Of a stretch of 34,657 bases of DNA, positions 1-34,657 are shown piece after piece. The notes below the pieces were generated by a model that was given only the letters and a program-made list of their open reading frames with translations, ran no database searches and was not told the origin of the DNA. The first letter of the stretch is position 1. Each line of letters starts with the position of its first letter. Source of the DNA: Hyphomicrobiales bacterium (GTDB lineage Bacteria; Pseudomonadota; Alphaproteobacteria; Rhizobiales; Beijerinckiaceae); assembly GCA_019246665.1 (NCBI GenBank), contig JAFAQA010000546.1, positions 1 to 34,657 on the forward strand, written 5' to 3'. The position numbers were made by a program, and so were the translations under genes.

Positions 1-177
1 CAATTCATCAAGCAGTTCCGGAATACGGCTCCGTAACTGCTGGTAAGACACCGGCAGCTTTCGGCCGATCATCTCAACCTCACCAGCGCTGCGGCCGTCG
101 AGCGCTCGCACGACCTCGTAGGCCGGATTGACGTCCCGCCCCCCGTAGGGTTCGAACCCGGTCAACAGCGCCCGCAT
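1..177 (-). CDS. pcp: Pyroglutamyl-peptidase I (N-terminal part, cut by window edge)
   Basis: Cytoplasmic cysteine peptidase that removes N-terminal pyroglutamate from peptides. Only the first 59 codons are in the window. The translated start MRALLTGFEPYGGRDVNPAY matches the family opening (TGFEPFGG followed by NPS/A), which forms part of the pyroglutamate pocket; the catalytic Glu, Cys and His lie outside the window. The ATG at 177 is the first in-frame start and gives the expected family N terminus. It lies 268 bp downstream of livF on the same strand. Nothing convincing is coded in 178-445, so it may have its own promoter. Its position after an amino-acid-type uptake operon suggests, but does not prove, use of pyroglutamyl peptides or related compounds. 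Confidence 0.85.
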   Translation of the reverse strand, partial: MRALLTGFEPYGGRDVNPAYEVVRALDGRSAGEVEMIGRKLPVSYQQLRSRIPELLDEL

Positions 178-445
178 CCAACCCAATGCCTCATCCCTTC
201 GCGTTCCCGGTAGCGCTCGATCTTCGTATCAGTGCGCTTCGCACGTCAATGTTCATCTGCCGCTCGTGCTTACGATGGGCTGTCCAGGGAGTTTTGCGCT
301 TGCTCCATGCCTTGGGGAGCAGAGGCGATGGAGATGAGCGCCTGAGGGTGCCTTGCTTCTCCCAAGGCGTAGAGCAGGACAACCGTGCGAGGGTTGCGAC
401 GCGGCACAGAGCCGGCCGTGGCAGCTCTTCCTGCATGGCTGAAAA

Positions 446-1144
446 TCAAACGCCGATATACCGACGCAGCACGTCTGGATTTGCCTTGATCTCGCCGGCC
501 GGCCCTTCATGTACGATATGTCCATTGTTGATGATGTAGGCTCTTTGGGCAAGCGCGAGCGTCGCGGCCAGATTCTGCTCGACCAGCAGGATCGTCTGAC
601 CCGCCTCGACCAGCTTGCGGCAAGCCGACATCAAATCGCGCACGATAACGGGCGCCAAGCCTTCGAACGGCTCATCGAGCAGGATGATCTTGGGATCGCG
701 GATGAGCGCGCGGGCGATCGCCAGCATTTGTTGCTCGCCGCCCGATAAGTCCGTGCCGCGGCTGCTGCGACGCTCCTTCAGCCGCGGGAACATGTCGTAG
801 ATGCGCTCCAGCGGCCACTTGTTTCGCGCGGTGAGTCCCGCCAGCACCAGGTTCTCCTCGACATCGAGACTACCGAAGATGCGGCGGTCCTCGTGGACAA
901 GCTGCATGCCGGCAAGCGCGATCGCATGGCTCTTCCTATCGGCGATCTCATTTCCGTCGAACCTCACTGAGCCTGTGCGTGGCCTTACCACCCCCATCAG
1001 GCTCTTCAATGTCGTGGACTTGCCAGCGCCATTGCGGCCGAGCAGCCCCACCACCTCGTTGCGTTCGACACGCAACGAGATGTCGAAGAGGATGTGACTA
1101 TCTCCGTAGTAGGTGTTCAGCCCATTTACCTCGAGCAGGCTCAT
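446..1144 (-). CDS. livF: Branched-chain amino acid-type ABC transporter ATPase LivF
   Basis: Cytoplasmic ATPase subunit of a Liv/HAAT-family importer, 232 aa. Visible motifs are Walker A GRNGAGKST near residue 36, the ABC signature LSGGEQQ near 135, Walker B IILLDEP and the H-loop region ILLVEQN. The ending YIGV and the NGHIVHEGPA segment are typical of LivF. The start ATG overlaps the stop of the LivM-LivG fusion gene by 4 nt (ATGA), so translation is probably coupled. It is the last gene of the four-gene transporter operon. It pairs with the ATPase half of the fusion protein to drive uptake; the substrate cannot be read from the sequence. Confidence 0.92.
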   Translation of the reverse strand: MSLLEVNGLNTYYGDSHILFDISLRVERNEVVGLLGRNGAGKSTTLKSLMGVVRPRTGSVRFDGNEIADRKSHAIALAGMQLVHEDRRIFGSLDVEENLVLAGLTARNKWPLERIYDMFPRLKERRSSRGTDLSGGEQQMLAIARALIRDPKIILLDEPFEGLAPVIVRDLMSACRKLVEAGQTILLVEQNLAATLALAQRAYIINNGHIVHEGPAGEIKANPDVLRRYIGV

Positions 1145-3021
1145 TCGGCCGCCAACGCATCGTGCATGCCGCCCAGATAGGCTTCTTGCACTTTCGCGTT
1201 TCCCTTGATTTCGGCCGGGGTGCCTTCCACCAGCACGCGACCCTCTTGCAGAACAGTGACGCTCTCGACCAGTTCGAATAGCGAGTCCATGTCGTGGTCG
1301 ATGATGACCATGGTGCGGCCCTGGCCGATCGACTTGAGCAGCGCGACCGTCTCAATGCGCTCGCGCGGGCTCATGCCAGCCAGCGGCTCGTCGAGAAGCA
1401 ACAATTTGGGGTTTGTCGCGAGCGCAAGCCCGACCTCGAGCCGGCGCTTCTCGCCATAGGCCAATGCCGAGACGGGTGTATCGACCCGCCCCGTCAGATT
1501 GATCAAATCCAGCGTGTGACTCACTCGCTCGTCGAGCCCCGAAATGCTGCGCAGATCGCGGAACAAATCGAGGCGGAATTTACCCCGCAAATCGGCGAGC
1601 GCGGCGATGGTCAGGTTCTCGCGCACGGTCAGACGGTTGAAGAGCTGGTTGATCTGGTAGCTTTTGCTCAGCCCGAGCTGGCACACGTCGGTCACTATCA
1701 GGCCGGTGATGTTGCGCCCTTCGAAGATGATCTGTCCGGAGGTCGGCGGCACCTCGCAAGTGAGCATCTTGAAGAAGGTCGTTTTTCCGGCACCGTTCGG
1801 GCCGATGATGCCCCGACGCTCCCCGTGACGTACCTTGAAATCAATGTCGCTGTTGGCGACAAGGCCACCGTAGCGCTTGGTGAGCGCGCGGGCCTCCAGA
1901 ATGATGCCGGATTTCGGGTCGCCTGCGCGATGGCGAGCGGGCATGGCTGCGCTCACCGGTTCGAACGCGATCGCGTCTTTCGCGGCCTTCTCCTCGTTGA
2001 GCGTCATGTTCGTGAGTGTCTTGTCGACAGCGGGCTCGCCCTTTTTCCTGCCGCCCATCAGCCACGCATGGAGGTCCTCGATCCCACCGATCAGGCCGCG
2101 GCGGAGAAAACAGACAAGCAGCACGAAGATGACACCGAGCACCAGCTTCCAGGCGGCTCCCAGCTGCAGCGTGGTCTGCAGGAAGTCGCTCAGATAGAGC
2201 CAGACCGTGGCGCCGAGCAGCGGCCCCAACAGCGTGCCAGCGCCGCCGATCGCGGTCTGCATGACCAGTTGTCCGGAGGTATCGAACATGAAGGCATCCG
2301 GTGGCATGAAGCCTTGCATGACGCCGAGCAGGCCGCCGGCGAATCCAGCATAGGCGGCCGCAACGACAAAGGCGGTCAGCTTGTAACCGTGGATGTTGTG
2401 GCCGACAGCGGTAGCACGCAGCGGATTATCGCGGATCGCGCGGAGCACGGCGCCCACGGGTGAACGCACGATGCGCAGCGCGATCACCATGCCGATGAAG
2501 AACCAAAATGCCAGGAAGGTGTAGAGCGACTTGTCCGAATTGAAATTGATCGTGGTGAAACCGAGGTATAGCGACGGCGATGGCACGCCCGGCAGCCCGT
2601 TCTCGCCGCCCGTATAGGCCGAGAGCGGGTTGAACTCGACGAAAAAGAAGACCTCCGCGATTGCGACCGTGATCATCGCGAAATAGATGCCGGTGCGCCT
2701 GAGAGCAATCATGCCCACCAAATAGCCGAAGATGCCGGCGATGATGGTGCCGATGACGAGTGCCGCCATGACATAGGGGAGGTTGATGATCGTGAGCAGG
2801 TAAGCTGCGACCATGCCGCCGGTGCCGAAGAAGGCAGACTGGCCGAACGAGAGCAGACCGGTGAAACCGAAGAGAATGTCGAAGCCGATGCCGAACACGC
2901 CCCAGACCAGGATGCGATTGATCGTCGTCGGCGTGAACCCGAGATAAGGCAAGATGAATGGCGCCGCGATCAGCCCTGCGGCCGTCAGTCCCGCGACAAA
3001 GGAAAGGCGTTGCCTGAACAT
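1141..3021 (-). CDS. Fused Liv-type permease and ATPase (LivM-LivG)
   Basis: One 626-aa protein joins two normally separate subunits of a Liv-type importer. Residues 1 to about 315 are a LivM-like permease with many hydrophobic segments and the permease signature GENGLPGVP. Residues about 320-370 form a polar linker. Residues about 372-626 are a LivG-type ATPase: Walker A GPNGAGKT at about 407-414, the LivG-style signature LAYGEKRRLE, Walker B LLLLDEP and H-loop IIDHDMD. An in-frame ATG exists at 3066, but it overlaps the end of livH and adds residues unlike LivM, so I prefer the ATG at 3021, 13 nt after the livH stop. Neither start has a strong ribosome binding site. The gene overlaps livF by 4 nt. 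No frame break is seen, so the fusion looks genuine. Confidence 0.9.
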   Translation of the reverse strand: MFRQRLSFVAGLTAAGLIAAPFILPYLGFTPTTINRILVWGVFGIGFDILFGFTGLLSFGQSAFFGTGGMVAAYLLTIINLPYVMAALVIGTIIAGIFGYLVGMIALRRTGIYFAMITVAIAEVFFFVEFNPLSAYTGGENGLPGVPSPSLYLGFTTINFNSDKSLYTFLAFWFFIGMVIALRIVRSPVGAVLRAIRDNPLRATAVGHNIHGYKLTAFVVAAAYAGFAGGLLGVMQGFMPPDAFMFDTSGQLVMQTAIGGAGTLLGPLLGATVWLYLSDFLQTTLQLGAAWKLVLGVIFVLLVCFLRRGLIGGIEDLHAWLMGGRKKGEPAVDKTLTNMTLNEEKAAKDAIAFEPVSAAMPARHRAGDPKSGIILEARALTKRYGGLVANSDIDFKVRHGERRGIIGPNGAGKTTFFKMLTCEVPPTSGQIIFEGRNITGLIVTDVCQLGLSKSYQINQLFNRLTVRENLTIAALADLRGKFRLDLFRDLRSISGLDERVSHTLDLINLTGRVDTPVSALAYGEKRRLEVGLALATNPKLLLLDEPLAGMSPRERIETVALLKSIGQGRTMVIIDHDMDSLFELVESVTVLQEGRVLVEGTPAEIKGNAKVQEAYLGGMHDALAAE

Positions 3022-3034
3022 CAGATGGCAGAAC

Positions 3035-3904
3035 TCATTCGCGCCCGGCCGTGCCAAGCAGTCCATAGGGACGCAGGACGAGGACGAGCGTCATGGCGAC
3101 GAACAGCATCACGTATGAATATCCCGGGTTGAACATCGAGGTGATGCTGATGATTTCGCCTGCAATCAAGCCGCCGAGCACCGCGCCCGGGAACGAGCCC
3201 ACGCCGCCGATGACCACGACGACGAAGGTCTGCACCAGGATCGCTTCGCCGACGTCGGGAGCAATCGACACCACCGGAGCGTTGATGATGCCGGCGAACC
3301 CTGCCGCCATGGCGCCGATGCCGAACACCAGCATGAAGACCTTGTAGACGTCGATGCCGAGCGAATCGACCATCACCGAATCTTCGATGCCGGCGCGCAC
3401 GATCATGCCGATGCGGGTGCGGTAGAGCACGACATAGAGCACCAGCAGCGCAACCGCGACGATGCCAAGCAAAGCGAGACGATAGGTGGGATAGAACATG
3501 AACCCCAATGAGGTGATGCCCGCCAGGGGGGCCGGCACGGATTTCGACAGGCTGCCGAAGAAGAAGCGCACCAATTCGACGAAGCAGATGCCGAGCCCGA
3601 AGGTGACCAGCAGTTGGTCCTCGTGTGGGCGGCTATAGAAATGGCGAATGATGATGCGCTCGACCAGGACGCCGACGATCATCACGAAAAGCGAGCCGGC
3701 GATCACCGCCGCGATAAAGGAGCCGGTGTAGCTGTAGGTCAGCCAGCCGGCGTAGCCACCCAGCATGAACATGGCGCCGTGCGCGAGGTTGAGAATGCCG
3801 AGCGTGCCGTAGATGATGGTCAGCCCCGACGAGATCAGTGCAAGCAAAGCGCCCAGCACCAGCCCGTTGAAGCATTGCGATATGAAATTGGGCCAGTTGA
3901 CCAT
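3035..3904 (-). CDS. livH: Branched-chain amino acid-type ABC transporter permease LivH
   Basis: Inner-membrane permease of the Liv/HAAT importer, 289 aa, the usual length. It is highly hydrophobic with about eight predicted membrane segments. Typical LivH stretches are visible: the N-terminal GLVLGALLALISSGLTIIYG, ILNLAHGAMFMLGGY, and the C-terminal VVIGGVGSFPGAVLGGLIAG. It lies 82 bp downstream of the binding-protein gene and just upstream of the LivM-LivG fusion, the standard gene order. It forms the translocation channel with the LivM half of the fusion. Confidence 0.93.
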   Translation of the reverse strand: MVNWPNFISQCFNGLVLGALLALISSGLTIIYGTLGILNLAHGAMFMLGGYAGWLTYSYTGSFIAAVIAGSLFVMIVGVLVERIIIRHFYSRPHEDQLLVTFGLGICFVELVRFFFGSLSKSVPAPLAGITSLGFMFYPTYRLALLGIVAVALLVLYVVLYRTRIGMIVRAGIEDSVMVDSLGIDVYKVFMLVFGIGAMAAGFAGIINAPVVSIAPDVGEAILVQTFVVVVIGGVGSFPGAVLGGLIAGEIISITSMFNPGYSYVMLFVAMTLVLVLRPYGLLGTAGRE

Positions 3905-3986
3905 TCGTCAGGTGGTTCCGGACAGAGGGCGCGAAGCCGCGCCGCGGGCGGCGGCACCGCCCGCGGCGCAGTGTATCACGTCATGA

Positions 3987-5351
3987 TCAGGTGTAGTCGC
4001 CGAGGTTGCAGGCGAAGGCGTCGGGCTTCTGCATCAGCGGCGCGCCCGGCACGACCTCGAGGACCTCCCAATAATCCTCGTCGTTCTTCATCTCGCTCGG
4101 CTTCTTGCCTCGCACGATAATGACCGGGCGTACCAGCTGGTGATCTTCCTTGCGGTAATAGACGTCACCCACAGTCGAGGGGAAGGTGTCGCCCTTCTCG
4201 TACTCTTTGATGACATCCGGCGGATAGAACGAACCTGCCTCTGATACCATCCTCGCCCAGATGGCAAACGACATGTAGGAATTATTGGCACCCCATTCCG
4301 GACGATAGTTGTACTTCTTGTAGAACGCGTCGACAAACATCTTGGCGAGCGGATATTTGTCTTCCAACGTCCACCAGAAGTCGGTGGCCGCATAGACGCC
4401 CGCAGTGAGTTCTGGGCCCGTCTCCTTGGCGAGGAAAGGGATTTGGTAGGGGACGACCAGCGTCATCTTCGGCAGGATGCCGAATTGTTTCGCCTGCTGG
4501 ATCGACAGCACCGCGTCGCGACCCCAGTTCACGTTCACCAGGAATTCGGCGCCGGAATTGGCGATATTGGTGAGATATTGGCTGAAGTCCTCCGTGCCGA
4601 GCGGCGACACCTGGTTGGTCACCATCGTCCAGCCGGCGTTTTTGCTCAGATAGTCGTTGACCGACTTGGTGACGGTGTGGCCGTAAGTGTAGTCCGGCGT
4701 CATGAAGGCCGCCTTGCGGTCCTTGCCGAATTGCTTGACCAGAACCGGACCAATGGCATTGGCCGCCGTCTCGCCATAGAAGTTCTGGCGGAAGCCGTAA
4801 CGTACGCAATCTTTTCCGGTAGTGTCGTTACTGCCAGAAATGCCGGTGACGTAGACGACCTTCTCGCGTTGAGCGAATTTGTTGAGCGCAACGGCGACCG
4901 CGCTCGAGGTCGAGCCGGTCATCAGCACGATCTTGTTCTGGTTGATGAAGGTCTGCACATCCTGCACTGCCTGATTGGGCTTGGCGGCGCTGTCGGCGAC
5001 CAGCAGGCTGACCTTCTTGCCGAGCAGGCCCTTGGTGACCTTGGGCGCAATCTTGCTTAGCAGCGGATCGCCATTGTTGATGTGCTCGACCGCGAGCTGC
5101 CAGCCCTTGAGCTCGTCTTCGCCCTGCACCGCGTAGGCACCGGTGCGCGGCACGGCGGCACCGATATAGACGGTATCCGTTTCCGAGCCGACAGGCCAGG
5201 TGCCGATTGCCGGCTTGTCGGAAGCGCCCGCTGCGAAAGCGGGCGCACCCAATGATGCTGGAAGCAGCATCCCGCCAGCCAGCCCGGCACCCGCCTGCAA
5301 CAGGCCGCGGCGCGAGAAGCTGCCGGAGCGTTCATGTGTCGTTCGAGACAT
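3987..5351 (-). CDS. Tat-exported ABC transporter substrate-binding protein (LivK-like)
   Basis: Periplasmic binding protein for the Liv-type importer, 454 aa from the chosen start. The N terminus carries a twin-arginine signal (SRRGLLQAG, a hydrophobic stretch, then APAFA), which suggests folded export through Tat. The body is a type I periplasmic binding fold of the Peripla_BP_6 kind (GAAVPRTGAYAVQGEDELKG, then MTGSTSSAVAVALN). The ATG at 5351 has a strong GGGAGG site 6 nt upstream; an in-frame start at 5396 does not and would add residues before the signal. This is the first gene of the operon. Substrate is unknown: such proteins bind branched-chain or other amino acids, amides or aromatic compounds. 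Confidence 0.9.
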   Translation of the reverse strand: MSRTTHERSGSFSRRGLLQAGAGLAGGMLLPASLGAPAFAAGASDKPAIGTWPVGSETDTVYIGAAVPRTGAYAVQGEDELKGWQLAVEHINNGDPLLSKIAPKVTKGLLGKKVSLLVADSAAKPNQAVQDVQTFINQNKIVLMTGSTSSAVAVALNKFAQREKVVYVTGISGSNDTTGKDCVRYGFRQNFYGETAANAIGPVLVKQFGKDRKAAFMTPDYTYGHTVTKSVNDYLSKNAGWTMVTNQVSPLGTEDFSQYLTNIANSGAEFLVNVNWGRDAVLSIQQAKQFGILPKMTLVVPYQIPFLAKETGPELTAGVYAATDFWWTLEDKYPLAKMFVDAFYKKYNYRPEWGANNSYMSFAIWARMVSEAGSFYPPDVIKEYEKGDTFPSTVGDVYYRKEDHQLVRPVIIVRGKKPSEMKNDEDYWEVLEVVPGAPLMQKPDAFACNLGDYT

Positions 5352-5734
5352 TCGCAACCTCCCTAAATGACATCCCGCGGGTTGGCCCCGCCGCATATTT
5401 CCTCGTCCCTCGCCTCAGCTGCCATCCTATATAGCGGCATCAGCAGTCAGGGCGATCACGACCGCAAGTGCGCTCTCCCAAGCGTAGGGTAGCGTTGCGT
5501 TTTTTACGATCCGAGCCATGGCTGATCGATCAACCATCCGTCAATGCAACTTTCGTTCATGGTTATGGTCCATCGCGAGACGACATTGGCGGGGGAGGTT
5601 CACGCCCTTGGGGGGTGGTTTGCCAGGTCTCGTTGGCCAAACGCCCGCTCGGAGGGGGGAAGGACCCGATCGGCTGCTCTGAGGCGCCCGGAGAGCAAAG
5701 GCGCCAGCCATGACGCGCGGTGTCAGGCCAAGTT
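5352..5734. other. Intergenic region between transporter operon and SGNH gene
   Basis: 383 bp with no convincing gene. It holds the upstream region of the Liv-type operon, including its GGGAGG ribosome binding site, and the downstream end of the SGNH hydrolase gene. Short open frames here have no recognisable protein character. There is no clear terminator hairpin with a T run and no EcfG-type promoter. Confidence 0.6.
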
Positions 5735-6523
5735 TTAGTGCTGTCGGCCCAAAAGAAATGTGCTGACGATGACGGCATGCGCGATGTGCTCTGCCATGCA
5801 GCGATAGCCGAGATCGTTGAGGTGCAAGTCGTCGGCCGACAAGAGATCGACCTGCGTTGCCTGCTCGATAAACCTCATGGCCTCGAATCGACGTACCAGA
5901 AGCACATTTTCAGCACTGGCGAGCGTGCGAAGCGCGTTCCGGATAGCAGTGTAGTGCTCGTCCTTCAAAGCATGCGGCGTGAACTGAAGGCCGACGAGAA
6001 CGGTGTCGACCTGATGCTCCTTCAGCCATTCCAACATGTCCCTGACGGTCTCCACGAAATCATCAACCGGCACCCTCGCAAGGGCATCGTTGGTTCCGAG
6101 CTGCCAGAGCACCAGATCGGGCCGCTCCAAGGCTACCTCGGTTTTGAGCCGTTCTGCGGTCGTGGCCGCCACTTCCCCTGACACGCCGCGATTAACGATA
6201 TCGATTTGCACGCCCTTGAACATTTTCTCCAGGATCTGTTCGAGCTGCGCGGGATAGCCGTTGCTCGGAGCAGATGCGCCGACGCCAACCGTCGACGAGG
6301 AGCCTATTGCCAGCACTCGAACGACCCTCTTGCTCTCGAGAGCGGCCGCGAGGTGCGGCAAGGGCTCGGGCGTCGCAATATCGCCTGCGGGAGCCTGGCA
6401 GAAGGCGCTCAGGGCTGGAGGAGACACGGGCGGCTCATCCGCGCGGATGGCCTGCGCTGCTCCCGCAAAGCCTAGAAACGATGCCAGCAAACAGCGCGAA
6501 ACGGCGCGCCAGCCACAGCTCAT
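5735..6523 (-). CDS. Periplasmic SGNH/GDSL-family hydrolase
   Basis: Secreted SGNH-fold esterase or acyltransferase, about 262 aa. From the start at 6523 the protein begins with a signal peptide ending near FAGAAQA. The family blocks are all present: block I AIGSSSTVG (nucleophile Ser, with GSS in place of GDS), block II NRGVSGE, block III GTND, and block V DDLHLNDLG with the catalytic Asp and His. The ATG at 6523 overlaps the stop of the OpgC-like gene by 4 nt (ATGA); a second possible start is at 6547. Tight coupling to a membrane acyltransferase suggests that it adds or removes acyl groups on a periplasmic glycan. Its substrate is not known. Confidence 0.82.
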   Translation of the reverse strand: MSCGWRAVSRCLLASFLGFAGAAQAIRADEPPVSPPALSAFCQAPAGDIATPEPLPHLAAALESKRVVRVLAIGSSSTVGVGASAPSNGYPAQLEQILEKMFKGVQIDIVNRGVSGEVAATTAERLKTEVALERPDLVLWQLGTNDALARVPVDDFVETVRDMLEWLKEHQVDTVLVGLQFTPHALKDEHYTAIRNALRTLASAENVLLVRRFEAMRFIEQATQVDLLSADDLHLNDLGYRCMAEHIAHAVIVSTFLLGRQH

Positions 6524-7602
6524 CCCGCTCGCAACCGCTCGCGCCATTCCGACAACCATGCCGTCGCTCCCAGACAGCCAACTCCACAAATTAGCACGGG
6601 CAAATCGACGAGGATACCGCCACCAAGGGCGTACCGCGCGACTGACCCGCAGAGACTGAGGATCGAGCCCACGCAAAAAACATTCAGCGAATTGCGCCCA
6701 AGCATCGATAGGAACTCCGCGATTGGACCGGCAAAGCGGTGTACGAATGCGAAACTTCCGGCGAAGGTGATTGCGAGCGCCAGGAAATGTAGGACACGCG
6801 CGGGGGTCGCGAACGTCTTGTCAAAGACGAAGAATAGCTTTGGATCGGGCATCCGTGTCGGGTCCGGCTCGAAGTCGATCATCGCAAGCCAAAATCCAAT
6901 GATGACCACGACAAGGCCGATTGGCCGTAGCAACCCGAGATGCCGCCGGGCGAAGGCGCCAAGCCCATCATCCTTGGCTAGGACGAAGCCAAGGATGAAG
7001 ACGAATTGCCAGGCAATCGGGTTGAAATACCAATAGCCCTCGGTGGGCCAGGTGCGAAAATTGATCTGCAGCGTGAGCGCCGCCACGTAAGCGCAGAATG
7101 AGAGAACCAGCAAGGCGCCCGGTAGTGCCCGATGCAGGATCGCGATCAGGGGTGCTCCCAGCATCAGCACCACGTAGAGCGGCAGAATGTTGAAGGCTCC
7201 GAGCTGGTGCGTCAGCAACATCACGCCGACATGCGTCGGAACCGGCTCCTGGAATGCCGCTGCGGCATTGTTCCATTCAAGCAGCAGTGGATTGTCGAAG
7301 ACCATCGATGTGGCCGCGATGATCGCAAGGGCCAGCATGGTGATGACAATCTGAGCCATGTAGATCGTGAGGGCTCGAGCTCCGAGCCGCAGCACCAATC
7401 GTTTTGAATTCAGTGGATTGCTGCGGCTGCTCACCACCAGTCTCAAGGCCCAGCCAGCGAGGAAGACGAACAGTTCGGCCGAATCGGATTGTCCGAAATT
7501 GCGATGCGTGATCCGCTCGAAGTAAAAGCCGGGGATGTGGTTGATGAATATGCTGGTCAGAGCCAACCCGCGCCAAAAGTCGATCTCGTTCGCAGCGCGC
7601 AT
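6520..7602 (-). CDS. opgC: OpgC-family membrane acyltransferase
   Basis: Integral membrane protein of 360 aa with about ten predicted membrane segments, resembling the OpgC family that succinylates osmoregulated periplasmic glucans. Visible family features are the start NEIDFWRGLALTSIFINH with the early conserved His, the motif FVFLAGWAL, TEGYWYFNPIAWQFVFILGF in the middle and the late FLSMLGRNSLNVFCVGS. The ATG at 7602 has AAAGGA 8 nt upstream and is preferred over the in-frame start at 7629. It is the first gene of a two-gene unit with the SGNH hydrolase. No glucan synthase (opgG/opgH or ndvB) lies in the window, so the true acceptor could be another glycan. Confidence 0.8.
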   Translation of the reverse strand: MRAANEIDFWRGLALTSIFINHIPGFYFERITHRNFGQSDSAELFVFLAGWALRLVVSSRSNPLNSKRLVLRLGARALTIYMAQIVITMLALAIIAATSMVFDNPLLLEWNNAAAAFQEPVPTHVGVMLLTHQLGAFNILPLYVVLMLGAPLIAILHRALPGALLVLSFCAYVAALTLQINFRTWPTEGYWYFNPIAWQFVFILGFVLAKDDGLGAFARRHLGLLRPIGLVVVIIGFWLAMIDFEPDPTRMPDPKLFFVFDKTFATPARVLHFLALAITFAGSFAFVHRFAGPIAEFLSMLGRNSLNVFCVGSILSLCGSVARYALGGGILVDLPVLICGVGCLGATAWLSEWRERLRAG

Positions 7603-8358
7603 TCTGCCGGTCCTTTGTCGGCCACGCAAAACGAAAGGCTCTCCCGCGACTAGGACGATGCGGCGGCCTCGATGAAGAAGTGACGAGATGAGTCACCGCG
7701 CTCGCGACGTTAATCCACGGCCGACACGGTATTCATATATTCCAGGACGGTGGTTGGGCGATAAATCGGGAGCAGACGCCATGCACGATGACTTGGCATA
7801 CTCCGACACTTGAGCTTCTGTTCCTCTTTGCGACAATAGCCGTTTGCGCGGGGCCTATCGCCACAAGGCAGGACTGAACTTTTGGCGATTGCTTTTCTAC
7901 GCACTGGCAAAGGCAACGGGCGAACCACTATTATTCAAAGGCACCGATTTTAGCCAAACCGACATCAAGGCGGTGTAGGGAATGCCGAATCTCCGCTACG
8001 GTTACCGCCGCTTCGCCAGAACCGATGGCTCGGGCCGCGCCCGACGATGATGAGCACTATCTCTGCAATATCGCTACCTCAATAGCATTGCACAGGCCCA
8101 TCGTGGCGACTGTCGCGGTCATGCTGGTGAGTGCGGCTGACGCTCGTTTTGACAAACCGACCATCGTTTCAACGATCGAGCTCGGCGCCTTGGTGACAAA
8201 TCTTGCTCGAAGGACATTGCGCCAACCGAACCGGCTTCGAAGCGCGCATTGAAAGGGAACTCGTCCTGCTTCTGACCGCGTATTTTCAGACACATCTGGC
8301 CCAGGCCGGAGTGCTTCAGCGGATGCCCTCGGAAACCAAAGGACAATGCATCGTAGCT
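7603..8358. other. Gene-poor region between opgC and tRNA-Ser
   Basis: About 750 bp without an intact gene. It holds the opgC upstream region, a decayed VapC-like toxin fragment at 7841-7978, and a further 380 bp in which I recognise no protein. Decayed toxin sequence beside a tRNA gene is what an old mobile-element insertion site often leaves, but no integrase or repeat flank is visible. Confidence 0.5.
7841..7978 (+). pseudogene. Decayed VapC-family PIN-domain toxin, C-terminal remnant
   Basis: The plus-strand frame ending in TAG at 7976-7978 reads AYRHKAGLNF, then a garbled stretch, then YALAKATGEPLLFKGTDF and SQTDI. This matches the C-terminal third of VapC toxins, which run RHPAALNFGDCFSYALAK...GEPLLFKGxDFxxTDI. 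The catalytic NFGDC segment is destroyed: one extra T after the Asn codon shifts the frame so GDC becomes WRL, and a base missing a few codons later restores it. Residues normally before RHPA also seem to be missing. There is no N-terminal domain and no antitoxin gene beside it. It is a remnant, not a functional toxin. Confidence 0.6.
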
Positions 8359-8450
8359 TGGCGGAGACGGAGGGATTCGAACCCTCGAGACCCCTTTCGA
8401 GGTCTGCTCATTTAGCAAACGAGTGCCTTCAGCCTCTCGGCCACGTCTCC
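8359..8450 (-). tRNA. tRNA-Ser (GCT anticodon)
   Basis: Read on the minus strand, a 92-nt class II tRNA begins GGAGACGTGGCCGAG and ends in an encoded CCA. The acceptor stem GGAGACG pairs with CGTCTCC, the T arm carries GGTTCGAATCC, and a long variable arm fits serine. The anticodon arm CTCGT-TTGCTAA-ATGAG places GCT at 8414-8416, reading AGC and AGU codons. It lies downstream of the CtaG-cytochrome gene on the same strand, separated by 89 bp. Confidence 0.97.
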
Positions 8451-8539
8451 TTGTGCTTTGCCCTATAGGGAGGCCTTCGCCCGGTCAACCGTACGCGGGT
8501 GAGGAGCACATCTCTCACCCATCTTGCCGCACACGCGAT

Positions 8540-9817
8540 TTACTTCAGCGTGTAAAGATATGCCGTGATGTCGCGGGCGTCTTGGGCGGGGATGTTCATC
8601 TGCGGCATGGCGTTGCCTGGCACGACCCGCTGCGGCTCGCGCAGCCAGAGCGACATGTTGTCGGGGGTGTTGCGCAACACGCCCGCGATGTAGATCCGGC
8701 TTGCCATTCGCGTGAGCGGCGGTCCGACATTGCCCTCGGCGTCCGCGATGCTGGGGATGTCGTGGCAGCCTCCGCAGCCATATGTTCGGATGAGCGCCGC
8801 TCCGCGAACGGGGTTGCCGTTGAAATTCGGGATGGATTCGGCACCCGAGGGATTGCAGCCCGTCAGCAGCGGAGCAATGCCGAGGAGCAACGCGACAGGG
8901 GCGGCTGATCGCGCTGCCGACAAAATGGTCCGGTTCTCAGCATCACGAAGCCAAGCGACGAAGAGCCAGGCCGCCGCGGCGAGGTAAGCGAGCCCGCCTG
9001 GAATCCACATCACTAGGCCGGCGATCTCCTGGTCTTGCATCAGCGTGAGCCCCCAGTCGGCAGCGCCCGCCGCGTGCTCGGGATAAAGGGGGCGCGGTGC
9101 GAACACCATCAAGGCCCCCGGAAGATCCGTCAGAACGGCCGCGGTGAGGACGAACAAGAGCCTGGCGCCATGGCCGAGCCGGTGCCGTCCGCTTGACCCG
9201 ATGGCGATCGCCCAGAAGGCGAGAGCGGTCAAAAAGAAGGTGAGATGCTCGGCAAGGCCGATGCTGCCGTAGCGCATGCCCAGGGCGTACGGGCCGGGCG
9301 CATGCCAGAGCACGAACCCGGCGCAGAAAGCGAGCCAGACGAAAATGGGATTCAGAAGCCGAGAGGCAGTGTTGTTGAGGCCGAGAGCTTTGGCGGCGGC
9401 GCTCGTGCGCGTGCGGATGCGGGGCGGGAGCGCGCGCAGGAGCATCGGCGCCGGTCGGCTCCAGATGATGAGCGGCGCCGCGCCGATGATCAGCATCATG
9501 TGCTGCAGCATGTGCATCGAAAAGAGCTCTCGACTGTAAGCCGCGAGAGGCGGTCCTATGGCCGCGAATGCCAATGCGCTGCCTGAGAAAAAAGCCGCCG
9601 CGCGCCCTATGTCGTGGGCCGTGAGCCCGCGTCGGCGCGCGAGCCGCGTGAGGCCCATGCCGTACCAGCAAAGCATGACGCCCAACGCGGCAAGCGCAAA
9701 TCCATTCCCGTCACTGGCCCAGCCGGAAAACCCGCACGCGGCGAGCGCTGCGGTGACAGCATCTCCGCTCGGCAACCAAGACGCCGCGACTTCATCTGTG
9801 CTTGCTATCCTCAGCAT
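8540..9817 (-). CDS. ctaG: CtaG-type oxidase assembly protein fused to a cytochrome c domain
   Basis: A 425-aa fusion. Residues about 1-300 are a polytopic CtaG (caa3_CtaG) domain, which helps assemble caa3-type oxidase, with the conserved MHMLQHMMLI segment. Residues about 305-325 are a further hydrophobic segment ending LLTGC, which looks like a lipoprotein signal with its lipobox. Residues about 335-425 are a class I cytochrome c domain with CGGCH at 348-352 and a later Met-rich segment (NAMPQMNI) for the axial ligand. The ATG at 9817 overlaps the end of the upstream small membrane gene. It is the last gene of the oxidase operon. Known: CtaG acts in CuB delivery or assembly. Inferred: the heme domain takes part in electron transfer to this oxidase. 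Confidence 0.85.
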   Translation of the reverse strand: MLRIASTDEVAASWLPSGDAVTAALAACGFSGWASDGNGFALAALGVMLCWYGMGLTRLARRRGLTAHDIGRAAAFFSGSALAFAAIGPPLAAYSRELFSMHMLQHMMLIIGAAPLIIWSRPAPMLLRALPPRIRTRTSAAAKALGLNNTASRLLNPIFVWLAFCAGFVLWHAPGPYALGMRYGSIGLAEHLTFFLTALAFWAIAIGSSGRHRLGHGARLLFVLTAAVLTDLPGALMVFAPRPLYPEHAAGAADWGLTLMQDQEIAGLVMWIPGGLAYLAAAAWLFVAWLRDAENRTILSAARSAAPVALLLGIAPLLTGCNPSGAESIPNFNGNPVRGAALIRTYGCGGCHDIPSIADAEGNVGPPLTRMASRIYIAGVLRNTPDNMSLWLREPQRVVPGNAMPQMNIPAQDARDITAYLYTLK

Positions 9818-10254
9818 AGTGGAAGCACCCACAAGCCCACGAAATCGAAAAAAGTCGCGGCCGAGAAACCGACCCCGATCAGCACGCCCCAAAGCGCGAG
9901 AAATCGCGTGCGTCCCTCGCCGATCTCAGCGAGCGGAGGGCCGGTTTCGGCCATCTCTTGCGCGGTGAGGCGGTATGTGCGCCAGGCAATGAGCGCGCTC
10001 ACAAGACCGATGATGATGCCGGCAAGGTCGATGATGAGGAGGAGAGACCAGAGCCAGCCGAGCCCGGATGCGGGGCTTCTCAAGGGAACACCGTCCGGAT
10101 AGCAGGCGTGGCTCGAAAGTGCGAAGTTGACGACGAGATGCGCCGACCACGCAAAACTCGGCGCAAGGATCGGAAAGATGAGCGCCAGGAGCCGAACGCG
10201 CTTGCGATGCGGTGCCGGATGGAAGTCCGCTGTTGCAATCGCGTCAGGGGCCAT
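9811..10254 (-). CDS. Small membrane protein of the caa3-type oxidase operon
   Basis: 147-aa membrane protein with about three predicted membrane segments (near residues 25-50, 66-92 and 118-145). I do not recognise a named family. It sits where the fourth, small oxidase subunit (CtaF/subunit IV) lies in caa3 operons, overlapping the end of ctaE by 11 nt and the start of ctaG by 7 nt, so a structural or assembly role is likely. The start at 10254 is chosen because the longer frame upstream only mirrors ctaE. Two cysteines, in HACYPD and at the C terminus, are visible but form no known metal motif. Confidence 0.7.
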   Translation of the reverse strand: MAPDAIATADFHPAPHRKRVRLLALIFPILAPSFAWSAHLVVNFALSSHACYPDGVPLRSPASGLGWLWSLLLIIDLAGIIIGLVSALIAWRTYRLTAQEMAETGPPLAEIGEGRTRFLALWGVLIGVGFSAATFFDFVGLWVLPLC

Positions 10255-10861
10255 GGCGAAGCCCGAGATAAGGGGTGATGTAAAAGCTGAAGAAGACGGC
10301 GAGCCAGATGGCGTCGACGAAATGCCAATATATGGCGCCGATCGAGATCGGTGCGCTGTGCCGCGGACCGAAGTAGCCGAGCGCCGACCAGACGGTGAGC
10401 GCCAGAAGAATGAGCAGACCCAAAACGACATGGGCCATGTGGAAACCCGTCACGGTGAAGAAGAGCGAGCCGTACGCGTTCGAACTGAGCCCGAAAGGCC
10501 GGCTTTGCCATTCGAGGAGCTGGACACCGACGAAGATCACCCCCAGTACGAAGCCCGAGCCCAGCCCAACCACTTGCCGGAGCCAGGAATCACGCCGCGC
10601 ACCGCGCTCGGCCTGCCAGACGGCGACGCTGCTCACGAGAAGAATCACGGTGTTCGGCGCGGCAAGCCACAGGCTCGGCAGCTCCGGCGGAAAGGCAATC
10701 TGCCGGGGTTGAACGGCGAAGTAGAAGTAGCTGAACAGAAGGTAGCCGAAGAGCGCGCCTTCCGTCAGAACCGCGCAGATCATGCCCCACCAGCCGATCG
10801 CATGCGAACCGACGCTCCCGACAGGAAGGCTCCTTCGTGAAACCGCAACCACCGTGCTCAT
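10244..10861 (-). CDS. ctaE: Cytochrome c oxidase subunit III
   Basis: 205-aa integral membrane subunit of the heme-copper oxidase, with five predicted membrane segments as in short caa3-type subunit III proteins. Family features include GMICAVLTEGALFGYLLFSY, the FTVTGFHMAHVVLGL helix with its conserved Gly-x-His, and the closing IYWHFVDAIWLAVFFSFYI. The ATG at 10861 overlaps the stop of ctaD by 4 nt (ATGA), giving coupled translation. A 751-residue open frame runs through here, but only its last 205 codons are this gene. Confidence 0.93.
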   Translation of the reverse strand: MSTVVAVSRRSLPVGSVGSHAIGWWGMICAVLTEGALFGYLLFSYFYFAVQPRQIAFPPELPSLWLAAPNTVILLVSSVAVWQAERGARRDSWLRQVVGLGSGFVLGVIFVGVQLLEWQSRPFGLSSNAYGSLFFTVTGFHMAHVVLGLLILLALTVWSALGYFGPRHSAPISIGAIYWHFVDAIWLAVFFSFYITPYLGLRHGP

Positions 10862-12795
10862 GGGCGCCTCTCCCGGAGCTCGACACGCGGCCAAAGCCAG
10901 GCGAGCTGCAGCGCGAGGCCGACCGCTAAGCAGGCGATGACCAACCACCACGCCTTCACGATCAGGCCGGCGAACAGGAGCGTCAGGACGAGCGCCAGCA
11001 AGAGCGGCACGATCGAGTCCTCCGGCATCCGCAAGATCACATTCGGCTGGGCATCGAGAGAGCTCGTCCCGAGCACCTCCTTGCCATGATCGAGCGGCGT
11101 TCCCTCGCTGAGCTGCGAGCGGTAAGGCCCCTCGTTCAGGCGCTCCTCCCACAGCGGCGTGCGGCTCGCCAAGGTCGGGATCACCACGAAGTTGTAGGGT
11201 GGCGGCGGCGACGGAGTGCTCCATTCGAGCGTGGCGGCGTCCCAGGGATTGGGACCAGCGATCACACCGCGCTTCAGGCCGTAAAAGACGTTCACGACGA
11301 AAAGCAGCATTCCAGCGGCCATTATGTAGGAGCCGATGGTGATGATGAGGTTCAGCGTGTCCCAGCCCATCCCGTCCGGATAGGTGTAGATCCTGCGCGG
11401 CATGCCGAGGAGGCCGGTGATGTGCATGGGAAAGAAGCCGACATTGAAGCCGATGAACATCAGCCAGAAGTTCCAGCGGCCAAGGCGCTCGTCGAGCATC
11501 CGCCCAAACATTTTGGGGAACCAGAAATAGCTCGCACCCATCACGGCGAAGAGATTCCAGCCGATGAGCACGTAGTGGAGATGGGCGACCACGAAGTAAG
11601 TGTCGGTGAGCTGCCAATCGGCAGGCACGGAACCGGTCATGAATCCGGAGACGCCGCCGATGACGAACACGATGATGAAGCCGACGAAGAACAGGAAGGC
11701 CGTGTTGAAGATTGGCCGGCCGGTCCAGATCGTGGCAAGCCAGGCGAAGTTGGAGACGGCGCTTGGGATCACGATGAAGAGCGAGACCGCGCTGAAGAAG
11801 GCGAGCGCAATATTTGGCAATCCCGTCGCGAACATGTGGTGCAACCACACACCAAAGCCGAGCACCATGGTCAGTACGGTCGCAAGCGCGACTGCCGTAT
11901 AGCCGACGAGGGGACGCCGGCAGAGCACAGGCAGAGCCTCGGAGACCATGCTCAGCGCCGGCAGCACGATGACATAGACCCAGGGGTGGCCCCACATCCA
12001 GAAGAGGTGCTGCCACAGGAGCGGCTGTCCGCTCGGAGGGCTGTAGAAATGCGTTCCGAATTGTCTGTCCAACCACAATAGGAAAAAGGCGAGCGTCACG
12101 CTTGGCATGGCGAAGAGATTGCCGACCGAGATCGTCAGGGTGCCCCAGCTCAGGATGGGCATGCGGTTGATCGACATGCCGGGCGCGCGCTGATGCAGGA
12201 TGGTGACGACGAAGTTCAGCGAGCCGAGCGTCGTCGAGACGCCAAGCAGAATATTCGCGAGCGCGTAGAAATCGATGTTGAGTCCAGGATTGTAAGGGCG
12301 GGATGCGTAGGGCACGTAGTTGAACCAGCCCGCATTCGGGGCTGAGCCGAGCGCCAAGCCGACGTACAAGTAAAGCCCGGAGAACAAGTACACCCAATAG
12401 GTGAAGGCGTTGAGGCGCGGCATCGCCATATCGCGGGTGCCGAGCACCAGAGGCTGAAGATAGACGCTGAACCCGGTGAGCACCGGAAAGGCGTACCAAA
12501 GAATCATGGTCGCCCCATGCATCGAGAAGAGCTGATCATATTGCGAAGGCGTCAGCAGATGCTGGTTCGGCCAAGCGAGCTGAATGCGAAAGATGAGTGC
12601 TTCCACGCCGCCGACGAGAAGAAAAACGAAGGCCGTGACGATGTAGCGAAGCCCGATCTCCTTGTGATCGACGGATGCGAGCCAACCGATCAGCCCAGGC
12701 TTCGTAGCCCACAGGCGCTCGAGCTTTGAGGCCAGCGGTGAGGCATAGTCTCGCGGCGCGAGTTCCGGGACGCGATCAAGCTCTGTCGTCGTCAT
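10858..12795 (-). CDS. ctaD: caa3-type cytochrome c oxidase subunit I, atypical proton-channel residues
   Basis: Catalytic subunit of a heme-copper oxidase, 645 aa, with about 14 predicted membrane helices; the last two (after about residue 590) are an extension seen in caa3-type subunits. Metal ligands are intact: His93 and His407 (low-spin heme), His405 (high-spin heme), His270, His319 and His320 (CuB), and the cross-link Tyr274. Two canonical proton-channel residues are absent. The Glu in the GHPEVY motif is Trp272 (GHPWVY), and the K-channel Lys is Ser348 (PSAVSNFAW in place of PTGIKVFSW). The D-channel entry Asp122 and Asn129 remain (RDMAMPRLN). It lies 12 nt after ctaC and overlaps ctaE. 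It should reduce oxygen; how it moves protons is an open question. Confidence 0.95.
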   Translation of the reverse strand: MTTTELDRVPELAPRDYASPLASKLERLWATKPGLIGWLASVDHKEIGLRYIVTAFVFLLVGGVEALIFRIQLAWPNQHLLTPSQYDQLFSMHGATMILWYAFPVLTGFSVYLQPLVLGTRDMAMPRLNAFTYWVYLFSGLYLYVGLALGSAPNAGWFNYVPYASRPYNPGLNIDFYALANILLGVSTTLGSLNFVVTILHQRAPGMSINRMPILSWGTLTISVGNLFAMPSVTLAFFLLWLDRQFGTHFYSPPSGQPLLWQHLFWMWGHPWVYVIVLPALSMVSEALPVLCRRPLVGYTAVALATVLTMVLGFGVWLHHMFATGLPNIALAFFSAVSLFIVIPSAVSNFAWLATIWTGRPIFNTAFLFFVGFIIVFVIGGVSGFMTGSVPADWQLTDTYFVVAHLHYVLIGWNLFAVMGASYFWFPKMFGRMLDERLGRWNFWLMFIGFNVGFFPMHITGLLGMPRRIYTYPDGMGWDTLNLIITIGSYIMAAGMLLFVVNVFYGLKRGVIAGPNPWDAATLEWSTPSPPPPYNFVVIPTLASRTPLWEERLNEGPYRSQLSEGTPLDHGKEVLGTSSLDAQPNVILRMPEDSIVPLLLALVLTLLFAGLIVKAWWLVIACLAVGLALQLAWLWPRVELRERRP

Positions 12796-12807
12796 CTGCG
12801 CTCGTTC

Positions 12808-13866
12808 CTAGTTGAGCGTGTCGAGATAGGTCGAGACCGCGTTGAGCTCGGGACCGGAAAGCTCGAGCCGTGGCATGTAGTTCCCGGGCTTGAGATGCTG
12901 CGGATCGGCGATCCAGGCGGAGCGGTGGCCTCGCGTGTTGGGAAGCAAGGCCGCGCCGATCGCGCGGCGGCTTATCAGATGCGTGAGGTCGGGTCCGAGA
13001 TGCCCCCCGGCGCGGGTGCCTCGCACGGTGTGGCAAATGCCGCATTTGGCGATGAAGGTGTTTTGTGCTTCGGCCAATTCGGAGGAGGCGTTTGGCTGAG
13101 CTTCGAGCTGGGAGTTCCACCACTTTTCGAATTCCTCGGGCGTGGAAGCGATCACTTCGAAGCCCATATGGGCGTGCTGCTCGCCGCAATATTCCCCGCA
13201 CTGGCCGCGATAGACGCCGGGCTTGTCAGCCTCGATCCAGGTACGGTTGGCCTGGCCAGGAATGACGTCGGTCTTGCCGCTGAGCGCCGGCACCCAAAAG
13301 GAGTGGATGACATCGGCGCCGCGCAAGTCGACCTCGACCGTGCGCTTGAGCGGGATGTGAATCTCGTTCGATGTGATGAACTCGCGAGAAACATCCGGGC
13401 TGAGGTAACGCACCTCCCACCACCATTGGTGCCCTGTGACCTCGATCCTCAGCGCGTCATCCGTTCGAGGGGGGTTCGCGACATGCGCCAAAGTGACGAC
13501 TGTCCAGACCGTCATGACGAAGAGCACCAACGTACTGATGCCGACGCCGACATAGATCCAGGAAGCGCCGCCCGGCGGGCGCGCGACCGGCATTTGCGTG
13601 CCCGGTGCCGGCGCGCTGAAGCCATGTCCGCGTCTCAGCCCGGCGAGAAGCAGCGCGACGATGATGACCACCACGACAACCGAGATGATCATTAAGGCCC
13701 AGGTAAGTGTCGCGATCGGCCGCGAGCGAACGCCATGTCCGGTGAGATAGTTCAACGGCGCGGCCGCGTGCGCGGCGCTGTCGTTCAGTGTGGCGATGAG
13801 AAACGCTCCGACCTTCGCCGCCGTCATTCGCGGACCCGCGAGATCGCCAAGAAAGAAGCGTTTCAT
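12808..13866 (-). CDS. ctaC: Cytochrome c oxidase subunit II with fused cytochrome c (caa3-type)
   Basis: 352-aa electron-entry subunit. Two membrane segments (about 50-77 and 102-130) are followed by the periplasmic CuA domain with intact ligands: His188, then CGEYCGEQHAHM giving Cys223, Glu225, Cys227, His231 and Met234. The aromatic patch GHQWWWEV is present. A C-terminal cytochrome c domain has CGICH at 275-279 and the likely axial Met331, making this a caa3-type subunit that carries its own heme c. The ATG at 13866 has GGAG 6 nt upstream; the longer open frame is only the shadow of the cytochrome c gene. It lies 26 nt downstream of that gene and 12 nt upstream of ctaD. Confidence 0.94.
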   Translation of the reverse strand: MKRFFLGDLAGPRMTAAKVGAFLIATLNDSAAHAAAPLNYLTGHGVRSRPIATLTWALMIISVVVVVIIVALLLAGLRRGHGFSAPAPGTQMPVARPPGGASWIYVGVGISTLVLFVMTVWTVVTLAHVANPPRTDDALRIEVTGHQWWWEVRYLSPDVSREFITSNEIHIPLKRTVEVDLRGADVIHSFWVPALSGKTDVIPGQANRTWIEADKPGVYRGQCGEYCGEQHAHMGFEVIASTPEEFEKWWNSQLEAQPNASSELAEAQNTFIAKCGICHTVRGTRAGGHLGPDLTHLISRRAIGAALLPNTRGHRSAWIADPQHLKPGNYMPRLELSGPELNAVSTYLDTLN

Positions 13867-13892
13867 GATCGGCTCCGCCTCTCTTCTGAGCC

Positions 13893-14558
13893 CTAAGGTT
13901 TCTGGCCCGAGGTGAACTTTTCCGTGTGAGCCCAAGGCTCGTCCGTCGTGATCTGCTCGGTCGGCACTTGCTCGAGATTCGGCGATAGGGGAGAGCGCGA
14001 GAAGGTCGTGCCCCATTCGGAGCTCGGCGCGTTGCTCAGCTTTCCCACATAGGTGACCAGGTCCCAGATCACGGATGTGGGAAGCACGCCGCCCCAGCTC
14101 GGCATTCCGTTTGGGCGACCTTGATAGATGGTGAGAAAGATGTTGGCCGGTTCCGAGCCGTAAACGAAGAGGCCTTTGCTGAGCGAGGGCCCCATTCCGC
14201 CCCCGCCATTGTCGGCGTGGCAACCGATGCAATTCAGGCTCTCGAAATATTTCATGCCGCGCTCGGCGGATTGCGGGTCCCCTCCATTTGGATTCTGCAA
14301 ATTGGGTGCTGTCGGAACGCCTCCCGGATACAGGTGCGACACCGGAACTTCCAACATCCCTCGCGGAGCCTGTCCAACCTCTTGGGATTGCGGGAGAGGA
14401 GGTGGAGTGCCGAAGGGCTCCGGCTGTTGCGCCTGAGCGGGGCCGACGAGCCCGCTGCAGAAGGGGAGGATGAGCGCAGCTGAGATTGCCAAAAGCGCTA
14501 AGCCGAGCCTGGAGCGACCGCCAAACAGGATTCCTGCCAGTTGATTCTTGGCGATCAT
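13893..14558 (-). CDS. Secreted monoheme cytochrome c (XoxG-like position)
   Basis: 221-aa exported class I cytochrome c. A long N-terminal signal segment (about 17-45, ending near AQAQ) precedes a Pro/Gln-rich spacer and the heme domain, with CIGCH at 110-114 and the probable axial Met in NGMPSWGG. The ATG at 14558 has AGGAG about 7 nt upstream. It lies 10 nt after the XoxJ-like gene and 26 nt before ctaC. Position between a PQQ dehydrogenase module and an oxidase module makes it the natural electron carrier between them, like XoxG/MxaG for methanol dehydrogenases. That role is inferred from context. Confidence 0.85.
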   Translation of the reverse strand: MIAKNQLAGILFGGRSRLGLALLAISAALILPFCSGLVGPAQAQQPEPFGTPPPLPQSQEVGQAPRGMLEVPVSHLYPGGVPTAPNLQNPNGGDPQSAERGMKYFESLNCIGCHADNGGGGMGPSLSKGLFVYGSEPANIFLTIYQGRPNGMPSWGGVLPTSVIWDLVTYVGKLSNAPSSEWGTTFSRSPLSPNLEQVPTEQITTDEPWAHTEKFTSGQKP

Positions 14559-14568
14559 CGCGCCTCTC

Positions 14569-15405
14569 CTATTTCTCGAACGTCGCCTCATCCGGAAGGG
14601 GCAACAGGGGCACGCCATAATCGGTCAGCAAAGTCTCGATCCGCGGGCGATTTTCGGCAATCACGGCATTGAGCTTGTCGCGCAGGGTGTGATCGCCATG
14701 GCGCACGCCCATCGACACGTCGAACTCGGCCCGCAGCGGCGCGAAGCGCTCCATGCCCTCAATGGGCCTCAGGCTGAGAGCGACCGAAGATTGCTTTGCC
14801 GCGAATCCGGCGAGCGGCCCCCAGGCGGCCGCGATATCGATCTTTCCTGCCTCGACCGCGTCGATGAGCCGAGCGGGCGGATTCGCGTCTCGGTAATCAC
14901 CATAGATCATGAAACCCTCGACATTGCCGGTCAGCCCCTCTTCTCCGAGCGCGTGAGCCGGAGGGGTGTTCGTTCCATCGCTGCCCATGAGGTGCACGCC
15001 GATCCTGAGGTGTCGTAGCCGCGGATCGGCGATCGAGGAGATCCCGAGCTTGCGATCGGCACGCGACACGAAGACGTAGGTCGATCGGTAGTAGGGGATG
15101 GTGGTCTCGACCGGCTCGTAGTCTGCAGGCACCCCCATGATCACATCGCAGTCGCCGGAATTCAGCGTATGGCTCGCGAAACCGCGCCGCTGAGCCCACC
15201 AGACGTAGCTCAGCTTGCCTCCTAACTTTTGCGCCGCGAGTTCGGCGAGCTTGTTCTCGAAGCCTTCACCGGTCGAATTCGAAAAGGGCAGGTTATTCGG
15301 GTCGGCGCAAACGCGAAGCAGCGCCGGATCGGCTTGCGCGCGAGCGCAGCCGCAAAAGGCGAGCAAGAGGGCGGCCGCGCCAATGCCTTCACTGAGGCTG
15401 CGCAT
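14569..15405 (-). CDS. XoxJ/MxaJ-like quinoprotein-associated periplasmic binding protein
   Basis: 278-aa exported protein with the type II solute-binding fold found beside PQQ methanol and ethanol dehydrogenases. After a signal peptide (ending near CARAQA) comes the hallmark LRVCADPNNLPFSNSTGEGFENKLA, then GDCDVIMGVPADYEPVETT and YYRSTYVFVSRADR. The start ATG at 15405 lies inside the end of the dehydrogenase gene (17-nt overlap). The much longer open frame upstream is a shadow of that gene. Known for the family: XoxJ/MxaJ binds and probably helps activate the dehydrogenase rather than importing a solute. The linkage here fits that role. Confidence 0.85.
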   Translation of the reverse strand: MRSLSEGIGAAALLLAFCGCARAQADPALLRVCADPNNLPFSNSTGEGFENKLAELAAQKLGGKLSYVWWAQRRGFASHTLNSGDCDVIMGVPADYEPVETTIPYYRSTYVFVSRADRKLGISSIADPRLRHLRIGVHLMGSDGTNTPPAHALGEEGLTGNVEGFMIYGDYRDANPPARLIDAVEAGKIDIAAAWGPLAGFAAKQSSVALSLRPIEGMERFAPLRAEFDVSMGVRHGDHTLRDKLNAVIAENRPRIETLLTDYGVPLLPLPDEATFEK

Positions 15406-17347
15406 TCGTGTCACCCGGAGCAGGAGATTGCTGCGGCTGCGGAGCCGATCCCGCGGGTTGTCCGGCGGGCGTTCCTTGAGCCCCTTGCGCTCCGAGTTCG
15501 GATGCGTCGGCGAGCTTGAAGACGAGGAGTTCGCTTCCCCCGGCCGTGTAGAAGGGCAGGTCCTGCGTTGCGCCCGCGAAACCAAGCGCGGCGTTGCGCA
15601 CGCGCGGGTCGATATCGGCGCTGGCGATCGCGCCTGGCCAACCACCCACCCCTGAAAGAATCGCCACATATTGCTGGCCGTCCGAACCCTTGTAGGTGAC
15701 GGGTTGCCCGATGAAGCCCGAGCCGGCACGGAATTGCCACAAGAGCTTTCCGTTCCGCGCATCGACCGCCTTGAACAGGCGGTCCATCGTTCCATAGAAG
15801 GCGACGTCGCCTGCCGTTACCAATGCGCCGCTCCAAACGGGGAGGCTCTCATGGATTTCCCAGACGCGTTTGCGAGCGACGGGATCCCACGCCATGAACT
15901 CGCCCCGATATCCGCCATGTCCGGCGTACATGTCGACAGAGGCGCCGACGAAAGGTGTGCCGGCGATGTAGCCCACCTCCGAGGTTTTCATGCTCATGCA
16001 CAGATGCTGATGCGGAACGTAGAGGAGGTGCGTGCGAGGTGACCAAGCTGTCGGCTGCCAATCCTTGGCGCCTGGCGCGGCTGGGCAGATATCCTCGATC
16101 GTCTTGCCAAGAAGCGGTGTCTTCTCCTCGTTCGGGATGAGGCGACCGGTTTCGAGGTCAACGCCTTTGGATGCCGTGATTGGCGGGTCATACGCATCAG
16201 CCGACAGGACTTCCCCGGTTTGGCGATCGATCACATACATGTAGCCGTTGCGGCCGGGATGAATGAGCACCTTGCGCGGCTTGCCGCCGATCGAAAGATC
16301 GACGAGCACGTTCTCGTTGATCTCGTCATGGTCGAACTCATCATGCGGGTTGAGCTGATAGGCCCATTTGGCGTGCCCAGTGTCGGCGTCGCGTGCGAAG
16401 ATGGTGGCCGTCCACAAATTGTCGCCATTGCGTTGATTGGAGTTCCATGGGCTTGGGTTGGCGGTCCCGTAGTAGAGGAGGTTGAGCTCGGGATCATAGG
16501 AAACCCACCCCCATGCCGTGGCGCCGCCGATCCGCCAGCGATCCGCCGGCCAAGTCTTCACGCCGAGATCCTTCCCCTTGAGATTTTTGTAAAAGGGGTC
16601 GAAATCATCCCCGATGAGGACGTCAGCGTCAGGTCCAGTGCCATAGGCGCGCCAGACGATGCGACCAGTTTCCTCATCGAGAGCCGTCAGCCAGCCGCGG
16701 ACGCCGAGTTCACCGCCGCTATTGCCGACAATAATCTTCCCGCGCGCCACGATGGGCGCCATAGTGATCGTCTCTCCTTGATTGATCTCCCCGAGCTTTG
16801 CGTGCCAAAGCTCCTTGCCCGTCTTGGCGTCGATTGCCACGGTGTGGGCGTCGAGAGTGTTCAGAAAGACCTTGCCGTTGTCATAGGCGAGACCGCGATT
16901 GACGACATCGCAACACGCGACGCCCGCGGCTGCGGGCTCTGGCTTCGGAGCATAACTCCATTTGAGCTCGCCTGACGTCGCGTCGAGCGCGAAGACCCGA
17001 TTGGGATATGGGCCGGCATAGGGACCCACGATATACATCGTGTCGCCGATGATGATCGGAGCTGCTTCTTGACCGCGATCGACGCCGACCGAGAAGGTCC
17101 ATGCCGGCTCGAGTCGATGAGCATTGGTTGTGTTGATTTGGTCGAGAGGGCTGAAGCGCGTATTGGCGTAATCGCGGGCCGGCATGACCCATTGATTGGG
17201 GTCCTGCATGAGTGTGGAAAGATCGCCCGGGGGCCCGCTCGTCTGCGCGAAGACAGGGGTTGAACTGAGGATGAAAAGCGCGCAAACGACGCGCGCCGCA
17301 AGGGTCGAGAATGGGTGCCCCGCTCGCGAAAGCGCGCAACTTGCCAA
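15389..17347 (-). CDS. PQQ-dependent alcohol dehydrogenase, lanthanide type (XoxF-like)
   Basis: 652-aa periplasmic quinoprotein that oxidises an alcohol and passes electrons to cytochrome c. A signal peptide ends near TPVFAQ. PQQ-dehydrogenase features are all visible: vicinal Cys145-Cys146, metal ligands Glu213 (NSGGELGVRG) and Asn297 (YYGTANPSPW), catalytic Asp339, and the extra Asp341 in PHDEFDHDE, the Asp-x-Asp mark of lanthanide-using enzymes. The C terminus carries a Pro/Gln/Gly-rich tail of about 35 residues. The start is TTG, with an exceptionally strong GAGGAGGGG site 5 nt upstream and no better start near the signal peptide. Methanol, ethanol or another alcohol is possible; substrate is not fixed by these motifs. 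No PQQ synthesis genes are in the window. Confidence 0.9.
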   Translation of the reverse strand: MASCALSRAGHPFSTLAARVVCALFILSSTPVFAQTSGPPGDLSTLMQDPNQWVMPARDYANTRFSPLDQINTTNAHRLEPAWTFSVGVDRGQEAAPIIIGDTMYIVGPYAGPYPNRVFALDATSGELKWSYAPKPEPAAAGVACCDVVNRGLAYDNGKVFLNTLDAHTVAIDAKTGKELWHAKLGEINQGETITMAPIVARGKIIVGNSGGELGVRGWLTALDEETGRIVWRAYGTGPDADVLIGDDFDPFYKNLKGKDLGVKTWPADRWRIGGATAWGWVSYDPELNLLYYGTANPSPWNSNQRNGDNLWTATIFARDADTGHAKWAYQLNPHDEFDHDEINENVLVDLSIGGKPRKVLIHPGRNGYMYVIDRQTGEVLSADAYDPPITASKGVDLETGRLIPNEEKTPLLGKTIEDICPAAPGAKDWQPTAWSPRTHLLYVPHQHLCMSMKTSEVGYIAGTPFVGASVDMYAGHGGYRGEFMAWDPVARKRVWEIHESLPVWSGALVTAGDVAFYGTMDRLFKAVDARNGKLLWQFRAGSGFIGQPVTYKGSDGQQYVAILSGVGGWPGAIASADIDPRVRNAALGFAGATQDLPFYTAGGSELLVFKLADASELGAQGAQGTPAGQPAGSAPQPQQSPAPGDTNAQPQ

Positions 17348-17501
17348 GAGGTCCCCTCCTCGCGTCTGAGGTTTCGCTCCAATGCAGGAGCATCACTACG
17401 GACCGGGCAGCATCCCTTATCCGGCAATCTTCACGAGAAGTGTGAGTTCCCCATCCTCGATTTGCAAAAGCGCGGCATCCTGACGCAGGTTCGAAGACGC
17501 A

Positions 17502-18314
17502 TCATCGCACCTCGTCACTGCTGACGCCCGCTCCCAAATCGACCGCGATCTGCGTTTCTCGTCCCACGCATTTCGGATGACCGAATCCGGAAGCGCTCTT
17601 CCCGGCGGGGCCGATGTCGTAAATGATCGCATCCTTCATATTGGGACTTACACCCGACGGCACGTGGTCGAGCCCCAAGGAGTGCCGAACGCGCCAAGCG
17701 ACATTGTGGTCGGCACAAGCCGTGTCGCCGCTCACGCCGAGCGCGCCGACTATGTTGCCGCTGGAATCGTAAAGCGCGAGCCCGCCGCCGAAGACGATCA
17801 CCCCACCGGAGGTCTTGCCGATCATCGGGTCTTCCCGGGTGCCGAACTGCTTGGGATCACCGGCATAGATCGTCTCCGGCACGGCCGGGTTGGCGGCGGC
17901 CGCGCCGAAAAGGAATCCGCCGGGCTGAGCCGCGGCATAAAGATTCGCAGTCGCCACGGCCTTGTTGCCAAGGCTGAAGGCGTTTGCGGTGCTTGCTTTT
18001 TCGGCCGCTATGGCTCGACTTCCGAGCCATTGGTCATCGACGTTTTTTCCGCTATGGACCAAGGCGCAGACCTTGCCCTCTCGATTGACGGTTGCAGCCC
18101 ACTCATTGTTGTCGAAGCCGCCATTGCTTGGCCCGCCCCCAGGCTTGATGCTCTTTCGCAAGGCATCCTCCAGCGCGTCGTGCTCGACAGGGCATGCTGT
18201 GCGCTGAGCTTGTTCGTTGGTGTTCGTCGAAGTCTCGGGCGTCTGGCTCAGAACGGGTTGCGGAACGAATAAAAGGAGCAGCATCGACACCCCTTCGATC
18301 GCGAGCTTCGGCAT
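17502..18314 (-). CDS. Secreted GlcG/HbpS-like heme-binding family protein
   Basis: 270-aa exported protein of the GlcG/HbpS (DUF336) family. The N terminus is a signal peptide ending near QPVLSQ. The core shows the family pattern: RAIAAEKASTANAFSL, the repeated Gly/Ala-rich segment, GGVIVFGGGLALYDSSGNIVGALGVSGDT, then CADHNVAWRVRHSLGLD. Several added Cys residues (about five) could form disulfides in the periplasm. The ATG at 18314 has AAGGGA about 8 nt upstream. It lies 154 bp upstream of the PQQ dehydrogenase on the same strand. GlcG-like proteins often sit beside dehydrogenases and can bind or degrade heme; the actual role here is unknown. Confidence 0.78.
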   Translation of the reverse strand: MPKLAIEGVSMLLLLFVPQPVLSQTPETSTNTNEQAQRTACPVEHDALEDALRKSIKPGGGPSNGGFDNNEWAATVNREGKVCALVHSGKNVDDQWLGSRAIAAEKASTANAFSLGNKAVATANLYAAAQPGGFLFGAAAANPAVPETIYAGDPKQFGTREDPMIGKTSGGVIVFGGGLALYDSSGNIVGALGVSGDTACADHNVAWRVRHSLGLDHVPSGVSPNMKDAIIYDIGPAGKSASGFGHPKCVGRETQIAVDLGAGVSSDEVR

Positions 18315-18604
18315 GGCGGCATTCCCTTCGCCGTGTCGCCCCACGAGACAACGGAGGAGGTGGCACAAGGTTCGCGGTCACAGACCGAAAGCCTGCAAAT
18401 GCAGTGCCCAACGGTGATCCTGCTCCATCCCCCGATCGCGGAGCGATCCGGCTTATTTTCGCCGAAAACGCCTTTGTAGGGCGCGGGAGTTGCCCTCCCC
18501 TCCACACCGAATAAGATCGTGAGCGGGTGGAAACATTGGCCAAGTGCCCCCAGGGTGCTCAAAACCCCTCTCGTCAAAAGCGGGCTTGGCTGCGGAGTTC
18601 GACT

Positions 18605-18826
18605 ATGCCGGTATATTGCCTTTTCGACAGGAGCGGTGCCGAGCAAACGATTTTCAATGTTGCGGCTGCCGATCCGCACGACGCCCGCAGGCTGGTCGCG
18701 CTCAATTGTCAGGTCGCCGCACAGGACGAGGAAATCTACGGATGTGAGCTCGACACGAGCGTCTCGGTACCGTGGGGAGAAATCCACGCGGTCGATGGGC
18801 GCGTGATCAAAGTGATCCGTGTGTGA
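18605..18826 (+). CDS. Hypothetical 73-aa protein
   Basis: Small acidic cytoplasmic protein, MPVYCLFDRSGAEQT to KVIRV, with alternating hydrophobic residues that suggest a compact beta-rich fold. I do not recognise a family. The ATG at 18605 has GGAG 8 nt upstream. No signal peptide or membrane segment is seen. It stands alone on the plus strand and is convergent with the next gene. The 290 bp upstream (18315-18604) lie between divergent genes and hold no other gene. Confidence 0.55.
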   Translation: MPVYCLFDRSGAEQTIFNVAAADPHDARRLVALNCQVAAQDEEIYGCELDTSVSVPWGEIHAVDGRVIKVIRV

Positions 18827-18891
18827 AGCAAGGGGCGACGTTGCACCTTGCCTTCGGTCCTCGCTCGACCGGCGTCGTCAAGCTGCCGAAA

Positions 18892-19311
18892 TCAGCAAAC
18901 GTGGATTTCGCGCCAGCCCCAAGCGGAGGGCTCGCCCGACCAGCACTTGCCATCCACGAGTGAGCCACCCCAGCCGCCGTAAGCGCCGCGCTGCGCCCAT
19001 CCCCAGCGACGGGCGTGCCAGGCATATTGGCGACGCCAAGGAGCGCCATGCCAGCCCGCATGCCGATGCGCGCGCCAGACAGCGTGCCTCGATCCGTGTG
19101 CGTAGGCGTAACGCCTGTGGGCGTAAGGGTAGAAGGGTCCGCCGGGGTGATAATACCAGAAGTCATTGGCGGGAACCCGGGAATAGCGCCGATACGCCTC
19201 GTAAACTCCCGACTCGCTCCTTGTATTCGCCTGCGAGGCCGAAAAAGGAAGCGTCACGCAAGCCGCGGCGACGACGGCTACAGAACACAGGCCCAAAACC
19301 TTGGCGTCCAT
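18892..19311 (-). CDS. Hypothetical secreted protein rich in Tyr, His, Trp and Arg
   Basis: 139-aa protein with a signal peptide (MDAKVLGLCSVAVVAAAC, cleavage near SASQA). The mature part is dense in aromatic and basic residues (FWYYHPGGPFYPYAHRRYAY, WHGAPWRRQYAWHARRWGWA), a composition seen in several small envelope proteins of Hyphomicrobiales with no known role. Two Cys residues lie near the C terminus. The start at 19311 is chosen to put the signal peptide first; an in-frame ATG at 19341 would add ten polar residues. No family name can be given. Confidence 0.6.
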   Translation of the reverse strand: MDAKVLGLCSVAVVAAACVTLPFSASQANTRSESGVYEAYRRYSRVPANDFWYYHPGGPFYPYAHRRYAYAHGSRHAVWRAHRHAGWHGAPWRRQYAWHARRWGWAQRGAYGGWGGSLVDGKCWSGEPSAWGWREIHVC

Positions 19312-19613
19312 CGGTTGGTGTCCTCTCTCGGCTTTCCTCATTTCGGCAAAGGCAGGCCAAGATCATAACATGCGTGACGATCACATACGCAAGTTCGACC
19401 AAGATAGTTGCGCGAAGTTGTCCCGATGACCTCCGACACACGGGACATGCTTTGCGCCCATGCGCCTCAGGGGCGACGAGATTGGGGTGATCGCCAGGTG
19501 GGCTCGGAGAATCCAACGATCAATAAGCTCACAGCTAGAGCATTGCGATGAATGGCTTTAGTGCCATCATCCGCGAGCGGTCGCCGAGAAAATGCGGCCG
19601 CGAAGGAGCTTAG
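19312..19613. other. Divergent intergenic region
   Basis: 302 bp between divergent genes. It should hold promoters for the secreted aromatic-rich protein (minus) and the aminotransferase (plus), whose GGAG site lies just before 19614. I see no gene, no hairpin of note and no EcfG-type promoter here. Confidence 0.55.
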
Positions 19614-20780
19614 ATGGAATTTTCGCTCAATCCGCTGGTCCTTGCGACGGAGGCGCCGCCGATCCCGATCGCGCAAGCCTGGAAGGCCCGCTATCGAGGT
19701 CAATTCGGGCCCCTCATAGACTTGTCGCAAGCTGTGCCCGGCCACGCGCCGCCGCAGAACTTGCTTTCCCGTTTGGGCGAGGCGGCAAGCCAGCCGGAGG
19801 CGAGCCGTTACGGGCCGATCCTTGGGGATCTTGCTTTACGTGAGGCTTTGGCAGCAGATATTTCATCGGGCTATGCAGGTCGGGTCGCGGTCGAGCAAGT
19901 AGCGATCACAGCCGGCTGCAATCAAGCGTTCTTCGTCGCTGTGCAAACCTTGGCGCAGCCGGGCGAGGCGATCGTCCTGCCCTCGCCCTGGTATTTCAAT
20001 CATAAGATGGCGCTCGACATGCTCGGCATCGAGGCGAGGCCGCTCGCCTGCGATCCGAAGAGCGGATTTCTGCCGGACCCCGACGCCTGCGAAGCTTTGA
20101 TCGACACCCGCGTCAAGGCGATCGTGCTGGTGAGCCCGAACAACCCGTCCGGCGCCGTCTACTCCGAGACTTTGATCACCCGCTTTCATGCGCTTGCGCG
20201 CCGGCGCGGCCTGGCGCTGGTGCTCGACGAAACTTACCGGGATTTTCTTCCTCTTTCGGTCAACCGGGCGCATGGCCTGTTCGCCGAACCTGACTGGGAT
20301 GCAACCCTCATCCACCTCTACAGCTTCTCGAAAGCCTACGCGATTCCGGGTCAACGCCTCGGTTCGATCGTCGCGGCGCCAAGCTTCCTCGCGGAGGCTG
20401 CGAAGATCCTCGACAGTTTGCAGATCTGCCCGCCGCGTCCGGTGCAGATGGCGATCCTGGCCTCGATCGAGGAAACGCGCGATTGGCGTGAAGGCGTGCG
20501 CCGCGAACTCGCGCTCCGAGCCGACGCCTGTCGAGCCGCGTTTGCCAAATCCGAATCTTGGCGCCTCTCTTCGATCGGCGCCTATTTCGCATTTGTCGCG
20601 CACCCTTATCCGGCCGAAACGGCGGCTGCGGTTGCCGAAAGGCTCGTGGTCGAGGCGGGCATTCTCGGACTTCCCGGCCCCTATTTCGGGCTAGGGCTCG
20701 AGGGATATCTACGGTTTGCTTTCGCGAACGTTGAACGGGACATGTTGGCGCGAGTGGGCGACAGGCTCACGAGACTTTAG
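19614..20780 (+). CDS. PLP-dependent class I/II aminotransferase
   Basis: 388-aa cytoplasmic fold-type I aminotransferase that moves an amino group between an amino acid and a keto acid using pyridoxal phosphate. Visible motifs: substrate-side YGPILGDLALREALA, ITAGCNQAFF, the PLP-binding SPNNPSGAVYS, VLDETYRDF, and the Schiff-base lysine Lys240 in YSFSKAYAIPGQRLGS. The late Arg for the carboxylate lies in YLRFAFAN. The ATG has AGGAG 5 nt upstream. The gene is monocistronic. Substrate cannot be set from the sequence; aspartate/aromatic or MalY-like specificity are all possible. Confidence 0.9.
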   Translation: MEFSLNPLVLATEAPPIPIAQAWKARYRGQFGPLIDLSQAVPGHAPPQNLLSRLGEAASQPEASRYGPILGDLALREALAADISSGYAGRVAVEQVAITAGCNQAFFVAVQTLAQPGEAIVLPSPWYFNHKMALDMLGIEARPLACDPKSGFLPDPDACEALIDTRVKAIVLVSPNNPSGAVYSETLITRFHALARRRGLALVLDETYRDFLPLSVNRAHGLFAEPDWDATLIHLYSFSKAYAIPGQRLGSIVAAPSFLAEAAKILDSLQICPPRPVQMAILASIEETRDWREGVRRELALRADACRAAFAKSESWRLSSIGAYFAFVAHPYPAETAAAVAERLVVEAGILGLPGPYFGLGLEGYLRFAFANVERDMLARVGDRLTRL

Positions 20781-20827
20781 CCGCGATTGGCGCCCGGTAC
20801 TTCCGCAATGCGCCCACACGACGCCCG

Positions 20828-20863
20828 GCGGCTTTGGGCGCCATCGCATGGGACCAAAGCCGC
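20828..20863. terminator. Inverted repeat between convergent genes, possible terminator
   Basis: GCGGCTTTGG (20828-20837) and CCAAAGCCGC (20854-20863) form a perfect 10-bp stem with a 16-nt loop, between the aminotransferase and the GlsB-like gene, which converge. There is no T run on either side, so it is not a textbook intrinsic terminator. Confidence 0.4.
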
Positions 20864-20899
20864 GCCTTGCAAAATGAAGCCGACTGCGCCGACGCCCAG

Positions 20900-21160
20900 C
20901 TATGGCGTGGTGCTTCGCCCCGCGATCAGGTGGTAAACCACGAGCACGACGACGGCCCCGATGATGGCGACGAGCATGCTGTAAAGGTTGAAACCGGTGA
21001 TCCCTGTCGCGCCGAGCTCCGTAAAAAGAAAGCCGCCCACGAGGGCACCCACAATTCCGAGCACGATGTCCAAGATGACACCTTCGCCTCGCTTGTTGAC
21101 GACCTTGCTGGCGATGAAACCTGCGATTAGTCCGAGCACGAGCCATCCGATGATCGACAT
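20900..21160 (-). CDS. GlsB/YeaQ/YmgE-family stress membrane protein
   Basis: 86-aa inner-membrane protein of the transglycosylase-associated family (GlsB/YeaQ/YmgE), built of about three hydrophobic segments rich in Gly. The family start MSIIGWLVLGLIAGFIASKV and the central DIVLGIVGALVGGFLF are clear. Members are typically induced by general or envelope stress; molecular function is unknown. It lies 9 nt after the DUF937 gene on the same strand, has a GAGGAA site before its ATG, and is probably co-transcribed from the EcfG-type promoter at 21686-21711. Confidence 0.92.
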   Translation of the reverse strand: MSIIGWLVLGLIAGFIASKVVNKRGEGVILDIVLGIVGALVGGFLFTELGATGITGFNLYSMLVAIIGAVVVLVVYHLIAGRSTTP

Positions 21161-21169
21161 GAGAGTTCC

Positions 21170-21655
21170 TCACCTCATCTGCATATTTTGAGCCAGTTCC
21201 GCATTGGTCGGCACCCGGCCCGAAGGCGTGAGCCGGTCCACCAAATTTGGAAGAACGCGCGACAGCTCCGTAAGGAGTTGATCGCGCGGAATGCCCGACC
21301 TCTGCGAAAGCTGATCGATGATATCAGGGCCGATGGCTTGGTGAACCTCTTGTGGCGACACAGGCTGGTTCTCGCCAGGCCCCACCCAAGATCCGACGAG
21401 GCCACCCAGCCCCTTCTGCCGAAATTGATCGAGAAGACCGCCGAGGCCCCCGATGAGGCCCCCGTCGAAGGCGGGTTGAGCCGGTGATGTACCAGGCCGC
21501 CCTGTGGGCTGCCCCGGGGGAGCTCCGCCGAGCGCGCTCGCGAGCCCGCCTTTTCCCATGGCCCGCGAAGCCAGGAGCGCAGCGAGCGCGATCATCAATG
21601 GCTTTGAGATGTTGCCGCCGGGAACGCCGGCTCCAAGTTCATCGAATAGGCCCAT
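21170..21655 (-). CDS. DUF937/YidB-family protein
   Basis: 161-aa protein of the DUF937 (YidB-like) family. The N terminus MGLFDELG is followed by an Ala/Gly-rich segment, a Gly/Pro-rich linker, GGLGGLLDQFRQKGLGGLVGSWVG and the family core ISPEEVHQAIGPD-like segment (VSPQEVHQAIGPDIIDQL), then SGIPRDQLLTELSRVLPNLVDRLTP. The ATG at 21655 has GGAGG upstream; upstream in-frame codons are not credible. Function is unknown. A perfect EcfG-type promoter ends 31 nt before the start, and a stress membrane gene follows 9 nt downstream. Confidence 0.85.
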   Translation of the reverse strand: MGLFDELGAGVPGGNISKPLMIALAALLASRAMGKGGLASALGGAPPGQPTGRPGTSPAQPAFDGGLIGGLGGLLDQFRQKGLGGLVGSWVGPGENQPVSPQEVHQAIGPDIIDQLSQRSGIPRDQLLTELSRVLPNLVDRLTPSGRVPTNAELAQNMQMR

Positions 21656-21683
21656 GTGTTCCCTCCTTATCCGCAATGGCAAG

Positions 21684-21709
21684 AGAACGGAGAAGGTGAG
21701 CCGGTCGTT
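21684..21709 (+). promoter_or_regulatory. Possible EcfG-type promoter (one mismatch) for the alpha/beta hydrolase
   Basis: AGAAC-N17-CGTT on the plus strand, one mismatch from GGAAC-N16/17-CGTT. It overlaps almost fully with the perfect minus-strand promoter, so the site may fire in both directions. It lies about 113 nt upstream of the TTG start at 21823. Confidence 0.35.
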
Positions 21710-21711
21710 CC
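21686..21711 (-). promoter_or_regulatory. EcfG-type promoter for DUF937-GlsB operon
   Basis: On the minus strand GGAAC (21711-21707), 17 nt, then CGTT (21689-21686): a perfect match to the EcfG general stress consensus. The -10 element lies 31 nt before the DUF937 start codon. Confidence 0.8.
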
Positions 21712-21822
21712 CAAAACATCCAGGCAAATGTGGTTGCCAGGGCGCGCTTTTCCCTTGGGAGCCCTTCGTTCTGGACGATAAGATAAGCGGATGGGGGCGG
21801 GCGTTCTTTCCGGGAGCAAGTA

Positions 21823-22560
21823 TTGGCATCTTCAGCAGAGCCCGTCAGCATCGCAGTCGATGGCGCGGTTCGCGTCTCGGCTCTTTTGCAGTCACCCTCG
21901 CGAGCGCGCGCTTGTTATGTGCTTGCGCATGGGGCGGGCGCCGGCATGACGCATCCCTTCCTTGCGGCCGTCGCCCAGGAACTCGCGGAGCGCGGCATTG
22001 CGACCCTGCGCTATCAATTCCCGTACATGGAAGTGCGCGGCAAGCGGCCCGACGCACCGAAAACTGCGCATGCGACGGTTCGGGCGGCCGTCGCCGAAGC
22101 TATGCACCGAGAACCGGCGCTTCCTCTCATCGCCGGGGGCAAGTCCTTTGGCGGACGCATGACATCGCAAGCACAAGCTGTCGCTCCGCTCCCGCACGTC
22201 CGCGGCTTGGCCTTCCTCGGTTTTCCGTTGCATCCGGCTGGACGGCCATCGCAGGAGCGCGCCCAGCATCTTTTCGACGTGACAATTCCGATGTTGTTCC
22301 TGCAAGGCACCCGCGATGCGCTCGCCGCGCCACAGGAACTCGAGCCACTTTGCGCGGCGCTCGGGCCGCGCGCAACCTTGAAGCTTTTTGAAAAAGCCGA
22401 CCACTCCTTCCGTGTCCCGGCGCGAAGCGGGCTGAAGGATGCGCAAGTGAGAGGTTACATCCTGGACGCGCTCGCCGCCTGGATCGACGGCGTGCTCACG
22501 CGCCCCGTTGGGCACCAGGCTGAAGATCTCATCCAAAAAGAACAAAAAACTGAGCCGTGA
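21823..22560 (+). CDS. Alpha/beta hydrolase of the TEX30/KANL3-like (dienelactone hydrolase-related) group
   Basis: 245-aa cytoplasmic alpha/beta hydrolase. Visible features are the oxyanion-side LAHGAGAGMTHPF, the strand IATLRYQFPYMEVRGKRPD, the nucleophile elbow GGKSFGGRM with Ser in GxSxG-like GKSFG, the acid loop FLQGTRDALA, and the catalytic His in ADHSFRVP. The start is TTG at 21823 with GGGAG 6 nt upstream; no ATG lies near. Substrate is unknown. It is 151 bp upstream of ku in the same direction and could be co-expressed. Confidence 0.8.
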   Translation: MASSAEPVSIAVDGAVRVSALLQSPSRARACYVLAHGAGAGMTHPFLAAVAQELAERGIATLRYQFPYMEVRGKRPDAPKTAHATVRAAVAEAMHREPALPLIAGGKSFGGRMTSQAQAVAPLPHVRGLAFLGFPLHPAGRPSQERAQHLFDVTIPMLFLQGTRDALAAPQELEPLCAALGPRATLKLFEKADHSFRVPARSGLKDAQVRGYILDALAAWIDGVLTRPVGHQAEDLIQKEQKTEP

Positions 22561-22711
22561 GTTAATCAGTTCTGACGTTTCCAAGTTTTGTTCGCTATAT
22601 GTTCTGTAATTCCCGACACCGATGCTAGAATTTGACCGACAGCCTCGATTGACTCGCCGGGGCAGAAGTTTAATCGTCAAATTGTAACGAGTTGAGTGGA
22701 GTAGAAACAAC

Positions 22712-23671
22712 ATGGCGCCGAGGAGTAACTGGAAGGGATTCCTGAAGTTGTCCCTCGTGTCATGCTCGATTGCGCTCTATCCAGCCTCGAGCTCGTCCTC
22801 CCGCGTCAGGTTCAACACGCTCAATCGTCAGACGGGAAATCGGCTGAAACGTCAGTTCATCGATGCCGGCACCGGCGATGTCGTCGAGGCCGAGGATCAG
22901 ATCAAAGGCTTTCAGGTCGATCGCGACAATTACCTTGCCGTCGAGGAAAGCGATCTCGACGACATCCGGCTGGAGACGACGCACACTCTCGAGATTGAGA
23001 AGTTCGTGCCGCGCGCCGAGATCGATCCGCGTTACATGGACGTGCCTTATTACATCGCTCCGACTGAAAAAGTAGGCGAAGAGGCTTTCGCCGTCATTCG
23101 CGATTCCATGCGCGAAGAGGCCGTCGTCGGTCTTGGCCGTGTGGTCATGGCGCGGCGCGAGCGCATCATCATGCTCGAGCCCTGGGAGAAGGGCCTGCTC
23201 GGGACGATGCTTCGCTACGGGTACGAGGTGCGCAACGAGCAGCCCTATTTCGAGGAGGTGCCCGAGCTCCAGATCGATAAAGACCTGAAGGAAATGGCGA
23301 AACTGATCATCAGGCGCAAGTTTGGCCATTTCGACGCCAGCGAGTTCAACGACCGCTACGAGGACGCGGTCGTGCAAATGGTGCGCGACAAGCAGGCTGG
23401 AGCAAAGCCGAGGCCGGCAAAGAGCGCGCCGCCGGCCGGCAACGTGATCAATCTTATGGACGCCTTGAAGCGCAGCCTCGCAGCAGGCGCGCGAACGCCG
23501 GCGGAGCAGGCCCCGCCGGCGCAAAAGAAGCGCGCGAGCGCCAAGGCCGGCCAGCGCGATCAACCGCAGTTCAAGCTTCCGATCGCGGGCGGAAAATCGA
23601 AAACCTCCGTAGCGAAGGAACCTGCACGGAAGGAAACTGCGTCGAAGCCTTCGCGGAGGAAGGCATCGTGA
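22712..23671 (+). CDS. ku: Bacterial Ku protein for non-homologous end joining
   Basis: 319-aa DNA-end-binding protein of bacterial non-homologous end joining; it forms a homodimeric ring on broken DNA and recruits LigD. The family start is clear (MAPRSNWKGFLKLSLVSCSIALYP), followed by the Ku core to about residue 235 (FVPRAEIDPRYMDVPYYIAP, GLGRVVMARRERIIMLEP). The long Lys/Ala/Pro-rich C-terminal tail holds QPQFKLPIAGG at 284-294, which recurs in the next gene. The ATG at 22712 has GGAG 10 nt upstream. The stop overlaps the next start (GTGA). No LigD is in the window. I see no EcfG promoter directly upstream. Confidence 0.95.
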   Translation: MAPRSNWKGFLKLSLVSCSIALYPASSSSSRVRFNTLNRQTGNRLKRQFIDAGTGDVVEAEDQIKGFQVDRDNYLAVEESDLDDIRLETTHTLEIEKFVPRAEIDPRYMDVPYYIAPTEKVGEEAFAVIRDSMREEAVVGLGRVVMARRERIIMLEPWEKGLLGTMLRYGYEVRNEQPYFEEVPELQIDKDLKEMAKLIIRRKFGHFDASEFNDRYEDAVVQMVRDKQAGAKPRPAKSAPPAGNVINLMDALKRSLAAGARTPAEQAPPAQKKRASAKAGQRDQPQFKLPIAGGKSKTSVAKEPARKETASKPSRRKAS

Positions 23672-24405
23672 GCCGCAGCGCGACCGATCACGGCCTCATC
23701 TTGTGGATGGAGCGGGAGGGCGACATCTACTCGCCGGCGATGCGACTCAGCCAAAGCTCCGAAGAGGCGATCGAGCGTGACCTTTGGGAATGCGTTCATG
23801 CAGGGGCGTGCCACAGCATCTATCGCTATGGGACGCACGCCAATGGCGGAAGCTACTGCCGTGAGATTACCGAGGAGGTCGCGGCGCGGCTCGGGCGGCT
23901 GAGCTTGTCGATGCGCAGACCTCCCGCTGGACCGGTGCGCAGCTTTCTCGAAGCTCATGGCGTTGAGTTTTTCGCCAGCATCCCGGAACGGCTCGACCGC
24001 GATCTTCCCGCCTCTCCACCCTTCCAGATGCAAGCGCCTCAATCTGGTGGATCGGCGAAAAAAAGTGCGCGGCGGAAAAGCCGCGCGAAGCCACTCACCC
24101 CAGAAGAGCTTCGCGCTCAACCGCAGTTCAAGCTTCCCATTGCGGGGGGAAGGGACGTCGAAATTTCTCGCACGGCGAGCGGCGAAGCGCCTGTGCCTTC
24201 GCCCGGCGAGAATGACGATGCGAGCGGCATCGAGCGCGTTTCGCTACGAGACGAGAGATCTTTGGCCGATCGCAGCGCCGCGTGGAAACGCTTTGACGAA
24301 AAGCTTCGCGAAATGGGCGTGAAGGGGGCAATGCAAGCGCAGTCCGGAACTCAGCCAAACATGGGAGCAGGGGAAAAGACGCGAAGATCGGCATCCCGCT
24401 CTTAA
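23668..24405 (+). CDS. Unknown protein coupled to Ku, sharing its tail motif
   Basis: 245-aa protein whose GTG start overlaps the ku stop by 4 nt. I do not recognise a family. Residues about 1-115 look folded, with Trp, Cys and His scattered (LILWMEREG, LWECVHAGACHSIYRYG, ITEEVAARLGRL). Residues about 118-150 are a basic Ser/Lys/Arg linker. Residues 151-161 are QPQFKLPIAGG, identical to residues 284-294 of Ku. The C-terminal part is polar, with a short helix-like end (RSAAWKRFDEKLREMGVKGAM). Coupled translation and the shared motif suggest a partner in DNA-end repair, for example through binding a common protein. That is inference. Confidence 0.75.
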   Translation: MSRSATDHGLILWMEREGDIYSPAMRLSQSSEEAIERDLWECVHAGACHSIYRYGTHANGGSYCREITEEVAARLGRLSLSMRRPPAGPVRSFLEAHGVEFFASIPERLDRDLPASPPFQMQAPQSGGSAKKSARRKSRAKPLTPEELRAQPQFKLPIAGGRDVEISRTASGEAPVPSPGENDDASGIERVSLRDERSLADRSAAWKRFDEKLREMGVKGAMQAQSGTQPNMGAGEKTRRSASRS

Positions 24406-24453
24406 GTCGGGCCGCTGTCCACGCGCCCTCGAACATCGTGAGCGAGCATGGGC

Positions 24454-24753
24454 TCAGCAGCCTTGCTTCGTTTTCGAGGATTTGGATGTCGTGCCCATCG
24501 CTTGTTGACTTGCCGTCGGCTGCCCCTGTTCCTGGCGCTGCGCATCTTCTGACGACGTCGCCTTCCCTTGCGCCGCGCTATTCATCGCGGCGGTCGGCGG
24601 ATGTTGATGCGTGACGCCTGTCGTGGTCGTTTGCGAATTCGCGCCGACCGTGGGACCCGAACCGGCATCCTTCGAGGTGCACGGGCCGGCATGGGCCAGG
24701 CCCGCGGCCATGCAAAAAGCGGTGCTGCAGATGAGCGTCAAGCTTCGATTCAT
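24454..24753 (-). CDS. Small secreted hypothetical protein, Thr/Gln/Ser-rich
   Basis: 99-aa exported protein: signal peptide MNRSLTLICSTAFCMAAGLAHA, then a low-complexity polar mature part (GPCTSKDAGSGPTVGANSQT, HQHPPTAAMNSAAQGKATSS) ending in KTKQGC. Two Cys residues, one near each end of the mature chain, could form a disulfide. The ATG at 24753 has GGGAGG upstream. A near-consensus EcfG promoter lies 51 nt before the start. Function unknown; likely stress-linked by context. Confidence 0.7.
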   Translation of the reverse strand: MNRSLTLICSTAFCMAAGLAHAGPCTSKDAGSGPTVGANSQTTTTGVTHQHPPTAAMNSAAQGKATSSEDAQRQEQGQPTASQQAMGTTSKSSKTKQGC

Positions 24754-24803
24754 GTAAGCCTCCCAGGGTTGTCGTGCGTCGGCGATCCTTGATCGCCTGG
24801 GCT

Positions 24804-24828
24804 AACCTTGCGGTCGAAGCGGGGTTCC
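24804..24828 (-). promoter_or_regulatory. Possible EcfG-type promoter for the small secreted protein
   Basis: Minus strand GGAAC-N16-GGTT, one mismatch in the -10 element from CGTT. The -10 lies 51 nt upstream of the ATG at 24753. Confidence 0.5.
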
Positions 24829-24957
24829 CTTGAGAGCCAAGTCTCGCTTTTGCCAGCAGCACGCTGCCTTTACTTGGGGTCGCCAATAATTCTCTGAGTT
24901 GTTCGCGGACATCACCTTCGCGCAAATGCGAATGCCATTTTCGCATCATGCCTGGCC

Positions 24958-26547
24958 TCAACGATCCAGTTTGACCACGAGGCCTTCATCGGCGCGCAAG
25001 AGCGTGGGTCCCTTGAGCGGTTGTTCTTTCCTGTCTAGATGCGTCGAGAGCAGCAAGGTTCCTGACCCTTCCCATTCCCATCGGCGCGGTTCGTGAACCA
25101 AATTGAGGCCAACGAGGATCTCCACATCATTGAGCCTGCGCCGAAAGATCAACACATCGCTATGGCTGCGCGAAGCGAGAAACTCTCCTTCCGCGAGCGC
25201 GGGCTCGCGGCGGCGCAATTCGATGAGGTGCCGGTAAAGCGAAAGGAGCGATTGCGGATCCCGCCTTTGCTGCTCGACGTTGCGTTCCAAGATGTTTCCC
25301 ATCGGAAGCCAGGGCTCTCCCGTCGTGAAGCCGCCATTTTCGCTTTCATCCCATCGCATGGGCGAGCGTTCCGGATCGCGGTTCAGTCCATAGCCGCCCA
25401 CGAGCTTTTCGAATGGGTCGAGTACGCGCTCGGGAGGAATGCTTACCGGCTCCATGCCGATCTCGTCTCCAGCAAAGAAGAACGGCGTTCCCTTGAGCGT
25501 GAGCAGGAGCATCGCAAGAACGCGGGCCTGAGGCTGGCCGATCTTGTCGGCGACGCGCTTCTTGTCGTGTCCGCCGATCACCCAATCGGGCCAAGCCCAA
25601 TCCGGGATAGCCTTGTAGTAAGCATCAACATTGGCCTGGACCGATAGCGTCTCCCATTGAGTGTCGAGCAGAGCAAAGTTCAGCGGGAGGTGAAGGCGCG
25701 GCTTCTTGGCGCCATAAAAATGACCGATGCGATCCGTCTTGCCTTGCACCTCGCCGCAAAGCACGCGAGCATCGAATTCATCGATGACTTGTCGCATCTC
25801 TTCGAGGCAATCCATCGTCTCGCGACGATCATCGGTGAAGACGGGCTCGAGCCGCTGGGGCGGGGGTGTCTTGTCGTTTGCCTTGGGATTGGGCGGGTTG
25901 TCGCGCAGCAAATCATCCTTGATCAGCACCGCGCTGGCATCTACGCGAAAGCCGTCAACGCCGCGACGCAGCCAGAATCGCATGACTTCGAACATCGCCT
26001 CGCGCACGGCGGGATTTCGCCAGTTGAGATCGGGCTGTTGAACCAGGAAGCTGTGGTAATAGTACTGCTCGCGAGTTTCTTCCCACTCCCAGGCGGTTCC
26101 ACCGAAGCGGCTTAGCCAATTGTTAGGGGGGCCGCCATTCTCGCCCGGTCCTTCCCAGATATACCAATCACTCTTCGGATTGCACCGAGAGGACCGACTC
26201 TCGTGAAACCATTGATGCTGGTCGGAGGTATGATTGGGGACGAAATCAAGGATGAGGCGAAGTTGGCGTGCGTGCAGTTCCTCGACGAGTCGATCGAAAT
26301 CCGTCATGGTTCCGAATGCGGGGTCGATGGCGACGAAATCGGAAATATCATATCCGAGATCAAGCATGGGGGAGCGGTAGACTGGCGTCAGCCAAACGGC
26401 ATCGACGCCAAGCCATTCCAGGTAATCCAGCCGCCGGAGCAGTCCGGGCAAGTCACCCTTCCCATCCCCGTTGCTGTCCTGAAACGAGATCAGCGCGATT
26501 TCGTAGAAGATGGCCCTCCGCCACCACTGCGCGTCGCGAGGCTTCAA
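24958..26547 (-). CDS. GH13 alpha-glucosidase-type hydrolase, divergent copy
   Basis: 529-aa cytoplasmic glycoside hydrolase family 13 enzyme, paralogous to the protein at 29097-30707. The barrel shows region I DFVPNHTS, region II GFRVDAS with nucleophile Asp203, region III LCGEVQ with acid Glu266, and region IV with Asp328. Region IV reads GGHD where the family and its paralog have NHD. A C-terminal beta domain follows (about 440-529). The start is TTG with GGGG 5 nt upstream. It follows the DUF3618 gene by about 100 bp on the same strand. Candidate activities are oligo-1,6-glucosidase, alpha-glucosidase or a trehalose-related transferase; the divergence from its paralog suggests a different substrate. 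Confidence 0.85.
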   Translation of the reverse strand: MKPRDAQWWRRAIFYEIALISFQDSNGDGKGDLPGLLRRLDYLEWLGVDAVWLTPVYRSPMLDLGYDISDFVAIDPAFGTMTDFDRLVEELHARQLRLILDFVPNHTSDQHQWFHESRSSRCNPKSDWYIWEGPGENGGPPNNWLSRFGGTAWEWEETREQYYYHSFLVQQPDLNWRNPAVREAMFEVMRFWLRRGVDGFRVDASAVLIKDDLLRDNPPNPKANDKTPPPQRLEPVFTDDRRETMDCLEEMRQVIDEFDARVLCGEVQGKTDRIGHFYGAKKPRLHLPLNFALLDTQWETLSVQANVDAYYKAIPDWAWPDWVIGGHDKKRVADKIGQPQARVLAMLLLTLKGTPFFFAGDEIGMEPVSIPPERVLDPFEKLVGGYGLNRDPERSPMRWDESENGGFTTGEPWLPMGNILERNVEQQRRDPQSLLSLYRHLIELRRREPALAEGEFLASRSHSDVLIFRRRLNDVEILVGLNLVHEPRRWEWEGSGTLLLSTHLDRKEQPLKGPTLLRADEGLVVKLDR

Positions 26548-26648
26548 CTTTTCCCCGTCCTGCCGGCCAGTCCGGCATAGGCGCCGAGAGGATCACCCAT
26601 GACGGCCCGCCCGTCCTCCCCGGGTTAAGCCGCGCCGATTGCGTGAGC

Positions 26649-27218
26649 TCATTTGCGGAGAATGGCTTGCAAGGCGGCAGCCAGCAGCAATTGTGCGCTT
26701 GAAGTCAGAAGCGGCTGAGCCGCGGGAGGGCCCGGAATTTTTGCCATCCATCCCTCAAGGCTCTGTTCCACCGCATCCGTCACGCGCTCAGTGGTCGCAG
26801 CCACTTCCTTCTCCGCGATCCGCAGGAGGCGCTCGCTGTTTTGCCGCGCGCGTTCGCGAATGATGTTGGTGATCGTGTCGCCCAGTTCGGCGAAGGACTC
26901 GCCGATGGATTGTGTAAAGCTCTGCCGGTTCTGCGGAGAAGGTGAGGCTCGACGCCGTGTGCTGGCATAGGCGAGAAGCCCGATTCCAAGCCCGGCTAGT
27001 GTGAGCGCGACCGGGTGGCGCCGATACGCGAACTCAATCGTGTCGCCCGCCGTCAAGCGGTTCAGCCCCGTGTTCTGCGCCCATTCACTGGCAAGGCTTT
27101 TCGGCCGCAGGTTTTGCAGGAGCTCGTCCACGGTGGCGTTGAGGCGCTGCCTTGCTCGATCGGCCTCCGCCTCAAGCTGGTCGGGACTCATCGTTTCGTT
27201 TTGACTTAGGTCGGTCAT
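26649..27218 (-). CDS. DUF3618 family protein
   Basis: 189-aa protein. The N-terminal half shows the DUF3618 pattern: MSPDQLEAEADRARQRLNATVDELLQNLRPKSL, a 10-20 residue spacer, then a short membrane segment (HPVALTLAGLGIGLLAYAS). The C-terminal half is a long amphipathic helix region (SFAELGDTITNIIRERARQN) ending in a hydrophobic stretch. It overlaps the holin-like gene by 4 nt (ATGA). DUF3618, holin-like and CsbD/DUF883 genes cluster in stress loci of Hyphomicrobiales; functions are unknown, probably at the inner membrane. Confidence 0.85.
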   Translation of the reverse strand: MTDLSQNETMSPDQLEAEADRARQRLNATVDELLQNLRPKSLASEWAQNTGLNRLTAGDTIEFAYRRHPVALTLAGLGIGLLAYASTRRRASPSPQNRQSFTQSIGESFAELGDTITNIIRERARQNSERLLRIAEKEVAATTERVTDAVEQSLEGWMAKIPGPPAAQPLLTSSAQLLLAAALQAILRK

Positions 27219-27589
27219 TTGAGCCTCAGCATGGAAAGCTGCCGGAGGCTGCGCGGCACTCCAAGCTTGCCCGACACCACATGCCGTGCGGCAAGAAGCA
27301 GCGCCCCGCCAATGACAAATGCCAGCACGGCCACGATGAAGCAGGCAAGATCGGGTGGCACCCGCAACCTCACAAGAAAGAGCGCCGCGGCAGCCAAAAG
27401 GGTGAAGAGACCCCCCAGCGCCAGGATGACCCCTCCTACGGTCAACCCCACCGCGGAAACGAGCTTCGACGAGGTCTCCCTTAGCTCCGCCCGGAAAAGC
27501 CTCGCTTCCAACGAGGCGAGCCCTAATAGCTCTTCAACGAAGTCGTCGAACAATTTCCGGGTCGGAGTGGACGGAGGAGTATCGAGCAT
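27215..27589 (-). CDS. Phage holin-family-like membrane protein (PF07332 type)
   Basis: 124-aa inner-membrane protein with two long hydrophobic segments (about 46-74 and 80-105) preceded by an amphipathic helix (FVEELLGLASLEARLFRAEL), the pattern of the Phage_holin_3_6 family. Despite the name, members in such operons are chromosomal stress-associated proteins rather than phage lysis proteins, and no phage genes are near. It is the middle gene of the CsbD/DUF883 - holin-like - DUF3618 operon, 36 nt after the first gene and overlapping the third by 4 nt. Confidence 0.82.
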   Translation of the reverse strand: MLDTPPSTPTRKLFDDFVEELLGLASLEARLFRAELRETSSKLVSAVGLTVGGVILALGGLFTLLAAAALFLVRLRVPPDLACFIVAVLAFVIGGALLLAARHVVSGKLGVPRSLRQLSMLRLK

Positions 27590-27625
27590 GTGCGCCCCCG
27601 GTCTTCAGCCGTTCAAGGTCGGGTG

Positions 27626-28111
27626 TCAGGTCATCTTTCCGATCAGAACGCCGATGCCCAAGGCGACGCCCACCGCAGCGAGCGGGTTCCTCTTGATCTG
27701 CGACTCCATCTCGGCCTCGAGAGACATGAACCGATCTTGCGCCATCGCGGCAGTCTGAGTGAGATTGTCGCTCGCTGCGCCGACCACGCTACGCATCTGT
27801 TCGCGAGTGGAATTGGCCTGGTTCTGAACCAATTGGCCAACTGTCTGGGCGAGCTTCGTCACATCAGCTTGCAGTGCCTCGAAGTCGCCGCTGGCGATTT
27901 CATTCATGGCGTTGCTTGCTGCCTTCTGGACGGTCGAGGCGCCGTTCGACACGGCATCCTTTGCCTGGCCATAGGCACTTTGAGCGGTGCCGGCGGCCTG
28001 ATCATAAAGGCCTTCACCCGTCGTCTTCTTGTCTTTCATCGTCCGGCCCGCAAACTCCTCCACTTGCCCGGTGGTTTTGCGCAGGCCGCCTTCAATGTTG
28101 TCCTTATTCAT
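27626..28111 (-). CDS. CsbD-like and DUF883/ElaB-like composite stress protein
   Basis: 161-aa protein of two parts. Residues about 1-55 resemble CsbD stress proteins (MNKDNIEGGLRKTTGQVEEF, TGEGLYDQAAGTAQSAYGQ). Residues about 70-161 resemble the DUF883/ElaB-YqjD group: a long helix (FEALQADVTKLAQTVGQLV) and a C-terminal glycine-zipper membrane anchor (NPLAAVGVALGIGVLIGKMT). Two ATGs are 6 nt apart; the second at 28111 is chosen because GGAGG sits 7 nt before it and only 1 nt before the first. A one-mismatch EcfG promoter lies just upstream. First gene of its operon. Such anchors can bind ribosomes in E. coli; the role here is not known. Confidence 0.85.
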   Translation of the reverse strand: MNKDNIEGGLRKTTGQVEEFAGRTMKDKKTTGEGLYDQAAGTAQSAYGQAKDAVSNGASTVQKAASNAMNEIASGDFEALQADVTKLAQTVGQLVQNQANSTREQMRSVVGAASDNLTQTAAMAQDRFMSLEAEMESQIKRNPLAAVGVALGIGVLIGKMT

Positions 28112-28140
28112 GGCCATACCTCCAACGAATACGGTTGCAC

Positions 28141-28166
28141 AACGCGGCTACTCGCGAATTTGTTCA
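28141..28166 (-). promoter_or_regulatory. Possible EcfG-type promoter for the CsbD/DUF883 operon
   Basis: Minus strand TGAAC-N17-CGTT, one mismatch in the first -35 base. The -10 lies 30 nt upstream of the ATG at 28111, leaving room for a short leader with the GGAGG site. Confidence 0.55.
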
Positions 28167-28324
28167 GAGGACCTGCGATTATTTTGAGCACCTCCCCGAA
28201 GCGGCCTCAAATGAGATCGAGGTCGCTCTTCATATCTAGCAGCGAGGGTGCAGCTGCATCCCAACCTGGCCACCGGATGGCCTCTCAGGTCGCGCCAGGC
28301 ACTCACTCGATAAAAAGTCTTCGC

Positions 28325-28349
28325 GGAACTTCGCTGGAGGGGCGGCGTT
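28325..28349 (+). promoter_or_regulatory. EcfG-type promoter for the isochorismatase-family gene
   Basis: GGAAC (28325-28329), 16 nt, CGTT (28346-28349): perfect match to the EcfG consensus, 93 nt before the chosen ATG at 28442. It lies inside the long open frame, which supports a start downstream of it. Confidence 0.75.
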
Positions 28350-28441
28350 GCGAGGTCGAAGCAATTCTAGCCGAGACGGTCGCCCGTGCACTGCCGGCAA
28401 TCCGCCCCTCCCCGAACCTGATCTTCCAGCCGGATCGACAG

Positions 28442-29056
28442 ATGGCGGCAAAGCCAGATGCCTTGCGCTACGGAAAGCTCGGCGCTCGCGCGGTGCATCT
28501 TTGTGTCGATATGCAGCGGCTCTTCGCCGAGGATACTCCTTGGCACACCCCCTGGATGAACCGGGTGATCCCAGTGATTGCCGAGATCACTGCAGCACAT
28601 CCGCAACAGACCGTTTTCACCCGTTTCATCCCCATCGAAAATGCCGGAGAAGCTGCCGGCGCGTGGCGCAAATATTATGAACGCTGGTCGTCGATGACGC
28701 TCGAGAGTCTTGGGAAGGACATGGTGGCACTTGTGGCTGAGCTTGCTCGCTTCGTGCCGCCGGCCGTCATTTTCGATAAGCGCGTCTACTCGCCCTGGCA
28801 CGGCGGAAAGCTGCACGCTCATCTGCGGGGTCGCGCAGTCGACAGCCTTGTCGTTTCCGGTGGGGAGACGGATGTCTGCGTGCTCGCGACCGTGCTGGGA
28901 GCCATCGATTACGGCTATCGCGTGGTGATCGCGACCGATGCGCTTTGCAGCTCCTCCGATGAAACCCATGACGCGCTCCTCAAGCTCTACGAGAAGCGCT
29001 ACAGCGAGCAAGTCGAAGCGGTGACGACGGAAACAGTCTTGAGCCAGTGGGCCTGA
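28442..29056 (+). CDS. Isochorismatase-family cysteine hydrolase
   Basis: 204-aa cytoplasmic hydrolase of the isochorismatase/nicotinamidase superfamily. The triad is visible: Asp in LCVDMQRLF, Lys in IFDKRVYSPW, and the nucleophile Cys in GGETDVCVLAT. A cis-peptide-type GG precedes the last motif. The open frame extends far upstream, but family homology begins near LGARAVHLCVDMQ, and the EcfG promoter at 28325-28349 lies inside the extension, so the ATG at 28442 is preferred. Its ribosome binding site is weak (GGA 7 nt upstream). Substrate unknown: nicotinamide, ureides, carbamoyl compounds are all hydrolysed by relatives. Confidence 0.85.
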   Translation: MAAKPDALRYGKLGARAVHLCVDMQRLFAEDTPWHTPWMNRVIPVIAEITAAHPQQTVFTRFIPIENAGEAAGAWRKYYERWSSMTLESLGKDMVALVAELARFVPPAVIFDKRVYSPWHGGKLHAHLRGRAVDSLVVSGGETDVCVLATVLGAIDYGYRVVIATDALCSSSDETHDALLKLYEKRYSEQVEAVTTETVLSQWA

Positions 29057-29096
29057 GAGCGCCGCGCCGCTGCCGGGCGGGCAAAGATGACGCGCG

Positions 29097-30707
29097 TCAG
29101 TTGGAAATCTTGAAAATCGCCCCTTCATTTTCTTCCAGCGTCAGCGGTTGCGCTTTGAAATCCCTTTCGACCCGCCCATGCGTCGAAAGCACCAACGCGC
29201 GGGCACCGCTGGCGCCGGAAGGGTCGGCACCCTCGTCAATTCTCTGCGGCTCGCGAGTGAGATTGAGAAAAACCTGAAAGCGTTCGCTCTCGTCGAAACG
29301 TTCGTAAGCGAGGATCTCTCCGCCTGTGGTGATGAGGCGAAAGCCTCCGATGCTGAGCGCACGATGTCGCCGCCGCAAATCGATGAGGTCTCGGTAGAGA
29401 CGCAGGATCGAGCCATCGGTGGAGGCGAGCTTCGCGACGTTGCACTTTGCGTAGTCGTCCGATAACGGAAGCCACGGTTTGCCGGTGGTGAATCCGGCAT
29501 TCAGGCTCTCGTCCCATTGCATGGGGGTGCGTTGCGGATCGCGCCCTACGCCCAATCCGGGTTCTCGCAATTCCCACGGGTCGCGGGCCGAGCCCGGAGG
29601 TATCGGAACATCAGCCATGCCGATCTCGTCGCCATAGTAGAGGGTCGGCGTGCCGCGGAGCGTCAAGAGAAGCACGGCCGCCACTCTGGCTTGGTCGGCG
29701 CCGAGCCGCGTCGCGACGCGGTGCTGATCATGGTTGCCAAGGACCCAGTTCGGCCAACCGCCCTTTGGCAAAGCGGTCTCGTATTCGTTGATCATGGAAG
29801 CCAGGGTTCTGGCGTTCCAGCCGGCATGGATCAGCTGGAAGTTGAAGGGAAGATGCGCGCCGGAGAGGCCCTCCCCGTAATAGGCCACGAGCCGATTGAG
29901 CGGAAGGTAGATCTCGCCGATGAGGACCCGACCAGGGTAGCGCTCGATGAGGCGGCGCATTTCCGCGATCACGCCGTGCACCTCCGGCTGATCGGCCGAG
30001 TGGATCTGCAGCAGGCGCTCAATTTCTGGCCGCCCTTGTTGATAGGCGCGATTGATCGGGTTGTCGCGGAATTCGGCGTCCTTGATCAGATGCCAGATCA
30101 CATCGACGCGAAAGCCGTCGACGCCGCGCTCGAGCCAGAACCGCATCACATCGTAGATTGCATTGCGTACCTCCCGATTTCGCCAATTGAGATCCGGCTG
30201 CTCTTTGAGGAATGCGTGATAATAATACTGTCCGCTCACAGGATCGTATTCCCAAGCGCTACCGCCGAAATTGCTCAGCCAATTATTGGGCGGCCCGCCG
30301 CCGGTGCTCGGATCCCGCCAAATGTACCAATCGCGTTTCGGGCCGTGACGATGCTTTCGGCTCTCCACAAACCAGGGATGCCTATCGGATGTGTGATTGG
30401 GCACGAGGTCCAGGATCAGCTTGATGTCGCGCGCCCTCGCGCTTTCCACCAGCGCATCGAACTCAGCAAGCGTGCCGAAGAGGGGGTCGATGTCGCAATA
30501 GTTCGAGACGTCATACCCGAAATCCGCCATGGGCGAGGGGTAGACGGGTGAGATCCACAAGGCGTCGATCCCGAGCCAAGTCAGATAATCAAGCCGGCTT
30601 CGTATCCCGGCGAGGTCCCCGATGCCATCGCTGTCACTGTCCTGAAAGGATCGCGGATATACATGATAGATAACTCCGCGCTGCCACCAGTCCGTCGCAA
30701 GCGTCAT
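29097..30707 (-). CDS. GH13 alpha-glucosidase-type hydrolase, canonical copy
   Basis: 536-aa cytoplasmic GH13 enzyme with the standard catalytic set: region I DLVPNHTS, region II GFRVDVIW (Asp202), region III LIGEIY (Glu265), region IV GNHDQHR (Asp327). The C-terminal beta domain of the DUF3459 kind follows. The opening WWQRGVIYHVYPRSFQDSDS is typical of alpha-glucosidase and oligo-1,6-glucosidase. The ATG at 30707 has AAGAGA upstream. It is divergent from the HAD-ATPase gene and 40 bp from the stop of the isochorismatase-family gene, with which it converges. Likely acts on maltose, trehalose-derived or isomaltose-type sugars. Confidence 0.9.
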   Translation of the reverse strand: MTLATDWWQRGVIYHVYPRSFQDSDSDGIGDLAGIRSRLDYLTWLGIDALWISPVYPSPMADFGYDVSNYCDIDPLFGTLAEFDALVESARARDIKLILDLVPNHTSDRHPWFVESRKHRHGPKRDWYIWRDPSTGGGPPNNWLSNFGGSAWEYDPVSGQYYYHAFLKEQPDLNWRNREVRNAIYDVMRFWLERGVDGFRVDVIWHLIKDAEFRDNPINRAYQQGRPEIERLLQIHSADQPEVHGVIAEMRRLIERYPGRVLIGEIYLPLNRLVAYYGEGLSGAHLPFNFQLIHAGWNARTLASMINEYETALPKGGWPNWVLGNHDQHRVATRLGADQARVAAVLLLTLRGTPTLYYGDEIGMADVPIPPGSARDPWELREPGLGVGRDPQRTPMQWDESLNAGFTTGKPWLPLSDDYAKCNVAKLASTDGSILRLYRDLIDLRRRHRALSIGGFRLITTGGEILAYERFDESERFQVFLNLTREPQRIDEGADPSGASGARALVLSTHGRVERDFKAQPLTLEENEGAIFKISN

Positions 30708-30747
30708 GATATCTCTTTCATTTCGCGGCCGTGCATCGGCCTTCCGA

Positions 30748-30773
30748 GGAACTCATTAAGCTGGTGAACCGTT
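30748..30773 (+). promoter_or_regulatory. EcfG-type promoter for the HAD-ATPase fusion gene
   Basis: GGAAC (30748-30752), 17 nt, CGTT (30770-30773): perfect EcfG consensus, 63 nt before the ATG at 30836. Confidence 0.8.
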
Positions 30774-30835
30774 CAGCCGGGCAATGCGGGCCAAGGTTGA
30801 GCAAAGTTGGAGCGCCGCTCAAGGGAAGGCAGCCG

Positions 30836-32557
30836 ATGTATTTCGTCGCCCTGGTCACCGACTATGACGGCACGCTTGCTGCCGATGGGCAGGTCGATGC
30901 AGCGACGGTCGAGGCGTTGCGCCGTTTCAAGGAGAGCGGTCGCAAGCTCATCCTGGCAACGGGTCGCGAGCTCTCGGACCTGCAGGCGGTTTTTTCTGAG
31001 CTTGATGTGTTCGATCTGGTGGTCGCCGAGAATGGGGCGCTCATCCATCTTCCGGCAACCGGAGAGGAGCGTGCGATCTCGCCGTCACCTGATTTGGTTT
31101 TCATTGAGCGGCTGCGGGAGCTCGGAGTCGAACCGCTTTCCGTCGGTCATTCAATCGTGGCTACTTGGGAGCCCAACGAAACCACTGTGCTCGAAGTCAT
31201 TCGCGATCTTGGGCTCGACCTGCAGCTCACCTTCAACAAAGGCGCCGTAATGGTGCTTCCAGCAGGCGTGAACAAGGGCTCGGGCGTGAAGGCAGCCCTC
31301 GAACAGCTCGCGATCTCTCCACGCAACGCGGTGGGCGTCGGGGACGCCGAAAACGATGAGGCGTTCCTTCGCCTTTGCGGCCGTTCGGTCGCGGTCGCCA
31401 ACGCGCTCCCCGCCGTGAAGAAAGGCGCCGATCACGTCACCAAAGGCGCCCGCGGAGAGGGGGTGAGGGAGCTCATCGACCTCATGCTGGAATCCGAGAC
31501 AGCAATTCTTCCGGTCGGGGGCAAGAGGCAACCTCTGGTGATCGCCAAGGATCTCGAGGGCAAGCCGATTGTTCTGGAGGAGCTCAGTGGCAGCATCCTC
31601 ATCGCGGGCACTTCCGGCAGCGGGAAATCGACGTTCGCGACCTCGATCCTGGAACATATCGCGGAAGCGCAATTTCAGTTCTGCATTCTCGATCCCGAAG
31701 GCGACTATTCGGAATTCGAAGGCGCGGTGGTCGTAGGGGATGCCGAGGTCACGCCGAGTGAGAAGCACACGCTCGAGCTTTTGGCGCATCCTGCCACCAA
31801 CGTCACCGTGAACCTCCTCTCCTTGCCACTCGCAGATCGGCCGATTTTCTTTGCAGGGCTGCTTGGCAAGATCGCGGAGATGCGGGCGACGAGCGGCCGT
31901 CCCCATTGGCTCCTTATCGATGAGGCGCATCATATGCTGCCGCGCGGTCGATCGGATTTATCTCAAATTCTCCCTCAAGAATTGCCATCGAGCCTGCTTG
32001 TGACGGTGCATCCCGATGCGGTATCGCGCGATGCGCTTCGCCTCATCGATATGGTGCTGGGCGTGGGCGACACCGGAAAAGATGTGGTCTCGTCCTTTTG
32101 TCGCGCATTGGGAGAGCCATCGCCGGAAATGGCGGGCTCTTCACCGACCGTCGGCCAGGCTGTCTTTTGGCGCCGCAGCTCCGGAACGCCGCCTCGTCTC
32201 GTCTCCTTCGAGCTTCCGAAGCGTGAATTGCAGCGGCACAAGCGTAAATACGCGAAGGGCGATCTCGGCGAGGATAAGAGCTTCTATTTCCGCGGCCCGA
32301 ATGGACAACTCAATTTGCGGGCTCAAAACCTATCGCTATTTCTGCAACTCGCCGACGGGGTCGACGACGAGACCTTCGCCTACCATGCCGAGCGTCGCGA
32401 CTATTCCGCCTGGTTCCGGGAGTCCATCAAGGATGAGGAGTTGGCGCGTGCCGTGGCTGAGATCGAGAGCTCCGACGAAGAGGACCTTCGCAAGAAGCGA
32501 GCTGAAATTCGCGTCGCGGTCGAGTCCCGTTATACTGCCCCGGCGACGCCCGCCTGA
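30836..32557 (+). CDS. HAD-family phosphatase fused to a HerA-like (DUF87-type) ATPase
   Basis: 573-aa two-domain protein. Residues about 1-220 are a Cof-type HAD-IIB phosphatase: nucleophile and acid Asp9 and Asp11 in TDYDGTLA, a Thr in LATGREL, Lys near 147, and GVGDAENDEAF with Asp170 and Asp174. Residues about 235-480 are a P-loop ATPase with Walker A GTSGSGKST at 258-266 and Walker B WLLIDEAHH at 358-366, like HerA/DUF87 proteins. The C-terminal part is charged. The ATG at 30836 has AAGGGAAGG upstream; the longer frame adds unrelated residues and would begin upstream of the promoter. HAD-IIB enzymes often act on sugar phosphates, which fits the GH13 neighbour. The ATPase's work is unknown. 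Confidence 0.82.
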   Translation: MYFVALVTDYDGTLAADGQVDAATVEALRRFKESGRKLILATGRELSDLQAVFSELDVFDLVVAENGALIHLPATGEERAISPSPDLVFIERLRELGVEPLSVGHSIVATWEPNETTVLEVIRDLGLDLQLTFNKGAVMVLPAGVNKGSGVKAALEQLAISPRNAVGVGDAENDEAFLRLCGRSVAVANALPAVKKGADHVTKGARGEGVRELIDLMLESETAILPVGGKRQPLVIAKDLEGKPIVLEELSGSILIAGTSGSGKSTFATSILEHIAEAQFQFCILDPEGDYSEFEGAVVVGDAEVTPSEKHTLELLAHPATNVTVNLLSLPLADRPIFFAGLLGKIAEMRATSGRPHWLLIDEAHHMLPRGRSDLSQILPQELPSSLLVTVHPDAVSRDALRLIDMVLGVGDTGKDVVSSFCRALGEPSPEMAGSSPTVGQAVFWRRSSGTPPRLVSFELPKRELQRHKRKYAKGDLGEDKSFYFRGPNGQLNLRAQNLSLFLQLADGVDDETFAYHAERRDYSAWFRESIKDEELARAVAEIESSDEEDLRKKRAEIRVAVESRYTAPATPA

Positions 32558-32558
32558 C

Positions 32559-32891
32559 CTACCGAGCGCGTCGCCGCTTGGGTAGCGCGCGGTAAAGAAG
32601 GGCTCCTATTGCCAACAGGAAGAAGACCGTCGCGAGCGCCCAGGCGATCAAGCCAAGACCCAACGTAGAGAGCACGGCAAGGAGCCCGCTCATATGCTGA
32701 TCAGAGTTGCGGTGAAATAGAACGATCGCAGCCGCAAGAGAGAAACTCAGCACGAACGCGATCATGATCACGCGGCCGGTGAAATAGGCCGTGATCTTTC
32801 CTTTGCGCGTCACAATGGCGGTCGAGGTGGCGACATTTTCGTTCGACACCTTCGATCGAGGGACGAGCACTTCCTGCAATGGGCTCGGCAT
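32559..32891 (-). CDS. Small inner-membrane protein, unknown
   Basis: 110-aa protein with two hydrophobic segments (about 40-60 and 70-98, IMIAFVLSFSLAAAIVLF and GLLAVLSTLGLGLIAWAL) and a basic tail (PKRRRAR). The polar N-terminal region of about 30 residues is likely cytoplasmic. No family recognised. The start at 32891 has GGAG 8 nt upstream and sits just after a perfect EcfG promoter; the longer frame starts upstream of that promoter and is not credible. It converges with the HAD-ATPase gene, with one base between the stops. Confidence 0.65.
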   Translation of the reverse strand: MPSPLQEVLVPRSKVSNENVATSTAIVTRKGKITAYFTGRVIMIAFVLSFSLAAAIVLFHRNSDQHMSGLLAVLSTLGLGLIAWALATVFFLLAIGALLYRALPKRRRAR

Positions 32892-32911
32892 TGAACAGAC
32901 TCCGCCCAAGC

Positions 32912-32937
32912 AACGTGGTGCCGGAGATTTCGGTTCC
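32912..32937 (-). promoter_or_regulatory. EcfG-type promoter for the small membrane protein
   Basis: Minus strand GGAAC (32937-32933), 17 nt, CGTT (32915-32912): perfect EcfG consensus, 20 nt upstream of the ATG at 32891. The leader would be short. Confidence 0.75.
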
Positions 32938-32966
32938 CAAACTCCACTCCTCCGCTGGATGCATCT

Positions 32967-32991
32967 CGAACATTTTTGACGCGAGCGCGTT
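32967..32991 (+). promoter_or_regulatory. Possible EcfG-type promoter, plus strand
   Basis: CGAAC-N16-CGTT, one mismatch in the -35 element, 121 nt upstream of the ATG at 33113. Weak on its own; listed because it faces a gene in a run of EcfG-driven genes. Confidence 0.3.
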
Positions 32992-33112
32992 TGAGGACCT
33001 GTCCCGAGGGCGATTTCGCTGCCGAAATGAGCGTTCGTTGGGGTCAATTTCTTTTGGGAGTTGTGGTTTGAGGCGTCGAAATTTCAAGAATTGGCTCACC
33101 TTCGCTTTCGAC

Positions 33113-33337
33113 ATGAACCTCTTGGCGTTTGAAGCGCAGCAAGTCATCGCATTGCGCATGATGAAGCTCTCATTGGGCGGCCCCAAGAGCTCAAAAGAGG
33201 CGCGCCGCATGGTTAGCGAGAAAGCCTTTGCAGCGGGGGAAGCTGGCCTCAAGCTCGCCCAGGGAGCATCCAGCCATTCCGTCGTGAAGCACTATCGGCG
33301 CAAAGTGCGCGCCAATCGCCAGCGGCTCGCGAAATAG
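33113..33337 (+). CDS. Small conserved-looking helical protein
   Basis: 74-aa basic protein, MNLLAFEAQQVIALRMMKLS then a Gly-Gly turn, KSSKEARRMVSEKAFAAGEA and a basic tail (HYRRKVRANRQRLAK). The pattern of two amphipathic helices joined by GGP resembles small proteins common in Hyphomicrobiales that look like short phasin-like fragments; I cannot name a family. The ATG at 33113 lacks a clear ribosome binding site, so the true start may differ. No membrane segment. Confidence 0.6.
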   Translation: MNLLAFEAQQVIALRMMKLSLGGPKSSKEARRMVSEKAFAAGEAGLKLAQGASSHSVVKHYRRKVRANRQRLAK

Positions 33338-33353
33338 CCGAGTTTGGCTTGCC

Positions 33354-33379
33354 GGAACTTGCGCATCCCGGACGCCGTT
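33354..33379 (+). promoter_or_regulatory. EcfG-type promoter for the 89-aa protein
   Basis: GGAAC (33354-33358), 17 nt, CGTT (33376-33379): perfect EcfG consensus, 31 nt before the ATG at 33410. Confidence 0.8.
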
Positions 33380-33409
33380 TCTCTGAGAACGTGAGTGAAG
33401 GAGGCCATC

Positions 33410-33679
33410 ATGAGCGCCCGCGATCAAGATAAGCCCGCAAAGCGGGGTCAACAGCCTGAAGCCTTAGCGACCTTCGCGGAAGCGTCTCGCCATGGCGGCA
33501 AGAAGCCCGATGATATCGGATTTGAGGCTACTCGAGCTTCGGGACCCCTTCCGGGCGACCTCGATCAAGAAGAACAGGCCGCCGCGAAGGTCCTCAATGA
33601 AGGCGCTACCGGCCAGAACAGGGGAGGCAAAAAAGCAGCCAAGGATCTTCCCGATCGCACTCGTACCGTAAGGAAATAG
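33410..33679 (+). CDS. Small hydrophilic hypothetical protein
   Basis: 89-aa charged protein (MSARDQDKPAKRGQQPEALA, PGDLDQEEQAAAKVLNEG) with no membrane segment, rich in Lys, Asp, Gly and Ala, probably largely disordered. No family recognised. The ATG at 33410 has an AGGAGG site 5 nt upstream; the in-frame ATG at 33395 does not. It follows a perfect EcfG promoter, so it is probably induced in stationary phase or stress. Hydrophilic disordered proteins of this kind can protect against drying, but that is a guess. Confidence 0.65.
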   Translation: MSARDQDKPAKRGQQPEALATFAEASRHGGKKPDDIGFEATRASGPLPGDLDQEEQAAAKVLNEGATGQNRGGKKAAKDLPDRTRTVRK

Positions 33680-33736
33680 AATTTCGGCGCCGCCGCTGAT
33701 CAGGGCAGCGCGCCAGAGGCCGCCGATCGTATTCGG

Positions 33737-33762
33737 GAACAAAGATTTGGTCTGTCGCGTTG
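33737..33762 (+). promoter_or_regulatory. EcfG-type promoter for the polyhistidine protein
   Basis: GGAAC (33737-33741), 17 nt, CGTT (33759-33762): perfect EcfG consensus, 53 nt before the ATG at 33816. Confidence 0.8.
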
Positions 33763-33815
33763 CGATACACCAACGGTTGACGAGTTTGCGTGTCGAAACT
33801 TAACGGGAGCCAGAC

Positions 33816-34178
33816 ATGGATAAAAAGCTTGCCTTTTTACTCGGTGCGGTCGCCACAGTGGCGACGGTGGGGGGTGCACAGGCCGCCTCTCCAGCCGCTC
33901 CGAGCGCTGGTGCTGCTCTCGAGGCGCGCACATTCGGCGATCTCCTCAATCCCATTCCGAATGCGGGCGCAGTTCTGAGAGCCATGGAGGCTGAGGCGCG
34001 TTCGGTGCCGATCCAGGAAGCGGCCGCGAGCGACGGGGTGCAAGTGGCGCAATATCATCATCATCACCACCACCACCATCATCACGCGATGTGGCGTCGT
34101 TTGCTGCCGCGCCCCTACCACCACCACCACCACCATCATCACCATCATCACCATCATCATCATCACTGGCGCTATTGA
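33816..34178 (+). CDS. Secreted polyhistidine protein
   Basis: 120-aa exported protein. Residues 1-23 are a signal peptide (MDKKLAFLLGAVATVATVGG, then AQA). The middle is a short acidic/Ala-rich segment (FGDLLNPIPNAGAVLRAMEA). The C-terminal third has two uninterrupted His runs, ten residues at 81-90 and sixteen at 102-117, separated by AMWRRLLPRPY and ending WRY. GGGAG precedes the ATG. Such tracts would bind Ni, Zn, Cu or Co in the periplasm, so storage, buffering or scavenging of metal is possible. An EcfG promoter upstream and an intrinsic terminator downstream make it a single-gene stress unit. Confidence 0.85.
   Translation: MDKKLAFLLGAVATVATVGGAQAASPAAPSAGAALEARTFGDLLNPIPNAGAVLRAMEAEARSVPIQEAAASDGVQVAQYHHHHHHHHHHAMWRRLLPRPYHHHHHHHHHHHHHHHHWRY
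34056..34166 (+). repeat. CAT/CAC codon repeats encoding two His tracts
   Basis: Runs of CAT and CAC codons at 34056-34085 (10 codons) and 34119-34166 (16 codons). The mix of the two His codons shows runs of both CAT and CAC, so slippage can change the length between strains. Confidence 0.85.
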
Positions 34179-34198
34179 GCAAAGCGCGCGCTTCGCCC

Positions 34199-34230
34199 AG
34201 GGCGGCCCCAGCGGGCCGCCCTTTCATTTT
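34199..34230 (+). terminator. Intrinsic terminator after the polyhistidine gene
   Basis: AGGGCGGCCC (34199-34208) and GGGCCGCCCT (34213-34222) make a perfect 10-bp GC-rich stem with a 4-nt loop, followed by TTTCATTTT-type T-rich sequence. It lies 20 nt after the stop codon. Confidence 0.85.
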
Positions 34231-34322
34231 GCCAAGTGTGCGGAGACTTCGGCCTTCCGGCCGCCCGCAACTTTTCGGGCGGTGGCCGTGGCCCTTCCGA
34301 CTGATCCTTTACGCAGAGATGG

Positions 34323-34347
34323 GGAACGCGCGCTCCTTGACCCTGTT
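34323..34347 (+). promoter_or_regulatory. Possible EcfG-type promoter for the short-chain dehydrogenase
   Basis: GGAAC-N16-TGTT, one mismatch in the -10 element, 26 nt before the ATG at 34374. Confidence 0.5.
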
Positions 34348-34373
34348 GTCTTGCGAAATCCCAGGAGCGCACC

Positions 34374-34657
34374 ATGACCAAATATGGACTGTTTTCCCGC
34401 GGACGCGACCGACAGAGCAGCGCGCCAAGCGGCGCTTCGTCGTCCGCGCAAACTTCGTCATCCGCCGTCGCCAGAGATCCCCTTCAAGATCCCACCAAAA
34501 AATATCCGAAGCCGCCTTTTTCGAAGCAATCGCAGCCCTGGCCGGGGCTCGCCGCGAAAATGAAACCAAGGCCGGATCACGGCGAAAAGAGCTACAAAGG
34601 TTCAGGACGGTTGCAGGGGCGCAAAGCCCTAGTGACGGGCGGCGATTCCGGCATGGG
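34374..34657 (+). CDS. Short-chain dehydrogenase/reductase, N-terminal part (cut by window edge)
   Basis: 94 codons of a longer gene. After a Ser/Ala-rich N-terminal extension come [16 protein letters not shown] and [15 protein letters not shown]-like text ([20 protein letters not shown]), then the Rossmann start [11 protein letters not shown] with the TGxxxG NAD(P)-binding motif. This long leader is the mark of the YghA/YhdF-type SDR group, often stress-induced in bacteria. The ATG at 34374 has AGGAG 6 nt upstream. Substrate and catalytic Ser-Tyr-Lys residues lie outside the window. Confidence 0.85.

Follow-up and report, generated by a model that had tools for sequence, protein, structure and literature searches.

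An eleven-residue peptide shared by Ku and its overlapping partner gene in a Hyphomicrobiales genus, and a candidate reading as a sliding-clamp binding motif

The locus described here raises the question of why a bacterial Ku protein and the product of the gene that overlaps it should carry an identical eleven-residue peptide, QPQFKLPIAGG, and what that peptide might dock onto. Bacterial end joining is described as mainly the work of Ku and LigD, and published work on the extended tail of Ku gives it roles in binding DNA and recruiting LigD (PMC9638933). The window analysed here is the whole 34,657-nucleotide stretch of contig JAFAQA010000546.1 from a Hyphomicrobiales bacterium (GCA_019246665.1), and the features that concern us are the following:

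22712..23671, + strand: ku, 319 aa (TIGR02772, 255.1 bits, E 6.8e-76)
23561..23593, + strand: QPQFKLPIAGG in the Ku tail, residues 284-294
23561-23578, + strand: proposed clamp-binding hexapeptide QxxPhi-x-Phi in Ku, the first six residues of the motif
23668..23671, + strand: GTGA overlap of the ku stop and the partner start (ATGA or GTGA in 4/4 genus genomes)
23668..24405, + strand: partner gene, 245 aa, with no known family
23668..23982, + strand: partner N-terminal domain, residues 1-105, related to small prophage proteins
24118..24150, + strand: QPQFKLPIAGG in the partner, residues 151-161
24229..24324, + strand: conserved C-terminal block of the partner, residues 188-219 (16/32 columns invariant in 4 sequences)

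Ku, its overlapping partner and their shared peptide

The window Ku has the full core, minimal C-terminal region and basic extended tail of the known Ku/LigD systems (TIGR02772, TIGR02779), and its core scores above the curated TIGR02772 cut-off (255.1 vs 150 bits); unlike known Ku tails, its extended tail bears a conserved clamp-like motif. Comparison of the tails at the four Ku loci of the source genome places the motif in the window ku alone. The two copies of the peptide, and the partner GTG that overlaps the Ku stop, had been picked out in a sequence-only reading of the locus, and both were confirmed, the former at 23561-23593 and 24118-24150 and the latter as a GTGA beginning at 23668. 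The codons of the copies differ at three third positions (CCG/CCC, ATC/ATT, GGC/GGG), all silent, and the codons flanking the motif are also alike (36/45 bases). The peptide identity is far beyond chance: 9e-9 shared 11-mers are expected from composition, the longest word common to the two proteins in 300 shuffles had length 6, and a degenerate DNA pattern for QFKLPIAG matched the source genome twice, in this ku and in its partner. The sequence-only reading took the basic stretch ahead of each copy to be probably disordered; partner residues 106-135 and 155-194 have mostly pLDDT <50, in a poor full-length model. Near ku, at window positions 21823-22560, stands a hydrolase-like ORF, judged by eye, that contains a RACYVLAHGAGAGM stretch, and an ORF sharing this stretch is found near the ku of a genus relative, G079, in a different arrangement (L019 14720-15448, minus strand).

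Ku and partner, with the 4-nt overlap and the motif, are present in 4/4 genus genomes examined. The Ku motif reads QPQFKLPIAGG in the source genome (G000) and G106, QPQLKLPIAGG in G043 and QPQLKLPIPGG in G079, and the partner motif is QPQFKLPIAGG in three genomes and QPQFKLPIPGG in G106. The partner orthologs of the three other genomes have 54-65% identity, and across the four, 10/11 motif columns are invariant vs 7/39 and 0/26 in the linkers. Selection on the motif is supported because its columns in the partner hold across the genus genomes while the linkers diverge; the three silent changes, from which selection had originally been argued, are weak proof alone. Within each genome the ku and partner copies of the motif DNA have 26-30 of 33 bases in common, and the amino-acid changes between the two copies differ from genome to genome. 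A further likeness to known Ku/LigD systems is seen in G079, where ligD ends ~150 bases upstream of ku on the same strand, giving the order ligD-ku-partner, and where the single Ku found by the Ku search is the motif Ku. This genome also has 14 ligase-domain matches, several of them partial, despite the single Ku found. The sequence-only reading had suggested looking for the motif in LigD as well, and the four long genus LigDs (L222, L223, L224, L226) lack it. The same reading had allowed that motif and coupled gene might be lacking in related genomes; both were found in the genus, and the motif alone more widely.

The partner had been held to belong to no recognised family, and this stands against four databases: Pfam and NCBIfam gave no match at E <= 1, PADLOC none at 0.001, and PHROGs nothing better than E 0.094. 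A partner search of 298 family genomes matched seven, four of which were in the genus; the full gene was not found outside the genus in these genomes, and no partner was found in plasmids or phages. Two matches were set aside, that in G222 being a methyltransferase caught through the motif and that in G215 being weak and lacking a convincing frame. The match in G093 is a prophage ORF of 119 residues, which aligns with the N-terminal 105 residues of the partner (per-genome E 7.7e-5 in the 298-genome search; by hhalign 29% identity, E 2e-6) and clusters with RecT and a Sipho_Gp157 protein in a prophage-like setting:

G093:C5:361000-379000: prophage-like cluster (L217, also L012), with the ORF at ~G093:C5:369856-370143

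The same Gp157 protein bears the PHROGs label 'Mu Gam-like end protection', on which we do not lean. With the G093 ORF in the alignment, the partner N-domain model reached pLDDT 83 and pTM 0.76; the full-length model without it reached pLDDT 48.6, too poor for a fold search. The best viral fold match of the N-domain was a 104-residue phage protein with no assigned function (BFVD A0A6J5LCK9; E 8.7e-4, TM 0.62/0.66), and among solved structures nothing was convincing (best Z 4.5). No relatives of the G093 ORF were found in viral contigs or phages. A profile of the N-domain gave two weak matches besides the source genome among 297 order genomes; one was rejected as out of frame inside a mutS-like gene, and the other, a small ORF, neighbours a repressor-like gene and has one weak relative in plasmids, with none found in phages or viral contigs. 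The small prophage proteins (the G093 ORF and A0A6J5LCK9) show a weak likeness to the partner N-domain in sequence and fold, but at ~104-119 residues they have no room for the linker, motif and C-terminal block of the longer partner. For that block (24229-24324) no known match was found, and it may serve as a second docking element.

The element in other Ku proteins and in methyltransferase tails

The motif is not private to the Ku and partner pair, as variants of the form Q-x-[EQ]-[FLM]-x-[LM]-P-I-x-G occur in Ku tails of other genera and in the C-terminal tails of DNA methyltransferases, which are of two kinds. Family Ku tails numbered 140 (133 distinct), drawn from 128 loci among the matches listed by E-value plus 12 genus loci, where one locus can yield two tails; among these matches the element is present in nine tails, four in the genus and five in other genera, and absent from 131/140, so that Ku generally does not need it. 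The five Kus from outside the genus (G007, G048, G066, G167, G192) carry QRE[ML]LLPIAG, and no partner homolog was found in their genomes, all of which were in the 298-genome partner search. Twelve plasmid Kus were read among 30 matches listed of 693 matching records, taking only the first Ku of a pair: all seven from Bradyrhizobium end in QKEMLM[PS]I[AEG]GK[KR], and the element is absent from all five from Rhizobium, Agrobacterium and Microvirga. The tail peptides are exemplified by QPQFKLPIAGGK for the window-type Ku and QKEMLMPIAGKK for the Bradyrhizobium-type Ku. On a Bradyrhizobium japonicum plasmid (L351 3427-3762), a small gene of no known role encoding 111 aa has a start that overlaps the stop of a motif Ku by 4 nt; by eye, its product is no kin of the window partner.

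A tree of 44 Kus, which leaves out the Bradyrhizobium Kus, 95 loci taken as tails only and L026, places the nine family motif Kus in two separate clades, with starred branches that force two changes; these may also be one gain and one loss. A strict pattern covering QFKLPI only was found in 1/397 genomes across the order, the source genome itself, in a sample with few family members and no other genus member, so the exact form of the motif is rare. In viral contigs the exact degenerate pattern had no matches, and the QREPhiLLPIAG pattern had one, in a methyltransferase; the motif segment searched in phage records returned nothing. A looser pattern gave eight stretches in viral contigs, seven of them in one shared frame of related phages, all judged by eye to be chance.

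The methyltransferases came in through searches with the partner as query, by the motif alone (L011 with APQFKLPISGGR, L016 with QPQFKLPIAGGK), and L031 and L032 were picked up when plasmids were searched with the motif segment, at E-values >1, so that these two rest on the reading of their tails. Both L011 and L032 combine an N6/N4 methyltransferase with an Mrr-like domain, and L031 is an MmeI-like, type IIG enzyme (PADLOC) that L016 resembles by eye. In the methyltransferase-Mrr family, ordinary clamp-binding motifs are often found in the tail, beyond the Mrr-like domain and a stretch of basic residues, and the plain DnaN-binding motifs at this position include QKELDL, QGSLL, QPELF and QLELTF. 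In the order genomes, where some loci are fragments, a clamp motif was present in 10/10 tails read from the best 11 of 30 loci (QTKFDL, QKELDL, QGSLL, QMAFHF, QGKLL, QLELTF, QGELF, QSELDI, QGDLEL, QEELDL), the eleventh, L079, standing outside the count. Viral-contig relatives were taken from 46 of 80 loci, chosen for a match reaching query residue ~460 to 565, of which three yielded no reading frame; the other 43 gave 38 distinct tails. Qxx[LMIF](x)[LFI] occurs in the last 25 residues of 20/38 of these (2000 shuffles: mean 4.0, max 11) and in 4.5% of 727 windows taken elsewhere in these proteins; the 18/38 tails without it include L129, which bears QREMMLPIKGGK further up and was scored as a miss. 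The narrower Qxx[LM](x)[FLI] occurs in 15/38 (shuffles: mean 1.6, max 6). One of five plasmid relatives has a canonical motif (L361, QIEMIF-PFGG) and four have no Q-type motif at the end, and the three MmeI-like relatives read of 30 loci (L099, L101, L115) end before the tail, so that this family offers no position test. Because of these clamp-type endings (10/10 genome, 20/38 viral), the tails suggest that the phage, plasmid and genomic enzymes joining a methyltransferase to an Mrr-like domain (L069-L078, L129-L179) may ride on the replication clamp.

A sliding-clamp motif and its rivals

We read the shared peptide as a probable binding motif for DnaN, the beta sliding clamp, in which a QxxPhi-x-Phi hexapeptide (QPQFKL or QPQLKL), borne on a basic and probably flexible tail, runs into a P-I-x-G-[GK]-K extension specific to the lineage, and from the sequence comparisons we put this reading at a probability of about 0.6. 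The clamp is the named candidate because the same element stands in methyltransferase tails where relatives carry ordinary clamp motifs. A 2024 review of clamp motifs gives positions 4 (L/M) and 5/6 (F, L or I) as critical, the Q as helpful yet dispensable and position 2 as tolerant (PMC11139829). Among 28 aligned rows of Ku, partner and methyltransferases, which were picked for carrying the element, 25 fit Qxx[LMFI]x[FLIM], and columns 4 and 6 are hydrophobic in all. Q at position 1 is present in the window Ku and partner and in 25/28 rows overall, the three rows without it all being methyltransferases. An aliphatic residue at position 2, where the window pair has P, is found in 2/28 rows, the sole ones that agree with the strict published consensus. 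Position 4 is F in the window pair, outside the published L/M, and over the 28 rows is L/M in 18 and F in 10; it switches to L in 2/4 Ku orthologs, which we count in favour of a clamp motif since such a motif permits this change. Position 6 is L in the window pair, as the review allows, and over all rows is L/F in 21 and M in seven.

The register may also be QFKLPI, an alternative that fits 11/28 rows; it places F at position 2 in the window, would give the Kus of G043 and G079 an aliphatic residue there (QLKLPI), and resembles the QLSLPL of E. coli Hda (PMC11139829). The register QPQFKL-PIAGG is suggested by bridging members that join a hexapeptide to the xIxG element, namely QLELTF-SIAGQK, QIEMIF-PFGGEI, QREFLL-PIAGGK, QREMML-PIKGGK, APQFKL-PISGGR and SPSLRL-PISGGK. 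Known beta-clamp motifs, such as those of Hda (PAQLSLPLYL, Kd 0.38 uM; PMC11139829), Pol II/III/IV, MutL and RecB (QVEMEF), are likewise short, with a Q and hydrophobic anchors at positions 4/6, and belong to DNA-acting enzymes; the window-type element differs from them in having P, R or K at position 2 in nearly all rows, a constant P-I-x-G and Ku as a carrier. The RecB motif QVEMEF acts in E. coli break repair, so a break-repair machine can use the clamp (PMC13254535). The mismatch endonuclease NucS/EndoMS carries its clamp motif at the C-terminus, as KLRLF in Streptomyces (PMC11109965), and differs from Ku in protein family, in pathway and in the absence of the Q. Within the genus, Y-family polymerases carry QLSLL (terminal) and QLELPL in two G079 ORFs, and the last 90 residues of three DinB-like proteins show no clear clamp motif (three more lie outside the count).

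The most invariant residues lie outside the hexapeptide (G10 in 28/28 rows, I8 in 27/28, P7 in 26/28), and clamp binding gives no explanation for the constancy of P-I-x-G. The 18/38 viral tails and 4/5 plasmid relatives in which the clamp-type motif is missing, like the 131/140 family Ku tails that lack the element, also weigh against the clamp reading, whereas the fall of the motif Kus into two separate clades counts for it. That Q1 and position 2 vary more than P7, I8 and G10 do, and that the extension recurs in the unrelated Ku, partner, MmeI-like and Mrr-type methyltransferases, would fit P-I-x-G-[GK]-K as a docking motif for another DNA-associated hub protein of Hyphomicrobiales, the clamp likeness being incidental. 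We consider this unlikely, given that plain clamp motifs stand at this tail position in relatives that lack the extension and that the bridging members fuse a clamp hexapeptide to the extension.

A more local role, in which the motif makes Ku and partner bind each other or makes both bind LigD, is in our view very improbable: it draws on the overlapping genes in 4/4 genomes and on the ligD upstream in G079, but Kus carry the motif even where the genome has no detectable partner, methyltransferases not known to be linked to Ku or LigD carry it too, and the four long genus LigDs do not have it. The sequence-only reading had proposed docking either on the same partner or on each other; the former is favoured by the clamp candidate and the methyltransferase tails, if these are read correctly, and the latter finds no support, as the motif also stands in Kus of five genomes where no partner homolog was found and in the unrelated enzymes. 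It is scarcely more probable that the tail lacks a specific protein target and is a basic element, DNA-binding or of low complexity, that was copied from one neighbouring gene to the other. The Ku tails are indeed basic and variable and the flanking codons are similar too, but the partner linkers have diverged around a motif that held, the motif occurs in two separate Ku clades, and the two copies in each genome have parted at the DNA level with genome-specific amino-acid changes.

Possible consequences for end joining

If the peptide is a clamp motif, Ku and its partner would both be clamp clients made from one transcript. The two tails of a Ku homodimer would each plug into a clamp pocket, as would the partner through its single motif between the folded domain and the conserved block. 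Ku and partner would then be held at DNA carrying a loaded clamp, such as stalled forks where a break is one-ended or post-replicative, and LigD would act afterwards at the clamp-held break. The partner, with its phage-type N-domain, may share, compete for or bridge the clamp with Ku, and might hand over or block. We infer clamp binding and these later steps from the conservation, position and recurrence of the motif described above. A role for the partner as an accessory factor of end joining is plausible on the basis of the 4/4 overlapping gene pairs and the ligD-ku-partner order in G079. We suggest tentatively, as a possibility we would not yet favour, that some Hyphomicrobiales have a replication-coupled end-joining branch with Ku as one clamp client and a phage-domain protein as a second, in which two Ku lineages acquired the clamp tag independently and mobile methyltransferases share it.

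No report of end joining or Ku with the sliding clamp, or of methyltransferases with a clamp motif, was found in the literature searched, in which coverage of subscription journals is thin. If true, a clamp motif on Ku would tie end joining to loaded clamps, in other words to DNA that has been or is being replicated, and would provide a handle on what keeps Ku away from fork breaks, or directs it to them, in bacteria with multiple Kus. It would also bring with it an undescribed protein made together with Ku and a clamp-tag tail in the methyltransferases of phages and plasmids.
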